DNA of 64,000 nt. Origin: Litchfieldia alkalitelluris. GTDB lineage: Bacteria; Bacillota; Bacilli; Bacillales; Salisediminibacteriaceae. The stretch is taken from contig NZ_KZ119600.1 of the NCBI RefSeq assembly GCF_002153425.1, positions 1,409,103 to 1,473,102 of the forward strand, written 5' to 3'. The position numbers and the translations under genes were made by a program. Positions 1 through 64,000 of the stretch are shown one piece after another (the first letter of the stretch is position 1; every line of letters starts with the position of its first letter). The notes beneath the pieces were generated by a model. The model did not search any database and had not been told where the DNA came from. It saw only the letters and a program-made list of their open reading frames with translations.

Positions 1-2
1 AA

Positions 3-425
3 GATCCTGATGGGTCAATAGAAACGATGATCAGGAATGCAGAGAATTATCGTTTTGTTAGAGAAGGAATGGTGGCAGGATTTTACCATCCTTACCTTGG
101 TCCCGAGTTGTTTATTGAATTAATTGAGCAGATGGAAAAAATTCCGAATGTATCCTGGATCGATTTGAAAAAGATGGATAATCATGTCCAAACGAAGCAT
201 GTTGACATAAGGTCTGGACAGGGAGAAATTAACGCCAACGTCAACTATATGGGACTCTTTTTATCTTCTACAAGCTACATTGATTTTCATGTGAAAAATG
301 TAATTGTAGTACTCCTATGGTGTTTTGGTGCAATAGGTGCAATAGCAGTCGTATCATTTATTTTATATATTCTTTCAAATAGTATCAGCTCGAACCAAGT
401 AGAAAGGAGGAAAGCAGTTGGCTGA
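3..425 (+). CDS. DUF2334-like protein, C-terminal part (partial at window edge)
   Basis: The frame is open from the window edge to a TGA at 423-425, so the start lies outside. The visible 140 residues contain a GFYHPYLGPELF stretch followed by a helix and IPNVSWIDLKKM, which resembles the end of DUF2334 (polysaccharide-deacetylase-fold) proteins. One hydrophobic membrane segment follows near the C terminus (VIVVLLWCFGAIGAIAVVSF). The stop overlaps the TTG start of the glycosyltransferase downstream, so the two are translationally coupled and probably work together in making or trimming an envelope polysaccharide. The family call is from memory of the motif and is moderate; the orientation and the coupling are seen directly. 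Confidence 0.55.
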   Translation, partial: DPDGSIETMIRNAENYRFVREGMVAGFYHPYLGPELFIELIEQMEKIPNVSWIDLKKMDNHVQTKHVDIRSGQGEINANVNYMGLFLSSTSYIDFHVKNVIVVLLWCFGAIGAIAVVSFILYILSNSISSNQVERRKAVG

Positions 426-1693
426 TTACTTCTTATATATATCTATATTTCTAATTTGGCTGATGTTGTTCTATCATTTGTTCTTAATGCAGGGGGGGTA
501 TTTCTTCTCCTTAAAGGTTGAGAGAATAAAAGAATTATGGTGGAGTAATATACCTGAACAGCCGATGGTCAGTATTCTCATTCCTGCTCACAATGAAGAA
601 GTTGTTATCGAAGAGACCATTAAATCAATGATTCGTTTAAATTATCCTAAGAACAAACTGGAAGTCATTGTAATTAATGATAATTCTTCAGATTTAACAG
701 GAAAAGATTGCTGATTCCTACGCAAGGGATCATTCGTTTATAAAAGTCATCCATAATAAACCGCCATTTGCAGGAAAGGGGAAATCAGGTGCTTTGAATA
801 CTGGATTCAAGCAGTCCTCAGGAGAGATAATAGTTGTTTATGATGCGGATAATACACCTGAACCTGATGCTGTTCAGAATCTAGTACTCCCTTTACAGAA
901 GGACAAAAAGGCTGGTGCTGCAGTAGGTAAGTTTCGCGTTGTAAATGCACAAAAAAATTTACTTACTCGATTTATTAATATCGAAACGATTACTTTTCAA
1001 TGGCTTGCACAAGCGGGAAGATGGTTCTGGTTTAAAATGGCAACTATTCCAGGTACCAATTTTTCAATTAGAAGGTCTATATTGGAGGAACTTGGAGGTT
1101 GGGATGAAAAAGCTTTGTCGGAAGATACGGAATTAAGCATCAGGGTCTATAACTTAGGTTATTATATTCGTTTTTTCCCAGCAGCAATTACATGGGAACA
1201 AGAGCCTGAAACTTGGAGAGTCTGGTGGAAGCAAAGAACGAGATGGGCATGTGGTAATATATATGTCATTGGCAAATATTTAGTTCGATTTAATCAATTG
1301 AAGAAAAAGAAGATACTTATTGATTTAGTATATTTTTTATTTACCTACTTTTTGTTTTTTGGCGGCATATTCGTTTCCCACGGTATTTTTGTGACAAACT
1401 TATTTGTTGATTTGGATCTTTCTATCGGCATTATTTCATATATTCTATTAATTGTAGGCTTCCTGTTATTTATAACAGAGATAATGCTGGCATTAACGAT
1501 GGAAAAACATCAATTCAACTTCAAAAACTATTTTACCGTACTTCTGATGTATTTTACGTATTCACAACTGTGGTTGTTTTTAATTCTTTATTCTGGAGGC
1601 TTGGAGTTGAAACGGAGCATTTTAAAGCAGGAAATGAAATGGTATAAAACCCAACGATTTAAAGAAGATGAAATAAAACAGAAGGTTTCTTAG
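418..1693 (+). pseudogene. Glycosyltransferase family 2, membrane-bound, frameshifted
   Basis: Two adjacent frames together encode one processive-type GT2 of about 424 residues. The first part (418-714) has an N-terminal membrane segment and the nucleotide-binding start VSILIPAHNEEVVIEETI with the VINDNSSD motif. The second part carries the DxD region (VYDADNTPEP), a TxFSIRR/ED region (ALSEDTELSIR), the QxxRW signature (KQRTRWACGN) and three to four C-terminal membrane helices. Reading GGA AAA AG ATT GCT GAT instead of GGA AAA GAT TGC TGA restores continuity, so one extra base lies in the GGAAAAGA run near 701-706. Start is TTG 418 behind AAAGGAGG, overlapping the upstream gene. It could be a true mutation, phase variation or a sequencing error. 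Likely role when intact: polymerising or adding sugars to an extracellular polysaccharide. Confidence 0.8.
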
Positions 1694-1702
1694 ATATATT
1701 AA

Positions 1703-1778
1703 TTGGCTCCCCTAGAGGAGACAGATTTTCGGATTTCATCTGTCTACCTTTTGGGGAGCAGGAAATTTTTGTTTGGTT
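1703..1778 (+). terminator. Hairpin after the glycosyltransferase gene
   Basis: Nested inverted repeats GGCTCCCC...GGGGAGC and GACAGAT...ATCTGTC, followed by a T-rich tract, lie between the convergent glycosyltransferase and M3 peptidase genes. The position fits a terminator for the plus-strand gene. Confidence 0.55.
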
Positions 1779-1823
1779 TTCTTAATTGTCCTCTAAAAGC
1801 TTCGCCCCGAAGTTCGGGTCTCG

Positions 1824-3518
1824 TTAATTAATCTCTTTAATGACACTCTCTAGGAAATCACCCATTCGTTTAACTGCAGATTCTGAAAAGTCAAAGCTTA
1901 CTCCAGTTTCTTCATAGATAGCTGCGATAGATTGATTGTAGTCCGCACCTGCACCCTTTTTGAATGATTCAACAGCCAGCTCTGGGTTGCTACGATAATT
2001 TTCAAGTAATTGTAGTGCACCAAGCATGGAGATGGAGTATTCAATATTATAGAAAGGCACTTGGAAATAATGAAGAGTGCCAGCCCAACTCATACCAATT
2101 TGCTCTTCAAGTCCAGTAGTATCAACAGGATTTAAGCCATAACGTTTAGAAATTTCAAAGAATTTTTCATCGCGCTCTTTAGCAGTATGGTTAGGATTCG
2201 TATACATCCAATGTTGGAAGAGGTCCCCTGACAATGGTCCGAATAACATTGTAAATGCCCGTCTTAACTCTTCGCGCTGTGCACTCTTAAAATCTTCTTC
2301 ATCTGGATAAAATCGATCAAGTTTATCTAATAAAAGCAGTTCCATTCCGTGAGAATAGAGTTCAGCTACTTCCATTCTATGTTGATAGTCTTCTATCGGA
2401 CCGTGCTCGGCTAACTCGAGGTACCCATTCACTGCATGGCCCATTTCATGTATTAATGCGATCAAAGAGAAAAAGGAAGGACTAAAGTTTGCAAAAACAA
2501 AGGTATCACCTGAAACAGGTAAGGAAGTACAGAATCCCCCTGGACTTTTCCCTTTGCGGTCCCCAAGATCTAATAATCCATTCTCTCTCATGTAATCAAA
2601 ACGCTCTGCAAAATATGGATCGGTTTTTCCTAACATATCAGAAACGCCATCCATAAGGGCAGATACCTCAGTGTAAGGTGGTTTTTTCATTAATTTTGCA
2701 GTGTTATCCCAAGGGCGATATGTATCAACACCAAGCTTGGACTTAAAAACTTCTGCGAGACGATTCCAAGCTGGAATAATATGTTTCTCCACATTTTCAT
2801 GAAAATCATAACAATCTTGTACAGTATACTCACGATTTTTTACAACAAACATATAATCACGGTAATTGTCAAATCCAGCATTTAAAGCGATTTGATGGCG
2901 TAATTGAACGAGCTCGTCCATGATAGCATCCATATCGGCCTTAATGTGACTAAAGGCTGACCCCATCGCGTAATAAGCTTTTTCTCGCACAGCCCTATCT
3001 AGATGGTCCAGTTGAGATTGGATAAATGGAAAAGGCTTTTCCTCACCGTCCCACTCAACGGTTAATCCTCCCATAATTTCACTATACTTCGTATTTAGCT
3101 CTTGTTCTTTTACCATTAATGGAATATTTTCTTCTCTGAACAGTTTCACTTTAGACCCGCGAACACGTCTCATTAATCCGTAACGCTCTTCATCTAATTG
3201 ATTGAAATATGGAGATTCGCAGCACTTCTCATTCAGTTTTGCTTCATATTTCATTAAGAGTGGTTGGATAACTTGCTGGTCATGAAGATATGTCGCCTTT
3301 ATATCTTCATCTTCAGTATTTCGGTAAAAATCTACTTGGTGCCCTGTCATTGCCTCTGCAATCTTATTCATTAAACTTTTTTCATCCTCTAACCATTTTT
3401 CAAGATCAGAAACGGACTCAATCTGAATATCAAGTAAACTTTTAATTTGAGATTCTACCCCATTTACATCTTGTAAATCGATTAATTCCTTATAATATTT
3501 ATCTTGTTTTATAGACAA
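1824..3518 (-). CDS. M3 family oligoendopeptidase (PepF-type)
   Basis: A 564-residue cytoplasmic zinc metallopeptidase expected to cleave short peptides. The HExxH zinc site is clear (LIHEMGHAVNGYLELAEHGP), with the downstream glutamate region MEVAELYSHGMELL as in thimet/PepF enzymes. The length matches the shorter M3 oligoendopeptidase branch. Translation starts at TTG 3518 behind AAGGGGGAAG. It is monocistronic: convergent with the glycosyltransferase gene and divergent from the flavin oxidoreductase gene. The family is certain. Peptide specificity and a pepF symbol cannot be fixed from sequence alone. Confidence 0.92.
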   Translation of the reverse strand: MSIKQDKYYKELIDLQDVNGVESQIKSLLDIQIESVSDLEKWLEDEKSLMNKIAEAMTGHQVDFYRNTEDEDIKATYLHDQQVIQPLLMKYEAKLNEKCCESPYFNQLDEERYGLMRRVRGSKVKLFREENIPLMVKEQELNTKYSEIMGGLTVEWDGEEKPFPFIQSQLDHLDRAVREKAYYAMGSAFSHIKADMDAIMDELVQLRHQIALNAGFDNYRDYMFVVKNREYTVQDCYDFHENVEKHIIPAWNRLAEVFKSKLGVDTYRPWDNTAKLMKKPPYTEVSALMDGVSDMLGKTDPYFAERFDYMRENGLLDLGDRKGKSPGGFCTSLPVSGDTFVFANFSPSFFSLIALIHEMGHAVNGYLELAEHGPIEDYQHRMEVAELYSHGMELLLLDKLDRFYPDEEDFKSAQREELRRAFTMLFGPLSGDLFQHWMYTNPNHTAKERDEKFFEISKRYGLNPVDTTGLEEQIGMSWAGTLHYFQVPFYNIEYSISMLGALQLLENYRSNPELAVESFKKGAGADYNQSIAAIYEETGVSFDFSESAVKRMGDFLESVIKEIN

Positions 3519-3839
3519 CTTTCTTCCCCCTTTTGTAAGTGCCTTACTACTTAATATTATCGAATTCTAGTTCTTAAATCTAGTTTTTTACTATAAGAGC
3601 AGGGGTAAATGTTGGGCGGGTTCTCATGTTTTTGATTATTAATAAGTACAAATGGGGAATGCAAACCTTCTCTGGGCTTATCAACCTAATTTTCTATTAC
3701 ACATTAAAGGGACGAACAGCACACATTAATCTATTTTGTGTAGTTTATACTGAGATTTTTTTTGTGGTATTGAAAAGTCATGATGATTGCATATTAACTA
3801 CGAAGTCATTAGTATTACATATTACATACAGATTCAACT
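3519..3839. other. Divergent intergenic region
   Basis: About 320 bases between the M3 peptidase and the OYE gene. It is AT-rich and must hold the promoters of both genes. A 71-codon open frame on the plus strand (3626-3841) lacks a ribosome binding site and family features, and I do not regard it as a gene. No repeat or RNA motif was recognised. Confidence 0.4.
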
Positions 3840-3851
3840 AGGAGGTTCATA

Positions 3852-4982
3852 ATGAATTCAACATATAAATCATTGTTTGAAGAGTTTACATTCAAAAGTG
3901 GAGTTCAATTAAAGAATCGCATTTTAATGGCGCCAATGACTAATTTTTCATCAAAAGAGAACGGTGTTGTTAGTGATGAGGAATTGTCATATTATCAAAT
4001 CCGCGCTGGAGGTGTAGGTGCGGTCATCACGGCTGTTGCTTATGTGACGAGAGACGGTAAAGGTTTCGTAAATGAAATCAGTGCCGACTCTGATGAGATG
4101 ATTCCTGGACTAAAGCGTCTTGCAGATACGATTAAAGGAGAAGGGGCAAAAGCAATCCTTCAGATTTTCCACGCTGGAAGAATGGCTCCGCCTGAGTTAT
4201 TGGAGGGCGGTCAATCTGTCAGTGCTAGCGCTGTTGCTGCGTTAAGACCTGGGCTAGTAACTCCAAGAGAATTAACTGAATCAGAAATTGAAACAATCAT
4301 TCAAGGCTTTGGTGATGCAACGAGGCGTGCAATGGAGGCAGGTTTCGATGGTGTCGAGATTCACGGTGCAAATACGTATTTAATTCAACAGTTTTTCTCA
4401 CCTCATTCTAATCGTAGAACAGATAAGTGGGGTGGGGCGATTGAAAAAAGAATGACGTTTCCTTTAGCTGTGATTGATATAGTAAAGGCTACAGTGAAGG
4501 AGCATTCAAAAACGCCATTTGTTGTGGGTTATCGAATCTCCCCAGAAGAGACGGAAACACCAGGGATTACCATGGAGGATACTTTAACATTCGTGGATAC
4601 GCTAGCTGAGCAAGATCTTGACTATTTACATATCTCGGTTCAAGATTTCTGGCAAGGCTCCATGAGAGATGAGAATGATAAAAAATCTAGAGTATTAATG
4701 ATTCATGAACGAGTAGGAGATAAAATACCAGTGATTGGAGTAGGGTCCTTACATACGCCGGATGATGTGAACGAAGCACTTGATACTGGTGTGCCTCTCC
4801 TGGCATTAGGACGCGAAATGATTGTAGAACCGAAGTGGGTTGAAAAAGTTGAGGCTGGGGAAGAAGAAACGATTGCCACGACGTTAACAAAAGATGACCA
4901 AGAACGTCTCGTTGTCCCAGATGGTTTATGGTCTCCTATTATGAATACACCAGGTTGGTTCCCTGTTGTGGAGAAAGATTAG
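3852..4982 (+). CDS. NADH-dependent flavin oxidoreductase (old yellow enzyme family)
   Basis: A 376-residue FMN-binding TIM-barrel oxidoreductase. Family marks are the N-terminal LKNRILMAPMTNF, the active-site region GFDGVEIHGANTYLIQQFFSPHSNRRTDKWGG, and the phosphate-binding VIGVGSLHTPDD...ALGREMIVEPKW. This group resembles Bacillus YqiG-like enzymes, which reduce activated C=C bonds using NADH or NADPH. The start is ATG 3852 with AGGAGG at 3840-3845. It is followed by its own terminator and appears monocistronic. Family assignment is firm; physiological substrate is unknown. Confidence 0.92.
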   Translation: MNSTYKSLFEEFTFKSGVQLKNRILMAPMTNFSSKENGVVSDEELSYYQIRAGGVGAVITAVAYVTRDGKGFVNEISADSDEMIPGLKRLADTIKGEGAKAILQIFHAGRMAPPELLEGGQSVSASAVAALRPGLVTPRELTESEIETIIQGFGDATRRAMEAGFDGVEIHGANTYLIQQFFSPHSNRRTDKWGGAIEKRMTFPLAVIDIVKATVKEHSKTPFVVGYRISPEETETPGITMEDTLTFVDTLAEQDLDYLHISVQDFWQGSMRDENDKKSRVLMIHERVGDKIPVIGVGSLHTPDDVNEALDTGVPLLALGREMIVEPKWVEKVEAGEEETIATTLTKDDQERLVVPDGLWSPIMNTPGWFPVVEKD

Positions 4983-4991
4983 CTGAGAAGC

Positions 4992-5017
4992 GGGAGCAGT
5001 GCAGACTGCTCCCTTTT
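4992..5017 (+). terminator. Rho-independent terminator
   Basis: Perfect 8-bp stem GGGAGCAG / CTGCTCCC with a 6-nt loop followed by TTTT, immediately downstream of the flavin oxidoreductase gene. Confidence 0.85.
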
Positions 5018-5133
5018 GCGGACTATGACTCAGTTTTTCTTATATCGAGCGTTTTACTAGAGCTGAAATTAAAAATGCATTATGATGAACGAAACTAACT
5101 TGTACTTAAAAGTGAAGGAAGGAGATATCCATT

Positions 5134-5655
5134 TTGAAGTTGTGGAAAGGAATCATCTTATTGGGTTGTATGTTGTTATTTCTAGCTGCCTGTTCAGGAA
5201 ATGATCAAGGTAATGCTGGTGATACAACGCCATATGACCCTGCAACCTTTGAATTTGCCATGCCTAATACGACTGGTGAAGCTGTATCATTAGTACCTAA
5301 TGGAAAAACATTATATTTATATTTTACAGGAGTTGGCTGAGGAACTTGCATTCAACAGCTGGTTCAGCTGAATAGCCAAATAGAATTGTTTGAAGGAATG
5401 GAGGTCGTGGCAGTCAGCCCGTCCACACCTCAGGATCATCAACAATTGCAGGAAGAATATAATATCCAATTTGAAATTTTAACTGATATTGACTATTTAT
5501 TTGCCATTGAGCACGGATTTGTCGATGAGGAAGAAGGTGCTATCTACCGGGGCTATCTTGGAGTCAACCCAGATACTGGAGCACAGAGTAAAGAAATCGA
5601 TTATTTGGTCGGTCAAAACACAGAAACCATTGCAGAGTTGATGGAAGATTTGTAA
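5134..5655 (+). CDS. Redoxin-type lipoprotein with in-frame TGA at the CxxC position (candidate selenoprotein)
   Basis: One continuous frame of 173 residues if the single TGA at 5338-5340 (residue 69) is read through. N-terminal signal with lipobox FLAACS marks a lipoprotein, anchored outside the membrane. The rest is a thioredoxin/peroxiredoxin-like fold: FEFAMPNTTGEAV, then LYLYFTGVG-U-GTC-IQQL, then VVAVSPSTP and FEILTDIDYLFA. In AhpC/TSA-like redoxins this strand-turn carries a CxxC (compare G-V-x-C-x-x-C). The TGA sits exactly at the first Cys, giving UxxC. 68 codons before and 104 after are open with normal codon use. Start TTG 5134 follows AAGGAAGGAGAT. Two readings are possible: selenocysteine, supported by the hairpin just downstream, or a TGC/TGT-to-TGA nonsense mutation making a pseudogene. 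Confidence 0.7.
5346..5379 (+). promoter_or_regulatory. SECIS-like hairpin immediately 3' of the in-frame TGA
   Basis: Stem ATTCA (5350-5354), 3-nt 5' bulge ACA, stem GCTG (5358-5361), loop GTT (5362-5364), CAGC (5365-5368), TGAAT (5369-5373). A lower stem can add C5349-G5375, G5348-C5376, T5347-A5378 and T5346-A5379 with single unpaired bases. The loop starts 21 nt after the TGA and opens with GU, as in bacterial SECIS elements. The base pairing is seen; the role is inferred. Chance hairpins of this size do occur in coding sequence. Confidence 0.5.
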
Positions 5656-5728
5656 GAGGTGTAAAAAGAGGTGCTTGATCACTAGTGCAGCTATGTTCGC
5701 TGTATTGGGGGCAGGTACCTTTTTTAGT

Positions 5729-6092
5729 TCTTATGGACAGGTTTACGGTTTGGAGCTGGAAAACTGTCGATAAAGCGGGCTCTAATGGACAGATTTGTGT
5801 TTTCAAACTGAAAAACTGTCGATAACCCGAGCTCTAATGGACAGATTTAAGTTTTCAAACTGAAAAACTGTCGATAAAGTGGGCTCTAATGGACAGATTT
5901 GCGTTTTCAAACTGAAAAACTGTCGATAACCCGAGCTCTAATGGACAGATTTAAGTTTTCAAACTGAAAAACTGTCGATAAAGTGGGCTCTAATGGACAG
6001 ATTTGCGTTTTCAAACTGAAAAACTGTCGATAATCCAAGCTGTAATGGCCAGATTTGCGTTTTCAAACTGAAAAACTGTCGATAATCCCAGC
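5729..6092. repeat. Tandem array A: seven 52-bp units
   Basis: Units begin at 5729, 5781, 5833, 5885, 5937, 5989 and 6041, with exact 52-bp spacing. Each carries TAATGGACAG ... AACTGAAAAACTGTCGATAA, so the GACAG/CTGTC pair can form a hairpin. Middle copies alternate (GATTTAAG with GATTTGCG, and CGATAAAGTGGGC with CGATAACCCGAGC), showing a higher-order 104-bp duplication. The first and last copies are the most diverged. It lies between the redoxin lipoprotein gene and galK, with no unique spacers, so it is not CRISPR. Confidence 0.95.
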
Positions 6093-6205
6093 AGCTCATC
6101 TTAACTCCAAGACAACAATACCTCATTAGTACAACTCAACCATGATTTTTATCATCTTCACTTATGCTTTCCTACTAACCTGAATATCTACGCCATTTCC
6201 ACATC

Positions 6206-6234
6206 TTCCACATCATTTTCATATAAACTATAAT
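6206..6234 (+). promoter_or_regulatory. Putative sigma-A promoter of galK
   Basis: TTCCAC (6206-6211), 17-bp spacer, TATAAT (6229-6234). The -10 box is perfect and the -35 box weak, about 110 bases before the galK start. Prediction from sequence only. Confidence 0.5.
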
Positions 6235-6345
6235 AGAGTATATAAATGAACAGTATTCTAGAAAAATGATAATTTGATGGGAATGGCATACCTCTTTCTA
6301 GAAGAGGTGGAGTATCAAAAAACGTTGCTAAAAAGGATGATAACG

Positions 6346-7533
6346 ATGACGATGAGGGAAAAGTTAACTACTACATTTAAAACAGCTTTTCATGATAGGG
6401 AAAATAGCGATTTAGGATCCACTAGACTATTTTTTGCACCAGGACGTGTCAATTTAATAGGTGAACACATAGATTACAACGGCGGCTTTGTTTTTCCAGT
6501 AGCCTTAAGCTTGGGAACTTATGCTTTAATCCTTCCGAGACAGGATAATCAAGTGAGAGTGTATTCCATGAATTTTCCTGACCAGGGGGTCCAGTCGTTT
6601 CTACTAGATGACCTTGTCTATGATGAAAAACATGATTGGGCCAACTATCCAAAGGGCGTCCTATCAGTATTTGCAGATAAAGGTTATGTGTCAGAACGGG
6701 GATTTGATGCTGTCTTTTATGGCACGATTCCAAACGGTGCAGGTTTATCATCCTCTGCATCTATCGAAGTACTTACAGCAACGATTTGGAATACTTTAAA
6801 CGATTTTCAAGTAGACCCGATCAACCTTGTTAAGCTTTGTCAGCAAGCAGAAAATAGTTTTATCGGGATAAACTGTGGTATCATGGATCAATTTTCAATT
6901 GGGCTTGGTAAAAAAGACTATGCGATTCTCTTAGACTGTGAATCCTTGAATTATGAATACCACCCGTTAAAGTTAGATGAGTTTGCTATTGTCATTGCCA
7001 ACACGAATAAGCGCCGTGGTTTAGCTGATTCCAAGTATAATGAACGGCGTGGTGAATGTGAGACGGCTTTAGGAAAGCTTCAAGAAAAACATCAGATTAC
7101 ATCATTATGTGAGCTAGATTCTGCAACCTTTGAAAAGGATCAGGAAATTATTACCGATGAGATTCATCGAAAGCGAGCAAGGCATGCCATTTTTGAAAAT
7201 GAACGGACGATCCAAGCAGCAAAATCACTAACTGAAGGAGACTTGAAAAAGTTCGGGCAGCTTTTAAATGAGTCTCATCTTTCTCTAAGAGATGATTATG
7301 AAGTCACAGGTAAGGAGCTCGATTCCCTTGTAAAAGCTGCGTGGGACGAAGAAACTGTGATTGGTGCACGGATGACGGGAGCAGGATTTGGTGGTTGTAC
7401 GGTGAACATTATTCACAAGGATCAGCTTGATGAAGTGATGAAGAGGATAGGGGATAAATATCAAAAGGAAACAGGACTTGAAGCTATGTTTTATGTGGCA
7501 GAAAGTGGCCAAGGACCACATGAGATTACATGA
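6346..7533 (+). CDS. galK: Galactokinase
   Basis: First enzyme of the Leloir pathway: ATP plus galactose to galactose 1-phosphate. About 395 residues, GHMP kinase fold. The galactokinase signature GRVNLIGEHIDYNGG, the ATP loop PNGAGLSSSASIE, the catalytic-base region NCGIMDQFSIGLGKKD and the C-terminal motif MTGAGFGGCTVN are all present. ATG 6346 was chosen because AAAAGG lies 9 bases upstream; the frame is open further upstream to ATG 6274 but that region lacks homology and a good site. galE follows after 74 bases and galT after that, forming galKET. No gal repressor gene lies in the window. Confidence 0.96.
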   Translation: MTMREKLTTTFKTAFHDRENSDLGSTRLFFAPGRVNLIGEHIDYNGGFVFPVALSLGTYALILPRQDNQVRVYSMNFPDQGVQSFLLDDLVYDEKHDWANYPKGVLSVFADKGYVSERGFDAVFYGTIPNGAGLSSSASIEVLTATIWNTLNDFQVDPINLVKLCQQAENSFIGINCGIMDQFSIGLGKKDYAILLDCESLNYEYHPLKLDEFAIVIANTNKRRGLADSKYNERRGECETALGKLQEKHQITSLCELDSATFEKDQEIITDEIHRKRARHAIFENERTIQAAKSLTEGDLKKFGQLLNESHLSLRDDYEVTGKELDSLVKAAWDEETVIGARMTGAGFGGCTVNIIHKDQLDEVMKRIGDKYQKETGLEAMFYVAESGQGPHEIT

Positions 7534-7607
7534 TGACCACATGTAATTAATATTTGTACCCTGTAAGACATTTTAAGATAGATTTTTAATAAGGAGGGGC
7601 TGGTGAA

Positions 7608-8612
7608 ATGTCTGTATTGGTTTGTGGTGGAGCAGGTTATATCGGGAGTCATGCTGTTTATGAATTGCTCCAAAGAGGAGAAGATGTCGTGGTTGTTGAC
7701 AATCTGCAAACAGGTCATATCTCAGCTGTTTCAAAAGGAGCTAAATTTTATCAAGGCAATATAAGAGATAAAAATTTTCTGGATCTAGTTTTCCAAGAAA
7801 ATAAGATAGATTCCGTTATTCATTTTGCTGCTGAGTCCCTTGTTGGTGTCAGTGTTGAAGAACCTTTACAATATTACAATAACAATGTATACGGAACGTT
7901 GTGTCTTTTAGAAACGATGGAAAAATATCGTGTTAAACGAATCGTATTTTCCTCCACTGCAGCAACGTATGGTGAACCAGCAAGGATTCCAATCGTTGAA
8001 GCAGCCCCAACTGTTCCGACAAACCCTTATGGGGAGACGAAACTAGCTATCGAAAGAATGCTGAAGTGGTGTGATGAAGCCTACGGTATCCGGTCGATTT
8101 CTTTACGCTATTTTAATGTGGCAGGTGCCCATCCAACGGGGCATATAGGGGAAGATCATAAACCTGAAACACATTTGATTCCTCTCGTTTTACAAGTGGC
8201 CTTGGGACAGCGGGAAAAAATCATGATTTTTGGTGATGACTACCCTACACAAGATGGCACGTGTATTCGTGATTATATTCATGTAAATGACTTGATTGAT
8301 GCCCATTTACTGGCGCTGGAAAAACTACGTGAGGGTTCTGGGAGTAACATTTATAATCTTGGGAACGGGAATGGATTTAGTGTAAAAGAAGTGGTAGAGA
8401 CGGCTAGAATGGTTACTGGACATGACATTCCTGATGACGTAGCACCACGACGTGCTGGAGATCCTGCTGTCCTTGTGGCTTCATCTGAAAAAGCGGTACA
8501 AGAACTTGGTTGGAAACCGAATAATCCTGCACTAGAACAAATCATTGAAAGCGCTTGGAGATGGCATGTAAAAAGACCGAATGGATATGAGGATGAATGT
8601 TTGAAGTCATGA
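7608..8612 (+). CDS. galE: UDP-glucose 4-epimerase
   Basis: 334-residue extended SDR enzyme interconverting UDP-galactose and UDP-glucose with bound NAD. The Rossmann motif GGAGYIGSH is at the N terminus, the catalytic FSSTAATYG serine/threonine and YGETK tyrosine-lysine pair near residues 125-152, and RYFNVAGAHP plus DYIHVNDLIDAH are typical GalE. Start ATG 7608 follows AAGGAGGGG. Second gene of galKET; it also supplies UDP-galactose for surface polysaccharides. Confidence 0.96.
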   Translation: MSVLVCGGAGYIGSHAVYELLQRGEDVVVVDNLQTGHISAVSKGAKFYQGNIRDKNFLDLVFQENKIDSVIHFAAESLVGVSVEEPLQYYNNNVYGTLCLLETMEKYRVKRIVFSSTAATYGEPARIPIVEAAPTVPTNPYGETKLAIERMLKWCDEAYGIRSISLRYFNVAGAHPTGHIGEDHKPETHLIPLVLQVALGQREKIMIFGDDYPTQDGTCIRDYIHVNDLIDAHLLALEKLREGSGSNIYNLGNGNGFSVKEVVETARMVTGHDIPDDVAPRRAGDPAVLVASSEKAVQELGWKPNNPALEQIIESAWRWHVKRPNGYEDECLKS

Positions 8613-8645
8613 ACGAAAAAATAATTGCAAAGGAAGTGCTAGGAC

Positions 8646-10220
8646 ATGTCAATCTATCAATCCATTGAACAGCTATTAAAGTACGGTCTGGAGAAAAATT
8701 TTTTTGAAGAGATGGATCGTGGCTATGTAAGAAACAGGGTGTTTGAAGTACTTCAACTAGAAGGTATTGAGCTCGCGTCTAGCGCAGAATATAAGTCTGT
8801 TTTGGAAAATAAACCTGAACCTGAACAGATGGTACAAGTGGAAGGAAATCTGGAATCCCCTGTCCCTATTCTAGAAGCAATTCTTGATTGGGCTGTTGCT
8901 AACGGACGGCTAAAGGAAAATACAGTTACAGAGCGGGATCTCTTTGATACAGCTGTGATGGGATGTCTTTTGGGACGTCCTTCAGATATATACAAGGAAT
9001 TTAAGGAGCAAGCAAGGGAATATGGAATGGAAACTGCCACGAAGGAGTTCTATCAATTTAGTCAAGACGCTCACTATATTCGAACTGATCGGATTGCGAA
9101 AAATGAAAGCTGGTTTACAGAAACTGCGTACGGGCCACTTGAAGTTACGATTAATCTATCTAAGCCAGAGAAGGATCCAAAAGAGATTGAAGCGGCGAAA
9201 AAAGCGAAAGCAACATCATACCCGAAATGTGTTCTTTGTAAAGAAAATGTAGGATACTCTGGACGTGTAAATCATCCTGCACGGCAAAACTTACGTACCA
9301 TTCCTATACAACTAGGGGACGAACGTTGGCATTTTCAGTTTTCCCCTTATGTTTACTATAACGAGCATGCCATTGTATTCAAGGACGAACATGAGCCGAT
9401 GAAAATTAGTAAGAGAACATTCGAAAGGCTGCTACAGTTTGTGGAGCAGTTCCCTCACTATTTCCTAGGATCAAATGCTGACCTACCGATAGTTGGGGGC
9501 TCTATCTTAAGCCATGACCATTTCCAAGGTGGGAACTATGTTTTTCCGATGGCTACTGCGAAAGTCGAAACGCCATTTTCAATGCAAGGTTTTCCAGAAG
9601 TGAAAGCAGGGATTGTAAAATGGCCGATGTCTGTTATCCGTCTTCAAGGTAAAGGGGTGGAGGATATGGTAGAAGCGGCGGAGTATATTCGTTCCGTATG
9701 GGCAACTTATTCAGATGAAGAGGTAGATATTCTTGCTTTCACTGAGGATACTCCTCATAATACGGTCACCCCAATTGCACGAATGAATGATGGGATGTTT
9801 GAACTGGATCTTGTTTTAAGAAACAACCGCACAAACGAAAAGTACCCTTTTGGCATTTTTCATCCCCATGAGGGGGTTCATCACATCAAGAAGGAGAATA
9901 TCGGCTTAATTGAGGTGATGGGACTTGCCGTTTTACCAGGGAGGCTGAAAAAAGAGTTAGTTGAGCTGGCTAATGCTATTAGTAGCTCTCGGTCAGAGGT
10001 AGAGATTCTAGAAAATCCAACAATTTCAAAACATTATAGTTGGGCAAAGAAAGTACTCCCAAATAAAGAGTGGGAAGCGGATGAGTGTCTTGGGAAATTG
10101 AAGGATGAAGTGAGTCTTGTATTTGTGCAGATATTAGAGCACGCAGGAGTTTATAAAAGGGATGAACAAGGAAAACGAACTTTTAGAAGATTAGTGGAAA
10201 AGTTATCTAAGGGAAAATAA
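8646..10220 (+). CDS. galT: UDP-glucose--hexose-1-phosphate uridylyltransferase (class II GalT)
   Basis: 524 residues, matching the long Firmicute-type class II GalT. It exchanges galactose 1-phosphate with UDP-glucose. The HDHFQGG sequence (LSHDHFQGGNYVF) is the active-site histidine motif, and PKCVLCKENVGYSGR with NHPARQNLR is typical of the class. Start ATG 8646, preceded by AAGGAAGTG. Third gene of galKET, 33 bases after galE. The APH-type kinase gene begins about 60 bases downstream without a clear terminator between them. Confidence 0.95.
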   Translation: MSIYQSIEQLLKYGLEKNFFEEMDRGYVRNRVFEVLQLEGIELASSAEYKSVLENKPEPEQMVQVEGNLESPVPILEAILDWAVANGRLKENTVTERDLFDTAVMGCLLGRPSDIYKEFKEQAREYGMETATKEFYQFSQDAHYIRTDRIAKNESWFTETAYGPLEVTINLSKPEKDPKEIEAAKKAKATSYPKCVLCKENVGYSGRVNHPARQNLRTIPIQLGDERWHFQFSPYVYYNEHAIVFKDEHEPMKISKRTFERLLQFVEQFPHYFLGSNADLPIVGGSILSHDHFQGGNYVFPMATAKVETPFSMQGFPEVKAGIVKWPMSVIRLQGKGVEDMVEAAEYIRSVWATYSDEEVDILAFTEDTPHNTVTPIARMNDGMFELDLVLRNNRTNEKYPFGIFHPHEGVHHIKKENIGLIEVMGLAVLPGRLKKELVELANAISSSRSEVEILENPTISKHYSWAKKVLPNKEWEADECLGKLKDEVSLVFVQILEHAGVYKRDEQGKRTFRRLVEKLSKGK

Positions 10221-10282
10221 ATGATGCAAAGGTGTTCCGTTGTGGAATGCCTTTAATCTGTTTTGAGTTGGAGGAACTTTTA

Positions 10283-11212
10283 TTGGAACTCGTAAATATT
10301 AGGGATATTTCTTCTAATTGGGGAATTGAAGTTAAAGAAGCTAAAAGATTGTCGGATCGGGCAACTCTTATTGTTTCTATGAATGATGAAAAGTATATTC
10401 TGAAGAAGAAGGAAAGTTTAGGACAACTTAAAAGGGAAGCGAAACTTCTAGATCATCTTAAAGACAATAGATTGTTAACGCAAAAACTAGTGTACAATAA
10501 ATTTGATAGTTTATTTGTTTATTATGGTAATGAAATTTATTGTATATACAATTATCTTTATGGTGAAACGGCTAGTGCTAGGGAGGCTCTGCAATATCCC
10601 ATGATTCCTAAACTTCTCGGAAAAACGATTGCTGAACAAAATAAAGCAATGGCCTCTATTAAATTTGCTGATGATTTTCCACAAAAAGACTTATACCATA
10701 TGGTTTACGGACATGCAATAAATAATATTGTAAAAGTTGATAATTGTAAAAAGCTCATAAAAATCTTTCACTTGTTGAGAGAAGATATAAATGAGGTAGT
10801 TCAATCTCTAAATAAACAACTAATTCATAGGGATAGCCATATGCATAATATAGTCTTTAAAGATGGCTTGTTAGTCGGTGTAATTGATTTCGATATATCA
10901 GAGGTAAATGTTAAGTTATTTGATATTTGTTATTGCTCGACCAGTGTGTTGAGTGAAGTGTTCCTAGAGGAGAATTTAAGGTCAAGTTGGGTTAGGTTCG
11001 TTGGGGATTTAGTAACGGAATATCACTTACATAACCCATTATCAATTAGTGAAAGGAATTCTATCTGGTATGTGATGTTGTGTATTCAAACTATTTTCAT
11101 GTCCTATTTCATTAATCATAAGGATTTATATCAAATTAATAAGGAAATGTTTCTCTGGATATATGAAAATAGAAGTAATATAGATAACATGGTTCTCCAA
11201 AATTTGAAATAA
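10283..11212 (+). CDS. Aminoglycoside phosphotransferase (APH)-family kinase
   Basis: About 309 residues with the protein-kinase-like APH fold: an N-terminal lobe with the lysine in YILKKKE, the catalytic loop LIHRDSHMHNIVF and the metal-binding IDFDISE. Such proteins include homoserine kinase-like and sugar or small-molecule kinases; the substrate cannot be read here. TTG 10283 is taken as start because GGAGG lies 8 bases upstream; the frame continues further upstream to 10232 without such a site. Placed directly after galT on the same strand and possibly cotranscribed, which would fit a sugar kinase, but this is only context. A strong terminator follows. Confidence 0.8.
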   Translation: MELVNIRDISSNWGIEVKEAKRLSDRATLIVSMNDEKYILKKKESLGQLKREAKLLDHLKDNRLLTQKLVYNKFDSLFVYYGNEIYCIYNYLYGETASAREALQYPMIPKLLGKTIAEQNKAMASIKFADDFPQKDLYHMVYGHAINNIVKVDNCKKLIKIFHLLREDINEVVQSLNKQLIHRDSHMHNIVFKDGLLVGVIDFDISEVNVKLFDICYCSTSVLSEVFLEENLRSSWVRFVGDLVTEYHLHNPLSISERNSIWYVMLCIQTIFMSYFINHKDLYQINKEMFLWIYENRSNIDNMVLQNLK

Positions 11213-11244
11213 ATTCCCCCCAGGTATAATCAAGTATATTAACA

Positions 11245-11281
11245 AAAAGCACAGACTTATATTATAGAGTCTGTGCTTTTT
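11245..11281. terminator. Bidirectional terminator
   Basis: AAAAAGCACAGACT / AGTCTGTGCTTTTT perfect arms with a short loop, T-runs on both strands. It closes the APH-family kinase gene on the plus strand and the two small minus-strand genes on the other side. Confidence 0.9.
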
Positions 11282-11337
11282 ATACGTTAGATTATGATAT
11301 TACTTTTGGACGCCCTCTGTTATTATTAGTAATCTGC

Positions 11338-11463
11338 TTACTCAAACGCTTTAATTCCTAAACCGTAATGTATAAACAGGAAAGCGATAATCATCAAGCA
11401 TAATCCTATGAGTAATCCTCTAATTGCTTCATTCTTTTTTAGTTCTTGCAATACTTCTTTCAC
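11338..11463 (-). CDS. Small single-pass membrane protein, 41 residues
   Basis: Found on the minus strand between the terminator and the next gene. It starts at GTG 11463 behind an excellent AAAGGAGGAG site. The sequence opens MKEVLQELKKNEAIRG, followed by a hydrophobic helix GLLIGLCLMIIAFLFIHYG and a short tail. Topology looks like a charged amphipathic N terminus with one membrane span. It sits 25 bases behind the upstream minus-strand gene and probably shares its transcript. No family recognised; the ribosome site and clean start-stop make it a likely real gene. Confidence 0.65.
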   Translation of the reverse strand: MKEVLQELKKNEAIRGLLIGLCLMIIAFLFIHYGLGIKAFE

Positions 11464-11488
11464 TATTTCTCCTCCTTTCAGTCAATAA

Positions 11489-11800
11489 TTAATGGGTGAG
11501 AGGAGAAATAAGTGTACTTCCGTATTTAATCGTCATTAACAATGCATTGATTTTAACAGTCGCAACGAAAGATTCAATGTAGTCTGTAAAAGTTAGTTCA
11601 TATTCAGGTGTATAATAGAAAAATTCTGAGTTGAATTTATTCGTTTTATCAGTGTTTGAAAAAGGAAGCAGTCCAGATTCATAGGAATGATTGTCATACT
11701 GGGTAATACTTATATCAGCAGCAATCTCGACCTTTGAATGAAATAATTCAAGAACAACAACGTTCAAGAGTAATAGGAGGCATAGGACAATGTTTCTCAT
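11489..11800 (-). CDS. Hypothetical exported or membrane-anchored protein
   Basis: About 103 residues with an N-terminal hydrophobic segment (NIVLCLLLLLNVVVLEL), then a polar domain rich in Tyr, Thr and Asn (SEFFYYTPEYELTFTDYIESF). Start ATG 11800 is preferred over ATG 11806 because AAGAAGG then lies 7 bases upstream. No family recognised. It is the first gene of a two-gene minus-strand unit with the 41-residue membrane protein. Being secreted or tethered is inferred from the N-terminal segment. Confidence 0.55.
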   Translation of the reverse strand: MRNIVLCLLLLLNVVVLELFHSKVEIAADISITQYDNHSYESGLLPFSNTDKTNKFNSEFFYYTPEYELTFTDYIESFVATVKINALLMTIKYGSTLISPLTH

Positions 11801-12104
11801 GTTCATTCCTTCTTATCGTTAAATTATTTTGGAGTACTGTAAGTGGTTCTATTATATCACTAATTAAAAGTAGAGAAGTAGCACGATTTTTTATGTGTCA
11901 GACAGCTTAGACCTATACTACAGAGGTATTTAGGAACGGGGTGAAGTACTTCCAATTATAAAAAGGGCCATTACTAATACAACTATTTATTATATCGCAA
12001 TTGGTTAAACTTGGATTATAATAAGTATAGTGATGGAACGGCTAAAATGTGAGACAAGGGGGGAGGTCTGTTCCCCGAGACGGCGTTTCCACGTGGAGGG
12101 CTAT

Positions 12105-12815
12105 ATGGATAAAGAAACTCAAGAAACCTTTGGAAATAAAAACAATAGCTTAAATGGGGTAACTGTAGCAGGGATGCTTTCATTAGGCGTGATTTTATTT
12201 ATAGTGGGTACCTTTATTTATAGTGTGTATTATAAAGAGAACGCCTTATTAATTAGTGATTCACCAAACAATTCTAATACGATAGAGATTGTTGAGATAG
12301 GAAAACCAGCAGATTTTAGAGGGCATCAAATAAGATTAAAACATAAGTGGTCACATTTCGACCTTCGTTTTGACTATAGAGGAAAGCAAATTACTGAAAG
12401 AGACATTCAGGTTAGTTGGGAAACTGACGGCAAAGCTAATATTTACATAGATACTAGCGAACTTCTCCCAATTGTTATCCATTTCAACAGCGGAACCTCC
12501 CCAATTTTTCAAGTAGGTGAAGTAGAACCTTCCTTCTTTCCCTTTATGAGAGAAGAATCACCGAATCATCAAAATATAATTGAGTTTAGAGAAACAGGAT
12601 TCAGAAACTTCAGCGTACTAAGGATTTATTACGGTGATATTGGTAGTAACCTCGAAAGTTTTGTGGAACACATTCCAAGTGATTTCTACACTCTGGACAA
12701 TTTTAAGGTTGAATGGGTACACGATGAACTCGTACTAATAGATGTCATGAGGAAAAGTGATGAGGACGAATGGTATATAGAAGAGACACTAAAGATTGAT
12801 TTTTCGAAAGAGTAA
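12105..12815 (+). CDS. Hypothetical membrane-anchored protein (DUF5412-like?)
   Basis: About 236 residues: a short cytoplasmic N terminus, one membrane helix (GMLSLGVILFIVGTFIYSVYY) near residues 24-44, then an extracellular domain with WSHFDLRFDYRGKQITERDIQVSWETDG and an acidic end. ATG 12105 has GGAGGG seven bases upstream; the frame reaches back to 12030, but that stretch is Gly/Arg-rich with no homology and probably untranslated leader. The ending EWYIEETLKIDF resembles small Bacillus anchored proteins of the DUF5412 type; I hold this loosely. The next gene begins 40 bases later and may be cotranscribed. Confidence 0.6.
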   Translation: MDKETQETFGNKNNSLNGVTVAGMLSLGVILFIVGTFIYSVYYKENALLISDSPNNSNTIEIVEIGKPADFRGHQIRLKHKWSHFDLRFDYRGKQITERDIQVSWETDGKANIYIDTSELLPIVIHFNSGTSPIFQVGEVEPSFFPFMREESPNHQNIIEFRETGFRNFSVLRIYYGDIGSNLESFVEHIPSDFYTLDNFKVEWVHDELVLIDVMRKSDEDEWYIEETLKIDFSKE

Positions 12816-12855
12816 TATATTTAATCAATTTATCGTAAAAAAGAGGTGGGGTTAG

Positions 12856-13200
12856 TTGAAACAGTTCTATTGGCCACTCATTGCATTTGTTAATTTTGTA
12901 TTAGGGATACTTTTTTATTTTCCAAGTATAACTGGCTACATGTCGGTACTTTACGCATTAAACTATCTTTTCGGGTGGGGAATAGACCCTCATCTTGAAC
13001 CTAATTTTTTTATAGGCTCTTTACTGATGACGGTTGCGGCTTGTCTTTTTTATTTTCCCCTTCTTATTTTTCCAAATCTCTTATTTTACAAACAGCTGCA
13101 ACCAAATAAACTTTTATATATGAGTTTTACTATCGTATTTTTGTTAATAGGGTTTGCCACAAACATGCATTTCAGATTTGATAGACTACTATATTATTAG
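12856..13200 (+). CDS. Hypothetical integral membrane protein
   Basis: 114 residues, mostly hydrophobic, with three probable membrane helices (near residues 5-25, 50-80 and 88-105). It starts at TTG 12856 after AAGAGGTGGGG. It follows the anchored protein gene by 40 bases on the same strand. No family recognised. Confidence 0.55.
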   Translation: MKQFYWPLIAFVNFVLGILFYFPSITGYMSVLYALNYLFGWGIDPHLEPNFFIGSLLMTVAACLFYFPLLIFPNLLFYKQLQPNKLLYMSFTIVFLLIGFATNMHFRFDRLLYY

Positions 13201-13305
13201 GGGACGACGTGCAGTGTCCTAAGTCAACATTCTTTCTATTGCTGCGCTTATTTTCTATAATGAACATTACAATAAACTAATTTTTCACAAAAAAAGAAGG
13301 TTATA

Positions 13306-14172
13306 ATGATGTCCACATGGTTTTTACTCGCGGTTGCAAGTGCAATTGTATTTGGATTTTCTACATTTTTTTTCAAAATAAATTCATTTAAAGACTGGCC
13401 ATTGCTCCCATTCTTCGTTGGGGTCTATGGAAGCGGTACATTGGCTTTTGTTGTCACTGCGTATTGGGAGGGTGTCCTCTTTCTCACCACCGCTGTTATC
13501 CTCAGTGGGGTCGTTGTGGGAATAGGTTCCACGTTTGGAAATCTATTATTTATGAAAGCACTGGAGCACGGACCAGTAAGTCTCACTTCACCAATTGTTA
13601 ATACCAACATCCTATTGATCGTGCTCATGTCCGTGTTTCTTTACGGCGAGCGACTTGGTGTATTTGAATATACTGGGATTCTCTTGATTATTGCAGCTAT
13701 CACGATTCTCCCCCTTGATCCAAAGGAAAAACTGAGTATCCCAAATCGAATTTGGTATGTGTATGCTTTAGCAGCGACCGTTTTATTCTTCTTGCGCAAC
13801 GGGGGATTGAAGGTTACAGAGGAAATGGCCTTGCCAAACACCACGATTTTGATGGTCGGCTATTTCGTGGGAACAGTGTGGTCTATTTACGCTTATATTT
13901 TAGATCGGGGGAAAAAGAAGGTGCCGCAGTCCAAGCAAGTGAAGGCAGTAGTTTTTGGATTGATCACGGGGCTGTTTTCTTATGGAGGTATGCAGTTATA
14001 TGCCGTGGCACTACAAACAGGACCTGCAAGTATCATTTCGCCCATTTTTGCCACGAACAGTTTAGTGGTGGCATTGTTATCAATTCTTTACTTAAAGGAA
14101 AAACTAACGGGCTTGCAAGTAGCAACGTTAGTATGTGTTTTTGTTGGGATTGTTTTACTTCGAGTTGGTTAA
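13306..14172 (+). CDS. EamA/DMT family transporter
   Basis: 288 residues with about ten membrane helices in two related EamA halves. Typical end-of-half motifs are SPIVNTNILLIVLMSVFLYGERL in the first half and SPIFATNSLVVALLSILYLKEKL in the second. The family exports or imports small metabolites; the substrate cannot be told. Start ATG 13306 (or 13309) follows AAAAGAAGG. It seems monocistronic. Confidence 0.88.
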   Translation: MMSTWFLLAVASAIVFGFSTFFFKINSFKDWPLLPFFVGVYGSGTLAFVVTAYWEGVLFLTTAVILSGVVVGIGSTFGNLLFMKALEHGPVSLTSPIVNTNILLIVLMSVFLYGERLGVFEYTGILLIIAAITILPLDPKEKLSIPNRIWYVYALAATVLFFLRNGGLKVTEEMALPNTTILMVGYFVGTVWSIYAYILDRGKKKVPQSKQVKAVVFGLITGLFSYGGMQLYAVALQTGPASIISPIFATNSLVVALLSILYLKEKLTGLQVATLVCVFVGIVLLRVG

Positions 14173-14287
14173 GAATGTGGGTCAGGATAATTTCCCGGGC
14201 AAGTTCCAGAACTAAATTTTGTTACTAGAACAGGCACCATTTTTTTCGGGAAAAATTAGTTAAATATAATCAAGAAGGGTGAGACGA

Positions 14288-14461
14288 ATGGATAAAAATC
14301 AGATTGAAGAAGCGATTGTGGAATTAAAGGATGAATACATACAGCTTCAAAACAACTTGGAAAAGCTAGAATCTATTAATGGAAACTTAGCTCCACTCGA
14401 AAAGCGATTAACTGAAATTGAGGGGGAATTGAAGGTCCTTCATGAAAAGCGAAGAAGATAA
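14288..14461 (+). CDS. SE1832-like small coiled-coil protein
   Basis: 57 residues, entirely helical and charged: IEEAIVELKDEYIQLQNNL then LEKRLTEIEGELKVLHEKRRR. The length and heptad pattern match the small SE1832 family of Bacillales, whose function is not known. ATG 14288 is 9 bases after AAGAAGG. Confidence 0.7.
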   Translation: MDKNQIEEAIVELKDEYIQLQNNLEKLESINGNLAPLEKRLTEIEGELKVLHEKRRR

Positions 14462-14553
14462 CCTGTTTATATAGTAATAATGTGAAAGCACTACGAACAT
14501 GTTTTTACAGAACGATTCCAATATCATATTTTCATAGATTGTAGGTGGATTCA

Positions 14554-15042
14554 ATGATTTCAGTAAAGGAACCAGAACTACGTTTGGCAAAAGATTCAGT
14601 AAAGGTTTGGATGATTAGTGAGACGATTGGAAACATTATATGGTTTGCAATCTTAGGTATATTGTTTTTATTAAATCATGTTTTCGCGTGGGCCAATTGG
14701 ATAAATTGGTTTTTATTAAGTGGGTTAATCGTTTCCGTTGTTTTTTCGATTTGGGCATACATCAGTGCTTATTTGAAATATAAACATTGGCGATATTCGG
14801 TGGATGACGAATTTTTGCAGCTAAAGTCAGGTGCCCTTGTTGATGAGTATCAACTCATTCCGATGACAAAAATTCAAGCAGTATCAACGAAACAAGGACC
14901 AATCTTAAGGAAGTATGGACTCTGTTCTTTATCCGTGCAAACAATGGGTTCTCAACATTCTATTCCAGCTTTGTCGAAGTCGGTAGCACAGGACCTCCGT
15001 AACCTAATCGCTCATTATGCGAATGTGGAGGAAGAAGATTAA
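14554..15042 (+). CDS. ydbS: PH domain membrane protein, YdbS-like
   Basis: About 162 residues: two membrane helices (residues 20-75) followed by a bacterial PH domain (bPH_2) with KHWRYSVDDEFLQLKSGALVDEYQLIPMTKIQAVST. In Bacillus, YdbS is encoded just before the larger YdbT, as here. Start ATG 14554 has AGGTGG upstream. Its TAA overlaps the ATG of the next gene (TAATG), so the two proteins are coupled and probably form a membrane complex. Members of this pair have been linked to resistance to some bacteriocins or stresses in other Bacillus; exact role unclear. Confidence 0.85.
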   Translation: MISVKEPELRLAKDSVKVWMISETIGNIIWFAILGILFLLNHVFAWANWINWFLLSGLIVSVVFSIWAYISAYLKYKHWRYSVDDEFLQLKSGALVDEYQLIPMTKIQAVSTKQGPILRKYGLCSLSVQTMGSQHSIPALSKSVAQDLRNLIAHYANVEEED

Positions 15043-16556
15043 TGGATACAGAGAAGCGATATCATCCAGTAATAATACTCATTGATTTCCTTAGTTTTAT
15101 TAAGGGGATGTTATTTCCAATCGTATTCTTGTTTTTATTAAATAGGGGCTCTGATTCGGTGCTTCTTATGGTAGGGAAATATGCATTTTGGATTCTGTTA
15201 GTACTCTCTATACCGTATATCTTGTTGAAATGGTTTACATATACCTATCGCGTCGATACTAATGCTTTCCACGTATCAAAAGGTATTTTTGTGAAATCTA
15301 AACGATCGATTCCTTTTTATAAAATAGAGAACATGAATCGAAAGACTGGTGTAATACACCGTCTGTTTAGGGTGACATCACTCCGTTTTGAAACAGGAAT
15401 CACAGGAGAAGAATCAACTGTTGAGTTTAAAGCAGTTTCCTTGGAGGAAGCGGCGGAAATGGAGAGACTCGTAGAATCTGAGCGAGAAGTAGATGGTTTT
15501 GATTTTTCACGTACCGTAATAGGAGGAGAAGAAAAGGAACAACAAGATCAAGATCATACGTTAGGAAAAAACAAGGAAAGACATATCCACTATACCCCGA
15601 CGAAGAGGGACACTGTGAAAGCAGCGTTCACGTCACTTAGTTTTCTCATTATTTTCCCTGTTGTAATGACAATATACTCCAATACAAATGACATACTACA
15701 ATTGGAAGAGAGGACAAAGGGATTGCTAGGGTTTTTCACAGGATCTGTCTTGTTGAGTGTGCTTGGAATCGTAGTTTTACTTATGTTATCGATAGGTATG
15801 GGAATGATCTTTACATTTATCAAATATGGAAAGTATGAAATTTCCTCAGACGATGACCGGATATATATTAAAAAAGGTGTTATGAGTGAAACCACCTTTA
15901 CCATCGTAAAGGAGCGTGTACAGGCTATTGAAATGAAGCAGACGCTATTAAAACGAATATTAGGATTGGCGGAAGTGAAGTTGATAAGCGCTGGGGAAAT
16001 AAGTTTAGGAACAGAAGATGCAGAAGTTAACTCGCTCTACCCATTTTTGCCTGTGAAAAGGGCGTATCAAATAGTATCTGAGATTCTACCTGAATATGAA
16101 GTTTTGGAAAAAATGGATAAATTACCACGTGTTTCCTTGCTGATTCGTTTAGTGAAGCCGTATTGGGTTTGGGCGATTGCGACTGGAATCTTATATTTTG
16201 TTCAACCAACTATTTTTGGACTGGAGATAGCATGGTGGTTGTTGTCGTTGAGCCTATTTCTTTATATTGTATTCCTGAGGTTATTGAACTTTTATCATAC
16301 TCGCTATACTTTGCACGGAAGTTTCGTTCAGTTTCAAAGTGGCAGCTTAACCACCTCACTTTTTGTGTCTAGGCGGGAAAAAATCGTTGAAGTATCTGTT
16401 TCTCGAAGAATATTGCAGAAAAAATTTGGGCTGGCTTCGATAGGAACTATGAATCGTGGGAATCCCATCCATATGAATGGGGTTGAAGATGTTCCTGTAG
16501 GAATGGCTAAACAGTTTTATTCTTGGTATTACAACAGGAGGAAAAATGAAACCTAA
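15042..16556 (+). CDS. ydbT: PH domain membrane protein, YdbT-like
   Basis: 504 residues with three bPH_2 domains alternating with pairs of membrane helices. The repeated signature is W/YRVDTNAFHVSKGIFVKSKRSIPFYKI..., DDRIYIKKGVMSETTFTIVKERVQAIE and HGSFVQFQSGSLTTSLFVSRREKIVE. A charged linker (GGEEKEQQDQDH) follows the first domain. The ATG overlaps the stop of the YdbS-like gene. Length and organisation match YdbT. Likely membrane partner of YdbS. Confidence 0.88.
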   Translation: MDTEKRYHPVIILIDFLSFIKGMLFPIVFLFLLNRGSDSVLLMVGKYAFWILLVLSIPYILLKWFTYTYRVDTNAFHVSKGIFVKSKRSIPFYKIENMNRKTGVIHRLFRVTSLRFETGITGEESTVEFKAVSLEEAAEMERLVESEREVDGFDFSRTVIGGEEKEQQDQDHTLGKNKERHIHYTPTKRDTVKAAFTSLSFLIIFPVVMTIYSNTNDILQLEERTKGLLGFFTGSVLLSVLGIVVLLMLSIGMGMIFTFIKYGKYEISSDDDRIYIKKGVMSETTFTIVKERVQAIEMKQTLLKRILGLAEVKLISAGEISLGTEDAEVNSLYPFLPVKRAYQIVSEILPEYEVLEKMDKLPRVSLLIRLVKPYWVWAIATGILYFVQPTIFGLEIAWWLLSLSLFLYIVFLRLLNFYHTRYTLHGSFVQFQSGSLTTSLFVSRREKIVEVSVSRRILQKKFGLASIGTMNRGNPIHMNGVEDVPVGMAKQFYSWYYNRRKNET

Positions 16557-16607
16557 TCACTCCTCGCTACGTAAATTGTAAGAACATGTTAAAAGGTAGG
16601 AGTTCAT

Positions 16608-17198
16608 ATGCAAACACTTAAGAATATCGATTCCGATACGTTATTTCCATATCTCATGACGAGTGGACTTATATTACTCATTTCAGCTTTTTTCATGCCA
16701 TTTGCGGCGATTATGTTGGTTCAGGACTTGCTTTTCTATTCACCTGATCACTGGTCTTTTATTCGTCCAACAGAAGCATACCTCGCCTTCTTTATAGGGA
16801 TGATTTGGATAGCTCTTATTGTGTTTTCTTTTTTGTTTACTAAAATGCATATTGAAAAAAAAGGTAGGGAGTATAAACTAACTTGGATACATATTATTAA
16901 CTTTGTTTTTGCTATCGGGTTGCTGATTCTGTCTATCTATCACTATGCGTATCTTGATGAGGAAGGGGCACATGCGAATTCCTTCTGGACCTTCACGGAG
17001 AAGAGCATTGCGTGGAACGATGTTCATGAAGTAACGAGATTGGTGGAGGAAGGCTCTCTTGGGGTCATATCCTATACCTTTTCGAACGATGATACGTCCA
17101 TTACCATTCCTTTTGATTATCAAGATTACCATACAAATCGGGCAATTAAACGGATAAGAGAGTTATACGATTGGGAAATCGTGGACATTGTAAACTAG
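16608..17198 (+). CDS. Hypothetical four-helix membrane protein
   Basis: 196 residues: three or four membrane helices in the first 125 residues and a soluble C-terminal domain with FTEKSIAWNDVHEVTRLVEEG, which looks like a small PH-like or DUF-type beta domain. Start ATG 16608 follows GGTAGGAG. It sits 51 bases after the YdbT-like gene and could be cotranscribed. The PH-like C-terminal part suggests a relation to the two genes before it, but that is inference. Confidence 0.6.
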   Translation: MQTLKNIDSDTLFPYLMTSGLILLISAFFMPFAAIMLVQDLLFYSPDHWSFIRPTEAYLAFFIGMIWIALIVFSFLFTKMHIEKKGREYKLTWIHIINFVFAIGLLILSIYHYAYLDEEGAHANSFWTFTEKSIAWNDVHEVTRLVEEGSLGVISYTFSNDDTSITIPFDYQDYHTNRAIKRIRELYDWEIVDIVN

Positions 17199-17207
17199 GT
17201 TAAACTA

Positions 17208-17248
17208 AGGGGCGGTTCTCACGTTTTGTAAACGTGAGAACCGCCCCT
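17208..17248. terminator. Perfect REP-like palindrome, bidirectional terminator
   Basis: 19-bp perfect arms AGGGGCGGTTCTCACGTTT and complement with loop TGT. It belongs to the GGGACGGTTCT family dispersed in the window. It lies between convergent genes and also encodes the last ten or so residues of the minus-strand gene. Confidence 0.85.
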
Positions 17249-17905
17249 GCGTTTTTGTGTGGCAAACAGTGCTAGAATCAACACTAATTCGGACACGTTT
17301 CCTATTGCTTTACTATCGAAAGGAATAGTGAGTCCACCGACAACCCCCATAAGGACGAGCCCAATGAACAACCATTTCCACCCTGTTTTTCGCCAAAGGA
17401 TGATCGAGGCAATGAGAATAGCTACTGTAACTCCTAAAATCATGAGTCCGCCACCTGAACCACCTACACGAGTGTAACTTAATACGCCTTGCTGCCAAAT
17501 CGGTTTCAAAGAGAGTCGAAACAAGGGTATTACTTCGATGACAATAATTGCTCCTGTAACGATGAAAACGCCGTATTTTACTAATGGCTTGGTTACCCAG
17601 CTCACATCAGCATCTCTTAAGGTTTGCCAAGTAAAGGGAATGAGTAATGGAGTAAAAAGGGCGTGCAACCAAAATCGTGCGGCATTGAGTAACTCCAATA
17701 GTTCACTTTCACCAATATAACGGCCAATAGCCAAGATACCATTGTCATAAAACAAAGCTGCAGTGACAATTAACAAGAAAATAGAACAAATAGCCCAGGG
17801 ATTCCTAGCGGCAGAGATTATTCCATAAATTAGTAAGAGTGCATAAATAATAGTTAATATAAAGTAAATGACTGTATCCAAACGAATCACTCGCTTATCC
17901 ATCAT
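17219..17905 (-). CDS. Hypothetical polytopic membrane protein
   Basis: 228 residues with about seven membrane helices and a loop SYTRVGGSGGGLMILG. No family recognised. The C-terminal tail RRGGSHVYKT is encoded inside the REP-like palindrome, so the original stop has probably been replaced by repeat sequence. Start is ATG 17905 or 17902; no strong ribosome site is visible. Monocistronic. Confidence 0.6.
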   Translation of the reverse strand: MMDKRVIRLDTVIYFILTIIYALLLIYGIISAARNPWAICSIFLLIVTAALFYDNGILAIGRYIGESELLELLNAARFWLHALFTPLLIPFTWQTLRDADVSWVTKPLVKYGVFIVTGAIIVIEVIPLFRLSLKPIWQQGVLSYTRVGGSGGGLMILGVTVAILIASIILWRKTGWKWLFIGLVLMGVVGGLTIPFDSKAIGNVSELVLILALFATQKRRGGSHVYKT

Positions 17906-18040
17906 TTGTAATGTTAATAGGGTAACCTCTAGGGGATCTGTTTATGTGGTGATTGGTGAGTTCTCTATAAATTAAATAGGGTTAAGATCAATGTATTTTC
18001 AAGCAATATAATAGAAGTGAGGAGATTTATTTTTTGATAG

Positions 18041-18118
18041 GGCTCTGTAAATTTTGATGTTGATTTTGGCTACAAACAACTTAGGTATCTAAAATAAACA
18101 CTAGTCATTAACAGAGCC
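18041..18118. repeat. Short MITE-like element, 78 bp
   Basis: Begins GGCTCTGTAAATTTTGATG and ends ...CATTAACAGAGCC, giving GGCTCTGT terminal inverted repeats. The left end matches the right end of the longer element at 46948-47128 (GGCTCTGTTAAA then ATGTTGATTTT), so this is a short or internally deleted relative. No clear target duplication was seen. It lies just before the Staygreen gene. Confidence 0.65.
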
Positions 18119-18144
18119 TTTATTAAAGTGAAATGGAGGTAATC

Positions 18145-18600
18145 ATGTCTACTTTTCATCCTTCCAAGCTATCAGTAACTGTCCAACCGCCAGCTACATT
18201 TTTCCAACCGATTGTAGCTAGAAAGTACACCCTCACTCATTCTGATGATACTGGAGAATTGTTTTTAGATATTGGATTACTTTACAACGATAAGGCAATC
18301 GATATTACGATGCGTGATGAGGTGCTGGCAGAATGGCGAAGAGATGCAATTGGAACTTATCAATTAGTAGGAAAAGTCCTTGTTGACATTGGGGAAAATG
18401 ATGAAAAAAAATCTAGATACAGATTTCAAATCTTCCGAAAGGAAATGGAGACGGCCATCAAAGGGATTGTAGTTGGAGACCGAAAATTATACAATTATTT
18501 TCCTTTCTTGTTGGACGCCCCGATTTTCATTCACTATGAATCTATATTTCCTCAGTATAATCAAGTGCTATACCATGGCACACCAAGACAGTATTTATAA
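18145..18600 (+). CDS. Staygreen family protein
   Basis: About 151 residues. LSVTVQPPATFFQPIVARKYTLTHSDDTGELFLDIG and the later MRDEVLAEW are the bacterial Staygreen signature. Plant Staygreen is the Mg-dechelatase of chlorophyll breakdown; bacterial members occur in non-photosynthetic Firmicutes, and their natural substrate is not settled. Start ATG 18145 follows GGAGGT. Monocistronic with its own terminator. Confidence 0.85.
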   Translation: MSTFHPSKLSVTVQPPATFFQPIVARKYTLTHSDDTGELFLDIGLLYNDKAIDITMRDEVLAEWRRDAIGTYQLVGKVLVDIGENDEKKSRYRFQIFRKEMETAIKGIVVGDRKLYNYFPFLLDAPIFIHYESIFPQYNQVLYHGTPRQYL

Positions 18601-18608
18601 ACAAATAA

Positions 18609-18646
18609 GATAGGGTTCTCGAAATTATAGACGCGAGAACCCTATC
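18609..18646. terminator. Bidirectional hairpin terminator
   Basis: GATAGGGTTCTCG ... CGAGAACCCTATC perfect 13-bp arms between the convergent Staygreen and LuxR-type genes. Likely a diverged member of the GGGACGGTTCT palindrome family. Confidence 0.8.
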
Positions 18647-18649
18647 CTG

Positions 18650-20125
18650 TTAAATTATTCCCTGACGTATTGCCCTTGCGACTGCTTCTGTTCGATTTCT
18701 GGCTTCCATCTTTTGCATGACTGTTGAAATATAATCTCTGACTGTATACTCGCTCAAGCTAAGTTCATGTGCAGCTTCAGTCGTAGACGCACCCTCGGCC
18801 ATTAGTTTAAGCACTTCAATTTCCCGTCGAGAGAGATGGAAGGATTGCTTTTCATAACTATTATTTTGCTCCTTTTTATGAAACTTTGCTAATAATTCAC
18901 CAGCAGATTTCCCGAATTTTGTTAGGGCAGTAAAGGTTTCCTGAGTTACTTTAAAATACTTATCGGGTCCTTGATCTAGGATGGCTGCCCCTAATAATCT
19001 ATTATTTACTGATGTGTAAATAGGGGCTACTACTAGGGAACGCAGTTGGAATTGTTCAATATATTGCTTAGGAAAACTTAAATTTGCGTCCTCAATATAG
19101 AATGGCTGTATATAATTTAAGCTTTTCTTGAAAAGTCTTAAAATATTTAAGTTGTTAGCGATGATTGGTAAATTACTAATTTCTTCTGAAATACTTTGAA
19201 CAGCTTGGTTATCAAATCTGTGTCCAAACAGCCCCACTCCCATCTCTTCACTCATGGAGTATGAAAAGAGGGCGCATCTTTCAAAGGGAAGATAATTAAC
19301 ATAACCGGCTGTAATATGTTCCATAGCTTCATGATAATTGTTGGAATGAAGGAGGGTTTCATTAAACATAATGACAGAATCCTTCCAATGCTGTTCATCT
19401 TTTGTTTTTGTAAGTGTATCTTTTCCATTCTCAAAAATTTGAAGTGCATATGTAACAAACGGGATTACTCTAGATGCATCATCATCAGTAACACAAATTA
19501 AAATGGTTATATCCTGATAAGGTATTGGCAAAACAGTATATATCTTTCTATCTTGATCCTCCATTTGGCGCAGCATTAATTCAGATAAGGCAAAAATTGA
19601 ATTCGCTTTCAAAACATCGTTTTCTAGTAATAAATCTTGATCTGTATGATTAAACCATTTCTCTACGAAATAATACTTTTCCTTTTCGTGCTTTATGACG
19701 ATAGCTCCCCATTCTATTTGTAACTGTCTCGAAGTTACAAGGTTCCTTAAGAAGTAATCAATTGAGAAAAAATGATGATACGGTAACTCCGTAATATCCT
19801 CACTGAGCTTTGTAAACAAATAGTGTACAGCTTGATGATTTTGATAATAATGAGCTACTCGCTCTTGTAAAACTTTGTGGGCTGCATTCTCCAATAAGGT
19901 AATAACAAATCTATTGGTCTGAATAGAAATGTTATGTTGAGGCTTTTGCTGTAAATAGGTTATATTGTTTCCTATATCTTTCTCACTCTTTTCATCTGAA
20001 AAAAGAAATGCTGAAAAAAAGTTCATGGTTTCCTCTACATTTCTAGCTGACTTTCGACCTGTTTCCTGAAGATGGGATAGTATATTCTGCCACTCTTTTA
20101 TTATCGCTTTTTCGTGGCCCTTCAT
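18650..20125 (-). CDS. LuxR-type transcriptional regulator with GAF-like domain
   Basis: About 491 residues. The last 65 residues are a LuxR/FixJ HTH: LSRREIEVLKLMAEGASTTEAAHELSLSEYTVRDYISTVMQKM. The middle (about 260-410) looks like a GAF domain (RCALFSYSMSEEMGVGLFGHR ... LRSLVVAPIYTSVNNRLLGAAILDQG), as in small-ligand or cell-state sensors. No receiver domain, so it is not a classical response regulator. ATG 20125 is preferred: AGAAGGGA lies 9 bases upstream, while the earlier ATG 20158 has none. Target genes unknown. Confidence 0.82.
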   Translation of the reverse strand: MKGHEKAIIKEWQNILSHLQETGRKSARNVEETMNFFSAFLFSDEKSEKDIGNNITYLQQKPQHNISIQTNRFVITLLENAAHKVLQERVAHYYQNHQAVHYLFTKLSEDITELPYHHFFSIDYFLRNLVTSRQLQIEWGAIVIKHEKEKYYFVEKWFNHTDQDLLLENDVLKANSIFALSELMLRQMEDQDRKIYTVLPIPYQDITILICVTDDDASRVIPFVTYALQIFENGKDTLTKTKDEQHWKDSVIMFNETLLHSNNYHEAMEHITAGYVNYLPFERCALFSYSMSEEMGVGLFGHRFDNQAVQSISEEISNLPIIANNLNILRLFKKSLNYIQPFYIEDANLSFPKQYIEQFQLRSLVVAPIYTSVNNRLLGAAILDQGPDKYFKVTQETFTALTKFGKSAGELLAKFHKKEQNNSYEKQSFHLSRREIEVLKLMAEGASTTEAAHELSLSEYTVRDYISTVMQKMEARNRTEAVARAIRQGII

Positions 20126-20356
20126 AGTCTTTAATCCCTTCTGAAAGACCGTATACATTTGATTAGTTAATGTTAGAGAAATAACCCGTCACCCCTTCCA
20201 TTACATGTGAATACATCATTTCTAGTTAATTATATAATATATGTCTTAATATTCAAACAATACTCAATATTCAGCATACACTAATTGCATTTAAGTATAG
20301 CTTTTTACATCTAGATTCTCTCTATCAGGTTCAAATAGATTAATGAACACAATTGG

Positions 20357-21445
20357 TTAATAAGAACCTCCCACTTTAACTGCCACTGTAGATGCAACAA
20401 CAGTTTGACCCTCAATTAGAAGTTTAATTTCTAACTCGCTTGAAGATTTTACTAGTGATGTTGACATCATCATAGATACGTAGAGGGTACCGTCTTTGGT
20501 AGGCCTAAATTCTAAGTCACCAACTCTTTCGCCTACTCGAACATAAACATTTTTTTCTGAGTCAGAATATGCAATAGGAGACCCATTCTGATAGAGCACA
20601 ACTCTATAAGATTCCTGTGGATTTAGATTTCTGATGATGATTCCTGCGTCAAGAAATGCTTCTTCTTTTAGGATATAGGCTTGTCCGTCTCCTTTTTCAA
20701 ACGGTATCATTAAAGTTTTCCCAAGGGACAATTCACGCGGTGGTGCTGTCCATGTAAATGGTTCGAGCATTGTACAATCCCCTTGAACTGTTGCTGTGTT
20801 ATCGTCATTAACTGTCATCGTATCCTCACAATCTAACTCTACAGAAAAGACATCCCTGTACTGTGTACCATATGTAGCGGATAGGGATCGCATCAGCTGA
20901 TTGAACTGCGCTGGGGAAAAGTCTCGATTCTCTGAGTAATATTGCTCTCTAGACTCCATCATTTCTTCTCTAATATACGTAATGTATTCTTTCACCTCTA
21001 CAAGGTATGCAAGTTCTTGATCATTTAGGGGCGTACTGTACTCTATTGGCCGGAATTGAAGTGATTCACTATCAACGCCAGCAGTGATAAAGGTGATAGA
21101 ATCACGAAATGGCGTGGCTGACGGGCCTAGTGCTGGATCAATATCATCCAAATAATATGGAACCCAACTCGTCATTTTATCAATTAGTTGGAGTTCTTGT
21201 AGTAACCTAATCAGCTCTCGTTTCTCCTCTTCTTCATTAAGATTTCCCTCAAGCAAACTATCAAGCAAATGGTCAGTTTCTATTATGATTGAGTATAAGT
21301 GATTTCGATATAAACTATACTGTCGTTCAGTTTCTTGATTTGCATTCTTGTTTTGAAAAAACCAAGTAGAAACGACTGAGACCAGGACAATGGCAAGAAT
21401 AATCGTAAACTTTTTATATATGTTGACGTTTGAATTACTTTCCAT
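20357..21445 (-). CDS. Hypothetical membrane-anchored extracellular protein
   Basis: About 362 residues. One N-terminal membrane helix (FTIILAIVLVSVVSTWFF), a helical region with EEEEKRELIRLLQELQLIDK, and a C-terminal beta-rich domain containing a cysteine pair (LDCEDTM ... GDCTML) and LEFRPTKDGTLYVSMMMSTS. ATG 21445 has AAGGAGGA seven bases upstream. No family recognised. Next to the LuxR-type gene on the same strand but 198 bases away. Confidence 0.55.
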   Translation of the reverse strand: MESNSNVNIYKKFTIILAIVLVSVVSTWFFQNKNANQETERQYSLYRNHLYSIIIETDHLLDSLLEGNLNEEEEKRELIRLLQELQLIDKMTSWVPYYLDDIDPALGPSATPFRDSITFITAGVDSESLQFRPIEYSTPLNDQELAYLVEVKEYITYIREEMMESREQYYSENRDFSPAQFNQLMRSLSATYGTQYRDVFSVELDCEDTMTVNDDNTATVQGDCTMLEPFTWTAPPRELSLGKTLMIPFEKGDGQAYILKEEAFLDAGIIIRNLNPQESYRVVLYQNGSPIAYSDSEKNVYVRVGERVGDLEFRPTKDGTLYVSMMMSTSLVKSSSELEIKLLIEGQTVVASTVAVKVGGSY

Positions 21446-21749
21446 ATTCACTCCTCCTTACTTCTAAACATGATAAGTATTAATGTTGATTAACTTGAAT
21501 ACACAGAAAATTCTATCATAACTTGTGTAGTTTTAATCATGATCTATTATAATTGAGGCCTGTTACATGTAGGTAAAGTTTCTATGTGTTATTAAAATAG
21601 GAAAATAATACTAGTGAAAAATGGGTCTAACTCATACTGTAATATTTTGTAATTAGTAATATGATAGTTATATTATGTAAAAATAAATCATTAAAGCTTA
21701 TCGAGATAAGACAAAGGTATTCTATGATAATAGGAAAGGTGTTTTAAAA
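21446..21749. other. AT-rich divergent intergenic region
   Basis: About 300 bases between two divergent genes. It should carry both promoters. No repeat, RNA motif or convincing open frame was seen. Confidence 0.4.
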
Positions 21750-22727
21750 ATGAATAAAATAAAATGTGGTTTATTATGTATTGTTACAGTTTTAATTTTT
21801 TCAGGTTGTAGTTTATTGACATCAATCATTGACTCCGAAAACACATTGGAAATTAATAACCTAATTGATGAAGGGAACTTTACGGAAGCGTTAGTTTTAG
21901 TAGATGAATACATAGATAAAAAACCCAATGATTCTTGGGGGTATGGTCAAAAAGGATATATTCTAAATGAACAAGATAATTTTGAAGAGGGCATTATTTT
22001 TCTAGACAAAGCCCTTGACTTAGATCCAGAAGATTACATATCTTTAAGTAATAAAAGTTGGGCTTTAAATGAATTAGGTAGATATCCAGAGTCGTTAGAA
22101 ATTATTAATCAAGCACTTGAAATTGAACCAGACGATTCGATACTACTGGTTAATAAAGGGAATGCGCTTATTGGTTTAGATAGGGATGAAGAGGCAATCG
22201 ATATTTATAATCAGGCGATTGACTTAAATCCTGAGGAAGAAGTTGCGTACTATGGAAGGGGCATGGCAAATTTTTATTTAGAGCAGTTTTTATATGCGGC
22301 ACAAGATTTCTCTAAATACAATGAATTCGTTTCTGATGACCCCCTAAGTTATTGGTTTTTAGGTGAATCACACTATTATTTGAACAATTTTCAAGAGGCA
22401 ATTGATGCATATGAACAAGTGATAGAATTAGATGTGGATTTTGAATTCGAAACAGTATATATAGATAAAGCATATGCACATTTTTATTTAGAAGACTACG
22501 AAGGAGCAATTGTTGATTTTGAAAGCATGTTAGATCTATATGCAAATGATGTTTCCTCATATTATGGACTAAGTATGTCATACTCTTCATTAAATAATGT
22601 GGATGAAGCGATTGCATATCTAAAAAAAGCAATTGAAGTAGATCCAGTAGTTTTAGAGCATGCTTTTTATGAAGAAGCTTTTACGAATCTACACGAAGTA
22701 GATGAATTTATTGAATTATTTCAATAA
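21750..22727 (+). CDS. TPR-repeat lipoprotein
   Basis: 325 residues with signal peptide and lipobox IFSGCS at about residue 22, then seven or so tetratricopeptide repeats (for example IFLDKALDLDPEDYISLSNKSWALNELGRYPESLEIINQALEIEPDD broken over several 34-residue units). TPR proteins act as protein-binding scaffolds; this one faces the outside. Very acidic, as with the other exported proteins here. Start ATG 21750 follows AGGAAAGGTG. Monocistronic, ended by a strong hairpin. Confidence 0.85.
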   Translation: MNKIKCGLLCIVTVLIFSGCSLLTSIIDSENTLEINNLIDEGNFTEALVLVDEYIDKKPNDSWGYGQKGYILNEQDNFEEGIIFLDKALDLDPEDYISLSNKSWALNELGRYPESLEIINQALEIEPDDSILLVNKGNALIGLDRDEEAIDIYNQAIDLNPEEEVAYYGRGMANFYLEQFLYAAQDFSKYNEFVSDDPLSYWFLGESHYYLNNFQEAIDAYEQVIELDVDFEFETVYIDKAYAHFYLEDYEGAIVDFESMLDLYANDVSSYYGLSMSYSSLNNVDEAIAYLKKAIEVDPVVLEHAFYEEAFTNLHEVDEFIELFQ

Positions 22728-22735
22728 TAAAAACG

Positions 22736-22791
22736 GGGACGGTTCTAGCGTTTACAGACTGTAAACGCCAGAACCGTCCCTACGTTTTTTT
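22736..22791 (+). terminator. REP-like palindrome terminator
   Basis: GGGACGGTTCTAGCGTTTAC ... GTAAACGCCAGAACCGTCCC with one mismatch, then TACGTTTTTTT. Member of the dispersed family. Confidence 0.85.
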
Positions 22792-22805
22792 GTATCAAGC
22801 ATATT

Positions 22806-22821
22806 GTTTGTACGTACAAGT
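22806..22821 (+). promoter_or_regulatory. AraR-like operator
   Basis: GTTTGTACGTACAAGT holds a perfect TTGTACGTACAA palindrome, the core of Bacillus AraR operators. It lies 120 bases before the FGGY kinase start and overlaps a possible -35 box, with TAGATAAT downstream. This suggests arabinose-responsive repression. Confidence 0.55.
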
Positions 22822-22940
22822 TGTAGTATTGTAGATAATATATGGTGTTAATAAATATTCGAACAAAAGATACGTAAAAATTTTAGTTAAGATTACCATA
22901 AGTGGATACAACAATTACATATTATCGGAGGGGAATTTTG

Positions 22941-24542
22941 ATGAGTCTTGATGTAAATGTAAAAAACATGATTGTAGAAGGTAAAACAGCACTTGGAATT
23001 GAATTTGGGTCAACAAGAATTAAAGCGGTACTCATTGGTGAAGATAACACACCAATCGCATCTGGGAGCCATGATTGGGAAAACCGTCTTGAAAATAATA
23101 TGTGGACCTATCACGTGGAGGACATTTGGAAGGGTTTACAAGACAGCTATCAAAAATTGGCTGCTGATGTAAAACAACAATATGATGTCACTTTAACGAC
23201 AGTTGGTTCAATCGGATTTAGTGCCATGATGCACGGTTATATGGTTTTTGATAAAAATGATGAACTACTCGTTCCATTCCGTACTTGGCGAAACAATTTG
23301 CAAGAGCAATCATCTAAAGCATTAACGGAGCTTTTCAATTACAATATCCCACAAAGGTGGAGCATAGCTCACCTGTATCAAGCTATCTTGAATCAAGAAG
23401 AGCATATTGCTAATATCAATTTTCAAACAACACTAGCTGGTTATGTTCATTGGAAGCTCACTGGTGAGAAGGTACTTGGTGTTGGTGAAGCTTCTGGCGT
23501 TTTTCCAATTGACTTAAGCACGAAAGATTATAACAAAACAATGATTCAGCAGTTTAATGAATTGGTTGAACCAAAGAACCTCCCTTGGAAGCTAGAAGAT
23601 ATTTTACCTGGCGTTTTAGTAGCAGGAGAAAAAGCTGGTAAGCTAACTGAAGAAGGGGCAAAGCTGTTAGATGTATCTGGAACACTTCAACCAGGCATTC
23701 CTTTATGTCCTCCAGAAGGTGATGCAGGTACTGGGATGGTTGCAACAAACAGTGTTGCACAACGTACTGGTAATGTTTCTGCAGGGACTTCGGCATTTGC
23801 TATGGTTGTTTTGGAAAAAGATTTGTCGAAAGTACATCCTGAAATTGACCTTGTCACAACACCGACTGGTAATCTCGTAGCGATGGCTCATTCCAACAAC
23901 TGTTCTTCAGATTTGAACGCATGGGTAGGCTTATTTGAAGAGTTCACGGATGCAATGGGCTTTGAAGTAGATAAAAATAAATTGTTCGAAACACTATTTA
24001 AAAAGGCACTAGAAGGGGACGCTGATGGTGGTGGCCTATTATCATACGGCTACTTATCAGGTGAGCACATGACTCATTTCGAAGAAGGGCGTCCATTGTT
24101 TGCAAGATCGTCTGGAAGTAATTTCAACCTAGCGAATTTCATGCGTACTCATTTATTTACGGCATTTGGTGCGATGAAAATTGGCATGGATATTCTTTTG
24201 AAAGAAGAAAAAGTGAAACTGGATGAAATCCTTGGCCACGGTGGTTTATTTAAAACAGAAGGTGTGGGACAAAGCATTTTAGCCGCAGCCTTCAACGCTC
24301 CTGTTTCCGTCATGGAAACGGCTGGAGAAGGTGGTGCTTGGGGAATTGCCCTCCTTGCTTCTTATAGTGTAAATGGGGAAGAAGGGCAAACACTTGAGGA
24401 TTACTTAAACAGCAAAGTATTTGCAGGGCAACAAGGGAAGAAAGTGGAGCCAGACCCTAAAGATGTGGCAGGGTTCGAGCAGTTTATGGAACGATACAAA
24501 AAAGGCTTAGCCATCGAAAGAGCAGCAGTAGAAAACCTGTAA
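22941..24542 (+). CDS. FGGY-family carbohydrate kinase (possible L-ribulokinase)
   Basis: About 533 residues. The ATPase phosphate-1 loop [16 protein letters not shown] is near residue 20, with the conserved [10 protein letters not shown] and WRNN substrate region near residue 100, [14 protein letters not shown], and the adenosine loop [22 protein letters not shown]. It phosphorylates a sugar or sugar alcohol using ATP. Xylulokinase is the usual automatic name, but the AraR-like operator upstream favours a role in arabinose use (ribulokinase, AraK-type). ATG 22941 has GGAGGGG upstream. No araA or araD gene lies in the window. Monocistronic. Confidence 0.85.
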
Positions 24543-24545
24543 ACA

Positions 24546-24599
24546 TAGGGACGGTTCTTGCGTTCACGTACGTGAACACAAGAATCGTCTATTTTTTTT
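24546..24599 (+). terminator. REP-like palindrome terminator
   Basis: ATAGGGACGGTTCTTG CGTTCACGTACGTGAACACAAG with partner AATCGTCTAT, followed by a T-run. Slightly degenerate member of the dispersed palindrome family. Confidence 0.8.
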
Positions 24600-24636
24600 A
24601 GCGAAATTATAAAGTATTGTAAGAATATAGCTTGGT

Positions 24637-25490
24637 ATCTCACGCGAGATTCTTAATTTAGTTCATTTTCGCGTTCGATAAGCAGTCTATCTCACGCGAG
24701 TTTCTTAATTTAGTTCATTTTCGCGTTCGATTAGCGGCCAATCTCACGTGAGATTCATACTTTAGCTCTTTTTCGCGTTCGATTAGCAGCCTATCTCACG
24801 TGAGATTCTAGATTTTGCACATTTTCGCGTTCGATTAGCAGCCTATCTCACGTGAGATTCTAGATTTTGCACATTTTCGCGTTCGATAAGCAGTCTATCT
24901 CACGCGAGATTCTTACTTTTACTCATTTTCGCGTTCGATAAGCAGTCTATCTCACGCGAGATTCTTACTTTTACTCATTTTCGCGTTCGATTAGCGGTCT
25001 ATCTCACGCGAGATTCAAGATTTTGCACATTTTCGCGTTCGATTAGCGGTCTATCTCACGCAAGATTCTTAATTTAGCTCATTTTCGCGTTCGATTAGCA
25101 GCCTATCTCACGCGAGATTCTAGATTTTGCACATTTTCGCGTTCGATAAGCAGTCAATCTCACGCGAGATTCTAGATTTTGCACATTTTCGCGTTCGATA
25201 AGCGGCCTAACTCACGCGAGATTCTTACTTTTGCTCTATTTCGCGTTCGATAAGCAGCCTATCTCACGCGAGATTCTAGATTTTGCACATTTTCGCGTTC
25301 GATAAGCGGCCTAACTCACGCGAGATTCTTACTTTTGCTCTATTTCGCGTTCGATTAGCACCTTATCTCACGCGAGTTTTTCACTTTTGCTCTATTTCGC
25401 GTTCGATAAGCAGCCTATCTCACGCGAGATTCTCCCTTTTGCACATTTTCGCGTTCGATTAGCAGTCAATCTCACGCGAGTTTCTCATCT
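24637..25490. repeat. Tandem array B: sixteen 52-bp units plus a partial
   Basis: Units start every 52 bases from 24637 to 25469 with no change of period at the junctions checked. Each contains ATCTCACGCGAGATTC (hairpin ATCTC-ACGC-GAGAT) and a constant TTTCGCGTTCGATAAGC or TTTCGCGTTCGATTAGC. Three adjacent copies (24741, 24793, 24845) have CACGTG in place of CACGCG, making a perfect 14-bp palindrome. It lies between the FGGY kinase terminator and the GntR operon. No spacers, so not CRISPR. Confidence 0.95.
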
Positions 25491-25561
25491 CACTATATAA
25501 AACAAGTGGTTATACTCCCTCCCCTTTACGTAAAGAATATTTAGAATATTATAAAAACTAA

Positions 25562-25591
25562 TTGACATGTTTCCAGGGACTGTGGAATAAT
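25562..25591 (+). promoter_or_regulatory. Putative sigma-A promoter of the GntR/ThDP operon
   Basis: TTGACA (25562-25567), 18-bp spacer, AATAAT (25586-25591), 45 bases before the GntR gene start. Consensus -35 and near-consensus -10. Confidence 0.6.
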
Positions 25592-25636
25592 ATGTCTTAA
25601 CTGGTTCGGACGTCATGATGAGTTGGGAGGTGTTGT

Positions 25637-26356
25637 ATGAAGATACATCATTCCAATCCGCTCCCCCTCCATGTGCAGCTCAAGAATTGCTTGGAGGAAC
25701 GCATTAAAGTTGGAGAATATAAAGAAAAAATTCCAAGTGAACGGGAGCTGATGGATCATTTTAAAGTGAGTAGAGCTACTGTCAGGGAGGCGGTCTCCAA
25801 TCTGGTAACGGAAGGGGTTTTAGAAAAAATACGTGGGAAGGGAACCTATATTAGGAATGCTCCACCAATACAGGATTGGATTAATCGGTTGAATAGCTTA
25901 ACAGATACGGTAAAAGAAACAGGACACATTCCTGGAGCAAAACTATTAGCAAATGAAATCATCATACCTGGGGAGAAACCTGTATCTGTTTTTCAGGAGA
26001 ATCAATTATGTTTTATCGAAAGACTCCGTTATGCATCAGATCAGCCACTTGCTATTGAAAAGCATTACTATCCAATAGAAATTGGGGAACGACTGCAAGC
26101 ATTTAATTTAAACGAGGCAGTGATTTATGATTTGTTGGAAAACGAGTTAGGAATTCGACTGTACGAAACGGACGAAGTCATTACGTGTAAGTCTGCTTCC
26201 CGAAAGGAATCGTCACTGTTGGAAGTTTCCGAAGGTACTAGTTTACTAGTGATGGAGAGAGTCCTTTACGACCAGTTTGGTAAAAAAATTGAGTTTTTAA
26301 GAAGTGTATATCGTCCTGATCTGTTTACCTTTAGAATTCATCGGAATAGATACTAA
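25637..26356 (+). CDS. GntR-family regulator with UTRA domain
   Basis: 239 residues. N-terminal winged HTH (IPSERELMDHFKVSRATVREAVSNLVTEGVLEKIRGKGTYI broken across residues 35-80) and a C-terminal UTRA ligand domain (FIERLRYASDQPLAIEKHYYP ... SLLVMERVLYDQFGKKIEFLRSVYRPD). HutC-type regulators bind a pathway metabolite through UTRA. ATG 25637 follows TGGGAGGTG. It opens the ThDP/BASS/SDR operon 24 bases before the next gene, so it very likely controls it. Confidence 0.92.
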   Translation: MKIHHSNPLPLHVQLKNCLEERIKVGEYKEKIPSERELMDHFKVSRATVREAVSNLVTEGVLEKIRGKGTYIRNAPPIQDWINRLNSLTDTVKETGHIPGAKLLANEIIIPGEKPVSVFQENQLCFIERLRYASDQPLAIEKHYYPIEIGERLQAFNLNEAVIYDLLENELGIRLYETDEVITCKSASRKESSLLEVSEGTSLLVMERVLYDQFGKKIEFLRSVYRPDLFTFRIHRNRY

Positions 26357-26380
26357 AAAAGAGAGGATTGTGATGGAAAT

Positions 26381-28165
26381 ATGAAACCAGAAGCTCCAAT
26401 GGGAGAGCGAACATCATCGTCAATTAGAAAGAAGCTGAGAATGACCCCAAGTGAAGCTATCGTAGAAACTTTACTAGCAGAAGGTGTAGATCATGTTACG
26501 GGAATTCTTGGATCCGCTTTCATGGATATGCTCGATTTATTTCCAGCAGCAGGCATTCGATTTCTTCCCGTTCGCCACGAACAAAGTGCTGCTCATATGG
26601 AAGATGCTTACACACGGATTACAGGAAAAGCAGGCGTTGTCATTGGTCAAAACGGACCTGGGATTACGAATATGGTAACTTCTGTTGCAGCTGCAAATAT
26701 GGCTCACACTCCGATGGTTGTCATTTCCCCTTCAGCTGGAACGAAAACAATTGGTTGGGATGGGTTCCAAGAATGTGACCAAGTTTCCGTATTTGAAAGT
26801 ATAACAAAAGAGACTGTAAAGGTGACTCACCCTGAGCGAGTAGCTGATTGTTTGCGGACTGCCTTTAGAATTGCTTATGCAGAGCGTGGTCCTGTTTTGT
26901 ATGACATTCCTCGAGATTATTTTTATGGAGAACTGGAGGATTACATACTTGAACCACATCAGTATCGTGTAGATCAGCGTGGCTATGGTTCTTCAGAACA
27001 TATTGATGAAGCAGTGCAACTATTAGAGTCGGCGAAAAATCCAGTGATTCTCTCTGGAAGAGGGGTTGTTGATGCAGAGGCCATTCCAGTTGTAACAGAC
27101 CTGGCTGAATTTTTAACAGCACCAGTAGCTGTTTCTTATATGCACAACGATGCCTTCCCGGCAGACCATTCGTTAGCTGTTGGGCCAATCGGTTATATGG
27201 GAGCGAAATCGGCAATGTATTCCTTAAAGGAAGCGGATGTGATTTTAGCAGTAGGAACGAGGTTGTCCGTATTTGGAACGTTACCAAGTTATGATATCGA
27301 CTATTTTCCAAAGGATGCAAAGATCATTCAAATTGATATTAACCCTAGACATATTGGTAGAACACACCCTGTGGAAGTAGGAATCATTGGGGATGCGAAA
27401 GCCTCCACAATGGAGATTTTCAATAGACTCAAAAGTAAATCAGCAAACACTTTATCTAAGGAAAATCAGGAAAAGCTTAATCAAATCACTGAAAGAAAAG
27501 CTGATTGGGCAAGTGAATTAGAAGAGTTGGCAATGACGCCAGGGGATCCTATGAATCCTCGGAGAGCGCTCTATGAGATTGCCAATCTACTTACGCCCGA
27601 AACAGTTGTTACTTCAGATATTGGCAATGTGTCTTCCACATCAAATGCTTATTTAAAATTTACAAAATCCCGTAAACATCTTGCCGCTTTAACTTTTGGT
27701 AACTGTGGTTTTGCATATCCAGCTGCCTTAGGGGCGAAGATTGCGAATCCAAACAATCCAGTGGTAGCAATAATTGGTGACGGTGCGTGGGGGATGAGCC
27801 TTCATGAGGTAAGTACAGCTGTAGAACAGAAGCTTCCAGTAGTAGCATGTGTATTTAATAACGGAGCTTGGTGTGCGGAAAAGAAAAACCAAGTGGATTT
27901 CTATAATAATAGATTTGTAGGAGCTGACATTGAAGGACCAAACTTTGCTGAAGTAGCAAAATCAATGGGGGCAAAGGGAGTACGAGTAGATAATCCTGAA
28001 CAATTGCGTACAGAATTTATGAAAGCGCTTCAATCAGATGAGCCAACCGTATTGGATATTATGGTAGACGGTAGCCAACTGGCACCTCCATTTAGGAAGG
28101 ACGCCTTGAAGATGCCTACAAGATTACTAGAAAAATATGCACATTTAGACTATCGAAACTGGTGA
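26381..28165 (+). CDS. ThDP-dependent enzyme, sulfoacetaldehyde acetyltransferase (Xsc)-like
   Basis: 594 residues with the three-domain acetolactate-synthase fold. The activating glutamate is in [20 protein letters not shown], the ThDP motif begins at [13 protein letters not shown] and ends [14 protein letters not shown]. From memory it follows Xsc closely: [82 protein letters not shown]-type region, and the [13 protein letters not shown] end. Xsc makes acetyl phosphate and sulfite from sulfoacetaldehyde. No pta, sulfite exporter or taurine gene is near, so another 2-oxo or aldehyde substrate is possible. Second gene of the operon. Confidence 0.75.
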
Positions 28166-28181
28166 AGGGGAGGGGTTTAGA

Positions 28182-29936
28182 ATGCCCGAAATGAGTGGAG
28201 GAGAAGTAATAGCAAAAATGCTAAGCAAGGAAAACGTAGAAAAAGTGTTTGGAATCATAGATGGAACGTATTTTGGTTTCTATTCCAATCTTGAAAAAAA
28301 TGGGATTGACCTTGTTACACCGAGGCATGAAACAAGTGCTGCCCACATGGCTGGGGCTTATGCTAGGCTAACAGGGAAGTTAGGTGTTTGTATGGCAAGT
28401 AATGGACCTGGTGTTGCCAATATACTTCCTGGTCTGGTTGTTGAAGAGGCGGAAGGAAATAGAGTGTTAGTTATTACAAGTGCCCGAAGAACGGGAATTA
28501 TGTACCCAGATAGGGGGGGAACCTATCAATGTTTTGACCAGACGGGTGTGATCTCGAAGATGGCCAAATGGAGTGCAGCGGTCCCTTCTTTCGATCGAAT
28601 TCCTGAAATGATGAGAAAGGCACTTAGGATGTGCTATGAGGGTAGACCTGGAGTGGTACACCTTGATATTCCAGAGAATATCATCAACAGTAAAGTAAAA
28701 ACGGATGTTACCTTTTGGGAACCTCATCAATATCGTATAGTTGACCCTATTACACCGACAGAAACGCAGCTTAACAAAGTAGTAGATATGCTTCTTGAGG
28801 CAGATGCGCCAATGATTCATGCAGGTAGCGGAGTTATTCATGCCCAAGCCTATGAGGAGTTAGAACTAGTAGCTGAGCTCTTGTCCACCCCTGTTACGAC
28901 AAGTTGGGCGGCCAGGGGTGTCATGAATGAGAATCTTGATTTAGCTATTCCAATGGTTCACATTGAACTAAACAATAAAGTAAGAAATGAAGCTGACATC
29001 GTGTTAGTACTAGGATCTCGTCTTGGTGAAACGGATTGGTGGGGGAAGGCACCATACTGGAAACATCCTTCTAAGCAAAAAATGATTCAGGTGGATATCG
29101 ACCCAGAGATTATGGGTGCCAATAAACCTGCTGATATAACCGTTCAAGGGGACATAAAAGTATTTTTAACACAGCTGTATAAAAAGCTATTTGAACGCAG
29201 AGCAGATATTTCAACAGAAACACGGAAAGACAGGGTGAAGAAATATACGGAAGAGAAACGGGAACACCGAGCTAAGCTAGATCAAGAGCTAGGAGATCTT
29301 TCTGTTCCAATGAATTCATCCCATGTAGCCAATACGTGTCAAAAGATTTTTCCTGAGGAGTCAGCTGTAGTGGTGGATGGTGGAAATGCAGCAATATGGG
29401 CCAACTTCTATTATAAGTTCGTGAAACCAGGTAAAGTACTTTCCACTTATAAATTTGGAATGTTAGGTGCAGGTGTGGCACAAGCGTTAGGTGCCGCTGT
29501 TGCAAATCCTGATTATCCAGTCTGCTGCATTATCGGTGATGGTGCCATGGGCTTTCAGCCACAGGAAATAGAGACAGCTGTGAGAAATAATATGAAAATC
29601 ATTTATTTAGTTGTTTGTGATAAACAGTGGGGAATGGTGAAAATGAATCAGCAATTCTCCTTAAAGCCAATTAAGACGTTAGTTAAAAAATCGTTATCCC
29701 GGGAAGAAACAATTAATGCAGACTTAGAAGAAATTCAGTTTGATAAGCTAGCAGAAAGTATGGGGGCACATGGTGAACGAGTAAGTGATCCTGCAGAATT
29801 GGAAGAGGCTATTCAACGGTCCATGGAAAGTGGGAAATGTGCAGTGATTCATGTAGATGTGAATCCAGTAAAACATATGTGGGCACCAGGATTAAAATAT
29901 TTCAAAGATATGCATGCGGAGCCGAAGGGTAAATGA
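28182..29936 (+). CDS. ThDP-dependent enzyme, acetolactate synthase-like
   Basis: 584 residues, the same fold as its neighbour but clearly a different subfamily. The glutamate is in TPRHETSAAHMAGAYARLTGK, followed by ASNGPGVANILPG. The ThDP motif runs IIGDGAMGFQPQEIETAVRNN ... DKQWG. IlvB-like enzymes decarboxylate a 2-oxo acid and may join the product to an acceptor. It starts 16 bases after the Xsc-like gene (ATG 28182, GGGGAGGGG upstream) and overlaps the transporter gene. Pairing of two unlike ThDP enzymes suggests either two steps or a hetero-oligomer. Confidence 0.85.
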   Translation: MPEMSGGEVIAKMLSKENVEKVFGIIDGTYFGFYSNLEKNGIDLVTPRHETSAAHMAGAYARLTGKLGVCMASNGPGVANILPGLVVEEAEGNRVLVITSARRTGIMYPDRGGTYQCFDQTGVISKMAKWSAAVPSFDRIPEMMRKALRMCYEGRPGVVHLDIPENIINSKVKTDVTFWEPHQYRIVDPITPTETQLNKVVDMLLEADAPMIHAGSGVIHAQAYEELELVAELLSTPVTTSWAARGVMNENLDLAIPMVHIELNNKVRNEADIVLVLGSRLGETDWWGKAPYWKHPSKQKMIQVDIDPEIMGANKPADITVQGDIKVFLTQLYKKLFERRADISTETRKDRVKKYTEEKREHRAKLDQELGDLSVPMNSSHVANTCQKIFPEESAVVVDGGNAAIWANFYYKFVKPGKVLSTYKFGMLGAGVAQALGAAVANPDYPVCCIIGDGAMGFQPQEIETAVRNNMKIIYLVVCDKQWGMVKMNQQFSLKPIKTLVKKSLSREETINADLEEIQFDKLAESMGAHGERVSDPAELEEAIQRSMESGKCAVIHVDVNPVKHMWAPGLKYFKDMHAEPKGK

Positions 29937-30868
29937 TGGATATCGATCAAGTCTTATTGAATTTCAATCCTACTTCCTTAATGATTCTAAACATTTTTAT
30001 CGGATTTGTCATGTTTGGCGTCGCCTTGGATCTGAAAGTGCAGGATTTTAAAAATGCTTTTTCTACACCGAAGCCCATGCTTATTGGGTTATTCTCACAA
30101 TTTGTGCTTTTACCAGCATTCACGTTTTTACTCGTGTTGGCAATTCAACCGAGACCAAGCATTGCCCTTGGACTGTTGCTCATTGCAGCTTGTCCTGGGG
30201 GCAATCTATCTAACTTCATGACCCATTTGGCGAAAGGAAATACAGCACTATCTATTAATATGTCAGCAGTGGCTACAGTGGCAGCAATTGTTATGACCCC
30301 AATGAATGTCATGTTTTGGGGCTCGTTGCTTCCTGAAACGAATGCTATATTAAGGAGCTTTACAATAAATCCGTGGGATATGCTGGAATTAATTGTTCTT
30401 ATTCTAGCACTGCCATTGGCTATAGGAATGTTCGTGAAATATCGAAAGCCCGACTTTGCTTCGAGGGCATCTAAACCGATGAAATACTTTTCCATCATCG
30501 TTTTTATCGGATTTGTCGTTGTGGCATTGATAAATAACTGGCAGTATTTCTTAGAATTCGTGGGTCTCGTTATTTTGGCTGTATTCCTGCACAATTTAGT
30601 AGCACTATTAAGCGGTTATTTTGCTGCAAAACTATTTAAGCTAAGGGAGCCATCTAGACGGGCCATCGCCATAGAAGTAGGGATCCAAAACTCTGCCTTA
30701 GGGCTCATCTTGATTTTTAACTTTTTTGACGGTCTTGGAGGCATGGCCGTCGTTGCAGCTTGGTGGGGAGTTTGGCACATCGTCTCTGGCTTGACTGTTG
30801 CTTTTTTCTGGTCGAAGCGACCTCCAAATAACCAAGACTTTGCAGTGAACGGAGGGCTAAAGATATGA
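29933..30868 (+). CDS. BASS (bile acid:sodium symporter) family transporter
   Basis: 311 residues with nine to ten membrane helices. BASS marks include LLIAACPGGNLSNFMTHLAKGN (crossover region) and EVGIQNSALGLIL. BASS carriers take up organic anions with sodium, among them 2-oxo acids such as pyruvate and ketopantoate. The ATG overlaps the stop of the second ThDP gene (ATGATG) and its own stop overlaps the next ATG. It probably imports the substrate of the operon. Confidence 0.9.
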   Translation: MMDIDQVLLNFNPTSLMILNIFIGFVMFGVALDLKVQDFKNAFSTPKPMLIGLFSQFVLLPAFTFLLVLAIQPRPSIALGLLLIAACPGGNLSNFMTHLAKGNTALSINMSAVATVAAIVMTPMNVMFWGSLLPETNAILRSFTINPWDMLELIVLILALPLAIGMFVKYRKPDFASRASKPMKYFSIIVFIGFVVVALINNWQYFLEFVGLVILAVFLHNLVALLSGYFAAKLFKLREPSRRAIAIEVGIQNSALGLILIFNFFDGLGGMAVVAAWWGVWHIVSGLTVAFFWSKRPPNNQDFAVNGGLKI

Positions 30869-31980
30869 CCATTTCTGGGAAAAAAATATTAGTTACTGGT
30901 GCAACTGGGTATGTCGGAACCCTGTTTTTAAATCGACTATTGAAGGGAATAGAAGTTCATGGATGTCAAGGTAGCGCCGAAGGGACCGCCTCCCAATTCC
31001 AAGACTCTCCCCCAAAATCCACTGGCTCCAAGGTTTCTGAAGAAGAGGTCATTGTTGCCTTAGATATAAAGGAGATTCCGATCGAACGGAGAAATCCTGG
31101 AGTTATCTATGAAGTGGGAGATGTGCGATCTGAAGCTATAGGAGAGATGATAAAGAAACATGAAATTGATACAGTTGTCCATTTGGCTTCTATCGTTACG
31201 CCAGGGAAAAACAGCAATCGAGAACTGGAATATTCCGTGGACGTGCTCGGAACGAAAAATGTTCTCGAAGCCTGTGTTGAGCACGGTGTCTCGCAAATCG
31301 TAGTCACTTCCAGTGGGGCTGCTTATGGTTATTATCCAGATAATCCTCAATGGATAACAGAGAGGGTTCAAATCAGGGGGAACGAAGAGTTTGCCTATTC
31401 CTACCACAAGCGTTTAGTAGAGGAAATGCTTGCGACGTATCGAGAGAGTCATCCACAGCTAAAGCAGACAATTTTTCGAGTTGGGACCATTTTAGGTGCA
31501 TCGGTTAAAAATCAAATTACTGATTTATTTGAAAAGAAAGTGCTACTCGGTATAAAAGGTTCAGACAGCCCTTTCGTATTCATTTGGGATGAAGATGTAG
31601 CGGAAGCGTTGTATCAGGCTGTTATGTTTGAGAAGAAAGGAATATACAATCTGGCTGGAAGTGGAAAGTTGACTATCCATGAACTAGGCAACTTGTTGAA
31701 CAAGCGAGTCATCTTTTTTCCACCGGCTGTTTTGAAGCATTCATTGTCAGTGTTGAAAAAATTAAGGTTGACGCAATATGGACCAGAACAAATCAATTTT
31801 TTACGCTACAGACCTGTGCTGGACAACAGGAAGTTAAGAGAGGAATTTGGATTCAACCCTACGTATACATCAGAAGAAGTTTTTCACCTGTTTTTAAAGG
31901 GGAGAGGCTATAAAAGTAATGATAGCAGGATAACTCCACAGAAGGATCAGGTGAAGGGTCATGTCCAAACTAAAGGGTAA
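30865..31980 (+). CDS. NAD-dependent epimerase/dehydratase family protein (extended SDR)
   Basis: 371 residues. N-terminal Rossmann motif VTGATGYVG, an unusual Ser/Gly-rich insert (about residues 31-60), then DTVVHLASIVTP, the SSGAAYG serine and YSYHKRLVEE tyrosine-lysine pair of extended SDR enzymes. It acts as an oxidoreductase or epimerase on an alcohol or sugar-like compound. ATG overlaps the transporter stop (ATGA). Its last 20 bases overlap the next SDR gene. Exact reaction unknown. Confidence 0.88.
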   Translation: MTISGKKILVTGATGYVGTLFLNRLLKGIEVHGCQGSAEGTASQFQDSPPKSTGSKVSEEEVIVALDIKEIPIERRNPGVIYEVGDVRSEAIGEMIKKHEIDTVVHLASIVTPGKNSNRELEYSVDVLGTKNVLEACVEHGVSQIVVTSSGAAYGYYPDNPQWITERVQIRGNEEFAYSYHKRLVEEMLATYRESHPQLKQTIFRVGTILGASVKNQITDLFEKKVLLGIKGSDSPFVFIWDEDVAEALYQAVMFEKKGIYNLAGSGKLTIHELGNLLNKRVIFFPPAVLKHSLSVLKKLRLTQYGPEQINFLRYRPVLDNRKLREEFGFNPTYTSEEVFHLFLKGRGYKSNDSRITPQKDQVKGHVQTKG

Positions 31981-32785
31981 ATATGTCCTTATCACTGGTG
32001 CGGCAGGTGGCTTAGGACGGGATCTAAGCCTGTCCTTTGGCAAGAGAGGGGCACACATTTTAGCTGTGGATATTCAGGGGGATCCCCTTCTTTCTTTAAA
32101 AGAAGAGTTAGAGACTAATGGCGTGGCAGTTTCCACCTATGTATGTGACATTGGTGATAATGAGAAGGTAAAAGCGATTGTGGAGGAGATCTCCCTAAAT
32201 CACGCGAGCTTGGACGTGGTAATCCATAATGCCGGCATATCCCACCGTTGTGGCTTTCAAGGAATGTCTCCGAAAGTAATGGGCAGCATTCTTAACGTCA
32301 ACATCAATGGTTCCCTTTATATGACACATCATACGTTACCAATAATCACCCGAAGCAAAGGTGCGTATGTGGTTATTTCCAGCGTAGCAGGATTTGCGCC
32401 TTTATTGGGTAGGAGTATATATGCAGCGAGTAAGCATGCTTTACATGGATTTTTCGAAACACTTCGAGGGGAAGTGGAGGATGAGGGCGTTAATGTGATG
32501 ATCGTTTGCCCTTCATTTATCAAGACCCCACTAGAGAAAAATGCAATGCAAGGGGATGGAAAGCCAGTTCAGCATGAAAAGCAAATCGTCGGTAACGTAT
32601 TGCTTCCAGAGTACGTAGCAGAATGTGTTTATAAAGGAGTAGTAGTTGGAAAAAGAAGGCTGAATATCAGTCCAGTGGCAAAGCTTTCGTGGTGGTTGAA
32701 TAGGATTTCACCAAGATTATATGCTAGGGTGATGAAAAGAAAAATGAGGTTGGAGTTAGAATCGACGAGGGATATCCAGCATTGA
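31961..32785 (+). CDS. SDR family NAD(P)-dependent oxidoreductase
   Basis: 274 residues, classical SDR. Cofactor loop ITGAAGGLGRDL, the HNAG motif (VIHNAGISH), catalytic SSVAGFAPLLGRSIYAASKHA (Ser, Tyr, Lys). The C terminus is basic and hydrophobic (WLNRISPRLYARVMKRK), perhaps membrane-associated. It overlaps the preceding gene by 20 bases. Last gene of the operon; a terminator follows 40 bases later. Confidence 0.92.
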   Translation: MSKLKGKYVLITGAAGGLGRDLSLSFGKRGAHILAVDIQGDPLLSLKEELETNGVAVSTYVCDIGDNEKVKAIVEEISLNHASLDVVIHNAGISHRCGFQGMSPKVMGSILNVNINGSLYMTHHTLPIITRSKGAYVVISSVAGFAPLLGRSIYAASKHALHGFFETLRGEVEDEGVNVMIVCPSFIKTPLEKNAMQGDGKPVQHEKQIVGNVLLPEYVAECVYKGVVVGKRRLNISPVAKLSWWLNRISPRLYARVMKRKMRLELESTRDIQH

Positions 32786-32823
32786 AAAGTAAATTCGAAT
32801 AGAATACGCATTAGTTTATCTAT

Positions 32824-32862
32824 AAACCTACTATAAGAATTTCAATATAGTAGGTTTTTTGT
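32824..32862 (+). terminator. Rho-independent terminator of the ThDP operon
   Basis: AACCTACTATA ... TATAGTAGGTTTTTTG, a 10-bp stem and T-run. Confidence 0.9.
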
Positions 32863-32962
32863 TATATTATCTCAAAGTGCCGTAATTAACTGTAAGAGTA
32901 CTTGGGGGAAGATGGCTAAGAGCATCCTTTTAAGTAACATAATTAAGGAGTGTGTTAGACAC

Positions 32963-33295
32963 ATGACATTGATCAACGAGACGCAAGAGAAAATTGAGGA
33001 GATATTTAGTAGAATAGAAATTCTGCCAGAATACGCTCCAACACCGATTAAAATTACTACATTTAATTGGAACCAAGATGTAGCTGATTTTGCAGTAGAG
33101 TATTTAATCGGACGAAAAAAATATTTGTTTCATTATAATGCTGAACTGGCTTCAGAATTAGGAACCGAATACTTGAATCTGGATCCTATCGAACAACTTG
33201 AGAAGGAATTGCAGTATATAAAGAGAATGTATGAGAGAGGAATTGGCTCAAAGGAATACTATCCGTTTACTCATGAGGAGACGAATGGGCAGTAA
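32963..33295 (+). CDS. Hypothetical cytoplasmic protein
   Basis: About 110 residues, mixed helix, no signal or membrane part: INETQEKIEEIFSRIEIL then NQDVADFAVEYLIGRKKYLFHYN and LEKELQYIKRMYERG. No family recognised. ATG 32963 with GGAG 12 bases upstream is preferred; ATG 32912 is possible but GGGGGAAG touches it. A monocistronic unit. Confidence 0.5.
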   Translation: MTLINETQEKIEEIFSRIEILPEYAPTPIKITTFNWNQDVADFAVEYLIGRKKYLFHYNAELASELGTEYLNLDPIEQLEKELQYIKRMYERGIGSKEYYPFTHEETNGQ

Positions 33296-33309
33296 TGTGA
33301 AATGTAGGC

Positions 33310-33366
33310 AAGGGCATTCTTTGCGTTGGCTATGGTGTTAACAGTGTAAACGCAAGAACCGTCCCT
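33310..33366 (+). repeat. Degenerate REP-like palindrome
   Basis: Right arm AAACGCAAGAACCGTCCCT is intact, the left arm AGGGCATTCTTTGCGTT has several changes. Lies between the unknown gene and the HAD hydrolase gene. Confidence 0.7.
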
Positions 33367-33388
33367 GCGTTTAGGGAGGAGTGAGTTG

Positions 33389-34048
33389 GTGAAAATAGCA
33401 ATAGTTGATTTTGATGGAACTTTATATCCGAATGAAACATTTGCCTTAATGATGAGGCATTTAAAAGAACACCCTGTACATAGCAAAAGATATCGTTTTT
33501 TTATGGCACGAATGCTTCCTGTCTATACTGCTTATAAATGTAAGCTGTATCCTGAAGCAAAAATGAGGGAATATTCCATGCGAACGTTCATCGCTTCGTT
33601 TGGTGATACAGCAGAAGAGGAAGTGAGACTATTTTTTTCTGAACTCGGGAAAACAATGCGTGACCAACTAAACACGAAAATGATAGAACGTATCGTTAAG
33701 CATATGCAGGATGGTTATACTATTATGATCGTTTCTGGGGCGTATGACCTGCTACTGCATGCAGTAACAGAAGATCTAGAGATAGATACCATTGTTGGGA
33801 CTAACATTCCGTTTAAAAATGAGAAGGTAGACAACTCAACACCAGTCATTCATATTAATGGACTAAAAAAGCAAGAAAAAATTTATGAATGTATAGATAA
33901 AGATAGTGTAGATTGGGAAAATAGCTATGCATACGGTGATAGCTACTCGGATCTTCCTGTATTAGAGTTAGTGGGAAACCCTGTGGCGGTTAACCCAGAT
34001 TCTCGATTGCAAGAGGTTGCTCAGGATAAAAAATGGGACATACTGTGA
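33389..34048 (+). CDS. HAD-IB family hydrolase
   Basis: About 219 residues. Motif I is VDFDGTLYPNETF, motif II is MIVSGAYDLLL, motif IV is AYGDSYSDLPVLELVGNPVAVNPD. HAD-IB members include phosphoserine phosphatases and related phosphatases. GTG 33389 has GGAGGA eight bases upstream; TTG 33386 is an alternative. The gene lies between two palindromes of the dispersed family, and its substrate is unknown. Confidence 0.85.
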   Translation: MKIAIVDFDGTLYPNETFALMMRHLKEHPVHSKRYRFFMARMLPVYTAYKCKLYPEAKMREYSMRTFIASFGDTAEEEVRLFFSELGKTMRDQLNTKMIERIVKHMQDGYTIMIVSGAYDLLLHAVTEDLEIDTIVGTNIPFKNEKVDNSTPVIHINGLKKQEKIYECIDKDSVDWENSYAYGDSYSDLPVLELVGNPVAVNPDSRLQEVAQDKKWDIL

Positions 34049-34052
34049 ACAT

Positions 34053-34115
34053 AGGGACGGTTCTTGCGTTTATAATTGTCAGATAACTGTGAACGCAAGA
34101 ACCGTCCCCTAGTTT
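34053..34115. terminator. REP-like palindrome, bidirectional terminator
   Basis: AGGGACGGTTCTTGCGTT ... GAACGCAAGAACCGTCCCC with a 20-nt loop, T-rich flank on the plus side. Between convergent genes. Confidence 0.85.
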
Positions 34116-34580
34116 TTAAATCACGAGGCCCTTTTTCTTTGCATCAGCATCTAAACCTGCACCAATAGCTAATCCAACTGAAAATCCTATTGGTATTCCA
34201 AGTGCGATATTATCAAATAATGTTAACCCAAATACAACTCCGAAACTCATTCCAATGGACATGTAGATACTTAAATAATAACCATCAGAAATGACTTTAT
34301 GTTTCTTCTCCAGGTGAGATAGTAGACTTTTCAACTTTATTGTATATTCCTTTATCTTAGATGGTTCTACTATGTTTCCCCCGCTATTAAGTTGATTTAA
34401 ATGGTTTTCCAGTACGGTAAATTGCTGGCGGCATTCCTCACACTCTTTACCAAAGAAGTTTAATTTATTTGCTACACGCCTCCATTTTTCTAGCTGAAGC
34501 TTCTTAGTTGTTGTTTTATCAAAGCGTCTTTCCATTTGACTAATTATCCCCATTACCACATCCAACCGCTCTTTATTCAT
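34116..34580 (-). CDS. Hypothetical membrane protein with helical N-terminal domain
   Basis: 154 residues. A charged helical domain with two CxxC-like cysteines (FGKECEECRQQF) is followed by two C-terminal membrane segments rich in glycine (ALGIPIGFSVGLAIGAGLDADAKKKG), reminiscent of glycine-zipper hairpins. Start ATG 34580 follows GGAGGAG. No family recognised. Monocistronic. Confidence 0.6.
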   Translation of the reverse strand: MNKERLDVVMGIISQMERRFDKTTTKKLQLEKWRRVANKLNFFGKECEECRQQFTVLENHLNQLNSGGNIVEPSKIKEYTIKLKSLLSHLEKKHKVISDGYYLSIYMSIGMSFGVVFGLTLFDNIALGIPIGFSVGLAIGAGLDADAKKKGLVI

Positions 34581-34913
34581 TTAAACTCCTCCAAAAAAGA
34601 CTTCGTTTAGTGTATTACGATTACTACGAGTGATAAGTTTCATTGATGGCAATTAAAAAAAGAGCGAAACAGTAGAAAATGCAAGACTAAAACATAGACA
34701 TGTTGTTAACTCTGTATTTAAATGAAGGACATCCACTCAATTTGTCGAAAGGAATGTTATATAATTCCAATATGGACGATTGAAATTTAGAACATAGATC
34801 CAAAAAGATTATTGTACTTACAGCTATTATTAGAAATATTATATACCAGGCGATTGAGATCATTCCCTATTCTCCAATTCGCCCCCCATTTTTGTAAGAA
34901 GGAGAGGATTAGC

Positions 34914-37900
34914 TTGGCGCAAGTTTCAAAAATAAGTGGAAAGTTGGATGTTGCACGGAAGGAGTTACTTGATTTAGGCCTTCGTAACCCACTTCTTAAC
35001 TACCGTACTTTAAAAGCACGGGGTCTTGAAGTGGTAGATAAAAACCCAATGGAAGTATATCAAACTCTTGTTAAAGATAAGAAGAAAATGAGTTTCCAAG
35101 AGGTTGGGAATCTCCATTTATTTTCTCAAGAGGAACACCGAAAATTAGAAAACCCGACGATGGAATCTACTACAGTAACCAACTCAGACAGTGAATCCAC
35201 CACCACCATCCTAGACCCAGAAACAAGCCTAGATGTAGATTTAGACAATGCTGAAGAGGGAAATCCAAAGCTCAGTACGAAGCTTCAAACAAACTACACG
35301 GAAAAACAGTTGGAAAAGAGACTTCTGAATACATATTATTTCGCCCGCACCTACATTGAAGAACAAGGTGTGAATATCCTATACATGGCACTCGGTATGA
35401 TTCATTGGTATGAGTCTAGCAGCAGCCAGGAATTGAGGAAAGCTCCACTGATTTTAATTCCAGTTCAACTTGACAGGGTAAGTGCAAAAGAGCGATTCAC
35501 TATGTCTTTTACGGAAGATGAAATCGGTCATAACATTTCCTTAGTGGCCAAGATGAAAGCTGAATTTGGTATTGATATACCTGCATTGTCAACAGAAGAT
35601 GAAGTTGAAATTGATATCACCTCTTATTTTTCAGAAGTCTTAAAGGCAATTGAGGGGCAAAAAAACTGGTTGGTTGATACGAAATCGATTGTCGTTGGTT
35701 TCTTCTCCTTTGGTAAATTCTTAATGTACCGAGATTTGGATCCAAATATTTGGCCAGATCACCAAAGACCTGAAGAACATGACATCATTACGGCGTTGCT
35801 CGAAGAAGGATTCAGGGAAGAACCATCAGAAATAGGTGAAGAAGACCATATTGATCAGTTTGTAGATCTAAAGAACGCAAATCACATCATGGATGCAGAT
35901 AGTTCGCAAATTCTAGCAATCCTTGATGCGAATAATGGGAGGAACCTCGTTATACAAGGACCTCCTGGAACGGGAAAATCCCAAACCATCACGAATCTAA
36001 TTGCTGAAGCTATTGGGCATGGAAAAAAAGTGCTTTTCGTTTCTGAAAAGATGGCAGCCTTAGAGGTGGTAAAAAGAAGGTTAGATAATGTTGGATTAGG
36101 AGTGGCTTGTTTGGAACTTCATAGCCATAAATCCAACAAAAAGTCCCTATTAAATGAATTGGCTTCCACATTAGATCTGGGTAAACCAACGTACAAAGAT
36201 GAAGATATAGACATTCTGGAGGATTTGCGAACACGATTAAATGATTACTGCGATGCAGTGAACTTACCTGTTGATGAAACAGGTGTTTCACCATATAACG
36301 CGTTAGGAACGTTAGCGCTCTATCAATTAGAGTTTTCAGAGAAAGATTTGAGATTTCCTGAATTAAAGATAGAGGCTATGGAAACCTGGAGTGCAGAAGC
36401 GTTTCGCAAGAAAAATGCTGTGGTGGAGGAGCTGGAGCAGGTTGTTCACTCGATTGGGCTTCCTATTGAACACCCTTTTTGGGGCAGCAAAAAGAAAGTC
36501 GTTTTACCAACAGATATTGATAAATTAGTAGAAAAAGTGGAAGAGTCGCTGAATCATTTAAGAACAACAGAAGGGAAGCTTCAGCAATATACAAGTGACT
36601 TGCAATATGAAGCAGTGAACAGTCTTCCTGAATCTAAAGTATTTATTAATTCCTTTCAAAAAGTGATTGATGCACCAAACCTTCAAGGGATTTCCTTTGA
36701 AACGAGTGAGTGGTCAAACAAAGGGAAGCATATCGTTGAGGTTTTAGAAGCAGTAGGTGCTTTAACAAATTTAAAGGAAAAATATAAAGAGGTGCTTCTC
36801 CCTGAAGCTTGGAAACAAGATGTACTAGAAACGAGGCAGCATCTCATTCAGTACGAGGATAAGTGGTGGAAATTTTTAGTCAAAGATTATCGTTCAGCTA
36901 AAAATAGGGTAAAGGGATTCCTTCATAATCCAAAAGAGAAACAAGTGAATGACGTAGAATTGGTAGATTCCATTATGGAAGTGCGCCGCCTTGAGGACTT
37001 CATCAACGAAAAGGGTGCGACACCAAAGGAACTATTCAGTGATAGATGGGATACTGTTCACTCCGATTGGGAGGAATTACTACAAACCACCAAGTGGCTG
37101 ATGCAGTTTCATGAAGATTTAAGTCATGCCTCCATTTCTAAGTGGACAGTAGATTATATAAAATCAGGTGGGGATAAATCTATTGTTCAAGAGATAAAGA
37201 CTGATTTAGATAGTGTGGTTAGGGAAACAGAAAAATCTCTTGATGCCTTAGAAGGTTGGTTAGAATTTGACTCTAATCAGCGCTTCCAGACGAATGGGAA
37301 ACTGGCAGATCAAGCGTTTAAGAGCTTAACTGATTTGTTGCATACATGGGAAACAAAAGCATCTGATTTACATGAAATGAGCTCTTACAATAACTTATTA
37401 GAAGTAATCAAGGAGCAAAACCTTACAGCCGTTTCGAAACTAGCAGAGTCCTGGGAATATGCTGGCGAACGATTAGTGGACTGCTTTGAATGGAACTGGA
37501 ACCAGAGGATCTTGATGAAAGCTTTTAAGGAACGACCATCCCTATCCAATTTTGAAGTTAGTAGGCATGAACATGCAGTGAAAAAGTTTCAGGAATTAGA
37601 TAAAATTATGGTGGAAATCAATCGCTATAAACTTGCAGAAAAACATTGGAACATGCTCCCACACCATGAAGGTGGAGGTCAATTAGGAGTACTTCGTCGG
37701 GAATTTGAAAAAAAGTCGAGACATTTACCTATTAGACAATTGATCATTCGTGCAGGTAATGCCATTCAAGCGATTAAACCGATTTTCATGATGGGACCCT
37801 TATCGATATCCACCTATATCGAACCTGGTAGCTTAGAATTTGACCTCGTTATTTTTGATGAGGCGAGTCAAGTAAAGCCAGTGGACGCTTTTGGTGCGAT

Positions 37901-39686
37901 CATTCGGGCAAAACAGGCAGTGGTTGTTGGGGACAGTAAACAAATGCCACCAACGAATTTCTTTGATTCCATAACGAAGGAAGAAGAGGAAAGTGACGGT
38001 GAGGAGCACTATGTTGCGGATATGGAAAGTATTTTAGGATTATTCCTTGGTCAGAACGCACCACAACGAATGTTGAAGTGGCATTACAGAAGTCGTCACG
38101 AGTCCCTAATAACAGTATCGAATCATGAGTTTTACGAAGACAAATTAGTGACTTTTCCTAGTCCAGACGGAGATAGAAACGCTTCTGGCCTGATCTATAA
38201 CTATAATCCTGATACGTATTATGATCGTGGGCGAAGTCGTACGAATCGTGATGAAGCGAAAAAAGTAGCCCAAGCGGTGATGGCGCATGCGAAGGATCAC
38301 CCGAATCTAACCCTAGGTGTTGCGGCTTTTAGTATGGCGCAAATGCAAGCCATTTTAGACGAATTGGAATTGCTGCGTCGCTCGAACCCAAGTTTAGAAT
38401 CCTTTTTCTCAGCCCATGAACATGAACCTTTCTTTGTGAAAAACTTAGAGAATGTACAAGGAGACGAGAGGGACGTCATTTTTATCAGTATTGGTTATGG
38501 AAAAACAATAGATGGATACTTGTCCATGGGCTTTGGGGCTCTCAACCGAGAGGGTGGAGAACGCAGACTCAATGTATTGATTACGAGAGCGCGATTACGA
38601 TGTGAGGTTTTCACCAATCTTAAGGCAGAAGATATTGATCTAAACCGGTCAAACGCTCGTGGAATTAAAGCGTTGAAAACATTTCTGAAGTACGCTGAAA
38701 CAGGTCATCTAGATGTCCCGACAGCAACGGGCAAAGACTTTGATTCTCCGTTTGAAGAAGCAGTGTATAGATCATTAGTGAATTTAGGATACGAAGTAGA
38801 AGCGCAAGTTGGCTCCGCTGGATTTTTCATCGATCTCGCTGTAGTTGATCCTGAATCTCCGGGACGCTATTTACTTGGTATAGAATGTGACGGTGCAGCC
38901 TATCACAGTGCCCGCTCAGCACGCGATCGAGATAGACTTCGTCAAGAAGTACTAGAAGGATTAGGCTGGACGATCCATCGTATTTGGAGTACTGACTGGT
39001 TTCGCCATCAAGACAGGGAGTTAAAGCGAGTAGTGGAAGCAATTGAAAAAGCTAAAATATATGCAAAAGCAAATGCTGTCCCTGTAAAGAAAACGAAGCC
39101 TACCAATAAAGGGGTTCAAGAAATAAGTAGGGATGAAACAGCAGAAAAAGCAACTAGTTCTGTGGTTCCATATGAAATGGCAGACTTAGATATCAGTTTG
39201 AACGGGGAAGAGATTCACAATATCCCAGCGACCATACTTGCTGAATGGGTGTTGGAAGTCGTAAAAGTAGAGAGTCCAATCCATGTAAATGAACTCATGA
39301 AACGGATTTGTCATGCTGTTGGTATTAGAAGGGTTGGAACGCGCATTCAGCAACGATTCGAAGACGTTTTAAATGATTGTGAAGAAGTAGTTAGGAAAGA
39401 CGACTTCATCTGGGCCAGAACCATGAGTGTACCACCAGTTAGAACAAGGACAGGAGCCATTAGAAAACTAGAGTTAATTTGTCGGGAAGAATTTGAGGAA
39501 GCTATTGCTGAAGCTGTAAGTCTATCATTTGGAGTACATGGTGATAACGTAGCACCGCTAGTTTATGCAAAGTTAGGTTTTTCAAGAGTAACGGAAGAAA
39601 TGAGAAAACACTTAGATGAAATTGTGGAGGGTATGGTAGAGAAGGAGATTCTTGTTGATAAAGGCGGGGAATTGATTATAAAATAA
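34914..39686 (+). CDS. DUF4011-SF1 helicase-REase(MTES_1575)-DUF3320 protein
   Basis: About 1590 residues. Order: DUF4011 (RKELLDLGLRNPLLNYR) near the N terminus; Walker A GPPGTGKSQT near residue 349; a long helical insert (about 450-900); Walker B VIFDEASQ near 976; GDSKQMPP, LKWHYRSRHESL, QGDERDVIFIS and NVLITRAR as SF1 motifs III-VI; then a Vsr/MTES_1575-type nuclease domain (SPFEEAVYRSL ... FFIDLAVVD ... LGIECDGAAYH) near 1275-1340; then DUF3320 with winged-helix character. TTG 34914 follows AAGAAGGAGAGG. Such helicase-nuclease fusions are widespread and often suspected to serve DNA repair or defence. No partner gene is adjacent. Confidence 0.92.
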   Translation: MAQVSKISGKLDVARKELLDLGLRNPLLNYRTLKARGLEVVDKNPMEVYQTLVKDKKKMSFQEVGNLHLFSQEEHRKLENPTMESTTVTNSDSESTTTILDPETSLDVDLDNAEEGNPKLSTKLQTNYTEKQLEKRLLNTYYFARTYIEEQGVNILYMALGMIHWYESSSSQELRKAPLILIPVQLDRVSAKERFTMSFTEDEIGHNISLVAKMKAEFGIDIPALSTEDEVEIDITSYFSEVLKAIEGQKNWLVDTKSIVVGFFSFGKFLMYRDLDPNIWPDHQRPEEHDIITALLEEGFREEPSEIGEEDHIDQFVDLKNANHIMDADSSQILAILDANNGRNLVIQGPPGTGKSQTITNLIAEAIGHGKKVLFVSEKMAALEVVKRRLDNVGLGVACLELHSHKSNKKSLLNELASTLDLGKPTYKDEDIDILEDLRTRLNDYCDAVNLPVDETGVSPYNALGTLALYQLEFSEKDLRFPELKIEAMETWSAEAFRKKNAVVEELEQVVHSIGLPIEHPFWGSKKKVVLPTDIDKLVEKVEESLNHLRTTEGKLQQYTSDLQYEAVNSLPESKVFINSFQKVIDAPNLQGISFETSEWSNKGKHIVEVLEAVGALTNLKEKYKEVLLPEAWKQDVLETRQHLIQYEDKWWKFLVKDYRSAKNRVKGFLHNPKEKQVNDVELVDSIMEVRRLEDFINEKGATPKELFSDRWDTVHSDWEELLQTTKWLMQFHEDLSHASISKWTVDYIKSGGDKSIVQEIKTDLDSVVRETEKSLDALEGWLEFDSNQRFQTNGKLADQAFKSLTDLLHTWETKASDLHEMSSYNNLLEVIKEQNLTAVSKLAESWEYAGERLVDCFEWNWNQRILMKAFKERPSLSNFEVSRHEHAVKKFQELDKIMVEINRYKLAEKHWNMLPHHEGGGQLGVLRREFEKKSRHLPIRQLIIRAGNAIQAIKPIFMMGPLSISTYIEPGSLEFDLVIFDEASQVKPVDAFGAIIRAKQAVVVGDSKQMPPTNFFDSITKEEEESDGEEHYVADMESILGLFLGQNAPQRMLKWHYRSRHESLITVSNHEFYEDKLVTFPSPDGDRNASGLIYNYNPDTYYDRGRSRTNRDEAKKVAQAVMAHAKDHPNLTLGVAAFSMAQMQAILDELELLRRSNPSLESFFSAHEHEPFFVKNLENVQGDERDVIFISIGYGKTIDGYLSMGFGALNREGGERRLNVLITRARLRCEVFTNLKAEDIDLNRSNARGIKALKTFLKYAETGHLDVPTATGKDFDSPFEEAVYRSLVNLGYEVEAQVGSAGFFIDLAVVDPESPGRYLLGIECDGAAYHSARSARDRDRLRQEVLEGLGWTIHRIWSTDWFRHQDRELKRVVEAIEKAKIYAKANAVPVKKTKPTNKGVQEISRDETAEKATSSVVPYEMADLDISLNGEEIHNIPATILAEWVLEVVKVESPIHVNELMKRICHAVGIRRVGTRIQQRFEDVLNDCEEVVRKDDFIWARTMSVPPVRTRTGAIRKLELICREEFEEAIAEAVSLSFGVHGDNVAPLVYAKLGFSRVTEEMRKHLDEIVEGMVEKEILVDKGGELIIK

Positions 39687-39703
39687 AGGACTACATGCGA
39701 GAC

Positions 39704-39738
39704 ACTGCAGGCCGAAGCATAAAGGGCTTGCAGTTTCT
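39704..39738 (+). terminator. Hairpin terminator after the helicase-nuclease gene
   Basis: ACTGCAGGCC ... GGGCTTGCAGT with one bulge, followed by TTCTTC. Confidence 0.65.
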
Positions 39739-39776
39739 TCATTGAAAATACTTTTAGTTTTGAAAGAAGGTTAAAT

Positions 39777-40643
39777 ATGGGGTTTGAAAAATCAGTTATT
39801 GAGACGATGAAGAAACGTAAATCAATCAGAACTTACGATACAAAAGAAATAACAGAGACGGATTATAAGCTTATAAATGATTTCCTAAGTGGTAAGGATA
39901 ATATCTTTCGTCCTTTTGGAAAAACAGGTGATATTCAACTTGTTCCAGTAACTAATAATGTAACAGATAAAGGGATCAAGCTAGGAACCTATGGCTTTAT
40001 TAAAAACCCAAGGGCGTATTTAGTTGGTAGTACGGAAAACAATAAATACTCACTTGTAGAGTATGGATATGCCTTTCATAAGGTAGTCTTATTTTTAACG
40101 GAGTTAGGGATTGGCACTTGTTGGATGGGTGGAACATTCAATCGGAAATCGTTTGAACAGGAGATTCACCTTAAAGATGGGCAATTTATTCCTTGTGCTA
40201 CACCAATTGGTTATGAGAAAGGCAAGCAGCGCATTTTTGATAAAACACTACGAAAGGTCGTAAAAGCTGATAATAAAAAGACATGGGATAAGCTGTTTTA
40301 TAATGGAGGCTTTGCTGAAACGTTAACAAAGGATGAAGCTGATCATTTAGAAGTACCCATTGAAATGGTGAGAATCGGACCATCTGCATCAAATAAACAG
40401 CCTTGGAGATTAGTTTTATCAGAAGATCAGAACACTTGTCATTTTTACATAGAACATACTCCTAACTACAATAAACTAGGTTATAACATGCAGTTGCTAG
40501 ACATGGGTATCGCCATGTGTCAGTTTGATCTAGCTTCTAAAGAGATAGGTGTTGAAGGGAAGTGGGAAATAAATGATCCCAAAATCGAGCTTCTTAATGA
40601 ACATACGGAGTATATTTATAGTTGGAATAAGGTGCATGGATAG
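39777..40643 (+). CDS. Nitroreductase family protein (TM1586-like)
   Basis: 288 residues with two related nitroreductase halves. KKRKSIRTYD near the N terminus and GIGTCWMGGTFNRKSFE, GPSASNKQPWRLVL and LDMGIAMCQFDLA are typical flavin-binding nitroreductase stretches. The tandem-half layout matches the putative nitroreductase family of TM1586. Start ATG 39777 follows GAAAGAAGG. Reaction unknown; presumably FMN-dependent reduction of a small substrate. Confidence 0.82.
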   Translation: MGFEKSVIETMKKRKSIRTYDTKEITETDYKLINDFLSGKDNIFRPFGKTGDIQLVPVTNNVTDKGIKLGTYGFIKNPRAYLVGSTENNKYSLVEYGYAFHKVVLFLTELGIGTCWMGGTFNRKSFEQEIHLKDGQFIPCATPIGYEKGKQRIFDKTLRKVVKADNKKTWDKLFYNGGFAETLTKDEADHLEVPIEMVRIGPSASNKQPWRLVLSEDQNTCHFYIEHTPNYNKLGYNMQLLDMGIAMCQFDLASKEIGVEGKWEINDPKIELLNEHTEYIYSWNKVHG

Positions 40644-40753
40644 GAAAAGACAGCCGATTTTTGCAAAACATTATTTATACTCATTCTAGAAGGGTTTCTC
40701 TATTCCCTGCAGAACTATAACTTATATAAGCTAGGTGAAACGGGGGATTGGGG

Positions 40754-42247
40754 ATGTTATCTATTGAAAACTATGATGGGTTGGAGTTAGGAAGGCTTAT
40801 CAGGACAAAAGAGGTACAACGAAAGGAACTGGTGGAGGCAGTTATTCAAAGAATTGAAGATAAGAACCCGGCCATCAACGCAGTTGTAAATAAAATGTAT
40901 GAGAAGGCCCTTAAAACTGCGGAAGAACCATTAACTTATGGAGGGAAATTTGCAGGTGTCCCAACGTTAATGAAGGATATTACACAGGAAATCGCAGGAG
41001 AACCAATTACATCTGGATCAAAGGCGTTCTCCAGTTATATTTCGGAGCGTGACTCTGAATATGTAAAAAGGGTCAAAGAGACTGGTGCGATTATTGTTGG
41101 CCAGACAAATGTTCCGGAGCTGGCACTGATGGGAGTCACAGAGCCACAGCATCATGGGGCAACGAGAAATCCATGGAATGTGAATCATACTCCTGGTGGT
41201 TCGAGTGGAGGAGCAGCTGCAGTAGTGGCTGCGGGTATTGTTCCTTTTGCAGGGGCGAATGATGGTGGTGGCTCCATTCGGATTCCAGCAGCATACTGCG
41301 GACTCTTTGGTCTAAAGCCCACAAGGGGAAGAACTCCCGTTGGTCCGTTGTATGGGAGACACTGGCAGGGCGCTTCTGTGGATCACTTCATCACTAGATC
41401 GGTAAGGGACAGTGCTGCGATGCTGGACGAATTGAATGTTTTTGAAAAAACAGCAGCCTTCCATGCTCCGCCATATGAAGGCAGTTACTTACAATGTGCA
41501 GAATCACCTACTGAACAAAAACTGAGAATTGCATTTACCGTGGAATCGCCCCTTGGCACAGAGGTTCATGACGATTGCAAAGAGGCTGTTCTTTCGACTG
41601 TGAAGCTGTTGGAAGAGATGGGGCATTCTGTTGAAGAGAAGACGCCTGATGTTAATGGAAAGACAATTGCAAAAAGCTATTTAACGATGTATTTTGGTGA
41701 GGTGTCAGCAACCTTATCTAGCGCGGAGTCTGTACTTGGGAGAAAAATTAGTATGTCTGATGTGGAGCCAACGACATGGTTGCTCCGTTCACTGGGGAAA
41801 GTAACGTCTGCGGAGGAATTCGTCTTGAGCCTCAGGGAGTGGGATAAGGCCGCCTTCGTAATGGAAAGCTTTCATGAAACATATGATTTGTATATCACGC
41901 CTACAACTGCATTTCCACCAGCGAAAATTGGTGAACTAGATCCAAGTGGTTTTGAAAAAGTCATGGTCAAAACCATTGGTAGACTAGGACTTAGTGGTTT
42001 ATTGAAAAAAACAGGTTTTGTCGATGAGTTGGCAGAAAAAAGCCTCATGAGGACGCCATTCACACAGTTAGCCAACTTCACGGGACAACCAGCTATGTCG
42101 TTGCCATTATATTTATCTGAGGAAGGATTACCTTGCGGAGTACAGGTGATGGCAGCGAGGGGCAGAGAGGATCTTTTAATTGAATTTGCAGCTGGTCTGG
42201 AAAAAACGGATCGATGGATTGACATCAAGAAAAGTCCACTCATCTGA
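40754..42247 (+). CDS. Amidase (amidase signature family)
   Basis: 497 residues. The catalytic Lys is in PTLMKDIT, the Ser-cisSer region is GGSSGGAAAVVAAG, and the nucleophile lies in GANDGGGSIRIPAAYCGLFGLKPT. It hydrolyses an amide bond in a small molecule or peptide; specificity unclear. The sequence is not a GatA (longer insert and no gatC/gatB). ATG 40754 is chosen; TTG 40748 is the same frame. Monocistronic, with the palindromic repeat downstream. Confidence 0.92.
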   Translation: MLSIENYDGLELGRLIRTKEVQRKELVEAVIQRIEDKNPAINAVVNKMYEKALKTAEEPLTYGGKFAGVPTLMKDITQEIAGEPITSGSKAFSSYISERDSEYVKRVKETGAIIVGQTNVPELALMGVTEPQHHGATRNPWNVNHTPGGSSGGAAAVVAAGIVPFAGANDGGGSIRIPAAYCGLFGLKPTRGRTPVGPLYGRHWQGASVDHFITRSVRDSAAMLDELNVFEKTAAFHAPPYEGSYLQCAESPTEQKLRIAFTVESPLGTEVHDDCKEAVLSTVKLLEEMGHSVEEKTPDVNGKTIAKSYLTMYFGEVSATLSSAESVLGRKISMSDVEPTTWLLRSLGKVTSAEEFVLSLREWDKAAFVMESFHETYDLYITPTTAFPPAKIGELDPSGFEKVMVKTIGRLGLSGLLKKTGFVDELAEKSLMRTPFTQLANFTGQPAMSLPLYLSEEGLPCGVQVMAARGREDLLIEFAAGLEKTDRWIDIKKSPLI

Positions 42248-42289
42248 TTTTCATTTAATGGGTTGGTGAATAAATGCAGGAGGAGACTT

Positions 42290-42430
42290 GGCGAGATCAG
42301 GTATGAGAACGAAGAAATGCAGAATCTCGTACCTGATCAAGGCGAGATCAGGTATGAGAACGAAGAAATGCAGAATCTCGTACCTGATCGATCTTATCAA
42401 GAAAAGATCAGGTACGAGATTCAAAGATTC
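42290..42430. repeat. Array C: palindromic repeat, two 51-bp units plus a partial
   Basis: Units start at 42290 and 42341. Each has GATCAGGTATGAGA, a 14-nt loop and TCTCGTACCTGATC, which pair over 14 bp with one G-T. A third half unit (AGATCAGGTACGAGATTC) ends at the stop of the minus-strand gene. Between convergent genes; a terminator function is possible. Confidence 0.9.
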
Positions 42431-42433
42431 TAT

Positions 42434-43033
42434 TTAAGATACCTCTGAAGAAACCAAAACCATTTTTAATTCATCTTCAATCGATCCATGGCTGACTAAT
42501 CCATAATCAGCATAGATATCGGGTGTCTGATCTAACTCTTTACCTTCTTCATTCACATATTTCTGGGTAACGATATCCCAAAAACCATAATTTAATTCTA
42601 ATTCCTCATTCGTGATCTCTTGTATACCTACTGACTGAAAATATCCTTTTTCCCACCCCTTATTATCAATGATTTGAGGTGGAATGATTAAGTTATTAGG
42701 GTGTAAAAGTTCTGGTATATCAAGAGGATTATTAGTTTGTTGGTAAATATAAACCAAATGTCCCCCATGCATTGTGGGATCATTGATTGGAATTTGTTTT
42801 CTAATTACCTTTCCATAGAAATAAGTATTTTTCGTTGGTTCGATGATAAAAATCTCTCCTTCCTGCCTCTTTTTCTTAGAGGGCAGTTTAGGTTCAATAA
42901 ATAATATGTCTATTAAAATCCAAGCAAGTGCGAGTATGATTATCATGATGAAGTTTTGCAAAATAATCATTGGAATGACCACTATAAATGGACCGAATGT
43001 CCTTAGCATTTTTAATCTTTTATACTTTTTCAT
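42434..43033 (-). CDS. Imm26-like membrane-associated immunity protein
   Basis: 199 residues. Two membrane helices or a hairpin in residues 8-45, a basic linker (PSKKKRQEGE), then a domain with YFYGKVIRKQIPIND, HLVYIYQQTNNP, PELLHPNNLIIPPQI and GWEKGYFQSV, which resembles the Imm26 immunity family. Imm26 proteins protect against nuclease-type polymorphic toxins, but no toxin gene lies in the window. Start ATG 43033 follows GAGGAG. The membrane part is unusual for the family. Assignment is moderate. Confidence 0.6.
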   Translation of the reverse strand: MKKYKRLKMLRTFGPFIVVIPMIILQNFIMIIILALAWILIDILFIEPKLPSKKKRQEGEIFIIEPTKNTYFYGKVIRKQIPINDPTMHGGHLVYIYQQTNNPLDIPELLHPNNLIIPPQIIDNKGWEKGYFQSVGIQEITNEELELNYGFWDIVTQKYVNEEGKELDQTPDIYADYGLVSHGSIEDELKMVLVSSEVS

Positions 43034-43280
43034 AACTATTTCTCCTCGTTTGGTAATAGATACAAAGTTTTATGTAAAACTGCTTTACTAATAATCTTTA
43101 CTAGTCTATAACCTGCTAACATAATTTTTCTCTCAGTATACCATGTTTTCCCAGACTGGTTACATGTATAGGAAAGGCCACTACCTCCCAAGTAACTATT
43201 TTAAATTAATATATTATAATTGCCGTTCTAATAGGTTAGAATGAGAGAAAGAAAGCTATTAATGATAGTAGGTGAATGGT

Positions 43281-44510
43281 ATGAGTAAGCATAATCCGGA
43301 ATTAGAAAGAGCTCTAATGAATGCGATGGCAGGATTAAAGGATATGAAAAGAAAAAAGGAGATTGATAGAGATAAGAAATTGTGGAGTCCAATTTCGCTC
43401 CCAATAAGACTTCAAGAAGTTTTAACTCAACAAACTAAATATGAACTAGATGAGACAAGAAAGGCATTAGCCTTAAAAGGCGTAAGCACGCTTAAAAAAG
43501 CAGAGTTGATTGAATTATTGTTGGAAAAAATTCCTCAGCATTTAGTACATATGTTTCGTTTATTTGATGAAAGACGTTTTAGCTTATTATCATTAATTGT
43601 GAATAAGGGTGGGCATATGAAAGCACCTACCTTAGAAAAAGAGCAAATCGATTACTTACGAAAACTAGGCTTAATTTTTACAGGAACGATAGATGGGAAA
43701 AAGATAGTAGGGGTGCCGGAAGATTTGCACGATACTATCCTGAAACTACAAAAAGATGACAAAATAAATGCACTTGTTAAAAGAAATACAGAATGGATTA
43801 CCTTAAGCTTCGGTTTATTATATTACTATGGAACGTTAAGCACCTCCCAACTATTAGAAATGTTAGAATCTTATACAAAAGCACCTGTTGATTATAACGA
43901 ATTTATTAAGGTGATCTTAAACGCAAATGAGTTTTACAAAGAGCTTACGATAGATAAGTTTGGACTTTCGAATTGGCGTGTCTTTGATCCTGAGAGGGTA
44001 AAGAGGGAGCACGAGATGAGAAAGAAAGTTCCATACTATCCCTTTACGAAAAGCCAACTCCTTAAAGCAGGGGAACCTGGGTATGTGGAGCGCAACGATA
44101 GTTATAGGGAATTAGTTAAATTCTTGGTGAAAAACTTTGATGTGAGTAGGGAAAATGCTGACACTTATGCGGAAGAATGTGTCTACGCTACGAGAATTGG
44201 GGAAAGCCCAAATTCTGTAATAGAATATCTAGGAGGAAATATAGAATTTCCTAGCTTTGAGAGCGTTCAAGCTCTGTTAGAAAAAGTGATCGAGTTAATG
44301 AATAGCACAAGGGAATGGTTCCTTAAGGGGTATACTTCAGCTGAGTTAGTAGTAGAAGAAAAGAAGCATTTACAACAGTTACCAGGTGGAAAAAATAAGA
44401 TAGATCCTTCTATTAGTAAGAGTAAGTCCATAAAGCAAGAAATAAAAGTTGGAAGAAATGAACCATGTCCTTGTGGTAGCGGGAAAAAGTATAAAAAATG
44501 CTGTGGATAA
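43281..44510 (+). CDS. SEC-C motif protein with SAP-like N-terminal region
   Basis: About 409 residues. The C terminus [17 protein letters not shown] is a classic SEC-C zinc-binding motif. The N-terminal part ([27 protein letters not shown]) resembles a SAP/Rho-N nucleic-acid-binding helix pair. The middle is helical without recognised domain. SEC-C occurs in SecA and in many unrelated proteins as a zinc module. Start ATG 43281 with TAGGTG upstream. Monocistronic. Confidence 0.8.
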
Positions 44511-44538
44511 TTGTGTTGACGCATTAAATATGAATAGT

Positions 44539-44583
44539 AAACGCATGTGATTTCTTGTATGAATGAAATCCATGCGTTTTCTT
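44539..44583. terminator. Bidirectional hairpin terminator
   Basis: AAACGCATG-GATTTC ... GAAATC-CATGCGTTTT, arms of about 15 bp with one mismatch, T-run on the plus side, A-run on the minus side. Confidence 0.85.
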
Positions 44584-44630
44584 TTACTAATTAGTATGTT
44601 GGACCCTGTTATAAACTTTAGTTTTCCCCA

Positions 44631-44777
44631 TTATCTTCTTTTCTTAAGTAGGACAAACACTCCTATAACCACTAAAACTAGTGAGATTAAAATAGCATTC
44701 GCAAGCCCAATAGGTGTGAATAAGCCAAAAAGTAATACGATGAAAGCAATGACAAATAGTATGAAGCCAATAATCAT
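44631..44777 (-). CDS. Small two-helix membrane protein, 48 residues
   Basis: Starts at ATG 44777 behind GGGAGGG. The protein is nearly all hydrophobic with two segments, IIGFIILF-type then ILISLVLVVIGVFVLL, and ends in a basic KKRR. A short turn with TPIG separates the helices. It lies 45 bases behind the TM/coiled-coil protein gene on the same strand and may be its operon partner. No family recognised; start, stop and ribosome site are all clean. Confidence 0.65.
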   Translation of the reverse strand: MIIGFILFVIAFIVLLFGLFTPIGLANAILISLVLVVIGVFVLLKKRR

Positions 44778-44821
44778 TTAGTTTCCCTCCCAGTGCCTGA
44801 GTTAAGTTTAGTTGTAAAAAA

Positions 44822-45406
44822 CTACCCTTCGTATATATTGCTTATTTTCCAACCCTCTTCTTCTACTAAAACGAAGTGGGTAGATGTGAATGTTTCTGCA
44901 TCACTATATTGGATCAAATAATATAGATGGACCCTTTCATTTTCCTCCATATAAAAACCATTTAGCTCTACTGTTTCAGCATTTAAATAGGCTTCAAAAT
45001 CGACACTATAATCTCCATCAAAAATAACTTCCTTTTTCTCTTCATCAATTAAGGTAGACTCACTAAAAAACATTTGGATATCACTACCAGATGAACTTTC
45101 TAGGAATTTATTTGTCGTGTTAATTGCGTGGACAATGGCGTTTTTGTCTCTGTTTATATCTAGCTGAGATTGATTAAGTTCATCCAGTTGTAGTTGCAAA
45201 TCGTTGTTTTCCTCTTGTAAATGTTTGTTACTAGACGCTAGCTTACTATTTTCATTCTTTAATGTCTCTATTTTATCTTTGTAGATTTCCACCTCGTTTG
45301 CCAAGTTTATTTCTTTGTAGGTTGGATCCGAGTCATTAAAGAAGATTAACAATAAAAACACTAGTGAACCAATGACTGCTAATCCAATATATTGTTGAAG
45401 TTTCAT
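44822..45406 (-). CDS. Hypothetical membrane-anchored coiled-coil protein
   Basis: About 194 residues. N-terminal membrane helix (YIGLAVIGSLVFLLLIFF), then a coiled coil (residues 35-90: KDKIETLKNENSKLASSNKHLQEEN and QLQLDELNQSQ), then a small C-terminal domain ending in HFVLVEEEGWKISNIYEG, resembling a DUF4878/NTF2-like fold. Start ATG 45406 is preferred as beginning the clear anchor; GGAG lies 14 bases upstream, and ATG 45418 is an alternative. Function unknown. Confidence 0.6.
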   Translation of the reverse strand: MKLQQYIGLAVIGSLVFLLLIFFNDSDPTYKEINLANEVEIYKDKIETLKNENSKLASSNKHLQEENNDLQLQLDELNQSQLDINRDKNAIVHAINTTNKFLESSSGSDIQMFFSESTLIDEEKKEVIFDGDYSVDFEAYLNAETVELNGFYMEENERVHLYYLIQYSDAETFTSTHFVLVEEEGWKISNIYEG

Positions 45407-45677
45407 TGTAAAAACCATCACTCCTAACAACCAGTGATATTTTGATCTATGGCTACGAATTTAATCGTAATTGAATGACTATTCTGTATTCAAGTTTATC
45501 ATAAATCTACATACAGCAATGACTTTTCCTAGAGCTTAAACTTTGTAGTGATATATGATTTCCTTGATAACCTTTACGACTGATGTTTTCGCGAAAAAAT
45601 ATAGTAATTCCATCTTGAATTGGGAAATGTATGATTTAGGAGAAATAATAGCACTGTGGTAAAGGAGAATTGTTGTA

Positions 45678-46769
45678 ATGATCATAAATGGATTTTGTAA
45701 AATGATAGTAATAGTCATCTTTTTCATAGCGCTGCACACGATTTTTCCAGTAGTGGGGGCTGCGGAGGAATCAATGCTTCCAGAGGCGCCTGTTTATGTC
45801 GACGGCCAGCCGATTAACACAAAATATATGCTAAAGGACGGGCATTTCATGGTACCTGCCTTATTCTTAAAGCACACAGGGGCAAGGGTTGACTGGAATG
45901 AAGAATACAATTCCGTTACCTTCCGCTTAGATGATAAGTACTTTGCCGTTCCAATCGGTACAAGATACACAGATACATTGTTGCCTGGCACTGAGAAGTG
46001 GGTGAGAGACACCCTTTCCACTTCTACAGTGGAGGTACACCAAGACATTTTTGTCCCATTAAATGATATCGCTAAAAAGCTTGGGATGGAGGTTGTTTAC
46101 CGCCAACAAACGAGAAAAACTTACATTAACACGCAAAGAGAATTAGGTAAGGGACCGATCAGGTCGGGAAGGTCAAATGCAGATAGAAAGCTTGTGGCGT
46201 TAACCTTTGATGATGGGCCAGAAAATCATTATACATCACAGATACTGGACATATTAAAGGAAAAAAGAGTACCAGCCACCTTTTTTGTGATGGGAAAACA
46301 AGTTCGGCAGTATCCTACTATGATGAAAAGAATGGTAGAAGAAGGACACGGGATTGGTAATCATACTTTTAACCACCCTTCATTACCACAGTTAAGTACT
46401 TCTGAGGTAATGCGGGAGGTAGAAACTACACAGCAAACATTACAATGGATAACAGGTAGACAACCAGATCTGTTTCGTCCCCCATATGGTGCAATAACTC
46501 GTGCAGATCAAGAAGTCCTCAATGAAATGGGATTCAGAACAATAATGTGGACGGTGGACACACTCGATTGGACAGGAATTTCAGGGCAGGAAATATTGGA
46601 TATTGTGAGGCGTGATATTACCCCTGGTGGAATCATTTTACAGCACAATATTGAAGTGAATCCTGATTTACTTAGGGGGACAGTGGAAGCCCTTCCGATG
46701 ATTATTGATGAGCTGCGGGATAGGGGCTATCAGTTTGTGACAGTCCAGACAATGTTAGAGGCTCAGTAA
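45678..46769 (+). CDS. Polysaccharide deacetylase with copper-amine-oxidase-N-like stalk
   Basis: 363 residues. A signal peptide (IVIVIFFIALHTIFPVVGA) leads to a copper amine oxidase N-terminal-like domain (residues 35-135: VYVDGQPINTKYMLKDGHFMVP), then a NodB domain with VALTFDDGPENHYT (Asp-Asp), GNHTFNHPSLPQLS (His-x3-His) and RPPYGAIT. NodB enzymes remove acetyl groups from peptidoglycan or other polysaccharides; here outside the cell. ATG 45678, AAAGGAGA upstream. Monocistronic; terminator at 46791. Confidence 0.9.
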   Translation: MIINGFCKMIVIVIFFIALHTIFPVVGAAEESMLPEAPVYVDGQPINTKYMLKDGHFMVPALFLKHTGARVDWNEEYNSVTFRLDDKYFAVPIGTRYTDTLLPGTEKWVRDTLSTSTVEVHQDIFVPLNDIAKKLGMEVVYRQQTRKTYINTQRELGKGPIRSGRSNADRKLVALTFDDGPENHYTSQILDILKEKRVPATFFVMGKQVRQYPTMMKRMVEEGHGIGNHTFNHPSLPQLSTSEVMREVETTQQTLQWITGRQPDLFRPPYGAITRADQEVLNEMGFRTIMWTVDTLDWTGISGQEILDIVRRDITPGGIILQHNIEVNPDLLRGTVEALPMIIDELRDRGYQFVTVQTMLEAQ

Positions 46770-46790
46770 AAAGAGGATAACTGCTTTGCT

Positions 46791-46838
46791 TAACCAGGCC
46801 ATTTCATTAAGTGAAATGGCCTGGTTTTATAGAGGAAA
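46791..46838 (+). terminator. Rho-independent terminator
   Basis: AACCAGGCCATTTCA ... TGAAATGGCCTGGTTTTA, 15-bp perfect stem and T-run. Confidence 0.9.
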
Positions 46839-46947
46839 TTATCATAGGTCCATTTTTTTGCATTCTATCTATGTATTTTGCCTTCTGGAAAGAGTATTGA
46901 GGATAAATTTGTTATACTTATAGTAAGTAAACGATTTTATTGTAAAG

Positions 46948-47128
46948 ATCTGTTAAAGGATAATGTTGATATTTAACACTTTTGATTTTTTGTGGAAGGT
47001 ATGAGACTCCGGCGGGATTAAAGGCAGGGGTAAGACCCCGCAGATGCAAAGCATCGAGGAGGCTTACCAGCCGCCCGCGGAAAGCGAGTACCTGTAACAA
47101 AAAATCAACATCTAAGTTTAACAGAGCC
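46948..47128. repeat. MITE-like element, about 181 bp
   Basis: Ends (G)ATCTGTTAAAGG...ATGTTGAT and AAAATCAACATCTAAG...AACAGAGCC form imperfect terminal inverted repeats. The interior holds AGACTCCGGCGGG, AGACCCCGCAGATGC, CGAGGAGGCTTACC and CCGCGGAAAGCGAGTACCTG, a highly structured GC-rich block widespread in Bacillaceae genomes as an interspersed repeat. Flanks TATTGTAAAG and TATTGTAAAAG look like a target-site duplication. The related short copy is at 18041-18118. Confidence 0.75.
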
Positions 47129-47179
47129 TATTGTAAAAGAAGTCAATTGGTATACCAAAAAAATAAAGGTTGTGATGGT

Positions 47180-47368
47180 ATGACAATAAAAAAACTAAGA
47201 AATTTTATCATAGTTTTGATGTTGATCGCTACTTTATCTGTTGTTGCTGCTTTGAACTATAACGGCTATTCAAGCTCCATTGAAGATTGTATTGAAAACA
47301 ACGGAAATGTAACCGAAGATCGTTTAGGCTTTCTAGGTTTTTCATGGACTGTAGCTTGTGAAAAGTAG
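47180..47368 (+). CDS. Small exported or membrane protein
   Basis: 62 residues. One hydrophobic segment (FIIVLMLIATLSVVAALN) is followed by SSSIEDCIENNGNVTEDRLGFLGFSWTVACEK with two cysteines that could bond outside the cell. The open frame continues back into the MITE-like repeat, so the real start is taken as ATG 47180 with AAAGG upstream. Similar short Bacillus proteins are known only as hypothetical. Real-gene status is likely but not certain. Confidence 0.55.
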   Translation: MTIKKLRNFIIVLMLIATLSVVAALNYNGYSSSIEDCIENNGNVTEDRLGFLGFSWTVACEK

Positions 47369-47686
47369 CTTTATAAAAAAATTTAGTGTTCCTCTCCATT
47401 TGTGTTCCCGCTCTTCATCCTCTCTTGTGAATATGAAAAAGTTTTAGGGATTTAGACCTTTTTTACTTGTCACTGATTATCCAACAATCCCCTTTAATCA
47501 GACTTTAGGCATGTTTTTATAAAAATAGGTAGATGATTTTGAATCTTATGATAAAATCACATAGGTAAGTAACGCGAACGTGGTGTTAAACACCTTAAAA
47601 ACAAAAAGGAGGTCGTGAACTTTTTTTGAAATTGTAAGGAGCAGTTCTATATATAAAAATAAAATAACATAAGGGGAAAGTTGCTA
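47369..47686. other. Intergenic region before the duplicated-domain lipoprotein
   Basis: About 318 AT-rich bases. An AAAGGAGGTC site at 47609 is followed only by a four-codon GTG frame, and a small GGTGTT/AACACC dyad lies near 47581-47593. No convincing gene. Confidence 0.4.
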
Positions 47687-48787
47687 ATGATAAAGATGAT
47701 TATTAGTTTATTTGCTGTGATTACTTTATTGACGATTACTGGCTGTCAAGCAGGAAATCCAGAAGAGGAAGCTTCAGTAGACGCTGATCAATCGATTGAA
47801 AGTGAAGAAGACAACGGAGAAGAAGTAACTGATGATACTTTAGAAGATACAGATACGGAAGTTAATGGTGGAGCTAATGAGGAAGATAACACCGAAGATT
47901 CGAGTGGTCGTGAAGATGTGGACGTTACGGTCGTTGATTCAGTAAGTGCGGATGCACCTGAGGACCAAGGAGACCTCCATGTGAGATGGGATATTCACGT
48001 TGAGGAGCAAGAGGACACGTTCATTTTTACTGGTGAAACGAACCTCCTACCAGAAACAAGAGTGAGGGCTATGATAAAGTCTGATGATTATACTTTTATT
48101 GGATATCATGAATATGCACGTATAGAGAATGATGGGACATTTTATGTTGAAGTTCCTCACCCACAAAAATATGATACGGAGTTAGAGTTATACGTGGAGA
48201 TGACCACCTTCCAAGATCCTGAAATAAGCGAACATTATGGTGAGTTTCTAGAAAACGTCGAAGGGCCTTTAGTATATATCGACCATAACAGTGCTCGCGA
48301 AGATATCCATCATATTGTGAAAACCCACATGTTTTTTGTACCTGTTGAGGGAGAGTATGTGACATTGCAGTCTGAAACACCAGAATGGGATTTTCCAGAA
48401 GACCAAGGTAATCTCGAAGTCCGTATTAGTGATGTGAAAGTGGAACGAGATGAAGATCGTTTCTACATATCTGGAAAAACTAATTTGATTGAACCTGCAT
48501 TGGTAAATATAAAACTAGATCTGCCTGAATATATTTCGTTTGGATATCAGAATTCTTTTGTTGTAAATCCTGATGGATCCTTTGAAACGAGACTTAGATA
48601 TCCTGATGATATACGTGAAGATGCAGAGATGAATATTCTTATTGAATTTAAACCAGCTAATATAGGACAGATGGATATGATTACTGAGCATTACGGTGAG
48701 GAGGGGGAAAATCTCCAAGGAGATTTAGTCGAAAAAGAGTCTAGTGGAGATAGTTACTATGTAAAACTGAAGCTTAATGTTAATTAA
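47687..48787 (+). CDS. Lipoprotein with two repeated beta domains
   Basis: 366 residues. Lipobox TITGCQ at about residue 18, then a very acidic linker (residues 25-85, mostly Glu and Asp), then two copies of a domain of about 110 residues. The copies align at EDQGDLHVRWDIHVEEQ / EDQGNLEVRISDVKVER, at FTGETNLLPET / ISGKTNLIEPA, at GTFYVEVPHP / GSFETRLRYP and at SEHYGEFLENVEGPLV / TEHYGEEGENLQGDLV. Exported cell-surface protein, function unknown. ATG 47687 after AAGGGGAAAG. Confidence 0.75.
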   Translation: MIKMIISLFAVITLLTITGCQAGNPEEEASVDADQSIESEEDNGEEVTDDTLEDTDTEVNGGANEEDNTEDSSGREDVDVTVVDSVSADAPEDQGDLHVRWDIHVEEQEDTFIFTGETNLLPETRVRAMIKSDDYTFIGYHEYARIENDGTFYVEVPHPQKYDTELELYVEMTTFQDPEISEHYGEFLENVEGPLVYIDHNSAREDIHHIVKTHMFFVPVEGEYVTLQSETPEWDFPEDQGNLEVRISDVKVERDEDRFYISGKTNLIEPALVNIKLDLPEYISFGYQNSFVVNPDGSFETRLRYPDDIREDAEMNILIEFKPANIGQMDMITEHYGEEGENLQGDLVEKESSGDSYYVKLKLNVN

Positions 48788-48806
48788 TAAGTCAATGTTC
48801 TTAGAG

Positions 48807-48840
48807 GGCAGATATCTTAGGTAAGGTTATCTGCCTCGTT
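48807..48840 (+). terminator. Hairpin after the lipoprotein gene
   Basis: GGCAGATA ... TATCTGCC followed by TCGTTTCTT. Confidence 0.6.
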
Positions 48841-48991
48841 TCTTAAATAATGATTTTCATATCATTGCTAAATAAGAAAGAAACTGATAAACTATTATCC
48901 GGCTAGGAATGCAATGGCTACAAACTGTGAAGTTTAGTGTAAAAATGGAGCCTAGATTCCAAGTGGATCGATAGAAAAGGGAGTGTAAAGG

Positions 48992-49279
48992 ATGGCTAAA
49001 TCAAAAGCAAAGAAAAAACGCGATCACGTTGTAAGAAACGGTGGTAGGAATGCAACAAAGTCTCGAGGCATGGCAGTAAGTTTTAGTACACACGAAAGAA
49101 GAACAAAGTCAAAGAAGGATACCATTTATAAGTTGCATAACAAACATAAAAAGAGGTCTCTTCATCAAAACACCACTGATGACGGGACCATTTTTTATGG
49201 AGAAATAACTTATCTTATGATAAATCGTTTCTTCATGAGAAAAGGGATATTTCCTAAAACTAACCTGATTTCAGCCTGA
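48992..49279 (+). CDS. YqkK-like small basic protein
   Basis: 95 residues; the first 70 are strongly basic and match the YqkK pattern (KKKRDHVVRNGGRNATKSRG ... FSTHERRTKSKKDTIYKL). A C-terminal extension of about 25 residues (TYLMINRFFMRKGIF) is not typical of the family. ATG 48992 follows AAAAGGGAG. Basic composition fits nucleic-acid or ribosome contact, but function is unknown. Confidence 0.65.
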   Translation: MAKSKAKKKRDHVVRNGGRNATKSRGMAVSFSTHERRTKSKKDTIYKLHNKHKKRSLHQNTTDDGTIFYGEITYLMINRFFMRKGIFPKTNLISA

Positions 49280-49487
49280 CTCGATCTCCCACTAAAATCA
49301 CGATTAGATATGCTTATACTTTTCTTATTCTATAGCTAGGTCTGATTTGTTTAATATTTCAAATAAATGTTGTAATGTAGTGATATAAATCACTTAAGTA
49401 AGTAGTGAATTGCGTTTATACTATTAGTATGTTTGTAAAGTTATCAATTGGTGTTGTTATGACTGATATATAAAGGTGGGGAAATGA

Positions 49488-49694
49488 ATGGATATTAATT
49501 TGACACCATATTTAATCTTAACGGTTATTATCTGTATTTTTGCTTTGGTTGTCACTGTAATGATTGGCTTAAATCCAAAAGGGGAAGAATATAGCAAAAA
49601 TCAAAGAAGGCATTTTACTAATCTTACTGTAATATACATAGTTGTCTTTGTTCCAGCATTGATTTTAACAGTGCTTTATTTTGTGTATTTCTGA
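49488..49694 (+). CDS. Small two-helix membrane protein, 68 residues
   Basis: Two membrane helices (LILTVIICIFALVVTVMIG and LTVIYIVVFVPALILTVLYF) joined by a polar loop (GEEYSKNQRRHF). ATG 49488 has AGGTGGGGAA upstream. No family recognised. Confidence 0.55.
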   Translation: MDINLTPYLILTVIICIFALVVTVMIGLNPKGEEYSKNQRRHFTNLTVIYIVVFVPALILTVLYFVYF

Positions 49695-49822
49695 TGCTTT
49701 TTATTTCTTTATTTCTTATCAAAGAAAACCCTCATGCAATTTTTTGAAGAATGGTTGGATGGCAGAACCACCACAAACTGAGGATAGACGGATATTATCA
49801 GATATTTAATTAACGGAGTATG

Positions 49823-49859
49823 TAGCTACTGAGTTTTTTTCTTCAGTAGCTATTTTTTG
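49823..49859 (+). terminator. Rho-independent terminator
   Basis: TAGCTACTGA ... TCAGTAGCTA, 10-bp stem and TTTTTT. Confidence 0.9.
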
Positions 49860-49956
49860 TTTAATGTCAAATACACCCACATAAAAAAAGTCATTACTAC
49901 TGTTGCTTTTTTACACATAGCATAGAGTAAAGTATATTGTTATCGGAGTGGGGCAT

Positions 49957-51261
49957 GTGGACAAAGAAAACGGAGTTAGCAGCTTCAACAACGGAAACAG
50001 TAAGTATAGATGGGTGGTTTTTGCTTCAGTTGTAGTGACATACCTTTTTATGGCGAGTCAACGGACGGCACCAGGGTTGATCACAGACCAACTAATGGTA
50101 GATTTCCAAGTGTCAGCGGCAACGATTGGACTACTGACAAGCATGCAGTTTTTGATATATACAGCTTTACAAGTTCCGATGGGGATTTTAGTAGATCGTT
50201 ATGGACCGAACTTATTTTTAATTACTGGCGCACTTTTAACAGGTATCGGTACAATTATTTATAGTCTTGGTACCCATGAATTTGTCTTGTTTGTTGCCCG
50301 AATATTGACAGGGACTGGGGATGCGACTATTTGGGTCAGTATGGTGTTAATCTTGGGGTCCTGGTTCAGTAAAAAAGAATTTGTGCGTTTGATTGGTGTG
50401 GCAGGAATGACTGGGAGTCTTGGATTCTTGATGGCAACCGTTCCTTTTGCTTCTTTAATTAGTTTACTGGGGTGGCGTGGCTCTTTTTTTGCAGGAGGTC
50501 TTCTTTTATGTTTTTGTTCCATTATGTTGTATTTAGTACTTATAAAGAAACCTAATCAAAAATTTGTTAAGATGACACCAGTTGCGGAACAGGAGAAAAC
50601 CTTTGTAATTGTAAAACGAATTTTTTCAAACCGGCAAGCATGGGCTTTATTCTTCTGTCACTTTGGGCTTGTAGGAGGATATATTGGGTTTATCAGTTCT
50701 TGGGCGGTACCTTATGGAATGGATATTTATGAGATGACTAGGGAGCGTGCGAGCCAATTAATGATGATTGGGCTCATTGGGGCATTAATTGGTGCTCCCC
50801 TCACTAGCTGGTTGGCAGGGAAGTTAGAGACCATAAAGCGACCTTATGTTGTCGTTCACATGATCATTTTGATCAGTTGGTCCGCCTTCCTTGTATTTCA
50901 AGGAAGTCCTCCAGTTTGGTTACTAGTGACATTGTTTTTCATTATTGGCTATGGTTTTGGGGCAAGTGCTTTAACATTTTCTATTGTACGTCATACTTTT
51001 CCGATGAAGGACTCAGGTATTGTCTCTGGGGTTGCCAATACAGGTGGATTTCTCAGTGCGGTTCTATTGCCGAGTATTTTTGGGATTGTATTGAATTACT
51101 TTCAACAGACAACAGGGAGTTTAAGTGGCGGTTATTACTTCGGTTTTATAACGCCTGTGATATTTTCTCTGATTGGTTTATTTGGAGTCCTATCGATTAA
51201 GGAAACGGAGGGACGGTTCGGGCGTTCACGTGATCAGCTGGAAAAGGGAACTGGGGATTAA
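49957..51261 (+). CDS. MFS transporter
   Basis: About 434 residues with twelve membrane helices. The MFS loop 2-3 motif appears as GILVDRYGPNLFLITGALL and the N-terminal TAPGLITDQLMVDF suggests the OFA/ACS-like branch. Substrate unknown. GTG 49957 is chosen with GGAGTGGGG upstream. The last about 19 residues are encoded within the left arm of a REP-like palindrome, so the C terminus may be altered. Confidence 0.88.
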   Translation: MDKENGVSSFNNGNSKYRWVVFASVVVTYLFMASQRTAPGLITDQLMVDFQVSAATIGLLTSMQFLIYTALQVPMGILVDRYGPNLFLITGALLTGIGTIIYSLGTHEFVLFVARILTGTGDATIWVSMVLILGSWFSKKEFVRLIGVAGMTGSLGFLMATVPFASLISLLGWRGSFFAGGLLLCFCSIMLYLVLIKKPNQKFVKMTPVAEQEKTFVIVKRIFSNRQAWALFFCHFGLVGGYIGFISSWAVPYGMDIYEMTRERASQLMMIGLIGALIGAPLTSWLAGKLETIKRPYVVVHMIILISWSAFLVFQGSPPVWLLVTLFFIIGYGFGASALTFSIVRHTFPMKDSGIVSGVANTGGFLSAVLLPSIFGIVLNYFQQTTGSLSGGYYFGFITPVIFSLIGLFGVLSIKETEGRFGRSRDQLEKGTGD

Positions 51262-51314
51262 ATGATGAGCGATTTTGGGGCTGTACTCCCGTTTGTGAAC
51301 GGGAGAACCGTCCC
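51210..51314. repeat. REP-like palindrome overlapping a gene end
   Basis: Left arm GGGACGGTTCGGGCGTTCAC, right arm GTGAACGGGAGAACCGTCCC, about 65 nt apart. The right side contains CTCCCGTTTGTGAACGGGAG, itself a hairpin. Left arm is inside the MFS gene; serves as terminator. Confidence 0.75.
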
Positions 51315-51377
51315 TTATGTTTATTTTTCTTGCAAATGCAAATGCTATAGCTAAACGTCACAAGTTGTTGGGGGTTT

Positions 51378-52253
51378 ATGATGGGGAAAAAGTACAAACT
51401 CTTGAATAAGAATTCAACGCCATTTTTAGTCCTAGCAGTAGCTCACATCGTCGCAGTTGTCATACTACTTAGACGCTCCAATCAAGGGGAGGTTTGGACT
51501 TTACTATTAACTAACATCGGTCTTACTTATTTGTTTGAACTTCCAACATTAAATTTATTCCATGGCTATAGGTACAAGCCACGGCTTTTTAAACAAAGCA
51601 TATTTGATACTATATTGGGGGCTATCTATTCACAAGCGGTGTATGTTCCGATTACTGGAACAATATTATCAATTCTTAAGAAAAACTGGATATGGAAGTT
51701 AAGTATGGCTATTATTTATTATTTTATTGAAGTGCTATTTAAAAGAATCCATATTTATAAAGTGTTTTGGTATAAGTCTTCATTTACACCTGTGTTAATT
51801 TTTCTTTTCTTTCATATCAGTGATTGGGTTGCTAAAGCATTGATACAAAACAAAGCTTGGGCACTGAAACTTGCACATTACTTTTCCATTGAAGTAGTAT
51901 GGATTACATTCATGTATGTATTTGGTGTATTCCGTAAGATTAGGTTCGGCCGTAAGTATTATCACACTTGGACAGAGCATTTTCAACTAGCTCCATGGTA
52001 TAGCTTAGTCTTATCCTATACAGCGTTGGTAACCTCAAGGTGGGCGAAGCATCGATGGTTGTATCCATCATTCATGATTATCATTCACATGGTTATTGAT
52101 AAAGTTCTTATGAGCATGGGGATCTTAAAATCTAGGTTTAAGGCTTTTTATGTGAAGTCCCTGTGGTATTTATGTTTGCCGATTACATCGAGACTGCTTT
52201 ATAAACTGATCTATCACTATCGGAGAAGGGATTATGCTTCCATGGAAGCATAA
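51378..52253 (+). CDS. Hypothetical integral membrane protein
   Basis: 291 residues with eight or so membrane helices and many aromatic and basic residues (FKRIHIYKVFWYKSSFTP, WTEHFQLAPWYSLVL). It resembles CBO0543-type Bacillus membrane proteins, without certainty. ATG 51378 (or 51381). The stop lies in a hairpin ATTATGCTTCCATGGAAGC, which probably ends transcription. Confidence 0.55.
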   Translation: MMGKKYKLLNKNSTPFLVLAVAHIVAVVILLRRSNQGEVWTLLLTNIGLTYLFELPTLNLFHGYRYKPRLFKQSIFDTILGAIYSQAVYVPITGTILSILKKNWIWKLSMAIIYYFIEVLFKRIHIYKVFWYKSSFTPVLIFLFFHISDWVAKALIQNKAWALKLAHYFSIEVVWITFMYVFGVFRKIRFGRKYYHTWTEHFQLAPWYSLVLSYTALVTSRWAKHRWLYPSFMIIIHMVIDKVLMSMGILKSRFKAFYVKSLWYLCLPITSRLLYKLIYHYRRRDYASMEA

Positions 52254-52264
52254 TTCCTTCTTTA
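52231..52264 (+). terminator. Hairpin overlapping the stop codon
   Basis: ATTATGCTTC-CATG-GAAGCATAAT with TCCTTCTTT after it. Confidence 0.7.
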
Positions 52265-52407
52265 TTGTAGGCAATGATCATGGGTTAGTGATTTTTTAGG
52301 AAAACTTGGCTCAACACCGAGTCCATGTACTACGTTCAGGAACTTTTTTTGTTTGGTTTCGTATATGTAGTTGAAATGTTCATTCGTTTTGGAGGAGGAG
52401 AAAGAGC

Positions 52408-52722
52408 ATGATTGAAGTCATCGTTATTGTGGTATTCCTATCGGCTGCTTTGTACTTATCTACTGGTAAAGGTTCGTGGTTGATTGCTGGATTTAACATG
52501 TACCCAAAAGAAGTTAAAGCAAAGTATAATACTGTTGCATTATGTAAATTTATTGGGAAGGTGATGTTTGCCATCACCGCCACTATAGTGATAAGGATGC
52601 TTGCCGATGCGAATGGAATCGAGTGGTTATCTGCATTTGGTTTAGTCATGTTTTTTGTAATTATTGTGTTCACACTCATATATGCGAATACGGGGAAACG
52701 CTTTTACAAGAAACAAGAATGA
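52408..52722 (+). CDS. DUF3784 domain membrane protein
   Basis: 104 residues with three membrane helices. The pattern STGKGSWLIAGFNMYPKEVKAKYN is the DUF3784 signature found in many Firmicutes. Function unknown. ATG 52408 follows GGAGGAGG. Followed by the MBL hydrolase gene. Confidence 0.85.
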   Translation: MIEVIVIVVFLSAALYLSTGKGSWLIAGFNMYPKEVKAKYNTVALCKFIGKVMFAITATIVIRMLADANGIEWLSAFGLVMFFVIIVFTLIYANTGKRFYKKQE

Positions 52723-52807
52723 TTGGAATAAATATGAAAGGAAAAGAATGAATACCCATTCATTTTGTGGTATGATGTTTTTAATTAATGGCTGGGGGGA
52801 AGTCACG

Positions 52808-53617
52808 GTGTTATTTAAGAAAAGTTTTACAAAGAAGACTGTGAATGGGGTTCAAATGGGGAACGGAACAATTGCTTCCCGTTTTTTCAAACTAAATGTA
52901 TATAGTTTTTTCATAGATGGCGTATTACTTGATACTGGTGCGAAATCATTGGAGAAATTCTTTAAACTCTATTTTAATGCATTGGATATAGAGAAAGTTA
53001 TGCTAACTCATTTTCATGAAGACCATACTGGTGGGGTTGCTTATTTACAGAAGAAGAGAGGTCTTCCAATTTTTATGAATGAAACAATGATTGAACCATG
53101 CAGGAAAATGGCGGATTATCCGTTATATAGGCAAGTATTTTGGGGGAGAAGAAGACCTTTCCAGGCGACACCTATTCGTGACAGCTTTGAATCACAGAAT
53201 GCTACATGGCTTGTCCTTCATACGCCAGGTCACGCCGTTGATCATCATGCCTATTTGAATCAAGAGACAGGGCAATTATTTACAGGAGATCTGTATTGCC
53301 AAGATAGGACGAAAGTTGCTCTTCGGGAGGAAAGCATTCCTGATATAATCGCCTCTTTGGAAAAAGTGTTATCTTATGATTTTGAAGATGTATTCTGTTG
53401 TCATGCGGGCTTCGTTAAAAATGGTCGTGTAGCACTAAATAGGAAGCTGAATTATTTACAGGACCTGCAAGGGAAAATCGTCAAGCTTCATGAAGAAGGA
53501 AAAAGCCCTAGAGAAATTAACACTATATTGTTTCCGAAAAAGTACCCTGTTACGTTCTTTTCAGGGGGAGATTGGGATTCCTTGAACATTGTTCATTCTA
53601 TACTAAACGAAACATAA
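52808..53617 (+). CDS. MBL-fold metallo-hydrolase
   Basis: About 269 residues. HFHEDHTGG zinc motif near residue 70, HTPGHAVDHHAY and LFTGDLYC supply further metal ligands, FCCHAGFVKNG ends the site. Beta-lactamase-fold hydrolases cut esters, thioesters or phosphodiesters; substrate unknown. GTG 52808 with GGGGGGAAG upstream is preferred; ATG 52748 (GAAAGG upstream) is an alternative adding 20 residues. Monocistronic or with the DUF3784 gene. Confidence 0.88.
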   Translation: MLFKKSFTKKTVNGVQMGNGTIASRFFKLNVYSFFIDGVLLDTGAKSLEKFFKLYFNALDIEKVMLTHFHEDHTGGVAYLQKKRGLPIFMNETMIEPCRKMADYPLYRQVFWGRRRPFQATPIRDSFESQNATWLVLHTPGHAVDHHAYLNQETGQLFTGDLYCQDRTKVALREESIPDIIASLEKVLSYDFEDVFCCHAGFVKNGRVALNRKLNYLQDLQGKIVKLHEEGKSPREINTILFPKKYPVTFFSGGDWDSLNIVHSILNET

Positions 53618-53685
53618 CAAACACTGAACTGGAATAGGTTTCCGACAAGGACGGGAGGTTCATTCCCATTAAAGAGGTGATATAA

Positions 53686-54294
53686 ATGATGAATAAAAGT
53701 GGCATCTACGGGGGGATTTTATTACCTGTTATCACTGGTGGTTTTGCAATCGCTGTTAATGAGCCATATTATTTTAGTGGTGTTGGGATAATTATTATTA
53801 TAATTATTTCCTTATTAAGCCTTGTTTCTGCTTACGGTTCATTAACTTTGAAGCATGAAGATCAAAAGTGGAGTGTGCTTTTTGTTGCTATGTATGGTGA
53901 TGCTACAGCATTATTTCTGCTAATGATCGGCTGGATAGTTACGGGTAAAAGTATGATTGTTGGAATGGTTTATTTATTTATATTTTTAGCTATGCTTATT
54001 TGGATTCACATAAACAGTGAAAGAGTGGCGAATGCACTTCATCGGGGGACAGAAAATTTATTCCGAATTTTGAAACCGATAGGTGTATTATTTTTGCTAT
54101 CATCTATCAGCTTTAGCTCAGGACAATTAGGTTTTGATCTAGCTAGTCAGGAAATATTAACAATTTTATATGCAAGCACGTTTCTAGCTATAGCTTTATT
54201 TTTTCTTGCGTGGTTCCATAGCATCACTGTCAAAATAAAGAATCCAGACTGGACTGCAGCTGAAAAGTTGGAGGATATTGATTTGCTAGATTAA
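53686..54294 (+). CDS. Hypothetical six-helix membrane protein
   Basis: 202 residues, about six membrane helices with a short charged C terminus (NPDWTAAEKLEDIDLLD). ATG 53686 follows AAAGAGGTG. No family recognised. Confidence 0.55.
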   Translation: MMNKSGIYGGILLPVITGGFAIAVNEPYYFSGVGIIIIIIISLLSLVSAYGSLTLKHEDQKWSVLFVAMYGDATALFLLMIGWIVTGKSMIVGMVYLFIFLAMLIWIHINSERVANALHRGTENLFRILKPIGVLFLLSSISFSSGQLGFDLASQEILTILYASTFLAIALFFLAWFHSITVKIKNPDWTAAEKLEDIDLLD

Positions 54295-54369
54295 TAGGCC
54301 AACAATTGAACAACTTGTGTGCGCCCCTTTAACAAAGTTAATAGATTAATTGAAAGGAGTGGAATTGTA

Positions 54370-54840
54370 TTGAGCTTTTTAAAAAGACTTTTTGGCAATC
54401 CAAAAGTAAAAGAAGAAGTTTGGGAACCTGTAGATTATAAAAAAAAGCTGAACGATACGATGGATGCTGATGAGGATCCTCAATGGATACGTGATATTCT
54501 AATGAAGTATATTGAGCATGAAGAGAAGCATCGGACAAATGAAGAGATGGTTATGCTACTAGTGAATTGGTTAGAGGCAGAGAACCTTCCGGAGGCATTC
54601 TTAGATGAAGAGTTTTTAATTCGTGTATATAATCAGGATTCTAAGTTCATAACTGATTTTTTTCAACTCCAATGCAGTGTCATATTTAATGGTTCACCTA
54701 CAAGAGAAATGGTAAAGGAGTATTATGGTGAGCGTGTTGCCTCTATGGCGAATGAGGCAGTCAAAGCGTATCTTGGTTTACTGTGCTACATGCACAATGT
54801 ATTGGCTCATTCCGAGATAAGAAAGAATACAAAGAGATAA
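54370..54840 (+). CDS. Hypothetical acidic cytoplasmic protein
   Basis: 156 residues, helical and acidic: LKRLFGNPK at the start, then EDPQWIRDILMKYIEHEEKH and LVNWLEAENLPEAFLDEEFL. TTG 54370 has AAAGGAGTGG eight bases upstream; the frame is open upstream to 54319 without such a site. No family recognised. Confidence 0.55.
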   Translation: MSFLKRLFGNPKVKEEVWEPVDYKKKLNDTMDADEDPQWIRDILMKYIEHEEKHRTNEEMVMLLVNWLEAENLPEAFLDEEFLIRVYNQDSKFITDFFQLQCSVIFNGSPTREMVKEYYGERVASMANEAVKAYLGLLCYMHNVLAHSEIRKNTKR

Positions 54841-54845
54841 TGTAG

Positions 54846-54888
54846 GTAGGTCTCCTATTTTGTAAAGGAGTACCGCCTTTTTTTGTTT
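54846..54888 (+). terminator. Probable terminator
   Basis: GGTAGGTCTCCT ... AGGAGTACCGCC imperfect stem followed by TTTTTTT. Confidence 0.6.
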
Positions 54889-54995
54889 AAGAATATGTGC
54901 CTTTTGAACTATCCTCATTAGAAAAAATAAAGGTATTCTCTTAGATTGGGAGAATTTAATAATAATAGAAGTGCCTACTTTTTATAGCGGGGGTG

Positions 54996-56354
54996 ATGCA
55001 AGTGCCGTTAACTAAAGAGATTTTAGATCGGATATCAGATGCTTTTTTTGCTGTAGATAATGAATGGAACGTTACATATTTTAATAAAGAAGCTATTAGA
55101 GTACTAGGACGACAAAAAGAAGAAGTTTTAGGGGAAAACTTGTGGGAAAAGTTTCCTGAAGCTGTTAATCAAGAAGTATACATACAATACCATAAAGCGG
55201 TTCGAGAGCAAGAAGCTGTTTTTTTTGAAATGTACTGGCCTCCTAGAGATATGTGGTATAACGTGAGAGCTTATCCTTCTTCTAACGGTCTTACTGTGTT
55301 TTTTCAAGATATCACTTTACAAAAGGAACTAGCAAATAAACAGGAAGACCACTATCTCTCTTTGTTTCAAAATAATCCAGAAGCGGTATTTTCCTTTGAT
55401 TTAAATGGAAATTATTTAAGTGTAAATCCAGCTATGGAAAAGCTCCTTGGATACACGGAAGAGGAATATATCAAAATGGATTGGATTCCCCTCGTAATCG
55501 AAAAAGAGATTGCCACTGTAATTTATCACTTTCAGAAAGCTATAAATGGAGAGACGACTCATTATGAAACGATAGCCTTACACAAAGATGGACATCGAAT
55601 CAATGTAAAAGTAACGAATATGCCAATTACTGTCGGGGGAAAAATAGTAGGTGTCTACGGCACGGCAAGGGATGTGACGAAAGAGAGGGAAACGGAAAAG
55701 CGATTAGTTGATTCGGAAAAACTCACTGCTGTAGGGCAACTTGCAGCATCAATCGCTCATGAAATAAGAAATCCACTCACGTCTATTAAAGGTTTCTTGC
55801 AGCTAATGAAACAAATGAAGGGGGAAGCCAAGGAGGAATATTTAAATATTCTATCTGATGAAGTTTCAAGAATTGAACTAATTACAGGCGAATTATTGGT
55901 ATTGGCAAAACCTCAGGCATACGATTTTCAGTTAATTAATGTAGGTAAGATTATGGAAGATGTCGTAACATTGTTAAGCTCTCAAGCGTTAATGAGCGGA
56001 GTTGATATACATAGTAATATTGAAGCTCTCCCAGAAATGAAAGGAATTGAAAGTCAATTGAAACAAGCATTGATTAACGTGGTCAAAAATGCCATTGAAG
56101 CCATGCCTAATGGAGGGAACCTTTATATAACTGTTCGGAATAAAGGTGGGGCCATCGTGATCGTTGTGAAGGATGAAGGGGTTGGAATACCAAAGGAAAT
56201 TCTGAATAAAATTGGCTCCCCGTTTTATACGACAAAGGAGAAGGGAACAGGTCTTGGGATGATGACAACTGCAAAAATCATTCAGACACATCAAGGGGGA
56301 TTTGAGATTACAAGTATACCGAATCAAGGGACAAAAGTGAAAATTACCTTGTGA
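54996..56354 (+). CDS. PAS-domain sensor histidine kinase
   Basis: About 452 residues. Two PAS domains (residues 5-110 and about 120-240, the second with SVNPAMEKLLGYTEEEY) are followed by HisKA with the phospho-acceptor LAASIAHEIRNPLTSIKGF and a HATPase with VVKNAIEAM (N box), VKDEGVGIP (G1) and TKEKGTGLGMMT (G2). No membrane helix, so it senses an internal signal; this layout matches the sporulation-type or KinA-like kinases of Bacillus. No response regulator gene adjacent. ATG 54996 or GTG 55002. Confidence 0.93.
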   Translation: MQVPLTKEILDRISDAFFAVDNEWNVTYFNKEAIRVLGRQKEEVLGENLWEKFPEAVNQEVYIQYHKAVREQEAVFFEMYWPPRDMWYNVRAYPSSNGLTVFFQDITLQKELANKQEDHYLSLFQNNPEAVFSFDLNGNYLSVNPAMEKLLGYTEEEYIKMDWIPLVIEKEIATVIYHFQKAINGETTHYETIALHKDGHRINVKVTNMPITVGGKIVGVYGTARDVTKERETEKRLVDSEKLTAVGQLAASIAHEIRNPLTSIKGFLQLMKQMKGEAKEEYLNILSDEVSRIELITGELLVLAKPQAYDFQLINVGKIMEDVVTLLSSQALMSGVDIHSNIEALPEMKGIESQLKQALINVVKNAIEAMPNGGNLYITVRNKGGAIVIVVKDEGVGIPKEILNKIGSPFYTTKEKGTGLGMMTTAKIIQTHQGGFEITSIPNQGTKVKITL

Positions 56355-56357
56355 GCA

Positions 56358-56427
56358 AGGGGCGGTTCTATCGTATTCTTCGTTGAGCAAACGAAGAAAA
56401 CAATAGAAGCGTCCCTACGTTTTTTTG
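56358..56427 (+). terminator. REP-like palindrome terminator
   Basis: AGGGGCGGTTCTATCG with TTCTTCGT / ACGAAGAA inner stem and ATAGAAGCGTCCCT, then TTTTTTT. Confidence 0.75.
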
Positions 56428-56474
56428 TGGAAGAATTGGTGAGGCTAATAGAAAAGGTATAGGTGGTAGGTATA

Positions 56475-56900
56475 ATGAAGGTATTATCCATGATTCAGCC
56501 ATGGGCCAGTCTATTTGTTTTACAGGAAGTTAAATATGAGACGCGAAGCTGGAAAACAAACTATCGCGGTTCCCTTGCCATACATACGAGCAAGAAAATA
56601 GATAAAGCCGTATGTGCCCATCCTGCTATTAGAGGATTGCTAGGGAAACATGGATATTCTGTAGAAGACCTTCCAACGGGTCAAATCATTGGGACTTGTC
56701 AGCTAATAAATTGCTTAAAAGTGGTTGAGAAAAATAGTAAATCGGCACTCTTGGAAGACGGAAGACTAGTATCAGGTAATGATTTTTTTGCTGGAGACTA
56801 TCAAGAAGGTGGTTATGTCTGGGTGGTTGAGGATATGCAAATGCTAGATACATTTATCCCAGCTAAAGGACAGCTTGGATTGTGGGAGTATGATTTATGA
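56475..56900 (+). CDS. ASCH domain protein
   Basis: About 141 residues. Opening VLSMIQPWASLFVLQEVKYETRSW plus RGSLAIHTSKKI and GQIIGTCQL are the ASCH (PUA-like) pattern, with the GYVWVVEDM strand later. ASCH proteins bind RNA or modified nucleobases. ATG 56475 with AGGTGGTAGG upstream. 36 bases before the hydrolase gene, possibly cotranscribed. Confidence 0.88.
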   Translation: MKVLSMIQPWASLFVLQEVKYETRSWKTNYRGSLAIHTSKKIDKAVCAHPAIRGLLGKHGYSVEDLPTGQIIGTCQLINCLKVVEKNSKSALLEDGRLVSGNDFFAGDYQEGGYVWVVEDMQMLDTFIPAKGQLGLWEYDL

Positions 56901-56936
56901 GTGAGCATATTCATTCAATGAAGGAGGTTAAGTAAA

Positions 56937-57785
56937 ATGAAAGAACTTGAAAGTCATTTTATCAAAACAAATGAGATGGTTCTTCATACAAAGGTTGGTG
57001 GTCCGGAAAATGGACCGTTACTCATTTTGCTCCATGGTTTTCCTGAGTTTTGGTATGGGTGGAAAAATCAGATTCACATTTTTGCAGAAGCGGGGTATCG
57101 AGTTGTTGTCCCTGATCAAAGAGGGTACAATTTAAGCGACAAACCTAAAGGATTGGGTCATTACACAATGAATGTACTTAGAGATGATATCATCGGACTA
57201 ATAGATCATTTTCAAAGAGAAAAGGCAACGATTGTTGGCCATGACTGGGGAGCGTTAATGGCATGGCATATTGCTGCAACTAGGCCTGACAGAGTAAAGG
57301 AAATAATCCCAATCAATGCCCCTCACCCTGCCGTTTTTATGGAAAAAGCAGTGAGGTACCCGATACAGATCGTTAGGAGCTCTTACATACTTTTTTTCCA
57401 ACTACCGACTCTTCCAGAGAAAACACTTCAGGATAATGGATATGGATTGGTAAAAAAGATGATGCAGTTTACTTCAAATAAAGGGACGTTTTCTCATGGT
57501 GTCTTGAGGACATATGAAGTTGCTTGGTCTCAAGAAGGTGCTCTTACTAGCATGCTAAATTGGTATCGGGCGTTGCGTGCAGGGAGCTTGGATCAGTTAA
57601 GTAAGGAAAAGATTAAGGTGCCTGTTCACTTAATATGGGGTAAGGGAGATGCATTTCTATCTTTTGCCATGGCTAAGGAAAGCATGAGTAAGTGTATTGA
57701 AGGTAGGTTCACCATGGTGGAGGAAGCGACCCATTGGATCCATCACGAACAGCCCTACATTTTGAATCGTTTAATCATGGAGTAA
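56937..57785 (+). CDS. Alpha/beta hydrolase, epoxide-hydrolase-like
   Basis: 282 residues. Oxyanion loop HGFPEFWYGW, nucleophile elbow GHDWGALMAW (Asp nucleophile), and the catalytic His in EATHWIHHEQP. The Asp nucleophile in place of Ser points to epoxide hydrolase or haloalkane dehalogenase-like chemistry. ATG 56937 with AAGGAGGTT upstream. Confidence 0.9.
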   Translation: MKELESHFIKTNEMVLHTKVGGPENGPLLILLHGFPEFWYGWKNQIHIFAEAGYRVVVPDQRGYNLSDKPKGLGHYTMNVLRDDIIGLIDHFQREKATIVGHDWGALMAWHIAATRPDRVKEIIPINAPHPAVFMEKAVRYPIQIVRSSYILFFQLPTLPEKTLQDNGYGLVKKMMQFTSNKGTFSHGVLRTYEVAWSQEGALTSMLNWYRALRAGSLDQLSKEKIKVPVHLIWGKGDAFLSFAMAKESMSKCIEGRFTMVEEATHWIHHEQPYILNRLIME

Positions 57786-57830
57786 ACGGAGGAGCGGTTC
57801 TTATATAAATATGAAAGGATCGAAAAATGA

Positions 57831-58796
57831 ATGGATAACAAAAACGAACTAGAGCTAGCCACTTTTGCTGGTGGTTGTTTTTGGTTTATGGTTCCTCCTT
57901 TTGCAGAGCTTCCTGGTATTCACAGTGTGGAATCAGGATATTCAGGTGGAAGTGAAGAAGAACCATCACATGAGGAAGTGGTATCTGGTAGGACAGGACA
58001 TCGACTCGTCTTACAGATTAGCTTTGATCCTCTCATCATTTCTTATGAAAAACTACTTGAGATCTATTGGAAAAACATTGATCCTACTGATGACGGTGGC
58101 CAATTTGACGAACGTGGGGAGATGTTTAAAACTGCCATCTATTATCACCATGAAGAACAGAGACAAGTTGCTGAACAGTCTAGAAGTTTGCTAGAAAAAA
58201 GTTGTAGATTTAAAAAGAGTGTCGTTACGGAGATCTTGAAGGTTAGTATGTTTTGTCCAGCAGAAGAGAAGCATCAATATTATTATAAAAAAATCCCATA
58301 TCACTTTCGTTTTAAGTATAAGAAGTCAGGTCGTAAGGAATTTTTAGAAAAGCTTTGGCAAGTGGAAAAAGATCAGATGCAATTAAAGACTGTGTTGACA
58401 CCTCTACAATATGAAGTAACACAACAAAATGGGACAGAGTTGCCATATGAAAACGAGTTTTTTAACAATAAGGCAGATGGTATATATGTAGACATAGTGT
58501 CTGGGGAGCCATTGTTTAGTACTACTGACCAGTATGATGCAGGTTGTGGTTGGCCGAGTTTCACAAAACCTATTAATCATTATCATATTAATGACAAATT
58601 GGATAAGAGTCACGGAATGCTTCGGACAGAGGTGCGTAGTAAATATGGAGATTCCCACCTTGGTCATCTTTTTTATGATGGCCCTAAGGAGGAAGGTGGA
58701 CTCAGGTATTGCATCAATTCAGCTGCACTTCGGTTTATACCGAAGGAACGGTTGATAACAGAGGGATATGGGGAGTTTCTATCATTATTTGAATGA
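57831..58796 (+). CDS. msrAB: Fused peptide methionine sulfoxide reductase MsrA/MsrB
   Basis: 321 residues. The MsrA half has the catalytic [10 protein letters not shown] and GYSGGS; the MsrB half has [15 protein letters not shown] and the catalytic [11 protein letters not shown]. Together they reduce both S- and R-forms of methionine sulfoxide in proteins. No signal peptide, so cytoplasmic. The MsrB zinc-binding CxxC pairs are absent here, matching the zinc-free MsrB type. ATG 57831, GAAAGGATCG upstream. Confidence 0.95.
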
Positions 58797-59496
58797 TGGA
58801 TTGTGATTTAAAGGGAATAAATATGAACGTAGCAAATGAAATACGTATATTTAATAGACCGCTATAAAAAACGGAATTTTTCACTGACACCACAACCTCG
58901 TCCCTTTTCCTTTGCTTTTAAAACTTTTATGACCAAAACCTATTGTCAATATTAGTAAAATGGGCTATAATCATACCATACTAGTTGGTAAATAGTTGTA
59001 GTTTATTAATAATCTGTAAAACTATAATAATTATTTTTGTAGCTTTAGATATAACAATTTCTATTATTTTTGTATTCAAACCTTCGTAATACCCTCTAAC
59101 CTAACTAATCAATGAATCTACTGTTAAAACAATTTTCCTAATGTTTTATTCTTAATTCTTTGTATTCAACTCTAAGTACTTTTTTATACAGTGATTGCAG
59201 AACGTGTTTCTTTGTTCTGACTGGATTTATAGGATATATAACAGCAGATCAGTTATAAACTATCCGTTCTATAGTAGCGACTAATTACACATATTATTAA
59301 CTGAATATTCTGTCATTGAAAATTATCATAAAACAAATAATAGAGACCAATGTTATTTGTTAGTTTCTAAAATGTAAGCGCTTTTTTAATGTAAGTGCTT
59401 ATTGAAAGGGGTGATGCCATCGCGTAAGTATGATTTGTAGATTTTCCACCGCTTTGTCGAAGATTTCTTGTAGTTAATAAAGAAAGGGGAAGTCAA
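58797..59496. other. Long AT-rich intergenic region
   Basis: 700 bases without a convincing gene. It carries the cre-like site at 59372. A short frame behind GAAAGGGG near 59411 (eight codons, MPSRKYDL) may be a leader peptide but is weak. Promoter for the solute-binding lipoprotein must lie here. Confidence 0.5.
59372..59387 (+). promoter_or_regulatory. CcpA cre-like site
   Basis: ATGTAAGCGCTTTTTT matches the cre consensus WTGNAANCGNWWNCAW except in two positions of the right half. A weaker copy, ATGTAAGTGCTTATTG, begins at 59389. 110 bases before the solute-binding lipoprotein gene. Confidence 0.5.
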
Positions 59497-61227
59497 ATGT
59501 TTACAAAAAAGAAATGGTTGTTACTAATAGGGTTATCTCTATTGTTAGTTTTTGCGGCTTGTACTTCCGATGAAGATGCAGGAACTGATGAAGTAGAGGA
59601 CGAGGATGAACCGCAAACAGAAGAGGTTGACGATGAAGAGGATGCAGAGGAGACAGATGATGAAGTTGCAGCTCCAGAGATTGATACGACTCCAATTACG
59701 TATCATTACTTCAACGCTGGACGAGGAGGTAATGATATTGAGTTAAATCAAACTAGAATCGGTGCAGAACTAGAAGAACTTACAGGTGTAAACTTTAGGG
59801 TAGAACATCTTGTTGGTGAAATGAATCAAAAGATAGGTGTAATGATTGCTAGTGGTGATTACCCAGATGTCATAGTTCCAGATGATGCAATAGACGATTT
59901 GCTTGATGCAGAAGCATTTATACCTCTAGATAATCTCTTAGAAGAATATGGGCCAAATTTACTTGATGTGTATGGAGATTATCTTGAAATGTTCCGAATG
60001 GATGATGGAAACATTTATTTCCTTCCATTTGGTCCAACTGTAAACGAATTTGTTCCAAATCCGGAAATTGATCAAGGAGCATGGTGGATTCAGCGAGCAG
60101 TACTCAAAGAGGCTGGATATCCTGAAATTCATACAATAGATGAGTTTTTTGAACTTATCCTTGATTATGCAGCAGAAAATCCAGAAATTGATGGAATGAC
60201 AACTATCCCTTATACAGGTTTAACATATGACTGGAGATTTTTTGCATTCTCTAATATCCCTAACCATCTTGCAGGGTATCCAAACGATGGTGGAGTCATG
60301 ATAGATTTGGATACACATGAAGCGAGTGTATATGCTGATTCAGAGCACGCCTATAACTTTTTAAAGAAATTAAATGAATTAAATGCAAATGGGCATTTAG
60401 ATCAGGAAATGTTCGTTATGAATTATGATGAGTATTTAGCGAAGCTCTCATCTGGTCGTGTGTTAGGATTCTTTGATTATGGGTGGCAGATTGGTAATGC
60501 AAGAACTGCATTAGAAGATGCTGGTGATCCTGATCGAGAATTCGTTCCAATTCCAGTTGTATTTGACGGTGTCGAGTATGATCAATATTTGGATCCTCCT
60601 GCATTTACAATAAACCGTGGAATAGGTATTTCAGTGAATGCAGAAAGTCCTGAGAGAATTATTCAATACTGGGATTATCTTGTTACTGAAGAATTCCAAA
60701 AGAAAGTTCACTATGGATATGAAGGAGAAACATACGAAGTAGATGAAAATGGGAGATTCTATCGTACTGATGAACAAATTGCCTCACTGACTACTAGTCT
60801 TAGAGAAGAACTTGGAATGTGGTACTTTGATTGGTACTGGCCTGTATTAAATGGTTCCTTTAGTGATGGTAATGCAATTCAGTCTAATAGACAGACAGAA
60901 ATTTTTGAGAGAGGCCTTACTGATGAAGATAGAGAGTTTTTAGATGCATATGGAGCTGAGACTTTTGCTGACCTCTTTGCTGAGCCAGATGAGCGTATTT
61001 GGTTCCCAGCATGGAGTGCTCATATCGAATCAGGTTCAGACCCTGACATTTTTGAGGCGCGTTCAGAGGAAATTTTAAAACGGCACTATCCTCAAATTGT
61101 ATTAGAAGATCCTGATAACTTCGATGCTGCATGGGAAGCTTTTGTAGATGATTACAGGGAGCTTGACGTTGATGCCTATGAAGCATTCTTTACAGATGTA
61201 GTAAGATATCGTGTGGATAATTGGTAA
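59497..61227 (+). CDS. Extracellular solute-binding lipoprotein (family 1, LplA-like)
   Basis: 576 residues. Signal and lipobox LLVFAACTS, acidic linker (residues 25-65 rich in Glu and Asp), then an ABC-importer type solute-binding fold (GVNFRVEHLVGEMNQKIGVMIASGDYPDVIVPDD). LplA-like proteins bind oligosaccharides for uptake. No permease gene follows; the next gene is a GntR regulator, so the transporter partner lies elsewhere or beyond the window. ATG 59497, GAAAGGGGAAG upstream; cre-like site suggests glucose repression. Confidence 0.88.
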   Translation: MFTKKKWLLLIGLSLLLVFAACTSDEDAGTDEVEDEDEPQTEEVDDEEDAEETDDEVAAPEIDTTPITYHYFNAGRGGNDIELNQTRIGAELEELTGVNFRVEHLVGEMNQKIGVMIASGDYPDVIVPDDAIDDLLDAEAFIPLDNLLEEYGPNLLDVYGDYLEMFRMDDGNIYFLPFGPTVNEFVPNPEIDQGAWWIQRAVLKEAGYPEIHTIDEFFELILDYAAENPEIDGMTTIPYTGLTYDWRFFAFSNIPNHLAGYPNDGGVMIDLDTHEASVYADSEHAYNFLKKLNELNANGHLDQEMFVMNYDEYLAKLSSGRVLGFFDYGWQIGNARTALEDAGDPDREFVPIPVVFDGVEYDQYLDPPAFTINRGIGISVNAESPERIIQYWDYLVTEEFQKKVHYGYEGETYEVDENGRFYRTDEQIASLTTSLREELGMWYFDWYWPVLNGSFSDGNAIQSNRQTEIFERGLTDEDREFLDAYGAETFADLFAEPDERIWFPAWSAHIESGSDPDIFEARSEEILKRHYPQIVLEDPDNFDAAWEAFVDDYRELDVDAYEAFFTDVVRYRVDNW

Positions 61228-61256
61228 AATGTTAGTAGAGTTAATAGAGTAAATGT

Positions 61257-61297
61257 TGACTATGGCAATACACTGAGGTTGTGTTGCCATAGTCATC
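61257..61297 (+). terminator. Long hairpin after the lipoprotein gene
   Basis: GACTATGGCAA ... TTGCCATAGTC, 11-bp perfect stem, no strong T-run; may be a weak terminator or an RNA-stabilising hairpin. Confidence 0.6.
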
Positions 61298-61362
61298 TAT
61301 ACATATAGAATATGTATGTTAGGTGTGATTGATATGCCTAGAAAAGATGGGGGCTGTTAAAG

Positions 61363-62037
61363 ATGAATGCTAGAATAGAACCGAAGGAATCTATCAGGGA
61401 GTTTGTTTACCGAAAGATTCGAAATCAAATTATAAATTGGGAACTCAAGCCGGGACAGAAGCTATCAGAAAAGGAAATATCTGATACATTAAGTGTCAGT
61501 AGAACACCTGTTAGAGAAGCATTTATTCATTTATCGCAAGAAGAGTTACTGCATATTTATCCCCAAATTGGAACAGTAGTTTCCAAGATTAATATTAGTC
61601 AAGTGGAGGAAGCTAGATTTATAAGAGTACATATTGAACGTGCGATTGTAAAAAACTTATGCAAAGGTGTAAGTGAAGACTTTATTTTTAATATGGAGTC
61701 CAATCTTATGATGCAATCTTTGTGTGTGGAAAAAAATTCAAATAGACGTATTTTTGAGCTTGATGAAGAGTATCATAAACTGTTCTATCAAGAGGATAAG
61801 AAACTCCGTACATGGTTATTTGTTCGAAAAATGAATGGTAACTTTGACCGATTAAGAGCCCTGCGCCTTGCTTCAGATACTAACTGGGAACAAATTGTAC
61901 AACATCATCAAGAAATATTTAAGCGTATATTAGCAAAAGATCCTATAGGTGCCGATAAGATTATGACGGAACATTTGGAACTAGTCAATTTAGAAAAAGG
62001 AGATATTGCTAGTAAGTTTCCTGAGTACTTCATTTAA
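61363..62037 (+). CDS. GntR-family regulator with FCD-like domain
   Basis: 224 residues. Winged HTH (VYRKIRNQIINWELKPGQKLSEKEISDTLSVSRTPVREAFIHL split across residues 12-55), then a FadR/FCD-type helical ligand domain with ARFIRVHIERAIV and DEEYHKLFY. FCD regulators bind small carboxylates or sugars. It follows the solute-binding lipoprotein and may control it. ATG 61363 with GGGGG upstream. Confidence 0.9.
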   Translation: MNARIEPKESIREFVYRKIRNQIINWELKPGQKLSEKEISDTLSVSRTPVREAFIHLSQEELLHIYPQIGTVVSKINISQVEEARFIRVHIERAIVKNLCKGVSEDFIFNMESNLMMQSLCVEKNSNRRIFELDEEYHKLFYQEDKKLRTWLFVRKMNGNFDRLRALRLASDTNWEQIVQHHQEIFKRILAKDPIGADKIMTEHLELVNLEKGDIASKFPEYFI

Positions 62038-62054
62038 TTAACAAACACTTTACA

Positions 62055-62114
62055 AGGGGCGGTTCTAATGTTTTACTTCGTTTCTAAGTAAACATCGGAA
62101 CCGTCCCTTTGTTT
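62055..62114 (+). terminator. REP-like palindrome terminator
   Basis: AGGGGCGGTTCTAATGTTTTA ... AAGTAAACATCGGAACCGTCCCTT with mismatches. Confidence 0.75.
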
Positions 62115-62190
62115 ACACTTTTCCAATTATTTTGAAACTTTCATGTTTCTTGCCCGTATTACATATTAAGTTTATTAAAGGAGGGTTTTG

Positions 62191-63735
62191 ATGTTAGCTT
62201 CACTAGGTATTTTAGCAATTTTAATTCCATTGTTGATTTTGGCAATGATTTTAGGTTTAGCCTACTTCTTCTGGTACAAAATCAGGTACAAAACGGCGAG
62301 ATCCAACGAGGCACTCATTATTGCAGGTCCCAAGCTTGGTGACCCAGAGAAGGAAACGAATATCTTCACGGATAATGAAGGTCGATCCATAAAAATAATC
62401 CGTGGTGGTGGGCATTTATTAAAAATGCATCAAACTGCTACGCCTGTGGATTTAACTTCATTTCAATTAAAGCTTAGGACACCGCGAGTTTTCACACATG
62501 GTGGGGTGCCTATCGTTGCAGATGCAGTGGCCATGGTTACTGTTTCTGATACGTTAAAGGGAATTGCAATTTATGCAGAGCAATTCCTTGGGAAAAAACA
62601 GAAGGAAATTGAAAGTGAAATTGGAGAAGTTCTAAACGCAAATCTTCGTGCAATTCTATCTAAAATGACAGTGGAAGAAATTAATGCTGACAGGGAAAAG
62701 TTTAACGAGGATGTTCGTACTGTCGCTCAGGCCCAATTAGATTCCATGGGCTTTAAGATTACATCATTAGGTTTAACAGACCTCTCAGATGCTGATGAAG
62801 AAAATGGATATCTTGAGAATTTAGGAAGACCACAGATTGCGAAGGTTCGTAAAGAAGCGGAGCTTGCAGAATCTGATAGTGAACGGGAAACACGAATCCA
62901 TAGGGCAACAAATGATAAGGAAGCAAAGGAACAGGAGTATCAACGCCAAATCGAGATTGCAGAAGCCTTGAAAGAAAAGGATTTAAAGGATGCCCAAATT
63001 AAAGAAGAAACAGAGCGGGCGCGGGCGAAATCTGAGCAATCTTATGAGTTGGAAAGGGCAAAATTAAATAAAGAAGTCCAGGAAGCAGAGCTTAAGCTTC
63101 AAGCACAAAAAACGGAAGAAGAATTACGAATTAAGTTTCTAGAGCGGGAACGTGCTGTTAAATTAGAAGAAGAGGAAGCCAAAGTTCGTAAGCAAAAAGC
63201 TGATGTAGCATACTATGAGACTACTAGAAAAGCTGAAGCAGAAGCGGAAAAAGCTCGCATTGATGGGGAAACGCAAGCGAAGATTGAAAGAGACCGTGGT
63301 ATTGCGGAAGCAGAGGTTATCCGTGAGAAAGGGCAAGCAGAAGCGGAAGCGAAACGACTTCTTGCAGAAGCTATTTCCAAGCATGGAGAAGTTGTTATTG
63401 CAGAGAAGTTAATTGAAATGCTACCACAATATGCTAGAGAAATTGCGGCACCATTAGGCAATATTGATTCTATCAAAATTATTGATACAGGAAGTGGAAA
63501 TGGAGCCGCTTCCTACAGCCAATCTATTACAAATACTATGACGCAAATTCAAGAGCCCCTAAAAGAGTTAACTGGCTTGGATGTATCTCAATTACTTTCG
63601 GACTTAGTGAATCGTGGCAACACGCATACAGTAGTTCGTCCAGAAGTACAACAGCAAGCTGCTACAAAGGAAGATACAGCAAGTGAAGACAGTGTGTATG
63701 AAACTGAATCAGCGAAGAAAACTGAGTCAGAATAA
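62191..63735 (+). CDS. floT: Flotillin FloT
   Basis: 514 residues. A short N-terminal membrane segment, the SPFH/band-7 domain (residues about 30-200, with GGVPIVADAVAMVTVSDTLKG), then a long coiled coil rich in Glu-Ala (EREAE-type repeats, residues 220-400) and a C-terminal tail with EPLKELTGLDVSQLLSDL. Flotillins build membrane microdomains and affect membrane fluidity and signalling in Bacillus. Usually preceded by an NfeD-type yuaF gene, not present just upstream here. ATG 62191 with AAAGGAGGG. Confidence 0.95.
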   Translation: MLASLGILAILIPLLILAMILGLAYFFWYKIRYKTARSNEALIIAGPKLGDPEKETNIFTDNEGRSIKIIRGGGHLLKMHQTATPVDLTSFQLKLRTPRVFTHGGVPIVADAVAMVTVSDTLKGIAIYAEQFLGKKQKEIESEIGEVLNANLRAILSKMTVEEINADREKFNEDVRTVAQAQLDSMGFKITSLGLTDLSDADEENGYLENLGRPQIAKVRKEAELAESDSERETRIHRATNDKEAKEQEYQRQIEIAEALKEKDLKDAQIKEETERARAKSEQSYELERAKLNKEVQEAELKLQAQKTEEELRIKFLERERAVKLEEEEAKVRKQKADVAYYETTRKAEAEAEKARIDGETQAKIERDRGIAEAEVIREKGQAEAEAKRLLAEAISKHGEVVIAEKLIEMLPQYAREIAAPLGNIDSIKIIDTGSGNGAASYSQSITNTMTQIQEPLKELTGLDVSQLLSDLVNRGNTHTVVRPEVQQQAATKEDTASEDSVYETESAKKTESE

Positions 63736-63752
63736 AAGCCAAGGTAAAACGA

Positions 63753-63796
63753 AGGGACGGTACTCATGTTCACGACATGGGACCGTCTTTTTTCTG
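63753..63796 (+). terminator. REP-like palindrome terminator
   Basis: AGGGACGGTACTCATGT ... ACATGGGACCGTC then TTTTTTC. Short member of the dispersed family. Confidence 0.8.
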
Positions 63797-63905
63797 TTAT
63801 AAAAAAGTTGTCACATTTTATACTATTTTAAGAAAATTCAAGGGTTATTCTAGTACCTAGTTTATTTATCTACTTCCCTTATAGTGATATACTATAATTT
63901 AATCC

Positions 63906-63921
63906 ATGTAAGCGCTTTTTT
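63906..63921 (+). promoter_or_regulatory. Second cre-like site near the window end
   Basis: ATGTAAGCGCTTTTTT, identical over 16 bases to the site at 59372. The gene it serves lies beyond the window on the plus strand, or the site is unused. Confidence 0.45.
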
Positions 63922-64000
63922 AGGAGTTTCCATTATTTTAACTAGAAATAGCATGGTACTATTTTTGATTTGGCCTATAAAAGCTAACTAAAAGCACTAC

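Follow-up and report, generated by a model that had tools for sequence, protein, structure and literature searches.

Peroxiredoxins are characterized by the active-site motif PxxxT/SxxC, in which the Cys is the peroxidatic residue. TlpA is a membrane-anchored, exported protein of the thioredoxin fold with a CxxC-type pair. In Bradyrhizobium, TlpA acts as the reductant of ScoI and COX II (PMC6696091). Among selenoproteins, Table 1 of PMC13188914 lists Prx-like thiol:disulfide oxidoreductases, which combine the PF00578 domain with a UxxC or UxxU motif (representative WP_010940744.1), and a Redoxin family selenoprotein with the PF08534 domain and UxxC. The Prx-like kind is named in deltaproteobacteria such as Geobacter, with a distant form in Syntrophomonas, in a 2006 survey that gives three selenoproteins for Bacillales (PMC1794560). 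The excerpts of the literature that were searched, including parts of PMC13188914, PMC1794560, PMC9312934, PMC5029168, PMC6696091, and PMC12013277, name no lipoprotein selenoprotein from Bacillales; Haft and colleagues may have described one earlier.

A gene with the domain and motif of the Prx-like kind is found at positions 5134..5655 (+ strand) of a 64,000-nucleotide stretch of Litchfieldia alkalitelluris DNA, hereafter the window. On comparative evidence, the gene very probably encodes a selenoprotein in which UGA is read as selenocysteine (Sec). Its frame, delimited by a TTG start and a TAA stop and supported by orthologues, comprises 173 residues plus the stop, and a TGA at 5338..5340 (+) is the sole interruption. 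A plain list of open reading frames retains only the 89-residue tail after this TGA. The ribosome binding site AAGGAG (5119..5124, +) is read from the sequence 9 nt 5' of the TTG. The TGA corresponds to residue 69 and opens a CxxC-type motif, UGTC, in which Cys72 (5347..5349, +) would pair with Sec69 and falls in the column of the peroxiredoxin peroxidatic Cys. The Pfam AhpC-TSA model matches residues 40-147, across the TGA, with an E-value of 2.2e-13 and 50.6 bits (cut-off 26), whereas PF08534 (Redoxin) scores 24.5 bits, under its cut-off of 26.6. Residues 17-20 (5182..5193, +) form a lipobox, LAAC, whose Cys20 is invariant in all 47 rows of an alignment picked from 92 loci. Because the lipobox is conserved, the product is predicted to be a bacterial lipoprotein, exported and lipid-anchored on the outer face of the membrane. 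The same 47 rows keep T65, U69, C72, Q75, L76, L79, S95, D118, R139, and G140 invariant, with Arg139 (5548..5550, +) aligning with the active-site Arg of peroxiredoxins. An earlier note on this DNA had proposed the 173-codon frame with one TGA at the first CxxC position, the lipobox, the TTG start with a ribosome site, and the redoxin assignment, and each of these is borne out by the sequence and the Pfam match.

The TGA is shared by relatives of the window gene. A search of 35 genomes of the GTDB family recovers the gene in 26, with one TGA each and at the same codon in 26/26 orthologues. In the order, 397 genomes searched with a profile give 78 one-TGA matches in 74 genomes; 12 of these are already among the 26 family loci, and the 66 further loci bring the total to 92. 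All 66 carry U..C..QL, and TGA at the identical codon, within UxxC, is present in 92/92 loci read in the GTDB family and order, which span 17 group-coded families. At the class level (398 genomes), two new close TGA loci (L190 and L191) and a distant one (L192) extend the conserved TGA outside the order, while a search of 398 genomes of the phylum finds TGA matches in the host genome (G000) and in G117 only. A scan of named contigs with the single window protein as query yields no relative; with the alignment as query, the same scan yields 13 named loci, and Evansella vedderi and E. clarkii are among the named records carrying the gene. The genomes of these two species are assigned to the same genus as the window, which would accordingly belong to their GTDB genus. 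These 13 were kept out of the 92, because 1500-base stretches of ten were compared with counted rows and all ten proved identical; L089, L090, and L092 are the named loci outside that comparison. Also outside the 92 are L190-L192, the repeat copies L050-L061, L169, L170, and L186-L189, and two weak TGA matches in the family genomes G001 and G002.

Since the TGA is the only interruption of its frame and differs from TGC or TGT by one base, it could also be a nonsense mutation or a sequencing error at a Cys codon, which would make the gene a pseudogene. The earlier note had suggested examining this column in homologues and would have given up the selenoprotein if close relatives had Cys and this strain alone TGA. 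The relatives carry TGA instead, and none of the 26 family and 66 further order loci has Cys. The occurrence of TGA at one codon in 92/92 loci of 17 group-coded families, the frame that stays conserved 3' of the TGA in the 47-row alignment, and the presence of SelB in all 74 carriers of the order sample leave this explanation a negligible probability, and the conserved TGA contradicts it.

The machinery for Sec decoding is complete in the host genome, where the earlier note had advised looking for selA, selB, tRNA-Sec, and selD; all four are found over their cut-offs. The tRNA-Sec (C1:2571330-2571422) scores 55.1 bits against an Rfam cut-off of 47 and is also called by ARAGORN, with anticodon tca. 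The selB gene lies at C1:2568660-2570519 (389 bits, over cut-off), selA at L049:9807-11261 (527.1 bits, cut-off 267.9), and selD at L049:12325-12600, continuing at L017:430 (382.9 bits, over cut-off). The selD frame itself holds a TGA, in GUGCK, the usual Sec position of SelD. As a separate observation, an integrase-like ORF (L001:1716-2999) lies just past the 3' side of tRNA-Sec (1501), by eye as if a mobile element used tRNA-Sec as its attachment site.

The window gene and this machinery occur together. Among the 397 order genomes, 74 have both the gene and SelB, none has the gene alone, 105 have SelB alone, and 218 have neither (Fisher p 7e-31, not corrected for kinship); nine candidates per genome were scored for the gene and three for SelB, and the absences are therefore soft. 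In the GTDB family, SelB and tRNA-Sec are over cut-off in 25 of the 26 gene carriers, the exception (G017) being a 76% complete genome. Five other family genomes without the machinery also lack the gene, and G011, G014, G015, and G020 have the machinery and no gene (Fisher p 0.002). With SelB over cut-off in 179/397 sampled genomes, this order commonly decodes Sec, and the earlier note's description of a selenoprotein here as unusual was too strong.

A bacterial-type SECIS hairpin with the core CAGCUG-GUU-CAGCUG (5356..5370, +) is identified by RNAalifold, covariation, and codon use. Its stem begins 15 nt and its loop (5362-5364) 21 nt past the UGA. RNAalifold, run de novo on sets of 26 and 92 sequences, returns the same 6-pair hairpin, with columns 27-32 paired to 38-43. 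Across the 92 sequences, every cell of the five core pairs holds a standard pair (100%), and the outer pair 27/43 is kept in 82/92 with many two-sided changes. The sixth, innermost pair of the window stem (33/37) forms in only 8/26 family sequences. According to the bSECIS model in PMC13188914, the upper stem has 4-16 bp, the loop has 3-9 nt with a G in its first two positions and lies 16-37 nt past the UGA, and the MFE is at most -7.5. The window hairpin has 6 bp and the loop GUU at 21 nt, and its energy only just reaches the limit, at -7.5 for a 20-nt piece and -6.4 for the 15-nt core. Folded alone, the window RNA is no more stable than its shuffles (z 0.25), with hairpin pair probabilities in isolation of 0.34-0.53, and single-sequence folding was rejected as proof of a SECIS element on that z value.

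Codon use within the hairpin is constrained where the protein sequence leaves freedom. Core pair 30/40 joins base 3 of the Gln75 codon to base 1 of the Leu79 codon, both synonymously free. Over the 92 loci, these codons occur as CAG/CTG in 65, CAA/TTG in 21, and CAG/TTG, a G-U pair, in six; CAA/CTG is never seen. Leu79 is encoded by CTG or TTG in 92/92, compared with 26% elsewhere in the same genes. Position 78 (Glu, Gln, or Lys) has a codon with AG as its last two bases in 92/92, and GAA makes up 72% of the Glu codons elsewhere in these genes. The loop is a G followed by U or G in 92/92, from the residue 77 codons GTT, GTC, GTG, GGT, and GGG. None of 500 shuffles reaches the observed number of two-sided-change cells, and none of 500 the covariation score; two of the five measures, namely how many pairs and how many pair types there are, are matched by 500/500 shuffles. 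On the tree, each side of pair 30/40 has changed ten times. Of six independent pairs on starred branches, a mean of 4.7 agree in direction and none disagrees (median p 0.0625), and the tree-corrected covariation is not significant on its own.

Homologues with Cys at the Sec column bear on how the UGA is read. The view that no Cys relative exists was dropped once the class-level search (398 genomes) gave L193, a distant homologue with TGC at the Sec column and the one full-length Cys homologue found, with 23% identity to the window protein. Its hairpin is broken, because pair 30/40 would be A-C, and its genome has no SelB over cut-off; SelB is present in the genomes of L190-L192. Nine of the 20 stop-free matches of the order search were read (L141-L149), comprising four PrxQ-type (TPGC) sequences, two of AhpC type, and three CxxC redoxins without a lipobox. 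All 15 non-TGA matches of the phylum search were read and are of AhpC or PrxQ type except for one CxxC redoxin, L174. This protein and the three from the order (L141, L146, and L149) look cytosolic and have Cys at the Sec column. It is conceivable that the UGA is read in another way, by near-cognate suppression or insertion of Cys or Trp, and that the hairpin is a by-product of the QLVxL motif, given that Q75, L76, V77, and L79 are conserved in themselves. Such a reading is very improbable, however, in view of the constraint and covariation at synonymous positions, the loss of the hairpin in L193, whose genome shows no SelB over cut-off, and the co-occurrence of the gene with SelB.

Reading as Sec is thus preferred. 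The ribosome, with SelB and Sec-tRNA, would decode the UGA at 5338 as selenocysteine by means of the SECIS hairpin in the QLVQL codons. Given the Sec kit of the genome, the conserved TGA, and the covarying hairpin, a nonsense change or read error is no explanation, and the same three lines of evidence support the selenoprotein that the earlier note had put forward.

The window gene is one of several candidate selenoprotein genes in its genome. A PF00578 search returns 16 loci in the host genome, three of them with TGA: the window gene, a PrxQ-like gene with TPGU (L153, G000:C1:3884221-3884595), and an AhpC-like gene with TFVU (L154, G000:C1:2283091-2283474). Folding predicts hairpins 3' of the UGA in both L153 and L154. 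Formate dehydrogenase was considered as a Sec client of this genome and rejected, as its alpha subunit has three matches there, one over cut-off, and TGA in none.

The fold of the window protein was predicted with AlphaFold from 12 sequences, with C written for U (mean pLDDT 87). In Foldseek comparisons with the PDB, the best matches are mostly PrxQ/BCP proteins, with an E-value of 2e-10, a TM score of about 0.7, and 12-16% identity to the top ten. In alignments with peroxiredoxins, Sec69 occupies the Thr/Ser position of the motif, Cys72 that of the peroxidatic Cys, and Arg139 that of the active-site Arg. The predicted model and the alignments thereby give a peroxiredoxin fold with its active-site Arg, and the canonical PxxxT/SxxC motif is absent from the window protein, which has Sec at the Thr/Ser column and no Pro. 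The window protein and eight further members all stay below the cut-off of every NCBIfam model. The SelL-related redox protein model (NF040769, cut-off 120 bits) gives 17.7 bits for the window protein and at most 34.3 among the eight others, and the ResA model (NF002854, cut-off 170 bits) gives 20.9 bits for the window protein. In an NCBIfam scan of the 47 rows at E <= 0.001, for which cut-offs are not shown, SelL_rel_redox matches 36 members and a TUGYCR-motif (seleno)protein model matches seven.

SCO1 and CtaG are oxidase-assembly proteins, and their genes lie upstream of the selenoprotein gene in some clades. SCO1/SenC lies directly upstream on the same strand in 15/92 loci (9/9 f35 rows and 6/6 f3 rows), CtaG precedes SCO1 in the nine loci whose flanks reach that far, and a cupredoxin lipoprotein lies downstream in 10/10 f46 loci; these neighbours were assigned by Pfam on one example each. 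A YtkA-like gene is upstream in L107 by Pfam, with look-alikes by eye in L100 and L127. In most order loci, the flank covers only about 500 bases. SCO1 or cupredoxin clusters are seen in 0/26 family loci, and the examined flanks of the window's own clade show no conserved neighbour of evident copper or redox function. The neighbours of the window gene are an old-yellow-enzyme-type gene and gal genes, the latter recognized by eye.

Repeats and a possible frame disruption are also visible in the window. Just downstream of the selenoprotein gene, at 5729-6092, are about seven tandem units of 52 bases with a higher period of 104 bases, and a second 52-base array, with a different unit in about 16 copies, occupies 24636-25485. 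By eye, a glycosyltransferase-like sequence at 418-1693 seems divided between an ORF at 418-714 and another, in a different frame, at 794-1693; a frameshift may be the cause.

The function suggested by these features is that of an extracytoplasmic thiol-disulfide (selenenylsulfide/dithiol) oxidoreductase, which we consider probable, rather than that of a peroxidase. The substrate, a disulfide or else a peroxide, would be attacked by Sec69, with Cys72 resolving the intermediate. A seleno-peroxiredoxin acting on extracellular peroxides is a lesser but genuine possibility: the predicted fold is that of a peroxiredoxin, the sequence relatives are AhpC/PrxQ and other redoxins, Arg139 is conserved, and Cys72 aligns with the peroxidatic Cys. 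However, the window protein lacks the PxxxT portion of the motif, and the CxxC-type pair, together with the SCO1, CtaG, and cupredoxin neighbours of other clades, fits a thiol reductase better. As a client of such an oxidoreductase, the extracytoplasmic assembly of the copper sites of cytochrome oxidase (SCO1 and CuA) can be suggested tentatively from gene neighbours in other clades, by analogy with the reduction of ScoI and COX II by TlpA. Because the window gene's own neighbours give no such hint, this client is something that we can only infer. Equally tentative is a wider model, in which part of the copper-site assembly of cytochrome oxidase in these bacteria would depend on selenium, with the Sec-Cys lipoprotein keeping the thiols of SCO1 and CuA reduced outside the cell. 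In this model, Sec decoding would serve extracytoplasmic thiol chemistry and peroxiredoxins, not formate dehydrogenase.

A selenoprotein family of this kind, predicted to be exported, runs through the order, in 74/397 sampled genomes. It offers a testable reason for the retention of the Sec machinery in these bacteria and may connect selenium with the assembly of respiratory copper sites. Ordinary gene finders break these genes at the UGA. Because none of the nine members tested reaches an NCBIfam cut-off, public databases may contain copies that are fragmented or wrongly named.

Compared with known systems, the window family combines features of several. With PrxQ/BCP and AhpC, it shares the fold, a Cys at the peroxidatic column, and the active-site Arg; unlike them, the window protein has Sec in place of the motif Thr/Ser, is a predicted lipoprotein, and scores far under the NCBIfam cut-offs. 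TlpA resembles it in being anchored and exported, with a CxxC-type pair and a link to SCO proteins, but the window protein is nearer to the peroxiredoxins and has Sec for Cys, and its link to SCO1 is by gene order in some clades only. The PF08534 selenoprotein of PMC13188914 Table 1 has a Redoxin-type domain and UxxC in common with the window protein, which falls under the PF08534 cut-off. With the Prx-like kind as described in PMC13188914, the window family shares PF00578, UxxC, and a predicted redox function. PF00578 is over cut-off in the window protein and UxxC is present in 92/92 loci, the combination given for that kind. The window family differs in its predicted lipid anchor, in its occurrence in Bacillus relatives, and in its extended motif UxxCxxQL. 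Judged by sequence, domain, and motif, it is probably a branch, predicted to be lipid-anchored, of the Prx-like UxxC selenoproteins already known.
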